From Ciborinia camelliae (lineage: Eukaryota > Ascomycota > Leotiomycetes > Helotiales > Sclerotiniaceae), in the NCBI GenBank assembly GCA_025890175.1, contig JANPYM010000010.1, positions 1,394,427-1,458,426 of the forward strand: a DNA stretch of 64,000 nucleotides, read 5' to 3'. Both the position numbers and the translations under genes were made by a program. The notes beneath the pieces were generated by a model, which saw nothing but the letters and a program-made list of their open reading frames with translations, was not told the origin of the DNA and did not search any database. Every line of letters begins with the position of its first letter. The stretch's first letter is position 1. Below, in pieces: positions 1 through 64,000 of the stretch.

Positions 1-70
1 ATCGCACCCATAAAATGGTTGGAGAATGTTCATGGATAGCACTAGAGTCATCACAGCTTAACCACCTTCG

Positions 71-1197
71 CTATGATGATTGGAATGCTTTGTAGACTTG
101 CAAAGCACCCTCAACCGATTGAATGATCCCAAATACCACGGTCAGAAGAAGCACCCAGATCGCGACCCAGAACGTGTACCATTGCACCTTCTTCCTCCTA
201 TCACACCACCATTGTGACATCGTCCCCGGCTCTGCCTCATCGAAAACCTCTTTCAAGATGGAAAGTCTTTCTCCCCAAAACTTGAAATTTTCAATACGTC
301 TGTCTTGCGCATTAAGGCGACCACATCGGATCGCCCTCTTGTCAAGCCTTTGTGAGGCACTCACTTTCTTAAACCACCTTCTACAACCCTTATCATTCTG
401 GGGAAACAAAAGAGCCAAGCTGTGGATGGTCTCTTTTATAAAGCCTGCTGGGAATATAGGGCTTCTTAAGTCAATATCACCTATTGCCTGAGATTTGAAA
501 GGGATGGGCTTGTCACGTACTTGTTGAGTTGGCATTCTAGGAAAGACGCATGATGAAATATCGCCACTTTTCGATCATCATTTATCAACCGAAGGTGGTC
601 CATCATATTTGAAGTCCATTCTATCTCGATCCCAGCAATGCGGTCAATATTTTGCGCATTGAATACCTTCTCCAAGCTAACTTTCTTTTGTGTCGATGGT
701 GGCTGGAACGACTGAGCTAGAAAGCCCGAAAGAGAACCGGATGCCCAAACTAGGTGTTGTCGATTTGTAAACCCGTGTTTTAACTCCCCAAATTCCATCA
801 TCAGAACCAGCCGTGCTGCTAGGTCAGTCGTTCCATTGGCTAATTTATCCCCATCGCTAGCCTGTCTATGATTTGGCAGTTTAGCTATCAAAGCCTGGAT
901 GGTATCTTCTCGAGTTACACCGTTCTTGAAATACTCCCAAGTTTCGACAATATCACGGTGTGTTCTCGCTGAAACGTGCCTCCCTCCATCGTATAATGCT
1001 TGATTGCATTGCTCTGTATAATAATTCAAGTACATTTCATGGTCTAATACAGCGCTTTGCATCTGTACTACGCCTACACCCACAACCCCCAGAAGCTGAT
1101 TAATAATGGCGCATTTTGCCTGGGCGCTCAACGGATTCTCAGAGGTTATTTGAATAGATGTATCTAAAGGATCTTGCGTCAAGATTGGAGCCGACAT
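71..1197 (-). CDS. Tail-anchored membrane protein, fungal family of unknown function (2 exons, 356 aa)
   Basis: Two open frames join across a 56-nt intron (complement 465..520; donor GTACGT, acceptor TTAAG, phase 2), giving 356 aa. The N-terminal two thirds is soluble and shows no catalytic motif I know. The C-terminal third carries a pattern I recognise from many uncharacterised filamentous-fungal proteins: a Phe/Trp-rich stretch (FKFWGERLSILKEVFDEAEP), then SQWWCDRRKKVQWY, a single hydrophobic helix (WVAIWVLLLTVVFGIIQSVE) and a short tail ending near ALQVYKAF. This suggests a tail-anchored protein with a cytosolic N-terminal domain. It is transcribed divergently from the HET/protease fusion gene, only about 285 bp away, so the two may share a promoter. 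Splice sites are inferred from consensus and phase; the function is unknown. Confidence 0.75.
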
Positions 1198-1482
1198 TTT
1201 GTGAAGATCAACTGGACTGTCAAAACGATGATGAGCTCAATTTTGCACGATTGAAGTTTGCTATACCCAAAGATGCACTTTTAAGCAGTTAATACTCGTG
1301 ACTAGGGTTACATTCGTGATTGGACAATCTGATTCCAGGATCTAGACATCTCGTGACATTGCTTATTCACTCGATGAAGAAGGTTACACGATGCATTGCG
1401 CGACAAGTTTTTGATGCCCCGTCTTTACATAAAATTTCTGCATTGACCGGTTCAGCCCACCCATATACACTGTTTATTGTGT

Positions 1483-4324
1483 ATGTTCTTCTGGGTTTCG
1501 ATTGGATTTAGCAAAAGCAATCTGCCTCTCTTTTTTGCTGGCTTCCATATGATGGTTTATCCGGATGCACAAAACTCTGTCGGCATATTCTATCGTAAAA
1601 TGGGCCGCAAAAGTTGTTGGGAGGTCGTCGGACCGGCTCGAGAAGACTTCTATCAGATTGCCGAAAGAATCAAGATTTATCTCAAAAGAAATAGTGATCC
1701 GGTTCCATATCCTGTCATTTGGACTATGTATATGATAGGGCAATTGGAGAATACGGCAAGACCAACCATAATGTTTTGTTCGAAGGATAAAACTTCTCGT
1801 AAGAAAATACGAGATGAGGTCGAGAAAAGTGGTATATTGGATGGGTATCCTGGCGTAAAACTTGGAGATGCTGATCGACCACCGGACTTCGATTATCTTG
1901 TCCCCCTTGCTCTAGTCGAAGAATCCCTTATATTGAAAAATTTCAAAAGCCCCATCCCATCTTACTGGAGCCTCGAGTTCTTTCCCTACCCAGAACTTGG
2001 CTGGTCTGAAGGGAACTTTCGCTTACTCGAAATTCTCCCCAGAACAGATCCCTCCAGAATGGACTGCCGTCCATTTGTCGCTTCACTTATAAATCCACCT
2101 AAGTATACCGTAATCCTGGGAGCTTTCGAGAAGTACAGCCATTTCAGGGGTTCTTTGGAAGTAGATGGGAGGAGGTATGATATTCCTATCGAAATATTCC
2201 ACATTCTCGAACTCCTTGCTTCCAAGGAATGTCAAACAGTGATTTGGATTGAGGCACTTTGCATCGATACAGAAAACCCAGAGGAGCGTGAACGTCAACT
2301 TGATATGCTCTCAAGCATTGAGAAAGGGGCCTTTAAGGCCATGTGGCCATGGGAGATTCAGCCGGAAAGCGCAAACGAGACGGCGGTATATGGGAATTAT
2401 TGTAACGAAAACCAATTTTTCAATTGCACGTTTCGCCAGGATCGCTTTTCCCTGTGGAAGGCAACTGGCGGAGCATTTTTCTGGTCAGAAGATAAAGTCT
2501 ACCAGACTACCATAGCACATGGGTTTCTGGGCTCTGTCGAGTCTGACCTACTCTTCATGGATGAATCTCCACGGACAAATATGGACCAGAATCAAGGTGA
2601 TATTGAATACGACATCGAAGATTTTTTCGACTTGGAATCAAATGAACAAGAACTAATGGACTTAACAAGCAAAGGGAGTCTTACTCCGGATATCGGCCGC
2701 TCAGCTCATTCTGATGAAACGAAGGCTTCCACAGAGCCTATATATCATCAATTACAGACCGAATCGGCAGTAGCATTAGATAGACAGAACTCCAGCGAGT
2801 CTCGAATTACGAAAGAGCCAGACATTCCTTTTGAAGCAGTCGAAGAGCAGAATGATCAGAAAGAAACAAGTTATAGCATATCATCCGGCCAAAGTGGTGT
2901 ATCTCGGCACATTTTCGACGCATGCCTTCATCCAATAGGCAAGATTTTGGATCTAGGCGTGACTTATTCTGGTTTAGACTATTCTTTGATTGAGCTTCAT
3001 TATGAAAATTATCGGCCATTTAACCAGATCACTTTCGAAACTGACGCTAGAGAGACTTCACTCTATCCACAAGGAGTTAGTGAAACACCAGTATCCACTG
3101 ATGTCTTTGCAAAAGCCGGATCGCATGGTGTCATCTCAGGCCGCTCTTCTGGTGTACCTTCATATATCCAAATCCCTGGCTTCAGTACTTCCCGGGAGCT
3201 TTGGACTGTGCGACTTAATGGCAAACTGCGACCAGGGGATAGTGGCTCATTGGTCGCTGACGTCGAGAATAGCAACATGCTTGGGCACATAATTTCTGGT
3301 AGCCCTGAATCAGGTGTCGCCTATATCATTCCAATGTATCACATATTACGAGATATCCGTTCGCACATCGATAAGAATATTGAGATTCCAAATCGAAGGG
3401 ATATCTGGAACCGAATGCAACCTGTTGCTCTCGAACTTTCCACACGAAGCAGTTCCGTGGAAATCCTTGATCACGGGAAGAAGAAGGATGGAGATTCTAG
3501 AATCACGCTAGTTGAAGATAATGCGAATGTGCAGAGATACCACAACCAGGATCTGCCATTTCAACATGTAAAAACCCGCCAGAACCGACAGAAACATTTC
3601 TTCAAGCTCCTCCGTGGTATTTTTAGTACGAAAGGCCTCAAAACTCGTGTCTTCGCAAATAAAGAAAAAGTACCCACCTTGAACACGGAGGAGATTGCGT
3701 ACGAATCTCCCTGGGTTATTCCTGTCTTTGTTCTCAGCGCCAAAAAGAATGACAAACAGCTAATAGCCATATTAGCGAATTGTACGGTCGATACCGGAAA
3801 CATACTGGGCAATTTAGTTTCGAAGCAATTTGTGGAGTCTTTGCTAGAGCTTAATACCAAGCCATTGACACGGAAGGAGCGCCACATTGCACAGAGCATT
3901 ACTGAAGGTCCGGTGCCCGAATATGCAGTCTATCTGACTTGGTACCATAAGCATAGCACTAGAGTATTCCATAACATGCGTTTTCTCGTCACAAACGAGA
4001 CGCCCTACGACCTTGTCCTTGGGGCTCGGTCCATTCAGAAGGATGGTATAATGTTAATCCCGTCAGCGTGTGAGTATTAAACTTCCCGTCCATGATCATG
4101 ATGATGATTGCATTCGCTAAACCTAAGTAGATACTCAACCGGGGAGTAAATCAGCATCATCAACGCCTAGGAAATGGAAGAAAGACAAGTATGTCTTACG
4201 CAAAAAGTCTGGGGATGAACCTATCCATACAGAAGCTGTAATGAAAGCTACCAACACGGACTTGAAGACCAATCTCGCCCCTGCAGCAGCCGAGACAAGT
4301 AGCCCATCGGCGGCCGCTGGTTAG
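1483..4324 (+). CDS. HET-like / trypsin-like protease / retropepsin-like fusion protein (926 aa)
   Basis: A long open frame is extended through a 58-61-nt intron (4070..4130 or 4070..4127; both acceptors keep frame) into a second exon ending at TAG 4322-4324. Going from the ATG at 1483, residues ~40-150 are an N-terminal region seen in fungal protease-like proteins. Residues ~204-289 resemble the start of a HET domain (PKYTVILG in place of the usual SY.WG, then WIEALCID and an ERERQLDM block). Residues ~305-630 resemble a trypsin-like serine protease with a possible triad: His346 (IAHGF), Asp499 (LDYSLIEL), Ser587 (GDSGSLV). Residues ~745-860 look like a retropepsin-type aspartyl protease (VDTGN at Asp770, later LVLGARS). 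The tail is basic then Ala/Ser-rich. In-frame ATGs at 1549 and 1600 are plausible alternative starts. Domain calls are by motif only. Confidence 0.75.
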
Positions 4325-4939
4325 AGCTCTGGGCCGACCGCAGTATTCAATCCACTTTCCACAAGTCAACCCTGGAGGGCTTGAAAGCTCTGCTATCAAA
4401 ATGGATAAGCATGAGCCATCTTTATCGAAGCCCATTGGATTGAAAATGCAGATGACAAAGCAGAGAGAGTTTATAAGCCTTTATTGTGCAATATATAACT
4501 GTTTCCTTTCATTGTTTGATGATTCATGATTCATGGGCTCTGAAAAGACTGAAGTCCTAAGTTACAGTCAATATCCTATCTTTTGTATTCGGAGAATATA
4601 ACAAAAAAAGATTTCATTCAAACTTCTTCATCGCAATTTTATCGAACTTTTGATCAGAATTCAAGCCTTTGGTGGTGATTATGAGGTTGAATCATAGCCG
4701 AATAATGACTTCATTCACATATACTGATAGTGCTGATGAGACTCACTCACTGTTTGTAAGCTCAGACATATTTACATCCCAGTTTGGATATTCGCAACTG
4801 TAATAGATAATTCATATCAACTCTTTTTTAACCTTCTGGGATAATCAAGTGCAGACCTAACTACAAAAATACGGAGCCTTTAAATCTTCAGCAGATCTTG
4901 GATCGCGTTCTTCAATCACACGTCCCAGATCTTTTACCC
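4325..4939. other. Intergenic spacer, nothing recognised
   Basis: AT-leaning sequence between the stop of the HET/protease fusion and the broken serine-hydrolase gene. I see no coding frame, RNA gene or clear repeat. Confidence 0.5.
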
Positions 4940-5790
4940 ATATCCGGCATCCCATGTCTTGGTATCGGCATTATCTATCAAGGTAGCATCGTCTACGAGG
5001 GCTTTTTTGGGCGTCGTGATATCTCGATCGAAAGTTCTCAACCATGATACTATTTTCCATATTGCCTCACTTACGAAAGCTTTCACGGCAGCTATAGTCG
5101 GTATTCTAGTTGATATGAAAATATTACAATGGGACACTCCGGTCCACAAAATTCTTTCCGAGATGTCTAGGGACATACCTAGTTCATTATGCTTCAAAAC
5201 TAACTGTTGCGGACTTGCTGAGTCATCGCTCCGGCTCGTCTGCATCTTCTTCCCTTGTTTCTCTATCAAATAATTCAAAGTTAATCGGCAAAGAAGAGTG
5301 TATTCGCATTTGGGATTCTTTGGAAGTTCTTCGTGAGACTAGGACTAAATTCATTTACAATGACCACGCATACAATATCGTAGGACTAATGGTCGAGGGT
5401 CTTTCTGGAAAGACTTGGGGGGACTTGGTACAAGAACTTGTTTTGCATCCTCTTGGTATGAAAAGAACTTATGTTTTCCAGCCCAGGGATAACAACTCGG
5501 TTGTTGCACACGCGGTTCTACAGGATGACGCTGCACGCCGAGTTCCTTCTTCTGATATAGATGTCAAGACAATCGGGTTTGTAGGACAATCACTGAAGTC
5601 CAACTTGGGAGATCTTTTGACTTGGTCTCATACATGGTTGGAAACAGTGGGGGAAGATACCTCAAATCTCAATGCTCAAACTGAAGAGCCTAGGATAGGA
5701 TGGCAACTCCACTTTGACAGCTCTAGACAATCCTTGCACCGTATATCCGAATTGACGACAAATATTTGCCCGATTCAGTATATTCTCTAG
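4940..5790 (+). pseudogene. Broken beta-lactamase-type serine hydrolase
   Basis: Conceptual translation in three alternating frames resembles the class C beta-lactamase/transpeptidase-like family common in fungi. A strand-like start (IIYQGSIVYEGFFGRRD) shifts frame near 5040 into HIASLTKAFTAA, which contains the SxxK nucleophile motif (SLTK). A second shift near 5175-5195 leads into LTVADLLSHRSG, a family hallmark. The last frame runs through FIYNDHAYNIVGLMVEGLSG (the YxN-like region) and HPLGMKRTY, and stops at TAG 5788. No ATG covers the first part, and no introns with acceptable sites explain both shifts, so I call it a pseudogene. A sequencing-error explanation is possible but would need two errors. 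Confidence 0.65.
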
Positions 5791-6054
5791 GCTGGCGGTG
5801 ATCAGAGGAATATTTGGGATTTTACATTTGACTTTCTGGCATACCGGCCAAACAATTGGGGAACGGTCCCGAATACGCCTTATACCATCAATCCAAACGG
5901 CTATGGTGATATTGCAGAATTCCCCGAAATCCTGTGATCTTACGAGACTTGTGCAGGAAATTATTCTCAATACTATTTCATGGGGAGTCAAACACAGGAC
6001 TACCTCGCCATGACGAAAGAAGACGCGGATATAAATAGACAGACGAAAGGGTAA
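5791..6054 (+). pseudogene. Relic of an unrecognised coding segment in frame with the hydrolase relic
   Basis: Directly after the TAG at 5788 the same frame continues as protein-like sequence (RNIWDFTFDF, NNWGTVPNTPYTINPNGYGD, a TGA, then CAGNYSQYYFMGSQTQDY) to TAA 6052-6054. It does not look like the usual C-terminus of a beta-lactamase-type protein. It may be a fragment of another decayed gene or a lineage-specific tail. One internal stop remains. I do not recognise the family. Confidence 0.35.
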
Positions 6055-6716
6055 TAGACAGACGTAAAGGTACGTTTGATTCACAGATTTGAAAACTTTT
6101 TTGGGGGGTTAATGTTCGGGGGTTGCAAAATATTTTTATTTCATTCATACGGAAAATTTTTTAGATGATGGATTTCAGACAAGTGGGACAATAGGTAGTA
6201 TGAGACAGGTATCTTTCAGATCTTTATAAATTCAAATTCAAATATAAATACCTCTCATTCTCTACTATGAACATAGAGTATAACAAATCATGTACAATAT
6301 TCCATACACGTTTAATAAGTACGTAGTAAACTGAATTCAGTATAAGTGAAGATGAGTAGCTATTCCCCACTTGAATGCGGCCACCTTGCACAAGAATGCA
6401 TGGGAGTGAATCCTCTTCCAAAGTGTTACAGCTCACTCCAGGGTTTCACCTCCAGAACTCTTCAACTTTCTTCACCTTTCTACACTATCGTCTCAAGTTA
6501 CTCTACGGTTCTGATCCATTGGTAGTCACATGCTTTACCTGGAAACTAAAGAACGCCACAAATAAATCAAGCCGACTCAATTCCATCTCGCGACTATTTT
6601 AATTCCTCCTTCTTACACCAACAACATCTTCCAAGCCTGAAGGTTTCTTCGACTTTCAAACTTCAATATCACCACTTTTCGTCAAGTTCGATTGCATTCG
6701 TATCACAAATACGACC
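6055..6716. other. Spacer and 5' flank of the zinc-finger gene
   Basis: No coding frame is supported. The last ~200 bp are rich in CT tracts (cttcaactttcttcaccttt and similar), typical of fungal promoter/5'-UTR sequence ahead of the ATG at 6717. Confidence 0.4.
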
Positions 6717-7505
6717 ATGCCACAATTCATGCGCCCAGACCACACAGTGATTATAACAAACGCTGGACCAGTTCCATGCAGTGTTTGCAGCAAAGAGATA
6801 GCAAAAAAAGGATACATCTGTGTCTGCGATGATTCGATATATTACTGTTCTAGAGAATGTAGTGGACCACATCTCTATACCTGCATAATCTGGGTTTCTA
6901 GGATATTACCGCGCCCTTCACCTATGCATAAACTTGCAATTTACTTTCCACAAGACTCTCAATATGCTACATTGTGTTGGATGCCGTGTCCGACTCTGAC
7001 CCCGCCGCCATGTGTTCCCTCTTGTGAAGAATGCATTGTCTGCGAAGGATGCCATGATTGTCGACAGCACGATGTTCCACTTCCTGACAGTGTCCTTGCT
7101 CAAGGGGCAAACACTACGCCGAATGCAATCCAAGATTTAATTACTAGTTGGGAACTGGTTCCAGGAGTTTTGGACACAGATGATTTCACTCTTGGAGTGG
7201 TATTTGGCTTGGCAGAGGGAGAAATACTTGATGGATGCAAGAAGAATGCCAGTATAGCGAAGATCACAGGAGAATTGCGGGACTGGCGTGGACCGTATGT
7301 CATGGTCGGAAATCAATGGTCAGATTGCGAGGAAAAAGCAAAGGCTAGGGATATCACGATGAAGGATTTGAAAACGGTCAAGAAATTCTTCATGGGGACG
7401 ACACCCAAGGAGTTAGGTCTCGCGGAAGAGGCCGATGATGAGATCCTAGAAAAGAACCTCGTGGAAATGGATAATATGCTGGATACAGTTTTGAAGAGAA
7501 AATAG
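6717..7505 (+). CDS. MYND-like zinc-finger protein (262 aa)
   Basis: A single open frame with an ATG after a pyrimidine-rich leader. Residues 21-56 carry a Cys/His array: C21-x2-C24, C35-x-C37, C44-x3-C48, H52-x3-C56. This matches the C-terminal half of a MYND finger (YYCSREC then HxxxC) but has a CxC where MYND has CxxC and a shorter spacing before the His. A second Cys-rich stretch follows at ~107-124 (CEECIVCEGCHDC). The C-terminal half is acidic/helical with no recognised catalytic motif. MYND fingers usually mediate protein-protein contacts; the role here is unknown. No intron is needed. Confidence 0.65.
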   Translation: MPQFMRPDHTVIITNAGPVPCSVCSKEIAKKGYICVCDDSIYYCSRECSGPHLYTCIIWVSRILPRPSPMHKLAIYFPQDSQYATLCWMPCPTLTPPPCVPSCEECIVCEGCHDCRQHDVPLPDSVLAQGANTTPNAIQDLITSWELVPGVLDTDDFTLGVVFGLAEGEILDGCKKNASIAKITGELRDWRGPYVMVGNQWSDCEEKAKARDITMKDLKTVKKFFMGTTPKELGLAEEADDEILEKNLVEMDNMLDTVLKRK

Positions 7506-9467
7506 GGTTCGGTGGCTTCAATCAATGGATGTGATGGCGGATACTATTCTGAAAAATAAATGAGTTTCAATGAATCTAATCAATTGGGGGCATATAAATT
7601 ATGGTTAACTTAAGGGATTTCCACGTCGTAACAATCAATATCAGTTTTCAATGAACACCATGATTCTTCAAATGAAGCTAATAACTATTTGTGCAATTCT
7701 GACTACCATAATTCGCGAAAGAAGTCCATCTGCAGTTGTCTGAAAGCAGCGTGTGCGCCGCCAATCACCTATGGTCCACGAGAATGCAACAATGGGGAAA
7801 CACTTGATGCTGTCATCTTCCAACAGTTGGCGCATGATTTGGAATGCTTATCTATCTCCCAGAGGTTAGCTGCTGATGCATCATTACCCTCTTCATAATG
7901 ATAACTCAATACTACGAAATGACCAAAATCCATCCATATCAATTTTCCCGCATTCCAAGAATATCTAGACTTGAGTCTCTGGCGCCCCTCTCGGCTCCAC
8001 CTTCAACAATGGTTCTTGAACATGGAAAACAGACACAACGAAAAATGAATACCAGTAGAATCGTCGAGATTACTCGATTATCCAAGGGAATACCATAAAA
8101 TCCGATGTATATCTTCAAAAAAGTCAATTACTTTCAAGTTCTCTATTGATGTATCTTGTCCCACATACCTTCTACAGCCACACCACCAAAAGAAGCCTCA
8201 AAAGCCGCCATACTCGAAGAATGCAATGAGTGACAAGCTCTCATCACTAGAACCATTGCCTCTCCCAACATGGACACAGTATGAACGAGCCTGAACCTCA
8301 AACCCTCGTTGTAATAGCGAACTAATCAGCTTTTCTTTTCAGCATACCCATGGGGAAGTATCAACGCCATCGTTCGCCTAGGAACCACCAAATTATTTGC
8401 ACCTGGTTCAACCTCTACACTTCCAGCACCATCACAAAAGCGTGCTCGCCACCAGAGTGAGGTGTCCGCCGCATCCTCTGATTTGCTTGAGGTTATCAGG
8501 ATGTGAATTATGCTATTTCATGACAAACATAATAAGATTCTTGTTCAAATAGATCAATGGACTTGGCAATAAAGGCAATTCAAAACTATTTGAAGCGTGA
8601 TATTGAGTAGTGAGCTTGAAGATTCAAGGTAGGTTTTTGGGGGTATACAGAAGGCGCCAGCATCGACAATGTCAATCATATCTGCGACTTGGAATAGCTC
8701 ACACTGGAGATAGCTCTGGTCTCATACAGATCATTCGGGAGAATATTAGACTATCTGATATTTTAGTATCATGTTTGAACTTCCATTTTCAGAATAGAAT
8801 CTCACCTGCCTTATCTTTGGAAATCTAATGTATAATGCGAGAATATAGTACTTCTAAATCCCGCCATGCCGGATTTGAAATTCGACCAGTAAGATCTGGT
8901 ATAGGCAATAAATCCGGTTTTCCCATAAGAAAAGTGGTGTTCTCGAGAATTCGGTATGTAGGGCATACCGGGGTATCCGGTATAATAAGAATTCCCATTA
9001 TTATGGGAGTCTTCCAGAGCCGCAGTAGTCGGTGTTGCAAGCAATATACCAAATACGGACTCCCCACCCCTATTGGTCATCTACCAAGCTTCCCCCTGTC
9101 CCGCATGAGTTTCTCCAACAACCGCCAACAATATCCAACAACATCCAACAATTTTCAGCTGAAATCAGTCGATTTATTTCATCGATTCAAATATACGGAG
9201 TGTGTATGCGCAAGTGCGTGTCTTGATATCATGATCAGCTGCGCCTCATCCAAAAGTTGAGAGCTGTTGAAAAAGATAATGTGCCTGCCGATATCCCGAG
9301 TCCGAACACCGGACTCCGAGTTCCTCGTCGCTCTTCCCATATAAATCGTGGAGATATCTCGTTTCACAAATCATAAAAAATCATCGTACCATTCAAATCC
9401 AAACTATCTTGAACCGCACCTGCTCCCCAATCCCAAAAACTCAACCTCCACGCCCCGTCCCACCACC
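7506..9467. other. Gene-poor spacer with one possible relic
   Basis: About 2 kb without a convincing gene. It includes the possible coding relic at 8140-8506 and a small perfect hairpin near 9297-9317 (GAGTCCG-AACAC-CGGACTC). The last few hundred bases are the 5' flank of the GNAT gene, with CAACA-rich repeats around 9117-9155. Confidence 0.4.
8140..8506 (+). pseudogene. Possible coding relic with an intron-like segment
   Basis: A frame reading AYPWGSINAIVRLGTTKLFA and continuing to a TGA at 8504 looks protein-like. It is preceded by an intron-like piece (GTATGA... AACTAATCAG ... CTTTTCTTTTCAG, about 8279-8341). The upstream frame has a stop (TGA at ~8232) and no good ATG. I do not recognise the protein; this could be chance. 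Confidence 0.2.
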
Positions 9468-10308
9468 ATGTCTCCCACCCTCAAAACAGTTACCACCCTT
9501 GAAGAGTTCTCCCTTGTGATAGACTGCATGTGGGAAGCATACTCTTCGCCCTATAACCCCTTCGTGGCTCTTCTTTTCCCACCCAAAGCACCTACTGCCG
9601 AAGGATTAGCAGCTGCGGTTCAGGAATCAAAGGAACGATTCTGGGGTGTTCACCAAGAGGAGAAGAATAGTGTTTGGATTTATATTATTGATGAGGATGA
9701 AAATAAAAATGGAGAAAAAAAGGTGTTGGCGGCGGCAAATTGGCTGTTTTATGAAGTGAGTCCTTTCGGGGCTGAAGGTGAAAGTGGAGGGAAAGAGGAG
9801 AAAGGGGATGAAAAGGCAGATTACGGCCCCGCATCCTGGTTGCCCGAAGGTGAAGGCCGCGAATTCGCCAAGAAGATTTTTACACAAGTCTTCGGATTTA
9901 GAGCGGCGAGAATGACAAGACCTCATGCTCGTGAGTATATTTCCATAGGTATCAAGACCAATCTCCCACTAACGCCCCCTAGAACTCGCCATGATATTTA
10001 CCCACACCACCGAACGCTCTCGTGGTTATGGTTCCCTCCTCATGGAATACGGAATGTCCAAAATCGCAGAAATGAACGTAGAAGCGGTCGTAGAAGCCAG
10101 CGAATCGGGATTACCCCTTTATGAGAAATTTGGTTTCCGCGTTATTGAAGAAGTAACCATCGATACCACCACCGAGAATCCAGGATTTATTTGGCGGAAA
10201 TTGGAGCATGAGGTTAGGGGGAAGACTTCTTGGTGGATGTGGAAACCGAAACCGAGCGACGGGATTTATGAAAAGGGGATGGAGTTACCTTGGGAGAAGA
10301 GGGGGTAA
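9468..10308 (+). CDS. GNAT-family N-acetyltransferase (2 exons, 262 aa)
   Basis: ATG at 9468 in a CACCACCATG context. A 52-nt intron (9931..9982; donor GTGAGT, branch CACTAAC, acceptor CCTAG, phase 1) joins two frames. The second exon holds the acetyl-CoA-binding motif A, R166-S-R-G-Y-G, followed by a helix and the motif-B stretch SGLPLYEKFGFRVIEE, both classic for GNAT enzymes. The segment at ~75-140 has a Lys/Glu/Gly-rich low-complexity insert. Substrate unknown; fungal GNATs of this layout act on small molecules or amines, and no specificity residue is diagnostic here. Probably cytosolic, since no signal peptide is seen. Confidence 0.85.
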
Positions 10309-10839
10309 GGAGTGCTCTGAAGGAATGGTCTATGGGAGAGGGGATAAAATTGTAGAGTAACTCTAGATGGCTCCTCTACTCAGAGCCAATCCTGAAGACA
10401 AATTATGAGAGGATAAGAAATAATATTGAACTTCAAATACCTATAAGTACCTAAGGAAGATTCCATCTACCAAGCTTTGATTCTCCTGGTACCCCCTTCC
10501 TTTCCTTTCATCATTTCAATAGAGAAACGCAAATATGCGATAACAAAGGCTATACCATTGCTCCTGTTTTTTTCAGTATCTCTTCTCATAGGCTACTCAG
10601 CATTAACAAGAGCTCGAGAGGCTCTTAGTAGAAAGCAAGGAGAGAGTAGAGGGGAATGGAAAATTCTCTCAGATGTCAGTTTAAGGAATGATCAGGGGAA
10701 AGCTAGAAATATGCATAGCATCGAATTCCATCAAACAACATCAAATACACAAACAAAAGATCCAAACCTCCCAGCATAGCGTCCAGCATAGTATCCAGCA
10801 ACCACAGCTCTTGTTGCAATTGATTGAACAGTGTGTATG

Positions 10840-10990
10840 TGCATGTGGACTTTACAGATGGCACAACTCCGGACAAACTCCGGGTCCGGAATAACAATGT
10901 CCCTCCTCCGATCCACCAACCACTATCCCTCAAACCTCGTGATTTGTTCTTTCCTGGTTTTGTTGCAGATCTAAAGTCGAGCTTCGAAAC
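10840..10990 (-). repeat. Dispersed repeat, copy 1
   Basis: Read on the minus strand this stretch (AGATCTGCAACAAAACC..., CAAATCACGAGG, GGTTGGTGGATCGG, TTATTCCGGACCCGGAG) matches, in the same order and spacing, the plus strand at about 39350-39465. A third, more diverged copy lies at about 39500-39610. Probably a decayed short transposon or MITE; no clear terminal inverted repeats were found. Confidence 0.6.
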
Positions 10991-11890
10991 TGTAACCATC
11001 TAACTCGATCAAAAAAAGAGGTATAACAAAAAAAAAGCTAGGTCAAGTTTTGGTTGGAGGTCAACACTCCCCCTTCATGAGACTTTTACAAGGATGTCAA
11101 CTTGAAAAATTTGTATAAAATATAGTTTTCAATCAATTGTTTTAAAATTTGGTAGCATTGTTATTTATTTGGAGATGGATCGTTTGATTGGTTTTTTGGG
11201 TACCTGAAGAAGGATTTATTTCGTACTTTAGAGGGATTGTTGTGGGTGTTGGTTTAGATGTTTCGTGAATCAACCATGCAATCTAGTCATTCTTGCAAGA
11301 GATAACAGATACCATATTATGGGAACAATGGAGGTAAAGAGCGGACAGACATTATGTAGATGCTACAGTCAACTCATAGATTGACAAAGAAAACAAGAGT
11401 CTATTGCTCAAAAATGATGGGAATTGATGTCTGATACAGAAGGGAAGGAAGACTCAATGAGAGAATAAGCGAGCGATATTATGGTTGGAATATAGATGTA
11501 CAAAGAGTTGTAAGGAGTAATCATGGGTGGACAATGGTGAGAAAAGGACTGGTTAATTAAATATGAAGTTTGTATGTTTATGAGGACTTGTAAATGCTAA
11601 GGTGTGTAAATCTTAAGCACAACATGGGGATCTAGAAGAAACTGAGGGTGAGGACAAGGATGAGTAAAAGAGGATTTTGATGTGGGAGAATGGGAGTTTT
11701 AAATCTTATAGTGGACGGAATGAGGATAAGATGAGAAAGAGGGGTTACATTCCTCTTTTTTAATGTAAAATTTTATTAATCTCTGATCTGTTTACTTACA
11801 TGCCCATCTCCCTGAGTTTTATATACTGAACTGAAGTGAGGTGGATATGTTTCAATCATGAAGAGGTTAAAAGTAGAAGAAGCAAAGAAG

Positions 11891-11970
11891 GATGGTGTTC
11901 TAAGGTATTAATACTGTAGGATGGTGTTCTAAGGTATTAATACTGTAGGATGATGATGATGATGATGACG
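11891..11970. repeat. 29-bp tandem duplication and GAT microsatellite
   Basis: Two perfect consecutive copies of a 29-nt unit beginning GATGGTGTTCTAAGGTATTA (11891-11919, 11920-11948) run into a short (GAT)n tract. Confidence 0.85.
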
Positions 11971-12332
11971 ATTAGAATATATCATAAAATTCAGCAAGTT
12001 GGTATGAAGTGACGAGAAAATGAGCCACTTTTTGAATGAAGAGTCAAGTTTCAAGAAATTATTTGACCTCATATTATGTGTTGAACCAACAGTGTACTGA
12101 AAGCATATTAGGAAAGCCGCAAGAGTCAAGAGATAGACACCATTAAATTGATACTACTAAAGAGAGTAGAAAAGAATGAAATCTGCTATACTATGAAGAA
12201 ATAAAAATCTATTATATAAGACGAATGTTAACATATGCTGTAAACCATCTGAACTCCCAGGATAACCATAGCCATCATGAGGTCCATCCATCCACCTTTC
12301 AAACCATCACTAAACAACCCCTACCTACCTAC

Positions 12333-14500
12333 CTACATCATAGCCAAGCCCCCAATAACCACCACCACCCCCCAAACCAACAATCCCCCACTAAGCACCT
12401 CCTCCGCACCTCCCTCAAAAGCCAAAGTTCCCTGATCATCCACACCGCCCGAACCTAAGACCGGGGTCGGACTTGCCGCCGATCCCGCCGTCGAATTACC
12501 ATTCCCCCCTTCATCGGGATAAAACGGTTTTGCGACAATCCCATGAGTTGTGCCATCAGTATCATCTGATGTATCAACTACCGGGTCGGGAGTAGTCCAC
12601 GAAACAGCCTGTTTAGCGTTTGGTTGGATGTCATTTGGTGTTACACCGAATCCGGCATCAATATCTGTTTCGCAATCTGGTATTCCACCCGAGCCGATCC
12701 CAAGGAGTTCGCCAGCGGGAAAAACGCTTGGGAGAGCTAGAGGAGTGGGGATTATGTTTTGAAAATCACCGTTGTTTCCTACACAGGTAAAGGCCGGAGT
12801 TAGCGGGAATTTACCACCTTTTCCACAATCGGGGTACTCGGGATCATAGGTGGGTTCAGGGAGAGGAGGGGGGTTGCAGTTACCTTCGCCTCCTACATTC
12901 TCGATGAAGTCGGAGATTTGGCTGAAAATGGGGTCGATGTCTGCGAAGGGATTGACATCAAACTGAGAAGGGAGTTGGGCTATAGGTGTGGTGATTGGAG
13001 ATACGGGAACGAAAACTGGAGCAGGAGTATTTTGTGCTTGTGGAGAGTCTGGAGATGGTGCCACTACTACTGGAGCAGGAGTATTTTGTGGTTCCGGAGA
13101 GTCTGGAGATGGTGCCACTACTACTGGAGCAGGAGTATTCTGTGGTTCTGGAGAGTCTGGAGAGGGTTGTGCCACTACTGGAGCAGGAGTATTTTGCGGT
13201 TCTGGAGAGGGTTGTTCCACTACTGGAGCAATGGGGGCTGGTGCTGGTGCTGGGGATGGAGTGCTGGGAGGTGCGGGGTCGGCGATATCTCCAAGTTGAT
13301 ATATGCTGATTGAATTGATCAACCAGTACCTATTTTCCTGTCATCAGTCCCTCTTCTTACTTCCAACAGCAAACAAAGCAACGACCGAGAATGCCCACTT
13401 ACTGTTCACTAAAAGCGCCTGGATTACCTGCCACGAAATCTGTGCAAGTCGCTGCTTTTGGTGCACATGTAGCATCACTCGACCAAACCACACTGGCCCA
13501 ATCTCCACAAAATGTGTTGTCGAAAATCAATCTATTATCCCTGAACTCACTATCGATATCACAATTACCTTCGAAATTCGATACTGGGACTCCCCATTGA
13601 CTGGGGTCAGGGTTTGGCCCGTAGATATCCGCGGGTGCTGTACCAGATGGGAAGAAATAGACGCGGATATGGGCAGAGGTCCATTCCATGGCATAGATAC
13701 CGCCGTTGTTGAGATTGAATCCTGTGCCGAAGCTGTTGGAGCGGGGATCACTAATGCCGCAGCCGACCCCAACTTGGTTTTCAAAGTTGTTGCAATTGGC
13801 GGTTTGGAGTGTACCAGTTTGTCCCGAGCCGGCCACTGAACATGTTGATCCGCTGTGATTGACAGTATTAGTCAACATTTCTCTAGAGTGTGAGTTTGTG
13901 GCTGTAGGAAGACCAACGTGTGTAGAGACATGAGATTGTGGTCTTGGGCATTCACGCCCTCGATAATATCAATTTCCCCTATGGAATATGTTAACAATTG
14001 GCTCCTTCCCGAAGACCCAACATAACATAACATACCATTGTACGGCCAATTATCGCCTACAGTCCACACTGAAAACAGAAATTAGTCCATCATCCCATAA
14101 TTATTTTCCACGCTCAAAACTTACTAGCTGGCCATGATCCACAAACACCGCCAGGCATATGACTCAAATCCGCCACAAAAAGCCCATGAGTCCAACTCTT
14201 CTTACTCTCAATCCTCACACTATTTCTCCCTGCTCCATCGGGACTTAGGACCGTCTGAGAGTCCACTCCTATATAAACCACGTCATCCCTCACTGAAATC
14301 AAACCCTGCTGAGAAGCAGCACTCTCACTAACATACGTGACGAAACCATGCGTAGGATCTGCGTCCGTAAAGAAATTAAATGCATCAAAAAAATTATTAC
14401 CGCTGTATCTTTCTTCAAGCTGGTATCCTGTAAGTGCGGCAATTTTAGTTATGAAGCTGAAGATGGTAAGGCATCTCAGAATGAGTGATGAGGTTGCCAT
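12333..14500 (-). CDS. GH16-family beta-glucanase/transglycosylase-like protein, GPI-type (5 exons, 638 aa)
   Basis: Five exons join cleanly: 14500..14125, 14068..14036, 13978..13918, 13852..13403, 13329..12333 (introns 56, 57, 65 and 73 nt, phases consistent). The N-terminus is a hydrophobic signal peptide. The catalytic signature GEIDIIEGVN (Glu138, Asp140, Glu143) spans the exon 2/3 joint and fits the ExDxxE motif of GH16 laminarinase-like enzymes. LHT then Cys-rich SGSTCSV and the closing strand INSISIYQ also fit GH16. After the catalytic domain comes a Pro/Ala-rich tail with tandem units like SPEPQNTPAPVVVAPSPD, then a hydrophobic C-terminus preceded by a small-residue region, as in GPI-anchored wall proteins. 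Likely secreted and wall-attached, acting on beta-1,3/1,4-glucan; substrate inferred from family only. Confidence 0.85.
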
Positions 14501-16171
14501 TTTGGACTATCTTCAAATGGATGAAGGAACGAAGGAGGTGAAAAAAACGAAATGAGGAGAAACGAGTGGACTGATTGAAATGCAATATAGGAAAAATGAA
14601 TTTCTGAGAGGCGGGGATCAGAACACATTCTTATGTTCTTCATATTTACTCGTGAGACTTCTAGACTCCGGCCAAGTGATACCATAGCCACTGTTTTTGT
14701 TTCCTTCCAGCCCATTCGGGATCTATTGTTATGTTGGGAGTATTTTTAAACATACTGTGGGAATGAAAACAACATTCCTAAAGATATTGAAATTTGCATA
14801 GGTCACCGACGAATGTTTCGTTCCTCTGGTTTCCACAAGCGAGTAAAGGGAGTGAGAAAGCGGAAACGCGGCCCCTACGACACGAAGAATGAAGGGAAAA
14901 TCAATAAATGCATATATTGGATGGACTTCCAAAGAATAAGTGCTTTCCCATGGCCTTGCCTCCCACTTGAGATTAGGTTATTGACTTGGTCTCGTTGGTT
15001 GAAATTTACATTAAAACAAGTAGTATGTGTGTGAGCATCCAATTGAGAGATACATCAGCTTAATTGGTGGCATGAAACACAATAGAAAAGCTTCATATCC
15101 TCAATATGTTTCATGATAGCTTTTGAAAATAAATGGGGAGGTTGCAATTTAAACCATACCTAGGACTTGCCCATCGAGATAACATGATGGACGAGCTGAA
15201 ACAACATTCCATTTTCGCCATCTTGTAAAAAGAGCAGTCAATTATACACGAAATGGGTGAAATAAATCGCTATAGAGATCATATTGTGGATACAACGCAA
15301 GTGGAAGATACCGCCCCTTAATTATTTTAATAAGAAGATAGAAATGGAGAGGCTAATGAACGCAACTCGAATTCTTCGTCTAAACCTGGAATGATCACGT
15401 GCACCAATACCCAGACTTTTGTTGCACATCTATTTTTTTTCTTCTTCATTTTCTAATCGCAGGTTATCACGTGTGTGTCTACCTACAACCTCCCAAGATG
15501 TTGTGATTTTGATGCATATCTACAAAACGTCTTTTGTTCATCTCGCCTTTGGAGGGACAAATTTTTGAAAAGATCGCCCTCTGGAAATAAGAGCATTCCA
15601 ACTTCGAGCTAGTCTCAGCTCGTCAAAATCTAAGGTTAAATCAGACATTTTGAGATGTGCAACCAAAACAAGTCTACGGCGTACCTAGTCACGCGATTAT
15701 CACATGCCTTTCTCCAACTTTCGAGAGGTTTTGTTGCACATCTGAACATTTTCATCTTTTATTCATCTTGCTTCTTGGAGACAAATTTTTGAAGACAAAT
15801 TTTTGAAAAGAAAGTTACATCGACTGGGAATAAGAACACTTTCTGAAGCTTATTCCCGGCTTCTTCAAAACTGGGGAAAAAGGTTTGGAGGTGAGTGAGT
15901 GAAGTGTAGTTTGAGTGAATGTTCAATTTCCCTGGAAGATTAGGTACATATTTTGTATACCTATCGAAAAAGGATGGACGGTACAATTGAAGGGGACGAC
16001 GATATTTGTAAATGTAAAGTAATGTTATAAATAATCTCCTTCTCCCAACCCTAATACCAAAAATGCGAAAACCCAGAACACGTTGCCTAATATACAAAAA
16101 GTTTCATTTTGTCTGCTTTCTACGAGTGCCACCACGGGACTACAAGCTGTTGCCAATTTAATTCATTCCAC
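14501..16171. other. Intergenic region with short repeats
   Basis: Flanks between two genes on the minus strand. No supported gene. Holds the repeat cluster at 15388-15850. Confidence 0.45.
15388..15850. repeat. Degenerate direct repeats with ATCACGTG-like boxes
   Basis: Three diverged units run from an ATCAC[GA]TG box to TTTTGNTGCANATCT (near 15393, 15465 and 15697). Two also continue into TTCATCT..GGAG..ACAAATTTTTGAAAAGA (near 15555 and 15770). The last block is locally duplicated again (GACAAATTTTTGAA at ~15780 and ~15794). Confidence 0.6.
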
Positions 16172-17942
16172 CTACAACTTCATACCCAGCGCCTTGCCCA
16201 CCTTCAAACTTTGTCGAATACTCAAATCCAACATAATCTCCTCACTTCCTCCCGGGATAGCATAAGCCCTGACATCCCTATAGAGTCTCTCTACCTTTCC
16301 ACCCTGGCCACCGCGACTATAACTCAGACCACCAAAAATCTGACTCGCTTCTCTAGCACAGAATTCAAAGGTAACAGTAGCTTGAGCTTTAAGACCTGCA
16401 ATCGGTCCGCCTAGTCTTAACATTGCCTCCGTCTCACCCATTTTCGAACATTGATAAATGAGGGATTCGAGCCAGGAGTAGGAGGCTTCAATTTGACGAG
16501 CCATGTGGGCGAGTTTGAGACGAATGACAGGGTGGTCAATGAGTTTTTTGCCAAAGGTGCGACGTTTGTGTGCGTATTTCACGCATTCTTCGTAGCAGAC
16601 ACGAGAGAAGCGGAGACATTGGATGATTATACCAATTCTTTCGTGGTTGAAGTTTGTCATGATGACTATGGTAATGTAATGTTAGTAGATTTTCGGAGAG
16701 GGAGAAGGGAGGATACGTACCTTTGAAACCTTGGTTCTCTTTTCCAATAAGATTCTCAACCGGAACCTTTACATCCTCAAATGTGATATATGTAGTTCCA
16801 CTAGACCAAACACCTTGACAATCCATCTTTCTCGTGCTAACTCCACCAGCTGATCTTTCAATAAGAAGAACACTGACACCATTCATACCATCCTTTCCAG
16901 TCCTAACAGCCGTGGTGAAATAATCACACCAAATACCATTGGTAATCCATTTTTTCTCTCCATTAACAATGTAATGTTTCCCATCCTCAGTCAACTTCGC
17001 CTCACAAGTCAAATTTGCAACATCAGAACCCGCATCTGGCTCAGTAATAGCCAAGCAAATCCTCTTGTCACCATTCAAAATCCCCGGCAAGATTCTCTCC
17101 ACCAAAGGTTTCTTCCCAAACTTAACCAAAGGTGGACAACCAATTCCGAACCCTCCAATAACATTCCAGACAAATCCACCACTTGCCGCACGCGACAATT
17201 CATCCGTGAGAAGCAATTCATGGAACAAATCCCATTTCTCGGGCGGCACACTCTTGATTCTATTCTCAGTATATTGAGTTGGATAATGCATCCCCATTAA
17301 TCCAGCTAGGTATCCCCGAGTCCCCATTTGTTTGTATATTTCCTCTGGGACTTTTCGTGCTTCATCCCATTCACCAACATTGGGTTCGATTTCTGCGGAT
17401 ACCCATTCGCGGATTTCTTCACGCAGAGCAGCATGTGTTTCATTGAAATATGGTGAGTGGTACTATTTTCATATTAGTATTACTCGCAGATGTTTAGAAG
17501 ATGCAGAACATACACCCTGATACCACGAAGGATCCGCGAAAGGAATCAGATCACCATACGGATCCAAAGGTTCCGATTGCTCCTCAACCTGTTTCGCAGC
17601 ACCCGTTGGAGCTGGCACAACCGCACCACTTTCCGCCTGTGGTTTGACTACTTCTTTTGCTGGTGGAGGAGTAGCAGGTGGTGTTGGTGGTGCTGCGGCT
17701 TTCTTTGTATCTAATGATCCAACGTGTAACTTTGCCTTGTATTTCTTAAGAATACCTTCATTGTGATATTTCCAGAATTGTTTCGAAGCATCTTTGCCAG
17801 CGACTCTTGTGAGGATCTTTTTGCCACCTGGATGGTCGTCTTGGAATTTGGTGAGGTCGTAGACATCTTCATCTACAATGATGTAGAGATCATCTGGCTT
17901 ATTGTGCGATGCAACATCGCTTTGACTGAAGGTCTTCGACAT
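16172..17942 (-). CDS. Cytochrome b5 - acyl-CoA dehydrogenase fusion (3 exons, 554 aa)
   Basis: Exons 17942..17514, 17462..16721 and 16665..16172 (introns 51 and 55 nt with TACTAAT/CTACTAAC branch sites). Residues 1-75 are a cytochrome b5 heme domain: HPGG at His37 and the second heme ligand His60 in FWKYH. A Pro/Ala linker (~80-125) leads to a full acyl-CoA dehydrogenase: N-terminal helices (REEIREWVSAEIEP), the FAD-binding AITEPDAGSD region, KKWITNG, then ERIGIIIQCLRFS and the C-terminal RDVRAYAIPGGSEEIMLDL. These enzymes oxidise acyl-CoA to enoyl-CoA with FAD; the fused b5 domain suggests an internal electron acceptor. No clear PTS1 (ends GMKL) or mitochondrial leader, so location is open. 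Such fusions are known in fungi. Confidence 0.9.
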
Positions 17943-18714
17943 ATTTATTTATGGTTTGGTTTGTATTGTATGATTTCGTGTTGTACGATGCAGATGTATA
18001 TTGATTCTATATAATAGAAGGAAAACGAGAAAGGAAGTGAATAGGAAATGATGTGGTGAATGAGATGTTTTATTGATTATTCGGGGAGGCTCCTCGCTTT
18101 TGTTTGACAATCAGGTCTCTTTTTCACATGTCACTCATTGTAAGCCAAACACTGCACGCACACTCTTCGATTCAGCTGTGGCCCTTTTCCGTTACCGTTA
18201 CTGACATTGGTAAAGGAAAGCGCAAAACTCCCTGGTAGGTAATTTAAACTATCTTCACCCCGGATTTTCTCCATCTTTTACAATCATCTGTCTTCCGGAA
18301 ACACCCCATGTGAGCTCCATCTTACAATTTCTTTACACATGATTGGTTAATATCTACAATACATCGTATTCGACATGTGAACATTGACCGGTTGCATTTA
18401 GCAGATGCCGAGGTACAAGTCACCAACTACGCCGAAAATGTACACACGTGACCGCTCTCGGTATTTTTGTTTCGAGGTTCGAATGCAAACGAGAGAATCA
18501 ATAATGAACACTGTATGTACCTCAGAAGTAGGTATGTTTACCTAGGTTCAAATGACCGGATTCTTCACATATTGTGAATGCTGAACGAAGTCGAGATCAA
18601 TCGGTAGGTGTATTATTGTCCTGATGAGAGCTCGAGTCAAGTAACAGTCTTGCACTAATAACTTTTGGGTTTCAAACATCCCCCCAGAAGATCCAGGTGT
18701 CCGAACACCAATTT
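17943..18714. other. Promoter of the b5-acyl-CoA dehydrogenase and 3' flank of the epimerase
   Basis: About 770 bp without a coding frame. Contains a TACCTCAGAAGTAGGTATG-type imperfect palindrome near 18518 and scattered GATTGG/CATGTG elements; no regulator site can be named with confidence. Confidence 0.35.
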
Positions 18715-19983
18715 TTACTCAGACCACCCCTTGTAAACAATCCTGCTTCCATATACTTCTCCCTTCTTGAGTAATACCTGCCCTCTCCATTTGTCCTCAT
18801 TAATCGCATTAACATATCGACTTGGCTCAACGCAGAAACCACTTCTCGCCCCTCTGGCCTCCAGTCCCTCAATTGCTGGCACATCGATATATTTTCCGGT
18901 ATAAAATTGGAATGCAGGTTCCGTGCTCAAGACTTCCAGGTGGATACCAGTTTCTGGATGAGAAGCTTTCACCAAGGTAGTGAGGGGCGAAGATCTTGTA
19001 TCAAGAGGAGTCGACTCGGATTTTGCATCCACAATGAAGCAATCATCAACATTTGGTTCCTCGGGTCCTAATATGAACTCCTTGTTGGGTGTAATGCTCT
19101 CATAGGGTTTTGGTCCCGAAGTAGGGATTCCTCCATCGTCGACTGGTAGGTAGTCATTTGTGCATAATGTGACTTGTGTGCCTTCGATTGTCGATTTGCC
19201 GCTAAGGTTGAAGTACCTGCCATAGCACCAAAATTAGTTCTTTTTTCGAAAATAATTTCCAATCAGAGAATTGAGGTGGAAGTTTATTGAAGAGAAGGGG
19301 AGAGGTCATCAACGAGAGCATTAACCCCGGAAGATAACCGTTTGAATGGCCAGAGTCGCATAGAAAAACAAACTTCGGCTGAGTAGAGAAGAAGAATTGT
19401 GGGAAGAGCAAAAAGCGCCAAAAACCAATTTTACTCACGAATGGTTTGTAACATTAACAACCGTCTCCTCAACCCCCTTTCCATCGTCCACCAACTTAAC
19501 CTCATATTCCATACCCAGAACTCCAATTTCCTTACCACCAACCTTCTGTTTTCCAGTCGTGTAAATAACACTAACATCCAGCGTTCCGGGATATCCCTCC
19601 TCACCATCCTCATCCCTCAAAGTAAATTCCACACTCTCACCTCCCTCCAATCCCTCCACCCCAGGAATCGATCTCGTACCCACCAATTTCGGACCTTGCC
19701 AAACACGTTTACCCCATCCCTTTACTCCTCCATGCAATGCATTTACACCATTATTTTGCGCAAGAGTATACGATTTCCCATTCAAAGAATTGATCTTCGC
19801 ATTAGAAATACGATTTGCAACTCTTCCGATCGTTTCACCAAAGAATGGTTGGTTGTGTTTTTGGTATAGCTCCGCGGTGGGAAATGATTGGACGATATTC
19901 AATGACTTGTCTTTAGTAGGGACGAGGAAGGTTTGGATGATGGCTCCCAAGGGGAGAAACTCGAAATCTGCTTCAAGTGGCAT
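18715..19983 (-). CDS. Aldose 1-epimerase (galactose mutarotase-like) (2 exons, 348 aa)
   Basis: Exons 19983..19439 and 19216..18715 flank a 222-nt intron (GTGAGT ... GAACTAAT ... GGCAG, phase 2), the longest in the window. The frame shows the family landmarks: FFGETIGRVANRI, NALHGG with His84, NVTNHSYFNLSG with His181 (the catalytic proton donor region) and FCVEPSRYVNA with Glu312 (the catalytic base). The length is normal for the family (~340-350 aa). It interconverts the alpha and beta anomers of hexoses such as galactose or glucose, probably in the cytosol as there is no signal peptide. A short Gly/Glu-rich insert (~118-150) is unusual but in frame. Confidence 0.92.
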
Positions 19984-20910
19984 TTTCAGGTTCGTTTTGA
20001 TATAGGTAGTAAAAAATGAAGGAGTAGATGAATGTAAGAAATTTCAAGAGCATGGAAATGGAGGGTTTTTACGAGGAGGAAAAGGACAATACGAGGAAGG
20101 AGGGGTAAAAGTGTATTTAGCCTGATTTCAAGGAACCTTAAGGTGGGGTGATCAATTCAATCTGTATGGGGAAAGTGGGGGTGGGGTTACAATATACGGG
20201 GTTCGGAGCAGAATAAGGGGCTGATATGCAGATTAGTTCATCGAAAGATTATGAATACAGTCCTTGGTTGTTTATTGTCCAAATTGCAAGTGGACATTCC
20301 AATGGTTCTCCGGGTACCAATTTCGGCTCATGTTTGCTCCTACCAAGAGGCTGCTTTTATGATATATACCTACCTGAAGGATTGCTCGAGATTCTATACA
20401 TACTTGTAACCATACTATGACTAGTGTCACTACACAACCCTGGATTCAGACATTGGATAATTAATGCATGACCAATGTCGTACGAATCTAAAGTTTGAAC
20501 CCCTATTTTCGCATCCTGGGGTAGATGTTCATATCAAGATGGTTTGCACGTTCAGTTGTATTGTTAAGCCCTATGATATGGGTGGCCAGGTGTGGGATTA
20601 TAATAGCAAATTTCAGGTGCCATGACATACAAATGAGTCTTCTTTTCGATATTGTACTTAGTTCTGCAAATCCATAACTACCTGTACCCAACCCTGTAAA
20701 AAAGGAAATTTGGCCGTGTAATTGACAGAAAAGAATAAATCCAACAGGAGATGAGGCAAGATGACCCAACACAAGTGTAGCATGTTTCTTTTTTTAAAGC
20801 CGCGACATCCTTTTTCCGTACTGCTATTCGATAGATCAGTTTCAACTTCATGAATCTTTAGGAAGGGGGCTTCATACCTGCATGATGGTTTTGTAACGCC
20901 AGATTTAGTT
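19984..20910. other. Intergenic spacer
   Basis: Upstream flank of the epimerase and downstream flank of the caspase-like gene. No supported coding frame or repeat. Confidence 0.4.
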
Positions 20911-22502
20911 CTACCCCGAAATCTTTCGCAGGAACTCGACTCCGCGTGAAGCCTTTGCAGGAATATCGCCTTTGGATAACGGGACTTTAGTATTTTCGAC
21001 AACAGATGTCGAATTGTAGCGATCGATATAAGGGTCTTGGATTGCCTTTTTCCATCTCAACGGTAGCTCCGATGCGGTAGCTAATTTATTCTTGACCACA
21101 TAACTCAGTTGAGCTGGTGCAATCATAGACCTCGATGTGATAATACCAAGACATGTGATGGCAGCATGACGCTTGAAATAGCACCAGGTCGGGATAGACA
21201 TGGAGATTATAAGCAATGTTGAGAAGCTACCATACGCTGCCTCGAATTGGATACTTTCTGCAGACACAGGCATAGCTTTAATCCAATCAGCCACGGCATC
21301 CGATAAAGAATCGATTCCCAGGCTCTCCCTAAGCTTGATGGATAGTATGATCCTTGAATATTCGGGATCCGATGATCCAGGACTTGACATTGACGATACA
21401 AAGGACCCTGGAGTTGTTGAACGCTGCTGATAAGCTGCGGAGTCGGGGATTGATGGGGTGCTTGTGGAACCAATATTGTCGTAGTGAATGGCCGGCACCT
21501 CCTCTGGAGACCCTGTGGGTACGTTGTTGAGAGGTGAAGGTTCTTTGCTTCCAATTGCCGAGAGGTGTATTACTGGAGCCAAGGGGTTGGTAGTATTGTA
21601 GTTGAGAATTGCATGTATTGGAGCTTTCATCTGTTCGAAACCAGGTTCGTCCGGCCTATGACTTTGAAGCCGTGAAAGAACTCGGGTATAGAGCATAGCG
21701 GTTGTAAAGAATTGCATCCGACTCATAGCTTGCAACTCTTTAACAAGGGCATGCGTGAAGGATGCAGGCCCAGGAGGATTGGCACTCTCGCGAAAGCCAC
21801 ATGCAGCAATGAGTTCTGTCGCACCAACTCCACGGAGGGTGTTGGGATTTCCCGATGCACAGCAATCCAAAATTATAAGTACATCTGACTCTGCATGTTC
21901 CAGAGTGTTCTGGATACCGCTCCATTGGACTTCACAACAATAGTCGTTATCTGTTTCTGCTCGACGACTGTTGATATTTGGTTAGTGAGTTACCACCGCA
22001 GAAGAATTCTAACCGCAAACTATTTCACGATATAGGAGAGAACTTGGTATTTCCGAATAGATTCTCAAGGGAGAAAGACATACCTGGTCCAGTAAGGCTC
22101 CCCATTGATGGCCGTTGAGCCATGACCGCCATAATACACAATTTTCAGAATATTCTTCATACTCTTCACATTCTTCTCATTCTTTCCTTCATAATCCACA
22201 AATCTCGAAATCTTTTTAGCCAAGGCATTATGGCTGCCAAAGTTAGGTATTGCGTAAGTTTGAACTTCGAAGTGATAATCTTCTTCCAGAACTTTCCTCA
22301 AACTTTGAATTTCGGCATAAACTTGCAGGTCTGGATCCTCATCTTCCCACGATATGAGCAGGGCATGAACCTCCGTATATCTGCTGTAATGATCATTCGG
22401 AAAGGCCATAGCGGTAGCTTTGCGAACCTCCTCCTGAAAAGTTTGCAGTGACATATGGTGGTCGTCCCATGAAGGTGAGTAGTTCGTTTGAGTGTCATCC
22501 AT
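20911..22502 (-). CDS. Caspase-like (peptidase C14-type) protein, intact copy (2 exons, 491 aa)
   Basis: Exons 22502..22084 and 21967..20911 around a 116-nt intron (GTATGT ... CTCACTAAC ... CAACAG, phase 2). The N-terminal half is a caspase-fold domain: HALLISWEDEDP first strand, the catalytic His127 in IVYYGGHG, the exon junction, then IIILDCC-type strand (VLIILDCCASG) with catalytic Cys at 175/176, followed by GATELIAACGFRE. The C-terminal region is Ser/Pro-rich, then a conserved-looking block (ILSIKLRESLGIDSLSDAVADW ... SIQFEAAYGSFSTLL). Fungal genomes carry many such stand-alone caspase-like genes, and the same domain occurs as an NLR effector. Substrate and activation are unknown. A decayed paralogue lies next to it on the same strand, so tandem duplication is likely. 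Confidence 0.85.
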
Positions 22503-23721
22503 GACGTCGGTTGATTCCTGGGTGGATTACAGACAAGATCGATGATTCTTTCTCGGGAGGCTTAGGCAGATTATCTAGATATTAGGACATCATCATAAAG
22601 GAAACAAGATGTTTCATAGAAACACACTTTATTGGCCGATAAAAATGCAGGACTGGGCAAAACGGAGGATCACCCGGGGTAACCTGGGGTAGAAATCAAA
22701 GAGTGTTCATTCTTTTGTATCCTGAGAGGTAGGCAGATACTTCATCAAATAGGTATTGATTGGTACGGGCTAATCTGCGAATTTTAGTATGTGATGCGTA
22801 GATATTGCGAGATGAATGAACAGTTAAGAATTTTGACCATTTCGAATGTATAATTTGATTATTATGTGATTGCAAATTCCGCGAATTTATATTGGTTTGA
22901 TGATTTTACTTTATCATTATGATTGGGAATAACCTCAACTTTGGATGGCGAGATGGGACTCTGTAGAGGTCACATAACCCTACCCTTGAAATGTTTCTCG
23001 TATCTGCCGGCAACCGCTGTGTCTTGGACAAGTTGGACTTGTAGTCAGTTAACCGAGTTTGAAAATAAGCCAGGAAATTCTAAGGATTGATCTTCTCTCG
23101 AGACCAGGCTAACGTTCTTTTCCTAGCCACTGATTCTTGAGACACACGTTTTATTACCTAGGTAACCATTAATAAGTAATGATTGGCCTGAGCCCAATGA
23201 ATCCGGCTCAAAGAATTGGGAATTTTCGCACACCGAATCGTAGATTCACAAAAACGTTTCGTAATCATTCTAGCAGCATCCAAGATTTTGAACTACAAGA
23301 CACAAGGGCAGTGGTTCATCGAGAGGATGGAGCTTATGACTAGTGGTTCCATAACCTGAAGTCAAATGTGGTCAAGATTGATTGAAACATGTAGCCAGCT
23401 CACGACAGATTCGGGGTACCTGGTATCTAAACCATTATCTTCGTTAACGTGGCTCCGAAAGTTAAGGTACCAAAGATGAGGCAGATAGGATATTGCTGTA
23501 TGTAAATTTAAGAGTAAAAGCAATCATTAGTTGTAATAGTTTATACATGATTATATATCTGAATAAAGATAATAAGTATATGCAGCCCTATGAAACAAGA
23601 CAAATTGCCAAAATGATGATTTGTTACCTGTTATCATATCATTCTTGACAAGGGAACATCGGTGGGACTATCTCGCTCAGGGCTACAGGAGTCTGTAACA
23701 TTCATTATCACTATCCTTCCC
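22503..23721. other. Intergenic spacer upstream of the caspase-like gene
   Basis: 1.2 kb without a supported gene. AT-rich around 22750-22920 and 23510-23600. Confidence 0.4.
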
Positions 23722-24092
23722 CTAAATCTTTATCCCATGTTGATAACGAAATTTGCGATAAAGAAACCAGCTTGCGATCCAGTTGAGACAGTCAGGATTT
23801 GGGTGGGCAAGATTCCAGTAATAGGCAGTTTGATCGGTGCTGTTGTGCACCATTAATTTCATAGCTTCATCCTTCGACGTCCCTACAATATCAGCCCAAT
23901 CATAGGACGGTTTCATTTGAATTTCTTTTTCAAGTGTACTTTCTCTGAAATAAGCTATCTGTAAACTGGATCCGCTTCTTTCTGCGGTTTGGTTTATAAG
24001 CATCAAAATTGTGAGTGACTCATGATAAAAACGGAAAGAAAACTTACTGTCATTACCGCGTACCTTTCAGCACTAAGGTCAAGATGCTTCAT
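23722..24092 (-). CDS. Small protein of unknown function (2 exons, 93 aa)
   Basis: Exon 1 24092..24048 (MKHLDLSAERYAVMT) joins exon 2 23958..23722 across an 89-nt intron (GTAAGT ... TTTACAG, phase 0). The product reads as one compact protein (IAYFRESTLEKEI, SYDWADIVGTSKDEAMKLM, STDQTAYYWNLAHPNPDCL, then WIASWFLYRKFRY). It looks conserved in composition and periodicity, and I have the impression of similar small fungal proteins, but I cannot name the family. An unspliced start at 24006 is the alternative. It sits between two caspase-like genes on the same strand. Confidence 0.45.
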
Positions 24093-24201
24093 GAGCTAGT
24101 CTTGTGTCTTGGAAATCGCTAGTGGATCCAACATATGGTTCAAGATTTTGGTTTCTCGGGGTTCATCAACCATAGGATTCACAACCCCGCCGAGAGAGTA
24201 T

Positions 24202-26367
24202 CTAGTACGTTTTGGGGTAGTAAACTCTTTGAAGCGAGATACGTTCGATCTTTGGGGGTGATTTGACATCCTCTTCCGAAGAAGGATTAGATAGGCGATT
24301 AGGTAGGCGTGAGTCTTCGAGTCCTCCTTCTTTCCCTTCACGTTTTTCCTTTAAGTTTTCCCTTTTCAGAATCTCAATTGTTTGTTGACAATTTTGGCGT
24401 TCTCGGCGCAGTTCACATTTCTCGAGGTTACTTTCCGATAGATAGTTTCGAAGACCTTGATTTTCTAGCTCAACGGACTTAACACGATCTTGGAGCATAT
24501 GGATTACCTCATTAAGAGCAAGGTTAGTCTGAAGGTGCTCATTGCGCTCTTTGTCACTATATATAGAGGCTTTGATATTTATTCTTCCTCTCATGATACC
24601 CGCAAGATTAATGGCGACATCTTTTCCTAAACAGACCCACATTGGTGTTGGTATCGAGACGAATATTAAAGTTGAGAAGCTACCAAAGCCAGCTTCAACA
24701 GTTACGGATTCAGCGATAATAGGCATCATGCCAAGCCATTCGGCGAACAAGTCGGCAGACAAGTCTGCGGACAAATTCTCCTTTAGTCTCACAGTCAGCA
24801 AAATCCTGGGAAGTTGTTGCTCGATGGACAGGAGGCCTGAAATAGATGATGAACTGGATTCTTGTCCGGAGTCAGTCATTTGATTGCTAGAGAGTGAAGT
24901 GGAACTCGCAGAGCCGACGCCCTGTGGCGGACTGTGTAACGAGATTACTGGCCTGGGTTTGACTGAAAGTTGTATGCTCGAAGGTAAAACTGGATTCTGG
25001 GTGAGAACAATATGCAATGGGGCCTTGTGCAACTCTCTTCCGATGGACATCCAATTTTGAATTCGACACAAAATCCTGTTGTAGAGAACAGCAGCTGTGA
25101 ATTTTGGATACACACTCAACAAACGAAGCTCCGTTGTCGAGTGGCGCCCAACACCATTAGCATAATCATTGAAACCAAAGGCTGCAATAAGCTCTGTTGT
25201 ACCATATCCAACGCCGGTGTTTGCGGTGCCCGACGAGCAACAATCAAGCAACAGTAAAACATCAGATTGCGCCTCCTCCAGTGAGTTCTGTATACCGCTC
25301 TATTTCATCATGTTATAGCTCGGATCTCGAGGGTTTGAACGGCTACGCAGTTAATTAGCGTGAAGATCTGCCCAGCACATGGAACTTGATCGTTCAAGTC
25401 GAAATTCGACATCTGAAGGCGTAGGTTTTCTTGGATGATTAAAATTGAAACCATACGAATTCGTTCGAATTGAAATCTGGCACTGTAGGATTTTTGATTC
25501 TTGGGAGAGTTTCATATACTAAACTTGATTGATAAATCGAATGATATGAATCTGTTTGGAATATTAAGTCTACTTAGAGCGTTCCAATCCACTTGGAATA
25601 ATGAAACCTTTTCAAAGATTCAAAACTCTCCAAAGGTTAAAAGCTTTTGGAAGGTTTAAGCTCTTCAAATATGAAAAGTTTTGATATCCTAGAATCATGT
25701 GCCAGGTGGGTATTCGAATATCTTCCCCAGACCCCCTTATCTCAAAAGGCAACTTACCTCACCCAACATGCCTGTCGATTATGAGACAATGAGCCATGCC
25801 CGCCATAATAAACTATTTTTTAAGTCGTCCTTGCTGTCGTCGCCCAATTCGACAAAGTCCAGAACCTTTTGATTCAACTTCTTGTGGCTTCCGTTGCTAG
25901 GTATTCGATAAATCTCGACTTCGAAGTTATATATAGAAGCTAGAACGACGCCCAATTCGTGGACTTCTAGCGACACAGGCAACTGTGGGTCTTCATCCTC
26001 CCATAATAGAAGAAGAGCATAGACTCGAGTATATTTCGCTACAACATTGCGGACTCAGCAAAATATTCACATAAAGTTGGACATTGGAGTAAGATATGGC
26101 TTACTTTGTTGATCGTTTGGATAGTGTTGATATAAAATAGTTCTATATACACTAGCTTAGTCATCGAGCTAAGTTATATGGAATCTCCGATTCCATAGAA
26201 CTTAGCTCGTTACACAATAATATAATGATTAATAGATAGGCTGCATTGGCAGCTTTCTGTAGCCTTTCGCCAAAATCACGTAATGTGATGTGGTAATGTA
26301 GTTGGCTCAGGTCTCGAGGCTCAAATGAAGGGGCAGAGAACGCGTCGTCCATCTCAGTGTCGGGCAT
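24202..26367 (-). pseudogene. Second caspase-like gene, disrupted
   Basis: A paralogue of the caspase-like gene at 20911-22502 with at least three lesions. (1) After the N-terminal exon (from 26367) about 0.1 kb carrying a 45-nt hairpin is inserted between AANAA and YPNDQQ, bringing a stop. (2) A shift at an A6 run (~25816-25821) separates SKDDL from IVYYGGHG, which holds the catalytic His. (3) In the exon with the catalytic Cys (LLLLDCCSSG, ~25240) the Trp of the paralogue's QWSGIQ is TAG (25300-25302). From 25251 the frame is open to 24202 and adds a coiled coil (~HLQTNLALNEVIHMLQDRVK...) and a Lys/Glu-rich tail absent from the intact copy. Splice sites for the middle introns remain recognisable. 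The TGG-to-TAG change fits a RIP-type transition. Confidence 0.75.
26165..26209. repeat. 45-nt near-perfect hairpin inside the disrupted caspase-like gene
   Basis: Arms of 21 nt (26165-26185 and 26189-26209) pair with a single mismatch around a TCC loop; outer arm CGAGCTAAGTT / AACTTAGCTCG. It lies in a segment with no counterpart in the intact paralogue. Confidence 0.85.
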
Positions 26368-27336
26368 TTTCGCAGGCTGTATTGAACATTGAAAGATTTG
26401 TTTTGGCAGAAGTTTTCTGACGCCAGAAGTTTTATTCGAGGAGGAGAGGGGAACCTTGTTCCGTACTCAGCCTCATCTCACGAGGGATCTAAAATCGGCA
26501 GGTTACATTGGGCATTGATGTATGTCAGGCATGTGAGATGCCAAGGCAGAAATGACCAAAAGCTTCTTAGACCCTAAACTGAGCTTTTAAGCTAACTCGT
26601 ATACCTCCCAGATAATCTGAATGATTTTATTTCAGTGACAAGATAACGAAGCAATGAGGATCTTTAAATAGTTTGTTGAAGCTAATTGAACCTTCAAAAA
26701 GTTGAAGGATGTTTCTTGGACGAACTGGGAAAGATCGGGGTCGGCTTCCGAGGTTTATCCGGGCTGCGAGTACCAATTACAAGCAGTCTTCAAAGCACAT
26801 TACTTGCCATTTCCCCTAAACGTCTCATGTCGGTGACTGAAAGTATCAGTACAATCGTCGCAATCATCAATCAAGAAGGGGAATGTGACCTTCGATACTG
26901 CAGAGTATACTCATTCGTTCCTCGAGGCGCAGATTTCAATCAGCTACATATCGTTGAAGGATGCTTAGACTTTAGCCTCAGGTTTCCACATTTTTGATAG
27001 TGGGAAAAGTAATCGGAGTTTACGATGTGGGTAGATATTAATGTATGTACAAGTGGTGGACCTGGGAATATGGGCAAAGAGGATTAGATGATTGTAGTCC
27101 TGCGACGTGGTGACGTGATCTATTCCAGTAGCTTGTACGAAGAATATAGGTGGATCAATAATGAATGCAAAAAAGGAGTATTCAAAGTCAATAGATAGGC
27201 AATGGCGGTGGTGAGATCAGAAATCCTTCGACTACCTAAGCATCGATAGCAAAAAAGTGACTGCGATTAGCAGCATCACATCGTTTTATTCTCAACATCA
27301 TATGAAAATCATATCACCAGCTTCGAAATCCCAAAA
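26368..27336. other. Intergenic spacer
   Basis: About 970 bp. An open stretch on the plus strand at 26686-26997 lacks an ATG near its start and looks non-coding. Nothing else recognised. Confidence 0.35.
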
Positions 27337-28029
27337 TCAGTGGCAGACTCGATGATACCACCAAAGATTGAACCCTGCATCCCGTCCCCCAAAGCTTGGT
27401 TCCATCGACATTCCCAATCCCCGCATATAATCATCACCAACCGGCGTCTTCGTGAGTGCAATAGCATAGCCATGATACGGACCCGTTGGATTATAATGAT
27501 CCTTTTTGACAACCGCATGGTTGATTTTCTCGATATCATGCCTCACTTGATTTGCCCATTTATTCACACAATCACGATCGCCAAAGCGCTCGCACTTGAG
27601 CTCGATGAACGCAGACACAGGTTTCTCGTAGGGAGATGGAGGCTGGAAATGCACGAGGAAATCGGCGCTATCCCCGGGTGCATTGGCATACAGGTGAGAT
27701 TCGCGCCATGTGCTGTCTTCGGGGTGTCGGGATGGATTGTTTGCAAAAGCGACGTGGAGTTCAGACTGAACCCAGACTTCCCATCCACCAGTGGTTTCGT
27801 AGTGTTGCTGTATTGTTCCCGGGGTGGTTTCTTTGGAGGCTCCCCATGCCAATATGGATTGCGCAAAAGGGTCGCATGTGATATTACTGTCGGGTTGGAA
27901 AGGATCCACAGGACGTAGTTGGAAAGAATTGCGCTTGTCAGTCGTGTTCCATACCCATCTCCGCCAGCGCGGATGCCAATTGTAATAAAGGCCAATGGTG
28001 GGATGATATATCCACATTGGTTCAGTCAT
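27337..28029 (-). CDS. Putative PD-(D/E)XK-fold protein (230 aa)
   Basis: A single intronless frame, Trp/Tyr/His-rich at the N-terminus (MWIYHP, YYNWHPRWRRWVW). The central region shows an arrangement typical of PD-(D/E)XK nuclease-like folds: a helix with Glu90 (VWVQSELHVAF), a strand with Asp123 (DSADFLVHF), and a strand with Glu143-x-Lys145 (AFIELKCE), followed by a helix (VNKWANQVRHDIEKI). Fungal proteins with a related FIELKC core are common and uncharacterised. If the reading is right it may bind or cleave nucleic acid, but some relatives are inactive. This assignment is inference from residue spacing only. Confidence 0.7.
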   Translation of the reverse strand: MTEPMWIYHPTIGLYYNWHPRWRRWVWNTTDKRNSFQLRPVDPFQPDSNITCDPFAQSILAWGASKETTPGTIQQHYETTGGWEVWVQSELHVAFANNPSRHPEDSTWRESHLYANAPGDSADFLVHFQPPSPYEKPVSAFIELKCERFGDRDCVNKWANQVRHDIEKINHAVVKKDHYNPTGPYHGYAIALTKTPVGDDYMRGLGMSMEPSFGGRDAGFNLWWYHRVCH

Positions 28030-29422
28030 GTTGGTGTTTCCGCTCCGTATTGAAAAGAGATTGAGGTTTGATGATATTTATGCTGATGTTGATGCTGAAT
28101 CAAAAAGAATACCCTAACTCCTTATGGTGATTGCGATGCATATATATATTTGCGGGAATGTATGTATCTGCAGCTCTTACATTTGGGAGTTGATAGCATT
28201 AAACTCAACGGGCAGAGCCTCGCAGTGCATATATTATGTCCATTGACACGAGACCTTCTGATTCGTTAGAACTTCATAGCTGTAACCACAGGATGCAGTC
28301 CGAGACCATGCCACATTTAGTGATGACTACATAAAGTGATATCATCATCTTGTGACCTTCTACAAGACTATGCGCTGGCATAGCGCTGGCGTATTGGTGA
28401 CCAAATAAGAAAACCCTGGGTGAATCTCTTCAAGAAAATTCAGGACCGCAATTGGTGCTTGAATTTGAGGCTTACGGGTTGATATTTGATTGATTTGATT
28501 TAAAGTGCTATTGTTTCTTGTTTCTGCAGCTGGAGACAACGAACCAATTGCATTGGATCGGTGGTATTGAATGGGTTTATTTTGGGGGAACAGCAACAGT
28601 ATACTATGATCATTCGGTGCATGAACCGATGATCAACTGTCAAATCCAAGTTTCGCCCTCGCCATTGAGTTCAATTTCTTTCAACATCCTATGAAATGTG
28701 CCACTTGGCTTTCGAAGCAACGCCTTTGGCCAACTCAAGCATTTGCGCATTGTCTATAACCAATATCGCATCGAAACCCCATAAAAGTGCTCAATCTATG
28801 CGCGATAAAAATTAGAATGCTTCCATTGAAATCTTTATCAAGGAGAGATACAAGGAGGAGCGAATGGGAAGAGAAAATAGTGGATGTTCCCATTTGAACT
28901 AGATAGCTTCCTATCTATAAGTGCTGGTAAATTCATTTGTGTACAAATCCACTTAGCCAGCTCTGGTTAACAAACGAAAGGAAGTAGCCCGTAAAGATTA
29001 AGGTAAATCATGGCATATATCCCTCTCTATACTATCCCAGCATTCTGCTGGGTATGAAGTAGAAGCCGTTGGCCCTATTTAACTACATATCCAATTATAG
29101 TAGTCGAATCGTTTGTCTCCTTTGTTTCGTTTAGATGAGTTCCCGCAAATATTTACACAAACACTGAATATAGTGTCAATGATCTGAGGTGGTAGATATG
29201 GGCATTGGTATATGGCTATTCATATATATGAAAGTAGCAGGCTTGAACATGTGGACGGCGAGAATAGATGGCTATAACTCGGAAAACGGGGAGCGGGGAG
29301 CCCTCATTTATGACCTAGATTTGGTCCATCACCACTCCAAATGGAGGGACCAATCCCAAGGAATAGAGATATTACGTCGTCTTAGATTATTGACCCAACA
29401 TCTTGCTACCTGCTAGGGACAA
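28030..29422. other. Intergenic spacer
   Basis: 1.4 kb without a supported gene. A frame at 28360-28596 (minus) is open but has no recognisable features. Confidence 0.35.
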
Positions 29423-30057
29423 TCAAGCGAGGGAGGCAGTAAAATATTTCGAAAATACATAAAGGAAGCAGTGGAACCACACTAAAACATTCCGAGCGGA
29501 TCTCAGGTCCCAGCTTTGAGGTTCATAATTCCATCCCATCAACCAAAGACAAATATGGAGACTACCAAGCTGATGATCAAGGGGGGGTTCGGAGATTATT
29601 CGAGCTTGATCTGCGATACCCAATTTTGGACTATCCGCCCTATTCTGTAATCCCACAGTCGGGTCAAATAATCCTTGCTGTGAAGCGCAACAACTGATTT
29701 CGGAATTTTGGAACAATGGAAAACATCCATTGAAGGAAAACAGAAACCATTCATGGGTATTTCTCATTTGAACTTGGGACGGCGCTAAAACATTGTCACT
29801 GTAAGAACGCATATCAGGCTTGGCCTTAGATTTAGGCGGATCTTGTACTCCCACGACAACGTAGGTAAGAACGTAAAATTTTGTGTGTTGTGTTTGCTGG
29901 ACTGACTTTTGGGGAAAGCCTTAGCGGCAGCTTTCAAACCATCGTCTTGAAAGTGTGGGAGTGAAATATGATCGTCTAGACCATCACCATTGTGATTTTG
30001 GTGGTCGCTTTCTAGCTCACAACTGGGTGGCGAGTCATTGATCTCTGACCCATTCAT
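29423..30057 (-). pseudogene. Possible third caspase-like remnant
   Basis: From an ATG at 30057 the frame reads an N-terminal stretch (MNGSEINDSPPS..., then DHISLPHFQDDGLKAAAKAF) that parallels the N-terminus of the intact caspase-like protein (HHMSLQTFQEEVRKATAMAF) in order and spacing. A GTCAGT donor-like site follows. Further along, the minus strand reads SEISCCASQQGL, possibly a decayed LDCCASG. The YYGGHG block is missing. This could be a remnant truncated before the transposon insertion 0.3 kb away, or coincidence. Confidence 0.3.
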
Positions 30058-30368
30058 AGTCCCGATTTGAACGATATACTGAAATTCTCGATATGAAAGT
30101 TGGAGGGTTTGGCCAGTCTGTATATCAATATAGCTGAATGATTGGAACATTGTGCTTGGGAAAGAATCTGTGAACGGATCGAGATTTCATGATTTCATGA
30201 TCCCCATGACTCTGAAAAGTCTCTGTTCCGCATTCCAGCTCTGGCCGACGTTGATCCAGGACCTATAGGGAACTTTTCTCGATTTTGAGCCAGGCCTCTG
30301 AGAGATCCAGAATTCAGCCTTAAATGAGGGGAAGTAATGTGAAAAGTGGTGAGTGGAATGATCCAATT

Positions 30369-30376
30369 CGTTAAAG
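30369..30376. repeat. Left target-site duplication (8 bp)
   Basis: CGTTAAAG directly abuts the left end of the AT-rich element and is repeated exactly at 34264-34271 beyond the right end. Confidence 0.85.
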
Positions 30377-30577
30377 CACCCATCTCGCACCCGAATCGAC
30401 CCTAATTAGGGTCTTCGAAACTACGTTTGAAATATCCTCTTTAGGGTCGAAATGCGAATTGGAAATACCCTTGTATTATATCTAATTTCACCCTATATTT
30501 TTAGTCTAATATAACTTTATATCGGAACGTATTTAATATATAAATTTTATATCAATCGATAAAGCTTTTCAAGGGCT

Positions 30578-32276
30578 TTCGATTGGTATAATTTATATTA
30601 TAATTGAAGCTAGCGTTCCGATTCTGTACTAAATTAAAATGATTATATAGATTATATAGATTATATAGATTATATAAGTGTACGCATTTATATAAGTATA
30701 TAAATTTATATAAGTATTTATATAAGTATACGTGTTTATAAATGAAATCTTATTTTTTTTTGTTGTATATCTAATAGGCTTATTTTCCATTTTACCATTA
30801 TTTGCTGTTTAGTTTTATTTGATGTTTATCTACTATTAATTTGATTTAAGTATTTAGATTTAATATCAATTATTAATAAAATAGATTAAATAAAAAGCAA
30901 ATATGTTATTTTATAGATATCTTAAAGAGTTTTCGAATGGTATTATTTTCAAAACCTTAAGTTAAAGTTTACAAAAGTTATTTCAAATTATAGTTTTTAT
31001 TATAGTTTTTAGTATTTATTGGGAGCTTTTTTAATGATTTTTTATATAAATTTTATTAATTAGATTTTAATTTGATTTATTATAATTAGGGGGGTATTAA
31101 AATCTTCAAAATTATAATATATTTTTAGAATTCGAATGATATAAGTTTTAAATAGAAATAATAAAAATTGAATGAATTATTAGTTTTTTAAAAAATAAGC
31201 TTAAATTTTGAAATTAAATATAAAAGCTAATATTCATTATTTTAAAAGATTAGTATTTTTTTTATATTTATAAAAATCAAATAATTATATATATTTAAAA
31301 AAAAATTTGATTTGATCAAATGATTAAAAAGTTATTGTATATTTTGATTTTATAGGTTTTAAAATATAATGATTATATTCAAATTATAAAATGAAATATA
31401 AGTATTTTTGAAATAAATTTTTAAAAAAAATATATAAATTTTTTATTATTATTTAGAATTTTAGGATTTGAATGATATTTTTACTTTTTTAAAATCTCAA
31501 TTTTTCAATTAAATATAATTATTTTAATATTTGAAAAATCGATATATATTTTAATATTTAATTTATTATAAATCAATTTTATAATATTTTTGAAATTTCA
31601 TTTTAATTATTATTTAAAAATAATATACTTTATAATATTATATATTAAAATATTAAAATTATAATTTATAGTTTATTCAAATTCAATATATAGTATCAAA
31701 TTAAAACTATTAAAATTATTTTAAAATATTATGTTGTCAACGCTGTAGTATTTTAAAAATTATAGTTAAGCTTTTATTATACTAATATACTAAAATCAAT
31801 ATAAAATTTTCAAATTTTTTATAAAATATATAAAATTGGTATTAAATTGTAGAGTACGATTAGGGCTTTCAATTAATATATTTTTTATTAAATTTAAATC
31901 AAACGTTAGCGATTTGTATTAATTATAAAATTTTAAAATATTACAGTGTTAATAACGTAGTATTTTAAAAAAATATTTTAGAAGTTTAAAATATTATGTT
32001 GTTAATGTTGTAATATTTTGAAAATTTTATTATATTAATATATTAAAATCAATATAAAACTTTTAAATCTTTTATAAAATATACAAAATTAATATCAACG
32101 TATAGAGTACGATTAGGGCTTTCAATTGATATATTCTTTATTAAATTTAAATAAAACGCTAACGATTTGTATTAATTATAAAACTTTAAAAAAATAATAA
32201 TATTAAAGTTTTTTGGCACATACATTATAAGTACGTATGTTTATATAAATTTATATGTTTATATAAGTATATATTA
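30578..32276. repeat. 1.7-kb block, left copy (contig overlap)
   Basis: This 1,699-nt block ends exactly at the N gap. It is repeated from the first base after the gap (32287-33985), differing only in homopolymer lengths: two T runs of 6 versus 5, and a G run of 6 versus 8. Confidence 0.9.
31722..32190. repeat. Internal direct duplication within the AT-rich element
   Basis: A ~200-nt segment recurs with a period of about 253 nt. Landmarks are AATATTATGTTGTNAANG and AGAGTACGATTAGGGCTTTC (31851 and 32104). The same pair appears in the right copy at ~33435-33895. Confidence 0.75.
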
Positions 32277-32286
32277 NNNNNNNNNN
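32277..32286. other. Assembly gap (10 N)
   Basis: Ten Ns join two contig ends that carry the same 1.7-kb sequence. Confidence 0.99.
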
Positions 32287-33985
32287 TTCGATTGGTATAA
32301 TTTATATTATAATTGAAGCTAGCGTTCCGATTCTGTACTAAATTAAAATGATTATATAGATTATATAGATTATATAGATTATATAAGTGTACGCATTTAT
32401 ATAAGTATATAAATTTATATAAGTATTTATATAAGTATACGTGTTTATAAATGAAATCTTATTTTTTTTTGTTGTATATCTAATAGGCTTATTTTCCATT
32501 TTACCATTATTTGCTGTTTAGTTTTATTTGATGTTTATCTACTATTAATTTGATTTAAGTATTTAGATTTAATATCAATTATTAATAAAATAGATTAAAT
32601 AAAAAGCAAATATGTTATTTTATAGATATCTTAAAGAGTTTTCGAATGGTATTATTTTCAAAACCTTAAGTTAAAGTTTACAAAAGTTATTTCAAATTAT
32701 AGTTTTTATTATAGTTTTTAGTATTTATTGGGAGCTTTTTAATGATTTTTATATAAATTTTATTAATTAGATTTTAATTTGATTTATTATAATTAGGGGG
32801 GGGTATTAAAATCTTCAAAATTATAATATATTTTTAGAATTCGAATGATATAAGTTTTAAATAGAAATAATAAAAATTGAATGAATTATTAGTTTTTTAA
32901 AAAATAAGCTTAAATTTTGAAATTAAATATAAAAGCTAATATTCATTATTTTAAAAGATTAGTATTTTTTTTATATTTATAAAAATCAAATAATTATATA
33001 TATTTAAAAAAAAATTTGATTTGATCAAATGATTAAAAAGTTATTGTATATTTTGATTTTATAGGTTTTAAAATATAATGATTATATTCAAATTATAAAA
33101 TGAAATATAAGTATTTTTGAAATAAATTTTTAAAAAAAATATATAAATTTTTTATTATTATTTAGAATTTTAGGATTTGAATGATATTTTTACTTTTTTA
33201 AAATCTCAATTTTTCAATTAAATATAATTATTTTAATATTTGAAAAATCGATATATATTTTAATATTTAATTTATTATAAATCAATTTTATAATATTTTT
33301 GAAATTTCATTTTAATTATTATTTAAAAATAATATACTTTATAATATTATATATTAAAATATTAAAATTATAATTTATAGTTTATTCAAATTCAATATAT
33401 AGTATCAAATTAAAACTATTAAAATTATTTTAAAATATTATGTTGTCAACGCTGTAGTATTTTAAAAATTATAGTTAAGCTTTTATTATACTAATATACT
33501 AAAATCAATATAAAATTTTCAAATTTTTTATAAAATATATAAAATTGGTATTAAATTGTAGAGTACGATTAGGGCTTTCAATTAATATATTTTTTATTAA
33601 ATTTAAATCAAACGTTAGCGATTTGTATTAATTATAAAATTTTAAAATATTACAGTGTTAATAACGTAGTATTTTAAAAAAATATTTTAGAAGTTTAAAA
33701 TATTATGTTGTTAATGTTGTAATATTTTGAAAATTTTATTATATTAATATATTAAAATCAATATAAAACTTTTAAATCTTTTATAAAATATACAAAATTA
33801 ATATCAACGTATAGAGTACGATTAGGGCTTTCAATTGATATATTCTTTATTAAATTTAAATAAAACGCTAACGATTTGTATTAATTATAAAACTTTAAAA
33901 AAATAATAATATTAAAGTTTTTTGGCACATACATTATAAGTACGTATGTTTATATAAATTTATATGTTTATATAAGTATATATTA
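32287..33985. repeat. 1.7-kb block, right copy (contig overlap)
   Basis: Starts at the first base after the gap and matches 30578-32276. The right copy alone continues into the right inverted repeat and the left copy alone is preceded by the left inverted repeat, as expected for an unmerged dovetail overlap. Confidence 0.9.
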
Positions 33986-34263
33986 TACGATTTTATAATT
34001 TATATAATCATTTTAATTTAGTATAGAATTGGAATGCTAGTTTTAATTATAATATAAATTATACTAATCGAAAACTTTTGAAAAGTTTTATCGATTAATA
34101 TAAAATTTATATATTAAATATGTTTTGGTATAAAATTATATTAGACTAAATATAAGGTATAGGTTATATAGGGGTTTTCAACTCGCATTTTGACCCTAAA
34201 AAGAGTATTTTAAATGTAGTTCGGAAGATCTTAATTAGGATCGATTCGGGTGCGAGATGGGTG

Positions 34264-34271
34264 CGTTAAAG
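34264..34271. repeat. Right target-site duplication (8 bp)
   Basis: CGTTAAAG, identical to 30369-30376. Confidence 0.85.
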
Positions 34272-35355
34272 ATACTTGTCGAATAAGGATAACCTACAGT
34301 AAGGGTGGCTTTAATTGTACAATTCAGAGTGCATGAAGTTCAGCTAGGTACCTATGCAAAAGCCTAGCGCGGCGTGCGTCATTTCTGCAGGAAAATACCC
34401 AACAACAATGTAGGTACGCCCAAACTACCTAAAAAATTTAGTTGGGCGGAACAAAACATCCCACCAAACGACCACGGCTCCCTTTATGATCGAATAATAC
34501 CTAGGTATAGGTGGTTAGTAATACAGAATCAGAATCTCGATGCTTAGAACGAAATTGACTAAAAATCACATTCCCGAAATTTACCCGACCCAGTAAACAA
34601 CAACTTCAACATCAATCAATAATCCTCTTCTCTTGTCCTTTCTACCGTACCCGTTTGAGCATCGAGGCCATCAACAGCAACATCAAAATACCCTTTGAAA
34701 AAATCATGTGCAAGGATCACAATCGAAGCTTCTACGCAGTACTGTACGTACCGTACTGACCATGGCACCATGCACAACCGTCTTAATAATACACGTTCAA
34801 GGCAATGGAATCAAGGCAATGGAATATCGTGGATCCAGCTGCAGCCCTGTAGGAAGTTGTAACGGACAAACTCTTCCACTTAAAGAGAGTTCTAGAAGCT
34901 CTTCCACTCCCTGAAGGGCCTGAACACTTTTCTCTCCACTCATAAATCAACACACCATGCTGTTACTGACTGTATTGTACCGTACCTCATCATGCTTTTT
35001 TTGTCGTGTCAATCAACTTGTCGCCCTGTCATCCAATCAATTTTCGATACGGTGGGGCACTTGGAAGAGAAGCCATGACGCTAATCTTCATACGGTAGGA
35101 TGTAAACAACATAAATGTATCTTGATTTCTGCATGTGCAGATGAACACAAAATATCCATCCATCAATGATTCATCAGGCCTTTTTCTTTTAATGTGCCTT
35201 CACCCCACGTCGCATTTGGATTCTTCATTTTGGATTTTTGTTTATGATTCTATCAAGCATTGAGCACTTTCTTACAATTGCATACACACACTTTGCAGTA
35301 TTCACTTTGTTTTCTAGCGAACCTTGGAAGCAATAAACATAAATACATCAAGGGG
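34272..35355. other. 5' flank of the coiled-coil gene
   Basis: About 1.1 kb with no convincing gene. It has a cluster of GTAC-rich inverted motifs (GTACTGTACGTACCGTACTG near 34738; GTACCGTACC near 34978) and CT-rich sequence near the ATG at 35356. Confidence 0.4.
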
Positions 35356-37791
35356 ATGGCGGAGAACGAGGAAATGATGGCCGTGGAGAATGATCAACCC
35401 ATTGCTCTACGGAAAAAATGCAGAAGTTGTACCGGGGCAGAAATACAATCACAATCAACTCCTCAAGCATCTACATCGCGTTCCATAGAAATATCGATAC
35501 CTCCTCCCACAACACCCAGATTGAGAGGACCTAGGAAGAAGGTAAGGTTTTCTGATCCAGGACCAAATCTTCTTCAAACATCCTCTTCTGGATTGACACC
35601 ACGTCTTCAAAAGACTTCTCTCTCTTCTGCGAAACCTTCTGCCAAATCAAACCGTCGACACTCAGCACCTGTGCAACTACTCGATCGTCGGCAGGACAAC
35701 GAGCCATATTCCGGAGAATTGCAATTTGCCCCACTACGACAAGTCTTGGATGGCAGAGTTAAGAGACGTATGAGGAGAAATGGCCTAAGTGAGGAGACTA
35801 ATAAGATTGAATGGGAGAAAAAGCTTGAGGCAAAAGCAAGAAAATCGGAGCTTTATCAACTTAGGGAGGAATTGAAGCAAAAAGACTACGAGTTGCAATG
35901 CATACAGGATGAACATGATGTCGAAAGTCAACTAGAATTCGAGGCGGGCACATCTACTCGTGCGAACCCTACTGTGTTTGAGAAGTTTCAGGAAATGGAA
36001 AGAGAGATTCTAGATCTTAAGGCAGAATTATCCCAGAAGGAAGAACATTCCAATGTTAACCACGACTGGACAACGGGAACTCATGATCCTTTTGATTTCG
36101 ACGACGATGATGACCACGATGTGAATATGAGTGTGGACGGAGACCACAGTGGCTTGAACATACAGGATGATGACACCGACATGGCGATCGACCCTTCAAG
36201 TGCCGACCCTTCAAGTGCCGACCATAAGATAATGACTTTTGACGGCCCCACAGAACACGATGTCTCATTACCCTCGCCACCTGCCACAATAGCTGATACT
36301 TGTTCCCAAAAGACTTCCTGCACATCAACCTCGACACAAGCCAGCTTCCCAGATCCTCTCAATAGCAAGCTTGAAGCCCAACTTCTTGACTTGCAATCAG
36401 AAATAAAGACTTTAACTTCAGCATTGGCTCTCCATAGAGACCATGAAGATCGTCTTTGTCAAAAACTTTCGTCGTATATCTCATTGGATCAATCCCAAGA
36501 GAACTCCTCCCTCGACTTGGCGCTTGACTCCGTTCTCACAACTCTGACGATCGCCCAAGCTCAGGTTCTAGAGAAGGAAGCATCATTTAATGCCCTTTCA
36601 ACCGAAGTGACCTCCCTAGGATTCTCCACTGACCCTGAAACGACCATCAAAACTATCGTCGAACAATTCCGTGCCGCAAGACTCAAGCTCGAATATCTAA
36701 CCCCTGGAGAAGTAACTGAAGGGTTCGAAAATGACAAACTCCTCAGCATGCTACTGGAACGCCTCAAGAATCTGGTTGAGAAGGTAAAAGAACAAGATGA
36801 AACCATTGATCAATATCATGAGCAAGAGGTTATTCTTCGCCAGCAACTAACTGCTCGTATCGATGCCTTACATGATGTACAGAAAGAGTTATCCGCTGTT
36901 TCGACTGCTGTTTCTCGGATGAGTAAAGAAGTCGCCGAAAACGAAATTTCAAACTCACGTCTCCAGACTGCGCTAAATGGATACCGGGGTGAAGTCTCAG
37001 GACTAGAAAATCTGGTTGAGAGAATCGAAAGAGAGCACAAAGCTGTCGTGGATGATCTGGAGCGTGGAACCCATAATCTAGATGATCAACTTCAACGAGA
37101 AATCTTGAGGGCCGATACACTTGCTGTGGAACTTGAAGGGAAGAGTATGATAGTAGGTGAACTATCGACGAGATTAACGGCTGCTTTGAAAGCTTCCGCT
37201 ACGCTTAAAGATCTCCTCAGCGAGAAGGAGGGACAAATACTTCTTTCGGATAGACAAAATGAAGAGAGCTTAACGGATCGCGATGATCGGATAGCAGAAC
37301 TTCAGGAAGAACTTGAGAGAACGACATTCATTCTGAAAAACACCCAAAACGCTGTTGAGAATTTGAGACAAGAAAACTCGGATTTGAAGACTGAAAATGA
37401 AGATCTTGAAAATTGTGCAGAAAAATTGAAGGGCCACGTCAAGAGGGAAAAGATGAGAGGAAAGCAGGCGGTTGAGGGAATCATGAGACAACTTGCAAAT
37501 GTATCGGATTTCGGAAGAGGATATATTGAGAGTGACGGTAACGATTCGAGTGGGACAGAAGCCGGAGAAACCAAGATCAAGTCAAAGGGTCAGGCACCAA
37601 TTGTTAGGAAGGGACAACATTCAGATGCAGGTCTGGCGAAAAGAAGATCTAGTGGCGGTGTAGGAGCTAGTGGAAAGAAGAAGAAGAAGAGAAGATATGA
37701 TAGTGGCTTGGGATTTTTGGAGGAAGAAGAGGGTGAGGGAGAGGAGCGTGATATACATGGCAATGGGGAGGAAGAGGATATGTTTGCTTGA
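35356..37791 (+). CDS. Large coiled-coil protein with basic C-terminus (811 aa)
   Basis: A single open frame; the first ATG (35356) follows an upstream in-frame stretch without ATG. Residues 1-120 are basic, Ser/Thr/Pro-rich and likely disordered (TPRLRGPRKKVRF). There is a coiled-coil segment at ~150-200, an acidic Asp-rich linker (~260-290, with a duplicated PSSAD unit), then long heptad-type coiled coil from ~345 to ~710 (e.g. RLKNLVEKVKEQDETIDQYH, LQREILRADTLAVELEGKS). The C-terminus has a strong basic cluster (KKKKKRR, a likely nuclear signal) followed by a Glu-rich tail. The build suggests a structural protein, for example of spindle pole, kinetochore or cytoskeleton, but no diagnostic motif lets me name it. 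Confidence 0.85.
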   Translation: MAENEEMMAVENDQPIALRKKCRSCTGAEIQSQSTPQASTSRSIEISIPPPTTPRLRGPRKKVRFSDPGPNLLQTSSSGLTPRLQKTSLSSAKPSAKSNRRHSAPVQLLDRRQDNEPYSGELQFAPLRQVLDGRVKRRMRRNGLSEETNKIEWEKKLEAKARKSELYQLREELKQKDYELQCIQDEHDVESQLEFEAGTSTRANPTVFEKFQEMEREILDLKAELSQKEEHSNVNHDWTTGTHDPFDFDDDDDHDVNMSVDGDHSGLNIQDDDTDMAIDPSSADPSSADHKIMTFDGPTEHDVSLPSPPATIADTCSQKTSCTSTSTQASFPDPLNSKLEAQLLDLQSEIKTLTSALALHRDHEDRLCQKLSSYISLDQSQENSSLDLALDSVLTTLTIAQAQVLEKEASFNALSTEVTSLGFSTDPETTIKTIVEQFRAARLKLEYLTPGEVTEGFENDKLLSMLLERLKNLVEKVKEQDETIDQYHEQEVILRQQLTARIDALHDVQKELSAVSTAVSRMSKEVAENEISNSRLQTALNGYRGEVSGLENLVERIEREHKAVVDDLERGTHNLDDQLQREILRADTLAVELEGKSMIVGELSTRLTAALKASATLKDLLSEKEGQILLSDRQNEESLTDRDDRIAELQEELERTTFILKNTQNAVENLRQENSDLKTENEDLENCAEKLKGHVKREKMRGKQAVEGIMRQLANVSDFGRGYIESDGNDSSGTEAGETKIKSKGQAPIVRKGQHSDAGLAKRRSSGGVGASGKKKKKRRYDSGLGFLEEEEGEGEERDIHGNGEEEDMFA

Positions 37792-39329
37792 TTTATTTAC
37801 GATGTACTGCTTGTTTTGACGAATTTCGGAGTTGGATACCAATCTTATTGTACCATATCATAGTACACCATTTGGGAAATGGGAATGGAGTGGATGGGAT
37901 GGGGAAGTGGGAAGTGGGAATGGGAATGGAAATGGAAACTGGATAGATAGAAGTCTGCCAGCCCTTGATATCTGTCGATATCTTTTCTCTTGTTTCAAGG
38001 TTATTTTGTTTAGGATAGGATAGGATGCAGATGGTATGATATGATATGATACCCCTTTTTGTACGCATACACAAAAGGAATACTGGAGGCGCATACAAGC
38101 ATGGTTTCTTTAGCAAGTTGTAATAGTTTTAATAATTTACTGTTTCTACCATTCATACCATTCGTGACTTTGTTTACCCATTTCACATGCATATCTACCA
38201 TCTCCCTCACACGGCAGCTTCTTTCGACAATCTCTGAAAACTCCCATGTTATATGGTTGCATATGAGTGAGATTCTTGAATCAATTCTAGAGTTTAATGT
38301 TTGGATTTTAATGTGATGTGTATTGAATTCTAATAATTTTTATCTTGTTTTTTTTTTGGCATTGGCGCAAAAGGTACTTGATGTTTGCCTGCTCTACAAT
38401 CAATCAATGGGTCTGAAGGATGGAGAGAAGATGTAAAATATTATTGGAATGCTAGGAAGGAGGTGTTTTATGGGTGTTTGGTTTGTGGGTGGTTTATAGG
38501 GGTTAGGTTTGTTGGGATATGTCATTGAAGCTATCTATGATGCATGCCCCTTTTGGTTGTAGGAAGAGAAAATAGGCGATGGTTTCTCAGGAGTAAGTTT
38601 TTGACGATGTTGGGGAAAAGTTGCTTGTAGGAAGATTATGTCGTCGTAGTCTGAGAGCTGTGTAGAGAGCTGTGTACGAATTTCATTTAGAAATGGAGTA
38701 ATTGAAAGTAGGAGAAGGTCAAAAGTAAGGAGAGTCGTTGAAGGAAGTAAGAGGATGGATGAGTACCTAGTGAAGGAAGGGGGAGATTATGATAAAGCTA
38801 TTGGCCTAGTTCTTTATGCCCTTAGTTCTGTACACAAACTTCTATGTATGATCTGTGCTGTGATTGTATAGATAATGAATCTTGACTTGAAAGCGTGGAT
38901 AGGAGAAATTAAGAATCTCATGCAACCGCCAAGTTTGCCCTCCCATCCCTCCCTCTCCTAAGTTACAAAACCAATGCTAATTAGATAACAAGAAGCGTTA
39001 GGACTCCAGAAATTGATTTTAATGTGTCTTCTCAAGAAGTACAAGTGTCTAAAACTGTCCCAAAAAGTCATTCTCCTCTCCTTTTACCCACCCTTGACCT
39101 ACACCACCACCATACATCCCCCTTGATCTCACATAACCTAAGGTAACAACCAACCCACACAAAAACCATCCCAATCTTGCCATTTTTCTCGTCAAAACAT
39201 TGATTTTTGCATTAAACATCATGCCCCAACTCTAAGAATCATTTCCCATCATCAAAACCCCCAAAATCCCCAATTTCAAAAAATGACTTTCAAGACTCCA
39301 GGTCAACCTCAACTCAAGTTGACTTTCTC
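37792..39329. other. Spacer with simple-sequence tracts
   Basis: No supported gene. Contains a purine-rich GGGAATGGAA-like tract (37874-37937) and short pentamer runs (AGGAT)3 and (ATGAT)3 near 38010-38050. A weak reading frame at 39283-39468 overlaps the dispersed repeat and is probably not a gene. Confidence 0.4.
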
Positions 39330-39625
39330 CCCAACCCGAAGTTCTTCAAGAAACAGATCTGCAACAAAACTTTTGAAAACCCACAAATCACGAGGCTCTG
39401 GGGATGTTGGTTGGTGGATCGGCCATGGGGGATGGTTATTCCGGGATCCGGAGTTCTTCCGAAGATGACCTGAACTTATGCGAACTTTTGGAAAATCAGA
39501 TCTGCAACAAAAGGAAATGGAAGGGTTCAGTCACGAGGTTGTTCTGTTGGTGGTTGGTGCTTCGGAAGAGGGTTATGGTTGTTCCGGTGGGGATCCGGGG
39601 TTCTGCCGGTCGGGTCGGAGGTTGG
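39330..39625 (+). repeat. Dispersed repeat, copies 2 and 3 in tandem
   Basis: Copy 2 (~39350-39465: AGATCTGCAACAAAACTTTT, CAAATCACGAGG, GGTTGGTGGATCGG, TTATTCCGGGATCCGGAG) matches the minus strand of 10840-10990. Copy 3 (~39498-39610) repeats the order AGATCTGCAACAAAA ... CACGAGG ... GGTTGGTG ... GGATCCGGGGTTC with more change. Confidence 0.6.
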
Positions 39626-41640
39626 TCTGCTAGACTTGCCCCATCAAATTAAATCACCTGGGCACTACATTGTCACACTACCTCACCTCTATCTGTCCCT
39701 TAACTCAAACCTTGACAATCTTCTTAAAGCATCTATTTCTCTATCATCTAAAAATGAATATAAATCAAAGTGGCCTGGACTTCAAGCACCTTTGTTTTGG
39801 GGGTTGAGTGCTCATACTAATGATCTCTCTTTGAAGGTGGAATATATACCTAGTGGCTTCTGGGCATCTGATATAATCTGTGTATGGTTTTTCCCATTTT
39901 CATGTTTATTTTACCGAAGAAGTATGACTTTCTTGGTATTTGAAGGATTTAGGAAACTTCCCAATTTAAAGTAAGGGGGGAGAGGATTAGCGTTCTCCCA
40001 TCCCTTGGCATTCCTTGCAGTCCATCCTCTTCTTCTTGAATATGTTTGTTTCCTGGCCGATTTCGTACATTTACTTCGAGTGGAGGATTGCTTGGTCAAT
40101 GGCGCAGAGAGAGATAGGTTGGTTTGGTGGTTTTGTTTTACTGCCTAGAATAGGTAGTTATGCTTTGGGGCACCTCTGTGAGTGCGGGGTTGATTTTCGA
40201 GGGTAGAATTACAAATGCGGTAAGCGCCCAGTGGTGTGACGCCCATCGGACTTGGTTCTTATTGATATCATCATTTGATAAGGCCATTCCTTCTGAAGTG
40301 TTTTCTTCCTCATAGGTCTCTCTCTCGGTATATTTCCATTTTTTGGAAATGAGCTTTTGTTGAGTTAGTTTTGAGTATCTGAATCCCAGTTGCGCAAGGG
40401 GCTTGATTTGTTTAGAATTAGAGAATTCTCTTGTAGCTTATGCCACATATATTTGATGCTATACAACGCTCTGCCGGAGCGAGGAGGGGAACTATCCATC
40501 CACAATCTGCTGAGATCAGAGAGGGTGTTCGAAGCTCTACCAGTATCCGGTATCCTTCCGCCCATCCTATGCACATGCCGTGGAAGTGGTAAATCGCCAA
40601 ATAGTATCTAAAAAGTTTTTCTATCCAGTCCGCAAGTTCCTACTCTACTTTTATCCACCTATCGCCGGCATGCCCTTCCTGCTTCATTCAAACACCTCAG
40701 GCAGTGGTATTAACAACTGCATCTATCGGATGGTGTGATAAGCTCATATCATTCTACGGTAGAAATGATGACAAGAAGAACACTATTACTTCTCCGCTCC
40801 ACCAGAAGACTTTCGGGTACTTTCCACTGGGATCAGCTTTTCACGCCATAACCAAATCTTGGCAGTTCTTGAGAAGAAGGTGTGAGCCTATCAGCATGAC
40901 TAGCCAGGGCTTTCGATAATCAGCTTATGAATATGCATCACTTGCGACGAATAAGTATGAAATATCCCTGAATATTTTGGAAAACTTCTCTCCACAAGCA
41001 TTGAAGGTGTGTTGGTATTGGTTGCCCAATTCATTGTGTCTTGCGCCTCGCTCAAAATGCTGAAAGATATGTTGATAATGGTACACAGAGAGAAAGGAAA
41101 AGGGGATGGAAGGGCTTGTTGTGGGCGAAGATATAACAATCCTAGTATCATCATCACTTTCAGTACCCGATACCCCTAATTCGACAAGTCGGTATATGCT
41201 AGGGAGGAAAAACTACAGATTCTTGGCGATTGATGGCGACTGGGCCATTGTCATAACGGACTTCGAAGAATTCAAGACAGGGGATAGGGTCAGATGATTT
41301 CGGTATAGCTCATTGGGATGCCATCGGCCGAGTATTCTGGGTGGTTTCTCCTCCAGCCCAGCATTTGTCTTTATGTTTCCCTCGGTGTACTTTGCCTGAT
41401 CCGGGCGCCTTTCCACTTTGTATCCCACATCGTGTTATGCTCGTATCTTTGTTTCCAATATATTCGAGGATTGTCTTCGGACTCCCATGTTCCAGTCGTC
41501 TCTGCCAGGCTCGCTTTCTTCTTTTTTGGTCTACTCGCTCCACACGTCTCTTGGTGGAATTTGTATTCATTTCTTCAATCCGAAAAGCTCACAGTCAGCA
41601 CTTCTTGCTCTTCAATAACACTATAGGGAGAAAGGATTGA
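39626..41640. other. Gene-poor region, nothing recognised
   Basis: Several short open stretches on both strands, none with a good start, splice pattern or recognisable domain. Confidence 0.35.
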
Positions 41641-44530
41641 TTGTACCTGCTCTGGATACTGCCTGCAATCGATATCCATGCATCTCTCTTTCTAATAGAG
41701 CCCTCTCGATATCTATTTCCTTCGTTTCCACTCCGCTTGTCTTCCCTTCAAAGATTGTATAGAGTTCGTTGGTCTGATAGAAAAGCAGTCAGCACAATAG
41801 ATCAGTGGTCCGCATTCGTAATTAATAGTGTGGGAGGAAAGATTCGCCGTTGGCCGCTATGCGGGTGTTTGCCCCTCTCGTTTCCTTTGTTTCCCCTCCA
41901 CAAATCTTCATCCATTCAACGGTTATAAGAGTACTTCAGTTTAGCAGATATGCCGTTACGTAAGTGACTGTGATTTGTGATGATACCGATTTAGTTAGGG
42001 TTCGGGGTCTGACCGTGGCGGCGGCGGTGACCTCTTCTGGTTTTGATTGTTAAGCAAGGTCTGCCCTTCTTAATGCTATTTTCAGAGGTGACGATTTGGA
42101 AGCAAAAATAGATTTAAGTTGCTGTGTATACCTTGCTGTGATAAAACCAAAGCTTCTCTCGATTTAACAGCTTCGGTACCCGTGGGCTTCTGTTTCTCTC
42201 AAATTCCAAGCTCTGGCTCTTCCTCGATTGCTCCATTTAATGTCCGCTACATCGTCTTTGAGCTTAGCTCTATCTTTATCGTCTCCCGTATTGTTTATTG
42301 CATTTCGGTGACTGAACTCCTCAACATGTCGAAATTGATTTCGTCGATCACTGTAGAACTCCCCAAAAGCTGAAGGTTTCTACTTATGCCTTTGTGTGAA
42401 TTCTGTTTCCGTGGCTACCATATCACCAGTCCATTGTCTTCGTGTGGTAGGCGTAGCTCCAACAAACACAGCCGTCTGAAGAGATGGGGTATTCTTGATG
42501 ATCGTTTGGAATCTCTTTCTTTCGCTTCCGCTCCGCAAATTATTTATTCAATGTTTATATAACTTCGGCTCGACAGATAAGCAGTTGTAAAAATGAATCA
42601 GTAATCAACGTTTCGCGGTTGTAAATGGCGTCGAAAAGAAAGCAAGGTCTCAATTGTTATATATATACTCTACAGGAAGAGATGTTCAAGCTTTAATTGA
42701 TCTAACAATGCCCTCTTGGAATTTGTTTCCTGCCTTTGCCTATCTTTCACTCGTCGTTATAGTAGCAGTAACTTCATACTCGATTTAATCTACCTACAAG
42801 CTGCGACTTACTACCGGGTTTTAGCATGCGACGGTGCAACGTGTTATATGAATAATCCCCCGGAAAAGAAATCTTTGCTATTGTAACAAGGGCTAAATCT
42901 CTTCCGTCCCCTTAACGGACGTATTCGGTAAATCGATGCATATCATCCTCCACTGCCGTACGAGTTTTGTTTAACCACCAGTGATTCCTCCTTACACAAT
43001 ACCTTTATCTTTCTACCATGCTCCTCATTTCTTCCTTCTCCATCCCATCCCCAATATATATATATATACCTAAGTAAGCCCGCTCTTATCCCCACAGTTT
43101 TTGTTCGTAATGCCAAGGTTCCAGGGTTTCCACGCATCGGGTGGAAGAGACTGCAGCCCTCTAGGCTTTGATCGAGGAAAGCATGGCAAGATTCTTCATC
43201 TGCTGCTTTTGGTTCGATAAAAAACCTTCCTATCCTTATAGAAGAGGTCAATGACCCATGTTTCTTCTCCTTCCATTTGTTCTTCAGAATTCCAATCTCC
43301 TCCTATCCCAGTGCTTCTAGATCTTTTTGTATAGCTAGTGAGATGAGTGGGATTTGAATAAATATATAAGATTCCCATCGTTCCAAGAGTCCTGCTTCTC
43401 ATCATATCTGTTGGCTCCGCATCGTAAATCATTCGCCTATATGAGTTCTTAATATAACAAGAAAGCAGACAGCATAGTAGATCAACGGTCAACGCTCAAC
43501 GTTTTTTAATCATCAATAAAGAAAGAATAGATCTCAGCTGCTATGTAGATCTTATCGTGAGGGATATCTAAGCTTTACTCGATCTAATAACTTTCCTTTG
43601 GAGGTTAATTCCTTCGCTTCCGCTTCGTCAGTTCTCCATTCGACGTTTAGTAGTAGTTTATTCATAATAGATTTGAACTATTTCTAGCTAAATCTACGTG
43701 GACCATGTGATAGACCTATGGCATACCTGTTTATTAGAGAGGGGAGAGAAACCTTTGTGATAATATAAGACCAAGACACCTCATCCATTTTACCCGCTGT
43801 GTAAGGCGAGAGTCTATCTTGAAAGTTCAGTCACGTCAAGAAAGCTAATGCCACTCATAACCATGCAGAGCCTCCTCCCCGCGCGCGCGAATACCCCGTC
43901 CTATTTGCTTCCTCTTCTATCATCCTTCTCTATCTATCATTCCCCATTCATCCTTCCCCGTTTTCTTTTACTCATCCTCGTCCTTCTTACCCATCTTTTC
44001 ATATCTATTGATCCTTCCTTATCTATTCATCCTTCCCTGCCCGTCTGTTGTATAATTAATCCCAAACGTATCTGATAGCTACCGGAGAGCGGCCTTTAAC
44101 TTATCGTTCATAGATACCCTATCTAAAGTGCATTGCATATCGTTGTAGATCTCTTCCTTTCTCCGCTGCCATAATCATATTCATCCATTGCCCCTCCCTT
44201 AATCCTTTACGCTTCATCTTTCTTTTCGTCGGATCTTGATGTTCTTTATGCCTTGACTCGTAGAATTATCACTTCCCAGACAATAAGCCGTAGGTTGGTG
44301 AGGTAACTTCAAGAAGAAGCTATATATATTTTCTGCCATTTCGAGGAACGCCAATCTCGTCTTGTAGTCGATTTCCTGTCGTGTGCCATTTAAGATTTAT
44401 ATGAATAAGCAACCATTCAGCGTTCTGCAATTATCAATAACAATTTGAAGGGAAGGATAGAGAATGTATCCCTTACTGGAATTGATATTTAAGCATCTCT
44501 TGATTAAGAAAATTGCTCTCTTGGTGTGCA
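41641..44530. repeat. Degenerate long repeat units, at least five
   Basis: A block of the form AAGCNTTNNTCGATNTAACAA followed by TTCCTTCGCTTCCGCTCCG-like sequence, and a block AAGCAGTNNNCANNATAGATCA, recur at about 41680/41795, 42145, 42535/42570/42690, 43465/43567/43605 and 44485. Spacing is irregular (roughly 0.5-0.9 kb) and identity low. No gene is supported inside. Confidence 0.45.
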
Positions 44531-45978
44531 AGTGAACAAAATCCGGCAACGGGGTCAAATACCTGCGACGTAAGTTGATAATCGGCCGTTGAAAGAGAGG
44601 AAAGAGCTTTTGGTGGCTAAGCAGTTGATACTGTTCAGTCTTCCCTGACAGCTAGAAGTGAAAGAAAGATTAAAATCATCCTACTGACTTTGTTGTATTT
44701 ATTCGATTCAATGCCATTTCTTGGATCCAGATTAACAAAGACTTACAACGAGCTCCTGTAACTGCGGTGTAAGGAAACAATCAGCTACTTGAAGAGAGAA
44801 AAGAGCTTCTGGCGGAAAAGCAGTTAGTATTCTCCCGTTACGAGCAACGACCAAAAGAATAGGATTCCGGTCACTCTGCGGATCTTGTTGTGGTAAGTAC
44901 CTGTTATTCCAGTGATTCAATTGGCATTCTTCGGTGCTGAGCGACAGTCAGACGCAAGAGGAAGATTGCGATCCTTCTGCGGGTCTTTTCGTAGTAAGTA
45001 CATATTATCCCCTTGTTCCTTGAATCTAAATCAATAAAACTTGACACTGAATTTGTATTCCTGCCATTTGTATTGTCGGGAAGCTGCCTAAATGTAGAAA
45101 ATACCTTTTGATGGACAACTAATTGCCACTTTCCAGCTTTTAGACATGATGAAAAGCAAAGAAATATCTCAATTACCTTGTAGCCCTCATTGTAGCAAGT
45201 GTCTGTCTTTCTCTTGGTTTAATACTACTTTCTTGGTGCATAGATTAACAAAGGCAATAATAGTTTTGAAACCTTGTGGTGTACAATACTAGAGAGCTGT
45301 CAAATTGGAGGAGACTTCATTCGGTAGACCAGAAGTTACCATTATATTACACCCAGTAATAATTAGAAGCAGAAGCGTCTTATACATTCTTGTAGGGGGT
45401 GCTAATTCTTTTCTTCACTTATATGCCCCTCACTAACATTGAGATTAACACAGATATAACTGTTGGGTTGATAATCTAGGGCATGTAACAATAAGAAGCT
45501 GGTCAAATTCTGGAATCACCTTTTGGAGGATAAAAAATCAACAACCTGCTGCTCCAAGAGTTATTCAAGCTTCTGGATAAGATTAGACAAGCTTCCTGGA
45601 TGTGGAACAGATATCTAGACAACATATTAAAGGTGGTATCTGGATACCTGCACCCAAAGAATATTACCACAAGATCTCTACTGGATTCAATTGAACTACC
45701 AATGGATCTTGGGGCACTCAAGAAAGTACTCCAAAACTAAGAAGAAGACAGCTTTATAATAACACATTCAGTACCTTGGTCATCAGGCCGTTCTCGAGGC
45801 AGAAACTCAGAGCACCTGGCCTCATGCCGAGACATACCCTCACACATCAAGCCTATTTAGGTTAAGTTTCAATCTTAGTGCCTTTAGTCTCGCACAAATG
45901 AGCCTTTGTTTCTTATTCCCAATCCCTTCTATTCCTCTTTTTTTTCAAAACTCAAATTTCTTTTGTTTTGTACCAACA
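44531..45978. repeat. Array of ~200-bp degenerate direct repeats
   Basis: Diverged units can be aligned by eye at about 44678, 44872, 44971, 45176 and 45378 (spacing ~194, 99, 205, 202). They share CTNCTGCGG[AG]TCTTNTTGTNGTAAGT or decayed forms, an ATTCAATNNCATTTCTTGG segment, AGATTAACAAAG, and an upstream CTTTTGGNGGANAANNAGTTG. The 3' part (45750-45978) is pyrimidine-rich leader-like sequence ahead of the next candidate gene. Confidence 0.5.
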
Positions 45979-46720
45979 ATGTATCGATATTCATCAAAAC
46001 CTCAAAACCCACCCTCCAAATGCTATACGTAAGCTAATCCATCTCCCATCCTTCTTTTCAAAATTCTACTGGTCTTTACTTGATTTCAAGTATTAAACTT
46101 GTTGCAATTGATGCTGACGCGATTTAGAAGTCCTCAAAAGGTAAGTTCGCTATCTTAGAATTTCAAACACTTCAACGCAAATCAACAACAGAAAGGACTG
46201 GCACCCATAGAACAGTTTATGAGTGACCTTCTGATACGTATTCAACTATATGGAGCAATCTAATATCAATTGCAGTAGCATCCTGCGCTCCGACCTTTCA
46301 AAATGGCTTTGCTCTCAGTAAGTATAACTCCCGCATCTACCTTTTGCCTTACACTTGTACTGACTTTATTGCAGAACATTACAAGTAAGTAATAGCAACT
46401 TTTGTCCGATTCGCAAATTCGATGAACGCATTATACACAAGTCTGTCTTCTTACTATACTTTGATACTTACTTCGGCATTGTCTTTTCGCTCATGTTCAT
46501 TTGAGTCTCTGTGCTAGCGCATGAAGATGACTTCAACTCTTACAGTTTTGACAAGCGTCTGACCATGTGGAATTTCTTTTATGGTTATGGAAAATGTCCT
46601 TGGGCCAAGCCTACATATGTACCTAGTATGTATAGAGAAGGATCTGCATTATATAATGATATCTTATATCTGAACTATATAAGATTTCCTCTATGCTTTT
46701 GGCTAGTCGCCCGCAACTAA
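45979..46720 (+). CDS. Candidate mini-exon orphan gene (two overlapping reading frames)
   Basis: After a poly-pyrimidine leader, an ATG at 45979 opens a chain of very small exons with near-consensus splice sites: 45979-46028, 46128-46140, 46192-46237, 46276-46317, 46375-46384, 46518 on. Joined, they give a 55-aa frame ending at TGA 46522. The same splice chain read from a second ATG at 46303 gives a 75-aa frame (MALLSNIT, then THEDDFNSYSFDKRLTMWNF) ending at TAA 46718. I cannot tell which is translated; the upstream frame could act as a uORF, or the transcript may be non-coding. Neither product resembles a family I know. Confidence 0.35.
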
Positions 46721-48676
46721 GTAGGTATACATGTATATGTACAGGCAAATCAGACAAGTGTCTCTCTTATATCATGATGCCATGCAACTAATACATCAAA
46801 AACAAAAAGTACCTCAGTGAGGTCAGGAATATCCATCTCACTGAAGCAGCCGTTGCTTCATTGCTTGGTTATAGCCGAGATGTTAATTTTCATCGGTCTC
46901 CACCCAACCTCATCGACACGATGTGAGTATTCACTATTAAACTCGCCACAACCAATAGCAAGCGCCTTTCTCCACCTTCGTGTGTCTCGCTCTTTCAATT
47001 ACACACTACCTCTTATCAAATCTTTGATATCGAATTTCTTCTCATATTGTTGTCGATCTTTTCTGCTCTGCTTGCTTTTCACACCAAAAGATTGCAATCA
47101 ATTTCACTAGCTCTAATTCAACACAATACCCCATCACTACTTCCTGGTCTCGCACAAGAATATTTTCTGTCAATACCTATCATTCTCGCACACAAGAGCA
47201 TTTGCTATCGATTCCTCCTACTCTCGCACAATACTTCATCAATACTTTCTGCTGTCGCAGCAAGTTACCGCTGTCGATTTTTCCCTTTTTCGCACGAGCT
47301 TCCATCAAATTTCCTACTCTCGCACACGACAGAATAAGTTTGGTGTCAATTATTTTCGCTCCCTCACGAAAGTTGCCGTCGATCCTTTCTACAACCGTAC
47401 AATACAATTACTCTCAATTCTGAAGCCAGAACCTATTTTCAATATTCTCGGTACCTTATACTCTTTCGAAGGCTCAAGTTAACCGTCGACTGAGAGCTTA
47501 TTCGATCAAACTACAAATATGACTTCCTCCTTGATACCTACCTCTCTCATTATCTCAATCTTAACACTACCCCGACTTCCATACCCTTTCATACTTCACC
47601 GGCCTGCTGGGCTTACGACCTCTCTTATTCTCACATTCAACAAAACTCTTCCTACATCTCGCAGAAAATTACAATCGGTTCTGAAGCCAGAATATCCTCG
47701 ACAAATACCTACTCACTGGCTCTTGTTGGGACGACGCCAGGGTTTCCGCTTGACAGGGCTTCACTGTTTCTTTCCATCTACAAGGAGATAAATCCCTCAA
47801 AGCAGCCCAACTCTCCATGTCACCGATTCTGCAGTAGAGTTTCAATAATATCCATTTGTTATTGCTCAATAGAAGCTTGCCGTATTCTTAAGCAGCTGCA
47901 ACGACTTTTCACTATCTAAATACTCGTACGAAGCCCCTAGAATTGCCGAGTCTCCGCAAGCTAGTTTAGTCCTATTTTACCATACTAGAACAGCTTCCTT
48001 GTACGATCTTCCAATCGCCTCATTCTCATCTACTCAACGTCTTTTTGCCATTAAATTATCGGTTTTCAAGCTCTAACCGTATCATACACCTTTCTCTACT
48101 TTAATTTGCTATCCCTTTACTCTTTCACTAAGATAATTTTAACTTCAGTTCAAACTTTGCTTCTGTTGAAGAGCATTCACTGAGGCATTCTTTTACGCCA
48201 ATAATCGTCGTCTTTTATCCGATTCTAAGAGGGCTGTCTCTTCAGTAGCGAGTGGTTACGATACCAATCGTACGACAAGCTTCATTACACCACATACTCC
48301 TCATAACTTTCTAATCCATACCTCTTACAACTCTTAAAGAAAGCGTCTTGATAATATATTATCAATTATATATCTTAGAGAACTAAGCAATCTACCTATC
48401 TCTTTATTTGTCAGTTTTCCACTTCTACCCTGAAATACTCATTTCTTATATAATGCCAGTTTTCAAAAATTCTTGCTAACTGCTTGTACAGGGTCTTCTG
48501 AAGCTCAATATATCTTCAAAGTACGTATGTCCCCTTTATCTCTCCAGCAGATGAATTTCTCACGCTCCACGAGATGTCATTCCCCATCCATTTTTCTTAG
48601 GCGAGAATATCCGCTCCTTCCCTGCACCAATCGTTTCAGATGTCTTTGTTTCACCACTGACACATCCAGAAGACAA
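46721..48676. other. Long pyrimidine-rich region with minisatellite-like sequence
   Basis: About 2 kb, strongly C+T-rich on the plus strand. Between ~47140 and 47400 a loose unit TNCTCTCGCACANNA...ATCAATTT/GTCGAT recurs about six times. It may be the long leader or promoter of the gene at 48677. No coding frame supported. Confidence 0.4.
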
Positions 48677-49464
48677 ATGGCGGCCAATACCGAAGAGATG
48701 GCCGGTTTCCGCCAGGAAACACAATATTTCTTGGCAGGAAACCGTGCCGAAATGGAATTCATAATCATCGAAAGTACGAATCGAATTTTGGCGGGCACGG
48801 CCCTGCCCCATGAAGCCTACTACTGGCAAGAAAGAATTATCGCCCTCCAAAGGGAATTCATGGTTAGTAATCATCTCCGCCTTCACGTGCGTATGGGATG
48901 TTTCAATGTTTGAAATGATTTAGATCATTGAAAGTGCTAAGTTGATGGGCAAGGCAAATGAGACTTTTCAATCTTCAAAAGAAGATTGTCGATTTCCTAG
49001 TAACATATGCTGACGTGAACAGGACCTTTTGAACCAATACCTTGAAGCAGGAGGCATGGTGCTTGCGGCACCTGTTTTGTATGGTGACCTACGTAGGTCT
49101 ACTCATTCCTTACGGTTTTGCATTGAACTTTTCTAACCCTATTTCACATATAGTCCTTGGAATACCAGCGATTCGCCCGTCAAGAATTCACCTCCTCTCG
49201 AGGTTCCACCGGAGATTCGAAGCCGGGGATGAATTACCCACATATCTTCAGTATCTCACCCGAAGACCCGGTCAGGGGGTTAATGTTGATGACCTGGCTG
49301 TTGAAAACCAGCGGGGGGATAGGAATCAATGTAAGTGCTAGCCTCCAATCCGTCACGGGATTCATGTTTGCCTACTTTACCTTCATTAGTCTGTCAATCT
49401 TCTCTTTATTATAGCTGACTCCAGCGCTGGCTCTAGTGAGAAGACTGCTCCCGGGAGCACTTGA
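48677..49464 (+). CDS. Candidate orphan protein, five exons including a GC-AG intron (170 aa)
   Basis: ATG at 48677 in a good context (ACAAATGGC). Exons: 48677-48862, 48924-48953, 49023-49092, 49154-49330, 49415-49464; phases agree throughout. Intron 2 (48954-49022) uses a GC donor (AAG|GCAAAT) with TGCTGACG before the acceptor. The product (MAANTEEMAGFRQETQYF..., LLNQYLEAGGMVLAAPV, IHLLSRFHRRFEAGDELP) matches no family I know. Exons 4 and 5 are also open in another frame (EYQRFARQEF ... LTPALALVRRLLPGALDE ... WLFCDLREGEDAN) ending at 49669, and that frame looks equally protein-like. A different upstream splice could make it the real one. Lineage-specific gene likely. Confidence 0.45.
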
Positions 49465-52400
49465 CGAGAGGAGAGAGGACCCCGCGATCTGGAAGTGGTT
49501 ATTCTGTGATCTTAGAGAGGGGGAAGACGCCAACACGGTAGTGACGGACAAAACTCGGTGGGGATGGGGTGGGAAGTTTACCTGGGGAATTCCTTTGGAG
49601 GCTGGAGAGCAATGGGGAGGAGGCCAGCTGGTACTTGGTCGAGAAGAAGAGACTTTCTTGTTGTTGTAGGGAGGACCTCGGATGCAGTATGGGGATGGGG
49701 GCTGATTCCGGCGTGGATCAGCAGCTGCCAAGACACGGTTCGCATCGTGACACTCGCGCTCCTTCCCGCTTAGGGCCTCTGCTGTTGATGATGGTCAGTG
49801 GTGGATAGGTTGCTGGTATTTCATGGGTTTACGAATTCACGACGAGACGCGACGATGACACGAACACCTTGTTTCACTTCATTCTGTTTATATATTGATG
49901 AATTTCAATTGGCACCAGCCGCGTTGGAATTTATCTCGCATGGTTTTCAAGAAGTATAGAGGACGTGGGGCATGGTGTAAAAGTCATTGGGTTTAATACC
50001 ATCGTTGCATTTGCTTTCGCGTTGCGCGCTGGATTTTATTATGGAAGGTATTTCACTACAGTTGATACCCGTTAAAATTAATGTAGTTAGCCACTATTTC
50101 TCTCCCAAGGGATCTTTCTATCGTAGAATGTGATCTCATAAGTTATAATATGATATAAATTTCGTGATGCACGATACAAGCTGAGCATATCTACCGTCGA
50201 TTCGTGGATTGATAGGGCAGACTTATTCCAACATCCAACAATGAATGACGTCTCACAAATCTGCATAATGTACTGAGTCTATCCAATAGATTCAATTGGG
50301 TTATAGGACCTACTAAATTCTGTGTTTTGGACGTGTTTTGGACGATTCACTCTGTTTGTTATACTCGATTCATGTGTTCCGCCGAATTTATTTGGAATAA
50401 TCGAACTGAAGGTTTGGAATACTACACTTATTTGGAACATGAAACTATCCATGGATATCCAAAGACTCCCTGGCCACCTGATATTGTCCCGATATGAACA
50501 GAAATGTCGACGGGTGAAAGTTTTGAATTCACCTGAATAACATCAATGTTTTTATTTTCCACGTTTAACTTTAGAGAGTTGCTGCACAACCGAAACGACA
50601 ACAGCATCTTCTCAACGGCAACACCAGCAACAGCAACAGTAACAATATCTTCTAGAGAGCCAGCAAGTCGACGGAGACTAGATTACACGCCAGTTAGAGT
50701 AGAGACGACCTTCCGCTGCATTATCTTGCCTTCAATCTAGGCGTTAACAAGTATCAATCTCGCCGCCCGGTTTCAAGTTACTCCCGGAATCAACTCCAAG
50801 ATTATCTGCTGGGCGAATAGTTTTGACATGATCTCTGAAAACCCTCAAGTAAACTAATAAACGACACCAAGCTACTAATTCAATACAATAAATTAGGGTC
50901 TATGAAATGTTTTATTGTACGCATGTATCGAGCCTTCACGAACCCATAAATATTTCAACCAAGAAACACTCACCTTCTCTTATTCCTTTCCTACTACCCG
51001 CCTGAACCCAATTTTATAAATCTGAGGTTATTATGCAGATCCCCTCAAAGCAAGAGACTTCTGCTACCGTTGATAGCATTGGATTTTCTAGCAACATGAC
51101 TTTTGCCTATTGGCTTTGGAATTGAAATCGACAACAATGGTGGAGGTAGCTGAGGGAATAGCAGGTTGCAATTGTGGGCGGATCTGCCGAATGGTTGTCA
51201 CAGGCCCTCAGCAGCCCATAACTGTTTACAATTGTGCTAATATTGCTTCAGATTGTACTAAAATTGCCAGTTTCTCACTTCAGGGGATCGAAATCATCCT
51301 TCAAATCCAAATATGGCTTTCGCCATAAGAGAATGACGAGACGACCATAACATTCTACTCACTTGCTGTTGCTGCCGCAATGACCTACATCAGGATTATA
51401 ATTAGCACGAAAACCATACATCTGCCTCCATTCAACCATGTTAAGTTTTTCTACCAGGACTAGCCTATCCTTGAGATCCCAAAATAGCACAGTTTGGTCT
51501 TTATTTGACCGCACAGAAGCCCTCGGAGGTTTGATGTTATTTATTTCAAGTACATTGATTTGCAAGCCCTCCTGAATAGCAAGTGGGTGTGGTTTTATAC
51601 ATGGGGATTTGACGGCACAAAAAATGGTCTAGACCCATATTTCTGCTAATTAACTAAAGGAAGGGCGGTATTCTGGATCCCATCTACCCCCGCCCCAGGA
51701 AAACCCCCAAAGGTCTTAGCGTGTTGTGGAAGTCACCCTAAAAGTCTTCCAACTTGCGATTCATCTCAAGTCTGCATAAATAGCGTTGGACTTTTCGGGG
51801 ATTGAAATGCTAAAATGGGGAGTGTTTTGGAGGGTGAGTATGTGGGTTGGATGGGGGTGAAGAGGGTTATTGGGTGTAAGGAGCCACACAATTTTGGTAT
51901 GGTTAGTGAGAGGAAGTTTACACAATGGGTTGAAAGGGAGAGATAATGGGGCGAGTGGGGAGGGGAGCGAAGAGGAGAATAGTTAGTTTGGGGACGAGGG
52001 AATTGCTGAAGTGGGGAAGGAGGAATGGTCTGTAGTATGACACCAAGAGGTGGCGGGCGTTGAAAGAAGGATGATGGGGAACAATTAGAAGGCTATCGAA
52101 GGAGATAAGGGAGAAACGATATCTGAGAGCAACGGTTTAACTTAAACCGTTTAAGTATATGCCTTTTCAAACTCAGTTTGAACATTGAATTTGAGTAGCT
52201 AGGTTCGTAATATTCATACTGCCTTATATCTATCATATGAATATAGCCACACCATTTAACATAATTCGATACTGGTGATCTGTACCTGGTACTATCTTCT
52301 GATAAATAATAGAGATGAAATGAACCAAATACACGTTGCAAGAAACAGCATTGATACAGCAATAAACAAAATAATTAACACAAGATCAGACCTTTCAAAA

Positions 52401-52790
52401 ACCTTGGGCCAACAGACCTCGCCCAAGCCCTATGTCCTGCAGATGTAACGCCAAATAGTCCAAAACCCTCCAATTCCTAGCCTAGCTGCAAATCCTTATA
52501 ATATCCAACCATAACCGTCCATTCTCATAAAGTTTCACATCTATTCAATTGAGAAAGTCGCAGTAGAATCAGGAGTGAAGATGATAGATACTGAGACAAT
52601 GCCAACATCAGACCAAAGATTTGACTTCGTCATATCATTCCCTCCTTCCCCCCTTCAATTTTACCCTCCTTTCTTGTATCATATCCTTCTCTTAAAATTT
52701 CGGATCTCTCTCAATATAATTTCTCTCTCCCCTTCTCAAATCCCTTCGATCCTTCCTTCTCCAATTATAAGTCGACATTCTTATCTACCA
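49465..52790. other. 3.3-kb gene-poor region
   Basis: Apart from the alternative terminal frame to 49669 and a possible gene relic at 51134, I see no supported gene. A minus-strand stretch at 51359-51565 ends in a GTGAGT donor and contains a WD-like KDQTVLFWDLKD, perhaps a fragment of a WD40 gene. The flank before 52790 is CT-rich. Confidence 0.35.
51134..51328 (+). pseudogene. Possible GFA/CENP-V-type zinc-binding fragment
   Basis: A 64-codon frame reads AGCNCGRICRMVVTGPQ, then VYNCANIASDCTKIASFS. The order GxCxCG...VTG.P...VYxC...DCxK resembles the start of glutathione-dependent formaldehyde-activating (GFA-like) enzymes, but the second cluster is imperfect and the rest of the ~130-aa domain is absent. 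Probably a decayed fragment; could be chance. Confidence 0.2.
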
Positions 52791-55700
52791 CTAAACTTCA
52801 CTTTCATCAAATATCCATCGTCGAAGGAGGCTATTAAGCCCTTCAGAATATTTTGGGTTGTCCTTGCTTGAGTTAACGTCAAACTCAAGCTCCACTGCCT
52901 TCCCTGATGCTTCATAAGAATCTTCATCTTCCCATTCTTCAGACACTTCTGATTGTTCGTCCTCAATTTCCTCGCCCATGTCTATTATACCTCCCCAAGC
53001 CCCCACATCTTTAAAAAACTCCTCATCATCATCTTGTGCAATTTTCAAAAAGAAAACCTTTCCCGAATCATATGCCAGAGCTATTATTCCCCTATAACTA
53101 TATGTACAAGTAGCTCGATACTCATGAGGGAGCCAAAGCACCTCTCGCCAGCCATCATCTACTCTTTCAGCTATCCAGTAATTTCGTACACAGTATCGAT
53201 CAGGTATTGATAATGTCTTGAACTGAGCATTGTTCTCGTGTGGAAGTACTGAATTGCCAGTCGCCACATTCCAAACGTAAGCTTTGTCGCAACTAAACTG
53301 AAAACGTAGAAACTCGTCATTTGATGAAAATTCTAGCGAGGCGTGTTCTAGATCTGTGTTGTCGTTTTTCTTCGAGGACATGGTTCTCAGAAACTCACCT
53401 TTCTTAACATCCCAGAGATTGGCTGAGATTTCCTCGCAGTCCCTGAGATAGCAGGCAGCTAGTACTCGGTAATTTGATGAACAAGCTAAATAAGGGGTAT
53501 CTTCGTCACCAATATTAATGGTTGACAATAATTCGCCTGTTTGTACATCCCAAAGTTTGCATTGACCAAACCGTGATGCAATTATAATCCTGCTGTCTGG
53601 CGAAAAGGTCCAGGACATCTTCATCCCTTTAAAATCCCTAAAACCTTTCAGTTCATGTAATACTTTGCCCGTAGCCGTATCGAAAAGCGTAATGATGTAA
53701 AAATCCGTGGAAGCTATTATTTCATCGTTCGGCGAAAACAAAACCGGAAATAGTTCAAATTCTCGCCCATTTAGACATGGTTTTGCCTCAAGCTTGTGAC
53801 GAATACCAGTTTTCACATTCCAAAGTCGAATTTTCAATCCCAAATACACTGCAGCTACAAATCTACCATTTGGCGAAAACCAAACTCTCACAACTCGCTT
53901 AATATTATCTCGGACTGGACTTTTGTTAATGATAGGTCTAATATTCCAAAGCCGAGTTGTTCCATCGTTAGAGCATGAAGCTAATTTCGTACCATCTGGA
54001 GAAAAAACAATGGAGTTTATCATATCTGAATGACCACGGAGTATCTGCAACAATTCGCCGGATGTATCCCGGAGGCGGATCGTTGCCGCTCCTATATCAG
54101 AGCCGAAAGCTATCATCTGGCCATTCGGTGAGAGGGCCATACAACTTATTCGAGAGTCTTGAAGTGTCTGTAATGACCTCCCTGTGACTCTGTTCCAAAG
54201 CCGAACATACAGTTCACCCATTGGAGCTAGCATATTTCTGTATGGCGAGAACACAACCGATTTTAAATAATCATATATGGGTTGGTCAGATGTCCACAGC
54301 AATTCATAACCAGTTGTTGAATTCCAAAGCCAAAATGTTCCATCTTTATCACCTACAACTACCTTCTTGCTGTCCGCGGTGAAACGAATTAAACCTGGTT
54401 TATCACAGATCACGTCGTCGAATGTATGCAATAGTCTGCCTGTTTTTGTCTCCCAAAGTCGAACTGTATTATCATCCGAAATTGAAGCAAGTACTTCGTT
54501 ATTTGGCGAAAATACAACTCGGTATGTTGCACTCGAATGACTTTGAAGCTCAGACGGTGACGGAAAAGATTGATTTGCTTGTGCATTCCAAAGTAGGATC
54601 GTTCCATCATCACAACCTGAAGCCATCATTTTGCTGTCGGATGAGAAAACTATTGAACTTGTCGGTTCTGAACGAGCCTTAAATATATAAGGCTTGCCGG
54701 TCCTTGTTTCCCAAAGCAAAATTGCATTGTTAGAGCTCATGGCCACAAGTTTAAGATCAGGAGAAAAGCCAAAAAATCCATTATTTTCGCCATTTTCAAA
54801 TTTTTGTAGCAATATACCAGTTGCTACATCCCAAACTTGAATTGTTCCAGCATTTCTAGATCCGGAAGCAACCATTGTTCCATCTGATGAGAAGGCAACA
54901 ACATCTTGAGCTTCAGCCGATCTACCTTCAAGTATTCGAACCCTAGAGCTCCAATACGATCGTTTTTTTGAGATTTCATAAAGCCAGTTGGGTATGCATC
55001 TTTGAAATGTTAGTCGAACAATACTTTTTTGGGGGGCAAAGAAGAGGGCCGACGAGTATATTTGAAGAGGAGCCTGTTCAATCCCTGCTTGGTTGTGGAG
55101 GATAAACTGCTTGGCATCATGAACGAAAGCATATAGTGCCGGATTTTCAATGTGCTTTGCTACCCATTAGCAAGATTCTCAACACCAGAGAAAAGATACA
55201 AGAGAACAAAAAGTCCGCTTACTGAAGTATGAGATTCCAGAGAGTTTATTGCAATGATGGAGTCTGAAAATCTTTCCATCAAGCTCATAGCTTCAAGCCA
55301 ATGAAGAAAATGTTTCAGTAAAAAGTTATGAAGATTGCGATTGTCACACTCCACAACATTGCCTTTCTCGAAGTGGTCAATCCAGTGACGACATGGATAT
55401 TCGACACGCAGCAGATACTTTGCTTTCTTCTCCGTATCGATCTCAGCAATACGAGTACCGAACTCTTTTATCTCACATCCATTCATTTTCAGACTCTTCA
55501 TCATAGATACTAAGCACCTCACATATAGTTCTCTGTGGGCTTTCCGTTCTTGAAAATCAAATGCTCGTATTTTCAAATATTGTTGGAAAGTTCTGACAAG
55601 AAACAGTGGCCTCAAGGAACCATATGTGTAAAAAGAATAGCAGAAGACAATTCCTTCAATGGCAAGAATAACAAAAAACTCATCGAAAAACAACCCTCGG

Positions 55701-57215
55701 GCCAAGTTGAGAAAAATAATTGTAAGAAGATAGAAAAACACCAAGCCGAAAGGGAACTCTCGACTTTTTGTCTCCAATATCGCCTCCATCGCAATTAGGA
55801 ATCGACTGACAAGATGGCTAAGGAGTATAGGAGACGTAAGAGGCGAAATGCTTCGGAGATGGTCCGTTAGTGATCGGTGAATGAACTGAAATCGACCGCC
55901 AACACTTGTTATGATATGTTCAAGGTCCCGAATGTGTGACTCAACCTCAGTATAAGTGGCATCGATCATCATAGCGATCTCCGGAATTTTCAAAGGACAC
56001 ATAGCAGTGCAAATGCATCGAATTATCTTGAAAGAAATTTCGCGCCTAGACTTTGGTATGTTCAACAGAATTCGATTATACAAATCATCCAATCCTTTTG
56101 GTAGCCATGTTGTAGCGGAGTCGGGATGACTGATGATCTCTCCCAACATTCTCGAATCGTTGTTTAATTCTCTGACTGCTAAACCAACCCATAAGAATGT
56201 TCCATCAGCACGGTCAAGTAGAAGCCGCTTTAGATTCTCTTTATGATCTTCAAACCCCTTAATCCGACCGACACTGTCCGAGACAAAAACCTTGACATCT
56301 TCCAATCGCTTTTCCCTATATTCGTGGTCCAGATTATCCAGGTCGATGTACAACTCCGCTTGAACTTTATCTTTTAAGTGGCGACTAACAAGAACTGTCT
56401 TGAGTTTGCCTCGATCCCTCTCTCCGGTGTCTCCATAAAATCCTTCGAATTTTGCTTTAAGAAACTTGATTGAGTCCTCATCGCATTCATCAAGTCCGTC
56501 CAGAATGAAAAGTATGTTTTTTGGAAACTTGCTGACCATAGATTTGAAGATTCGCCATAAGTTTTCCTTGTGAGAATTACTGACAAGGCTTTGATGTCGC
56601 TGACGGTAGTATTCAAATTCCATCAAAATATCCTCATATAAGTCGCTGTGTGCCTTTAAAAGCTGACATAGCAAGCTTCGAAGGACACACAATGATGTGT
56701 TGCGTTGAGAGTTGCTATTGTCGCAGTAGTACTCCAAAACCAAATGCTCGGGCAGCTGAAGGTTCATACACAAAGCCCAACGGTTCGCCAAATACATAGA
56801 AAGATAAGTTTTGCCTTTTCCAGGACCACCTTGTATCCAAAGGAAATTTTTGGAACCTGGGCCCCACCTTTGCTCAAAAAACTCGATCTCCTTGACCTCC
56901 TTAATCCATTCACAGGTGCTCTTAACTCGATTACCGTTGCGACTACATATCCCTCCTCTATCGGCTTCGGGGTGTGTCAGAAATAATGCATGGTAACATT
57001 TATCCTGCTTCTTCTTTTGTTCTCGAATCACTGTCAAAATCCGATGAAATTAGCCTCGAAAGTTGATAGAATTGGGGTTCACAAAGCATTTTGGGATACT
57101 TGCAGTCGAGGCGTAAAATATTTAAATTCCCCGCTATTGGGCCATTGATCTGAATATTCTCTTTCCCTGCCAACTTGTTTCCACTTGCAGAGAAGGATGA
57201 GATACCTGAAGCCAT
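52791..57215 (-). CDS. NLR: amyloid-like motif - NACHT - WD40 (3 exons, 1434 aa)
   Basis: Exons 57215..57083, 57030..55223 and 55154..52791 (introns 52 nt with GGCTAAT branch, phase 1; 68 nt, phase 0). Residues 12-29 (GNKLAGKENIQINGPIAG) form a short Gly/Asn/Gln-rich motif repeated twice in the divergent neighbour. There follows the usual pre-NACHT leader, then NACHT: Walker A GGPGKGKT (112-119), Walker B ILFILDGLDECDED (~217-230), sensor TVLVSRH, and a winged-helix-like region. A linker containing hydrophobic stretches (~470-520) leads to ALYAFVHDAKQFI and, from ~700 to ~1330, about 13-14 diverged WD40 units (e.g. LASCSNDGTTRLWN, VLASISDDNTVRLWE), enough for two seven-bladed propellers. The C-terminus is acidic. 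By analogy with fungal STAND proteins, ligand binding by the WD40 would drive NACHT oligomerisation and template the N-terminal motif. Confidence 0.92.
57129..57182 (-). other. Amyloid-like signalling motif, NLR copy
   Basis: Codons 12-29 of the NLR, in exon 1. Pattern N-x(7)-I-Q-I-N-G-x-I, shared with the two repeats of the HeLo-like effector. Confidence 0.7.
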
Positions 57216-58432
57216 CTAATAGTCGGAAGTTGGAATAGGAGGTGACAAAACCTTAGTGGTATTTGGAAATGTTTGTGGCAACGAAAGGATTCAAACACGC
57301 TCAAGCTGTAGCTCGTATCAACCGTAAGAGAGGGTAAAGTTGATTAAATAAGTCGAAGAATCCAAGCAATCAAACAAACATGGTTCCATTGCCACAAGCA
57401 GCCTGAGTGTGCATAACTAGTTAGGTAAGGTCACTTCGCCTTTTCTTTCTTGCGAAACGCTTCTTTTTTTTGGAAATCTTCATATTTTCGATTTGTTAAT
57501 CTTTGAACAATTTCACAAGTACATTTCTAATTTATAGCTTTAACTGTTAGTATAGATTGAAGTTTAAAAAATATTTATAATATATATTTTTTTTTAATAC
57601 AATGTCAAGAAAATAACTTCTTCTAAAATATGTAAAAAGCATAGGAGATTGATTAAAGTAGAAGTAGCTTCGTAGTGTTCTACGTACTATTTTCTTATAC
57701 CACAGGTGCGCCCGATTAATCAATCGGACGCCCAGTTCTAATGGGGCTTAACAGATATTTAGATTGTCTCCTCCATCCATTACCAAAAGATTGAGGAGCC
57801 TCGGTGAAACTTTTTGCATTCCTAGAATCAGCCTTAAAGAGTCACGAACACGTCAGCCCTTAGTCCTTTTAGTTGACCTCAACAGCTAGTGATATGTTTC
57901 AAATACGGAGTTGAAGTGGTGAAAAGATAGAGAATAAGGAAGGGATATGAAATATAGTTTTGGATCAAATCCTTTCAAGCTTTTAGAAAATATATATCGC
58001 ATAACCTCTGTTTAGCCAATGTAAGTGTGAAGAGCCCCTTCTTTCATGTATCAATTTGCATGTAGTTGGAAAAAGTCACCTGCTCCCCTCCAGTCCATCC
58101 TGAACAAAATTGTAGGGGATGAACGTTTGAAAAGTTCGCATCGCATCATTCTTTTGGCAAGTGACACTGGTTATGCATGGAGCTGCAATAGGTTACAGGC
58201 GCAGCAGCCAAATCCAATTATACCCATGATCAATAAATTGCTTGCAGCTGCAGGCATAAATGGATTAAAAACCTCGTTTTCAATGAATTAAGTACAATCC
58301 TTATATCATATAATCGTATATGCATGAGCAGGCTGCTGTAACTCTCAGCAGAATTCGACTTTTCTTTAATCGTTCCCATTGTCGGCTGGACTTGTGGCAA
58401 CTATTATTGTAAATTCCTATGCTCAAGACAGA
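57216..58432. promoter_or_regulatory. Divergent intergenic region between NLR and effector
   Basis: 1.2 kb separates the two start codons, so both promoters lie here. An AT-rich patch (57470-57620) is the main feature. A weak reading frame at 58046-58291 shows no recognisable protein. No named regulator site is evident. Confidence 0.45.
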
Positions 58433-59502
58433 ATGGTAATCTTTCTCAGCATTAAACTGGAGAACAAACATACTAACAGTGAGCTTTAGGCTGGACTCGA
58501 GGTTATTGGAGCTATCTCTGCCGTGTCAACCTTGCTAGAATCGACAATCGGGCTCATCGAAAGGCTTCGCAAGACGTACGATGACCAGAAGAATTCTACC
58601 CAAACTCTCGAAAGACACGTCGTCGACATCCAAGGAATTCTCAAAATTCTAGACCTTGTCAAGCATGTACCTGATTTAAGGACGGCCGAGGTTCTTTCCG
58701 AAATCGAAAACATTCGCATGATAGCTAGAAAAATTATTGGTAGCTTGGAGGTGATGATTCCAGGGGAGAAAGGTCAAGCACGTCGATTTGCCCATCAACT
58801 TACACGAGGGACACAAGAAAAGGAGGCACTAGCCAAGCTCATGGAGAGACTAGATCGCGCAAAATCAAATCTAGGCTTAAGTCTACACCTTGTCAACGTA
58901 GGAGTTACACGGTTCGTCGGTAATAGTGTTGCGATAAACAAGGATATTCTGACTCGGATTGACACGCTACTTCGGAATACAATTGGAGAAGACGGAGGGC
59001 TAAAGATTGCTGATTTGATCAAGAATCGACCGCTTGAAGGTACGCTGATCCGCCTATTCTGGAGCAAGACTAACAGGTAGAAGGTGACGGTTTGGTACAT
59101 ATTGACACCGGGGATCTTGAATTGAGAATGGCCGACAATGACCTAGCGAAGGAACATTCAGAGGATGCAAGCTCAACTTCCAGCCAGATTGTGTTGGGCA
59201 ATGTGACGAAGGATCAAGCTTTCCAAATTAATGGTTCCGTCGGCGAAGGTAGATGGTGGAAGGTCAATAAACTAGAGATTCGGGACAACGAAGCTGCTGG
59301 AACTAGTATACAAGTCAACCATGCTGTTTCTGAAGATACCATCCAAACATTATTGGCGCATAACGATCGAAGGCGGACTGCCGGTGGTATGGCAACTAAT
59401 TTAGAGATTGGCGTAAGTCTACTACTTGTGTTTTTAGTTTTTCTTGCGGTATGGTTTTGGTGGAATTCCCTCGGGGGTATGGCCGCATGTACGATTCTCT
59501 AG
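58433..59502 (+). CDS. HeLo-like cell-death effector with two amyloid-like repeats and C-terminal TM (3 exons, 324 aa)
   Basis: Exon 1 is only the start codon (58433-58435), followed by a 54-nt intron (GTAATC ... TACTAAC ... TTTAG). Exon 2 58490..59039 and exon 3 59081..59502 flank a 41-nt intron (phase 1). Residues 1-~175 are all-helical: a hydrophobic Gly/Ala start (MAGLEVIGAISAVSTLLEST) and heptad-like helices (LERHVVDIQGILKILDLV), like the HeLo/HELL/SesA domains of fungal NLR-linked proteins. Residues 224-241 (GNVTKDQAFQINGSVGEG) and 253-270 (DNEAAGTSIQVNHAVSED) are two copies of the motif at the NLR N-terminus. The protein ends in a hydrophobic helix (VSLLLVFLVFLAVWFWW). A GTAAGT at 59413 could instead splice this segment out (89 nt; new ending YRERFK). 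Inferred role: membrane-acting executor templated by the NLR. Confidence 0.85.
59197..59250 (+). other. Amyloid-like repeat 1 of the effector
   Basis: Residues 224-241; N-x(6)-F-Q-I-N-G-x-V. Confidence 0.7.
59284..59337 (+). other. Amyloid-like repeat 2 of the effector
   Basis: Residues 253-270; N-x(6)-I-Q-V-N-H-x-V, 29 residues after repeat 1. Confidence 0.65.
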
Positions 59503-61751
59503 TATCGCGAAAGGTTTAAATAAATTTTACTACTGGTTCCGAACAAACAGGGAAAGGCTGGATGGAAACTTTTTATTTCACCGTTTATATAGTGTATATT
59601 TTCGGTGTGCGTTGGCCATGGTGCTTGGTATTACTGTTTTGGACACGTACTATTTGTTTACCTACGAACATTGGATGGATATGAGTACCCCGTGCGGATC
59701 CATCAATGAGAACAGATACAAATTGAATAAGAAATTGAGAACGGACTGCATAGACTGAATCTCCTGTTGTCCAGAGTGACATAAATTTTACTTGACGAGA
59801 GGAAAAATGGGATCATGGAGCACAGGAGAATGTAAACATTCAATTCGTTTCACATACAAAGGGTATATATAAAGCTTTTAAAACACGTGCTCTAGTCTAG
59901 AATAGCACTAGTCTAGAATAGCACTAGTCTATACGGCAGTACTCTATAAGTATACGCTACTCTCCTGTACAATAATTAATACTACACACTTCTTGCATAT
60001 ATATACACTCTAGTCCAACAAAAACTCTTGAAACATGGGGCACCTGGATCCACGATGACTTGAATAATAGACACAGCAAAAGAAGATAAAATAGCATCAA
60101 AGTTGCGAAAAGTTCCTTGCCAGTTATATAGTAACGAGATAAGTTTTGACGATTTCTCAATACCAACTCGGAACTTTAGAGTGTACTTACATCTCCAGTC
60201 ACTCGACCTATCATCATCCCCTTCAACTCTTTTCGTTTGCTCCTGACTCTCCCCAGCCCCCAGTTCTCGTTTCCCCGAAAACCAAAAGCTAAACCACGAA
60301 TCAATCCCAATCAAAATGAAAATAACCCCACGCTCACCCGTTGAGCCCTCGTAAATCTTCCTTTAACCATCACTTTTAATATAAGCACATCAAAAAACCA
60401 AGTAGAAAAACAGACGTTCACGAGTCTGATAATGAAATCAGCAGTGGCCCACCATCAACAGTGATAGACACGAATTTGTGGTCATTGCTATCACGAGTAA
60501 CAAGCGATATCTACGCAATGATAATTCGGACTTGGAGAGCTAAGAAACTCCTACTCCTACTGGATCTGGATGAACACAATGCGAGCCAGCTAACCGCAAT
60601 AAAACTTTAACGAAGAATCTTTCAATCCAGAACTACTGGTATTGATCTACTTACTACTGTTAATCCATTTAATCACTCTTCCCAACAAACCAACCAATCG
60701 CTCTCAGAGCCCAGAACTACTGGTACTACATCCATTCTTTCTTTCCACGGCGCCTCCCAACTGCCCTCCGAACAACACAGTCCACAACTGTTCTCCAAGC
60801 CTCCCCAATCCCCAACTCCACTAGAAATTCCAGACTTCCCCATATCACCATGCTGTATCCTGATGCCCAAGTAATCACAAAAAGAATGAACAATACCATG
60901 GATACCAACCCCATAACCAACGAAGACTATTAATCATATCAAGCCATCACTATAAGTGCATTGACATATATGCACAATTATAACATATGATAGCAAGCAT
61001 ATTATATCCATTAAGTTCCCCCTTCCCCCTTCCACATTCCACACCGCGCACTCATTTCTCTTTTTCCCCTTCTCCCTTTACGTCGAGCCTAATTTCAGAA
61101 AGGCAAGTCAAGTTATTAATACATATATATACACACAGCCCCGGTCTCTCTCAAGTATTCTCCTCCCCCCCGCAAAGCTGAGCCAAAGTAAATCAAGCCA
61201 CTTTATATCCTTTCCATCTCCCATTTTCTTTCTCCCCACACTTCTTCATAAAGCCATCGATCAAAATCGCACCCATTTTTGGCAAATGCATGTAATTTTT
61301 TCTCGCTTCCTCTTTCTCCCTCTTCTTATCCTGCTTCCCAAACAAACAAAATTCAAGCGAGCAGCAACAACAGCGAACGGGGTATAACCTCAATCAAACA
61401 AAAGCAACCAACCATCAGCGCGCGACCCAAAGACGAATCATTCGAATTAAAAAAAATGAGAAACGCCTCCCGCATTCCCAATTCGACAGGAAAACAGACA
61501 AGCCAAACCGAAGCCGTGGTAAAATCGGCAACATAGTAACAAGAAGACCGCCACTCATCTGTGCCGTAGTATTAAAGCGTTCTAGATTCCCGATAACAAC
61601 AATGCTGAACGCCTTTCCTTTCTTTCCCGTTCTCTTTCCCGTTCCATACTAGTCATCCCATCTCCCGTCCATCAAAGAAAACGCGAAATCGGGGGTTACT
61701 TTAGTGTAGCGTAATCCGTGTCGTATATACATAATCGTCGTAATGTATCTT
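59503..61751. other. Intergenic region between effector and Arf-GEF
   Basis: 2.2 kb. Carries a 16-bp tandem repeat (59894-59925). A minus-strand pair of splice-like signals around 60190-60350 and a 62-aa frame with one hydrophobic helix (60726-60914, MGLVSMVLFILFV...) hint at a small membrane-protein gene, but no consistent model could be built. 60980-61640 is CT/CA-rich and probably the 3' UTR of the Arf-GEF. Confidence 0.4.
59894..59933. repeat. 16-bp tandem repeat
   Basis: AGTCTAGAATAGCACT twice in a row (59894-59909, 59910-59925), followed by a partial third unit. Confidence 0.85.
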
Positions 61752-64000
61752 TCATCCAGTGAGTGTAGTATCACCCTCTCCTTCCTCATCTTCATCTTTC
61801 CTCTCAGCAACAGCTTGATGTGCCGCTCTCTCGGCATATATTCTTTCTCTACCTACTTCGGCAGCATGTAGACTATCGATATAAGTTGTGAACTTCACGA
61901 TTTCGCGAAGCAAGTATGAGGATTTCTTCTCCCAATTAGCCATTGCCTTTTGAGCGTTAGGGTGACGTGGTGTGTACTGCATTACGTTAGTCAGAACTTG
62001 ACACAGGGGAAGGTTAAGAAAACGTACGGCCAAAAGCATGGGACTCCTCAACACATTATGCTTCTGTAATTCTTCCTCGATACTCTGCACGTAGGCTATC
62101 AATGTCTTCAACTGATCCGGCTCCATCAAATTACTAGCCCTCATACTTTGTATTGGAGGACTCCAATCATTTATGAAGATTCTATCACCCGGAAGCCTTG
62201 ACCTGATGCCACCTACATAACCGTGATCCAAGCTCGATCTTAAAGAGCTTTGCATGCTCGGTCGAGCACCGGAAGTTGATGGCCTGGCATTTTGTTCGTT
62301 GATTGCGGTGACCAGGGCGTTATTTACGATATCGTCAGACCAGCCGTATTCGATATTGCTAATACCACCAACAAGGGGATGGTTTGATAAACGAGCACTC
62401 CAATAATTGGCTGTTGTGACAAATTCTTTAACAATATCTGCTGTACCTACTTGGAAGAGATGTACTGCTCCAGTGGGTAGGGAAAGTGCCCATACATGAG
62501 GGCGAGCTTTGGAGTATCCCGGTGAAGGTAGTGAGCTGGCGATTGTTTGTCGCAGTAGAAATGAGCCAAGATTCTCGGCATTTTCTTGCCAGTTTCCACC
62601 ACCAACGACTCCACCACTCGATTTACCCTTAGTCTTGTGTCGCACACTTTTTGTAGAGAATGAAAACAGGCTCATATACCCCTTTTCGATGACAGCAAAC
62701 GTTTCGTTCCAGTTACGATCCTTTGCTTTCTTGTCAAGAGCTTCGAGATGATGTTTGTGCTTGACCATGCCTTCCTTGGCCCATGGCGCACCAGCAAGTT
62801 CTAAAGATTCATCATCAAGTAGAGGGGCAACTCGAAGTTCTTCGTGATCACTACCCCTACTACCTGAACTATGAATCTCTTCACGAATAATTGCTTGACT
62901 AAGAGCATTGGCAAATCCAATAGATTGTTGGTAATCACCTTGGAATACTGAACCAAGAGAATCGACAGACATAGAGGTATGTTTGCCAAGAGAATACTTA
63001 CTCCAAGTACTAGATGATACCGAAGGACTCCACATAGATGATTGATCATCCAAACTAGTTTTACTAGATCCCAGACCTGAATTGGGATATAGACGAGGTC
63101 TTGATCGAGTTTTATTACTCCACTTCCCATTGCTGCGTACAGTTTCTGCCGTTCTTCCACGAACATAACTGGGCGATTCAGAGGGAGCTTTGCTCAAAAC
63201 ACTAGGAGAGCGGCGTAGCATACCATTGGCGATCACTGAAAGAGTACTAGATGATGAAGCCGGTATTTGTGACCTATCGGTGGCACCGAATAGGGGAAGA
63301 CGTTCATTTCGGATAGAGCTGTAGAAATCCTTGAGTACAATCTCAACCTGTACTTCCCAAGTACGTAGGGTTCCACGGAAGGGTGCCTTAACCAAGGGGC
63401 CGCAATCATCCATAGGAGTATCATAATCTAAAGGTGTAGGGGCGTTTGGATTATCAGGATCTTGACGAGGCGCAGGCTTAAATGAAGACCTCCAAGAAGG
63501 TTTCTCAAAAACTTCAATCGACACCGCGTCGGCATTTTCATCATTAACATTGGGATCATCGAAAGCAGAGCTTTTGCCAGGAAGTACCGTAGGCCTGCTA
63601 GGCTCAAATTCATCCACGGAGTCCGATACACTTCGACGAATCGTAGGCATTGTATTCTTGATAAATTGACTGCGAGTCATTTTTTGTTCAATGTCGGCAA
63701 GATGCAAATCTGTATTGAGCAGAAGAACCGAATAGCAAATTGTATGCACAACATCTAGCCATGTTAGTTTGATGCAAATTAGGAAGCTCAGCAAACTTAC
63801 CTGTAGCTTTAAACCCGTGATTGGGATTACTTCGACACCATCTCTTCGAGAAAGCGTCCAATATTCTGTCAACTTGTTGACTTTCACCCTTAAGCACCAA
63901 TCTACCACAAATTACGCGCATTGAAGCAAGTATATTAAGATTCGCAAAGTCGTAAAGGTCCATATAAGCTGTCAGAGTCCTTGCTCGAACAGGTCCCTCA
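61752..64000 (-). CDS. Sec7-domain Arf guanine-nucleotide exchange factor with PH domain (C-terminal part)
   Basis: Runs off the right edge, so the N-terminus is missing. Exons: >64000..63801, 63754..62028, 61976..61752 (introns 46 nt with AACTAAC branch; 51 nt with CTGACTAAC branch, which is also open in frame). The first exon and start of the second give a Sec7 domain: REGPVRARTLTAYMDLYDF-type beginning, DRILDAFSKRWC, HTICYSVLLLNTDLH, MTRSQFIKNTM. After a long Ser-rich linker comes a PH-like domain (~EGMVKHKHHLEALDKKAKDR ... WALSLPTGAVHLFQVGTADI) and a C-terminal helical, acidic tail. Sec7 proteins load GTP on Arf GTPases in vesicle traffic; the Sec7-linker-PH order resembles the fungal Syt1/EFA6-like group. 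The Sec7 glutamate finger would lie upstream of the window. Confidence 0.92.

What the first reader, a model, noticed from the sequence alone, without database searches (positions are those of the whole stretch)
52791..59502. Head-to-head NLR / HeLo-like effector pair sharing an amyloid-type motif (1 copy in NLR, 2 in effector)
Seen: the NLR starts with GNKLAGKENIQINGPIAG; the divergent gene encodes a helical N-terminal domain then GNVTKDQAFQINGSVGEG and DNEAAGTSIQVNHAVSED. Common pattern N-x(6-7)-[IF]-Q-[IV]-N-x-x-[IV]. Known: in Podospora, NWD2 (one motif) templates HET-S (two motifs, within residues 218-289) into a beta-solenoid amyloid, and the genes are neighbours; several HET-s-related amyloid motif (HRAM) families and HELLF-type effectors exist. 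Inference: this is an amyloid-signalling immune pair, and its motif may be a new or little-described HRAM subfamily.
Basis: partly seen in the sequence, partly recalled or inferred. Interest (0 to 1): 0.92.

Follow-up and report, generated by a model that had tools for sequence, protein, structure and literature searches.

The report
Fungal immune receptor–executioner pair, new motif
Two neighbouring fungal genes look like an intracellular immune receptor and the cell-killing protein it switches on, joined by a short shared sequence tag, probably an amyloid "handshake", that does not fit the published rules for known tags of this kind.

Summary
The window matches Ciborinia camelliae (Sclerotiniaceae). 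A NACHT-WD40 NLR and a ~320-residue effector lie head to head. The NLR starts with one motif copy (r0); the effector has a four-helix-bundle N-terminus, then two copies (r1, r2). An NCBI protein equals my NLR splice model letter for letter, so exon 1 with r0 is joined to NACHT in an independent model. Of 25 effector-family proteins found, 17 relatives carry both r1 and r2, the best-conserved stretch of the protein; the other 8 end before it. A pattern from other species' r1 matches the 46-Mb genome three times, only once in an evident gene: this NLR's exon 1. The N-domain is remotely related to HeLo-like/SesA domains. The amyloid reading is inferred from architecture; nothing here shows fibrils. 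The motif is not an HRAM by the published rule as I scored it (0 of 18) and lacks PP, RHIM, PUASM and GDQN signatures (0 of 18). Weak points: r0 is a short match seen in one NLR only, and NLR orthologues were found in far fewer species than effectors. Best reading: a new motif family in the known NWD2/HET-S kind of system.

The parts
52791..57215 (-). NLR gene: exon 1 57083-57215, exon 2 55223-57030, exon 3 52791-55154
   Evidence: equals NCBI NHQ30_008134
57129..57182 (-). r0 motif copy, NLR residues 12-29
55223..57030 (-). NPHP3_N/NACHT exon with P-loop GGPGKGKT
52791..55154 (-). WD40 beta-propeller exon
57216..58432 (.). 1217-base intergenic region between the two divergent start codons
58433..59502 (+). 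Effector gene: ATG-only exon 58433-58435, exon 2 58490-59039, exon 3 59084 (or 59081)-59502
   Evidence: 17 relatives run through the exon 2-3 junction, and 7 relatives start with M[AS]G as the ATG exon predicts
58490..59039 (+). Four-helix-bundle N-domain, remotely HeLo-like/SesA
59185..59259 (+). r1 motif copy (25-residue block)
59272..59346 (+). r2 motif copy (25-residue block), 29 residues after r1
59410..59463 (+). Candidate C-terminal membrane segment (only if the GTAAGT after 59412 is not used as a donor)

Best explanation
A receptor-executioner pair for regulated cell death inside the fungus (allorecognition or defence). Steps: the NLR senses a ligand through its WD40 propeller and oligomerises through NACHT (inferred from the family). 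The clustered r0 tails then fold into a cross-beta stack (inferred). That stack templates the low-confidence, probably disordered r1-r2 region of the effector (inferred). The effector's helical bundle, whose first helix is hydrophobic, then rearranges and attacks the plasma membrane (inferred from HET-S/MLKL). The shared motif, N-x(7,8)-Q-[IV]-N-x-x-[IVT], is best treated as its own amyloid-signalling family, provisionally 'QIN', rather than as HRAM6. Shown here: gene models, domain content, one-plus-two motif layout, conservation of r1/r2, remote kinship of the N-domain to HeLo-like/SesA domains. Not shown: amyloid, templating, toxicity, ligand.
For: Adjacent divergent genes with r0 at NLR residues 12-29. 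r1/r2 is the most conserved 50-residue window of the effector family: mean column entropy 0.56 bits against 1.06 overall, 1.62 for the preceding linker and 1.02 for the N-domain (17 sequences). Of 25 family proteins found 17 hold two copies; the other 8, the window's own P0001 model among them, are 197-227 aa and end before it; with the window's spliced model that makes 18. The pattern for Q[IV]NGP[IV] has 3 genome-wide matches: r0, and two in open frames of 21 and 24 residues; reversed control 4. The r2 pattern has 3 matches: r2, one in a 59-residue frame, one antisense to a ribosomal-protein frame; reversed control 3. AF2: bundle helices 2-30, 35-60, 67-90, 97-139, and pLDDT under 50 for 198-263 and 275-313; a second model shows strand, turn, short strand at nearly the same place in each repeat, at pLDDT 52-67 by blocks. 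The three places in the genome other than this gene that match the B. cinerea effector (E 0.007, 0.018, 0.34) are all N-domains in front of NLR cores (NPHP3_N/NACHT, NB-ARC, NPHP3_N); the family's N-domain profile scores them 22.2, 31.4 and 19.6 bits against at most 11.7 in 9000 shuffles; the last is PF17111, E=3e-14. r0 and other species' r1 share the run QINGPI.
Against: r0 is one sequence. Its profile score is weak (E 0.07-0.1 window-wide) and rests mostly on a six-residue run; 1 of 400 shuffles of that N-terminus also shares a run of six. NLR orthologues at over 250 bits were found only in C. camelliae, B. cinerea and one unnamed sample, though the effector occurs in 14 other named species or strains, so pairing is not shown to be conserved. 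No fibril data. The facing-charge test does not single out the stacked register: 28 opposite/15 like at shift 0, 28/0 at shift -4. Structure matches are generic for helical bundles, and Foldseek gave none at E<=0.001. The effector family itself reaches no HeLo-group Pfam cut-off.
Confidence: 0.68

Rival explanations
1. The motif is a strongly diverged sixth HRAM subfamily: same beta-solenoid as HET-s, sequence drifted beyond the published rule.
For: Same 1 + 2 layout, same gene neighbourhood, repeat period of 29-30 residues that would leave a loop of 8-9 after a 21-residue motif, inside the published 6-18 (PMC4518210). Aromatic residue after r1 in 18 of 18 and after r2 in 17 of 18.
Against: No register puts G19 in both repeats (0 of 18), and the best single-window rule scores (5-7 of 9) lie where shuffled C-termini lie (mode 6). 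r2 mostly has N-H where r1 mostly has N-G. Pfam HET-s_218-289 hits none of 17, but only 38 of 155 HRAM proteins hit it in the paper (PMC4518210).
Confidence: 0.2
2. The conserved C-terminal block is a non-amyloid docking module (short beta-hairpins or a peptide ligand), and the NLR resemblance is convergence of a six-residue run.
For: r0 score is modest. r1 and r2 are more conserved than amyloid solenoids need to be, given the loose sequence constraints described in PMC4518210. NLR orthologues are much rarer than effectors.
Against: The run lies at the extreme N-terminus of the head-to-head NLR, where fungal NLRs carry such motifs, and the r1-derived pattern has no other match in an evident gene of 46 Mb. 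Layout is that of known amyloid pairs.
Confidence: 0.15
3. The motif is a known but unnamed class, such as the Ascomycota motif NLR34 of PMC9815663, whose effector side had not been found.
For: That survey lists a 28-residue Ascomycota class (29 NLRs, no effector matched) among those hard to assign; its logo is in a figure that I could not see.
Against: No effector-side hit was reported for it; Botrytis and Sclerotinia are not named in the main text.
Confidence: 0.12

Closest known systems
NWD2/HET-S of Podospora anserina (HRAM1)
   Same: Adjacent NLR with one N-terminal motif copy; effector with helical death domain and two C-terminal copies
   Different: Motif sequence does not fit the HRAM rule; effector N-domain is nearer HeLo-like/SesA than HeLo; possible C-terminal membrane segment
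HELLF/FNT1 (HRAM5, HeLo-like effector)
   Same: HeLo-like-type domain plus two motif copies, NLR next door (PMC7889193, passages)
   Different: HRAM5 has G19 and Q16 (PMC4518210); here Q-[IV]-N with no G19 in both repeats
PP/RHIM-type motifs (HELLP, RIPK1/3)
   Same: Hydrophobic-Q-hydrophobic core
   Different: N instead of the core G; NxGxQxGxN absent (0 of 18); two copies in the effector, where PP was described as single-copy (PMC4518210)
PUASM and GDQN motifs
   Same: NLR-effector shared N/C-terminal motif in ascomycetes
   Different: Published patterns absent (0 of 18); effector here is not PNP_UDP

Membership tests
NLR-controlled amyloid signalling pair (general kind) | Adjacent NLR and effector genes sharing a motif at NLR N-terminus and effector C-terminus | tested here: met
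   the shared motif on the NLR side is a weak match in one protein
NLR-controlled amyloid signalling pair (general kind) | Motif forms amyloid and templates its partner | not testable with these tools
   no assay; AF2 only hints at strand-turn-strand at low confidence
HRAM | Two pseudo-repeats in effector, one in NLR, loop of 6-18 | tested here: met
   period 29-30, loop 8-9 if the motif is 21 long
HRAM | Conserved G at position 19 in both repeats, with hydrophobic 5, 8, 10, 16, 18 (PMC4518210) | tested here: not met
   0 of 18 in the registers tried (ungapped, repeats in phase); rule scores as in shuffles. My own scoring of the rule as written, not the authors' profile
HRAM | Match to authors' HRAM HMM | not testable with these tools
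HRAM1 (Pfam PF11558) | Profile match | tested here: inconclusive
   0 of 17 at E<=1; whole-genome search also none, but nothing rang in the controls
PP / RHIM | NxGxQxGxN or [IV]Q[IVLC]G core | tested here: not met
   0 of 18 effectors, not in r0 (RHIM core pattern recalled)
PUASM | FxGxGxQxxGxGxF with PNP_UDP effector | tested here: not met
GDQN | NxxxGxQYxxxGxGDQNxVSxxxxQxN | tested here: not met
sigma | About 40-residue motif of three-fold submotifs | tested here: inconclusive
   No sigma-type Pfam model reported; no sigma profile compared directly
HeLo-like / SesA (MLKL 4HB superfamily) | Four-helix bundle with hydrophobic N-terminal helix | tested here: met
HeLo-like / SesA (MLKL 4HB superfamily) | Pfam match above curated cut-off | tested here: not met
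   best SesA E=0.0028 in 1 of 17, below cut-off
HeLo-like / SesA (MLKL 4HB superfamily) | Sequence kinship to bona fide members | tested here: met
   only one of the three matched domains (L013) is itself over a Pfam cut-off

The most novel reading that the evidence does not exclude
A new family of fungal amyloid signalling motifs ('QIN') working in a membrane-resident signalosome: the effector is tail-anchored just after r2 (segment 59410-59463, similar in B. cinerea P0006) and the NLR carries its own membrane-like hairpin between NACHT and WD40 (window 55622-55759; hydrophobic stretch also in P0021 and P0022), so that templating happens at a membrane rather than in the cytosol as in NWD2/HET-S.
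Probability: 0.15. Interest if true: 0.8.

Novelty: new variant of a known kind. Interest (0 to 1): 0.6.

Why it matters
Only a handful of fungal amyloid signalling motif families have been named (HRAM1-5, sigma, PP, PUASM, GDQN in the papers that I saw). A further family with very strict conservation (Q-[IV]-N in all 36 effector copies compared) and the HET-s one-plus-two layout would test whether two-repeat architecture evolved around different cross-beta cores, and gives a receptor-executioner pair in Sclerotiniaceae whose effector persists across Botrytis, Sclerotinia and Monilinia. Peptide-level fibril and cross-seeding assays would settle it directly.

Tried and rejected
Penicillium cataractarum NLR (P0023) first looked like a second r0 (NNKAYKSFQNNAPL); the alignment shows that stretch opposite the pre-NACHT KCYHALFLTHPE of the window NLR, so it is not counted. 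Charge complementarity between stacked r1 and r2 was tried and is inconclusive. PDB sequence searches with the C-terminal exon and the family profile gave nothing relevant (0 and 3 matches at E<=10, best 0.039 to a designed helical protein). HeLo of HET-S is not among the 50 listed structure matches; this shows nothing either way. Foldseek gave no match at E<=0.001. NCBIfam gave nothing of use. Weak Pfam matches such as ARM_CUL7_CUL9 (12 of 17, best E 0.001) were read as helical noise. In one search onwards the motif copies of the relatives were located by the pattern Q[IV]N itself; the alignment, made without it, shows the same Q and N columns invariant in 17 sequences. Literature: in the listings and passages no paper describing this motif or this pair was seen; only open-licence papers are held. 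Seen: PMC4518210 parts 1-3 of 5; passages of PMC9815663, PMC5485727, PMC12261475, PMC12881547, PMC7889193; PMC7885112 only in search listings (both attempts to read passages failed); PMC4262963 not held.

Full report
What is there. The window lies in a 46.2-Mb assembly of 27 contigs. The NLR protein deduced here, exon 1 57083-57215, exon 2 55223-57030, exon 3 52791-55154, minus strand, is identical over all 1434 residues to NCBI protein NHQ30_008134 of Ciborinia camelliae, a Sclerotiniaceae species. It holds NPHP3_N (E=5e-27), NACHT (E=7e-10) and WD40 repeats. Its first 30 residues carry r0. Going the other way from a 1217-base intergenic stretch is the effector: an ATG-only exon, then exon 2 and exon 3. 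Two acceptors three bases apart are possible for exon 3; the one at 59084 gives a reading that lines up without a gap with the Monilinia protein P0003 (compared by eye). P0001, the protein returned for this place, runs into intron 2 and stops, so it lacks both motif copies.

The effector family. Searches with the effector and then with its alignment found 25 proteins (the second search scored only the 7998 candidates sharing most words). Seventeen of them hold two copies of the motif; the other 8 (P0001, P0015, P0019, P0074-P0078; 197-227 aa) end before it. With the window's spliced model that makes 18 sequences. Carriers include seven Botrytis species, Botryotinia convoluta and B. narcissicola, Monilinia fructigena, Sclerotinia nivalis and S. 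trifoliorum, Aspergillus melleus, Pseudogymnoascus sp. and two proteins without a named organism. In 17 aligned sequences (without P0073) the repeats are the best-conserved 50 residues: entropy 0.56 against 1.06 for the whole protein and 1.62 for the linker before them. Across 18 effectors N6, Q14 and N16 of the repeat are invariant in both copies, position 15 is I/V, position 19 is I/V (T in two r2), and an aromatic residue stands at 24 in r1 always and in r2 in 17 of 18. The copies were located by Q[IV]N; the alignment, made without that pattern, shows the same columns invariant. The repeat period is 29-30.

Is r0 real? A profile of r1 and r2 copies, r0 left out, ranks this NLR first of 53 NLR N-termini (6.7 bits, next 1.5), and 1 of 10,600 shuffles of those N-termini reaches that; with r1 alone 7.5 bits, again 1 of 10,600; with r2 alone it does not stand out. 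Among all 1216 frames of the window it is second (E=0.097) or, with r1 alone, third (E=0.072) behind a chance frame of 8.8 bits. The identical run QINGPI is shared with other species' r1, while the window's own r1 reads QINGSV; of 53 NLRs no other shared six; 1 of 400 shuffles of this N-terminus did. In the whole genome the DNA pattern for Q[IV]NGP[IV] matches three times: r0, and two places in open frames of 21 and 24 residues; the reversed pattern matches four times. A pattern for the r2 core matches three times: r2, a 59-residue frame whose coding status I did not settle, and a place antisense to a ribosomal-protein frame (that protein recognised from memory); the reversed pattern also matches three times. 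So each pattern has one match in an evident gene of the 46 Mb, and the two genes are neighbours. Both patterns were written after the motif had been seen, so these are consistency checks and not blind tests.

Which kind of motif? The HRAM paper (PMC4518210, parts 1-3 of 5 read) describes position-19 glycine, hydrophobic positions 5, 8, 10, 16, 18, and two repeats with a loop of 6-18. The layout fits; the sequence does not: no ungapped in-phase register gives G19 in both copies in any of 18 effectors, and the rule scores equal those of shuffled C-termini. The published PP, PUASM and GDQN patterns and the RHIM core (this last recalled) are absent from all 18 and from r0. A second model, of the C-terminal exon, shows a strand and a short strand at nearly matching places of both repeats (37-41 and 51-52; 64-69 and 80-81), at block pLDDT 52-67: compatible with beta-arches, not evidence of amyloid. 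I could not open the authors' profiles, and one unnamed Ascomycota class (NLR34) could be the same motif.

Mechanism. By analogy with NWD2/HET-S as reviewed in PMC12881547 and PMC7889193 (passages), the NLR oligomerises on ligand binding, r0 copies nucleate a cross-beta stack, r1-r2 is templated, and the helical domain is released to damage the membrane. Every step after the anatomy is inference.

Limits and contrary results. NLR orthologues above 250 bits were found only as P0020, P0021 (B. cinerea, whose model begins after the place of the r0 exon) and P0022 (a fragment), while effectors are found in 14 named species or strains besides C. camelliae. P0006 and P0021 report the same longest contig length, 227,709 bases, which suggests that the pair is linked in B. 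cinerea, but adjacency was not seen. The NLR may have been lost, replaced or misannotated elsewhere. Charge complementarity was inconclusive.

Verdict. A well-formed member of the NLR-plus-executioner kind with a motif that does not fit the families described in the papers seen: a new variant of a known kind. Membership in HRAM is not supported; working like HET-S remains the best reading.

Noticed in passing
window 59410-59463 (+): Hydrophobic segment after r2 (Kyte-Doolittle peak 2.56; AF2 helix 108-140 of the exon, block pLDDT 80-96 over its core) resembling the tail of B. cinerea P0006; weaker tails in Sclerotinia P0009/P0010, none in the other relatives' models. A GTAAGT donor after 59412 could splice it out.
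   Followed up: partly
window 55622-55759 (-): Membrane-like hydrophobic stretch between NACHT and WD40 of the NLR (residues 469-514), with a hydrophobic stretch also in P0021 and P0022, none in Penicillium P0023.
   Followed up: partly
effector first exon 58433-58435: The first coding exon is only ATG; several Botrytis database models have unlike N-terminal extensions in its place, probably because gene callers missed it.
   Followed up: partly
G000:C2:1476470-1476823 (-), about 18 kb beyond the window end: A HeLo (PF14479) match with seven stops inside, perhaps a decayed relative near the pair or introns read through.
   Followed up: no
window 61752-63911 (-): The next long frame holds Sec7 and PH domains, an ordinary housekeeping-type neighbour.
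   Followed up: no
effector relatives P0002-P0014 against NLR hits P0020-P0022: Effector orthologues are far more numerous than NLR orthologues in the searches made, as if the executioner persists where its receptor is lost or replaced, or the receptor is misannotated.
   Followed up: partly
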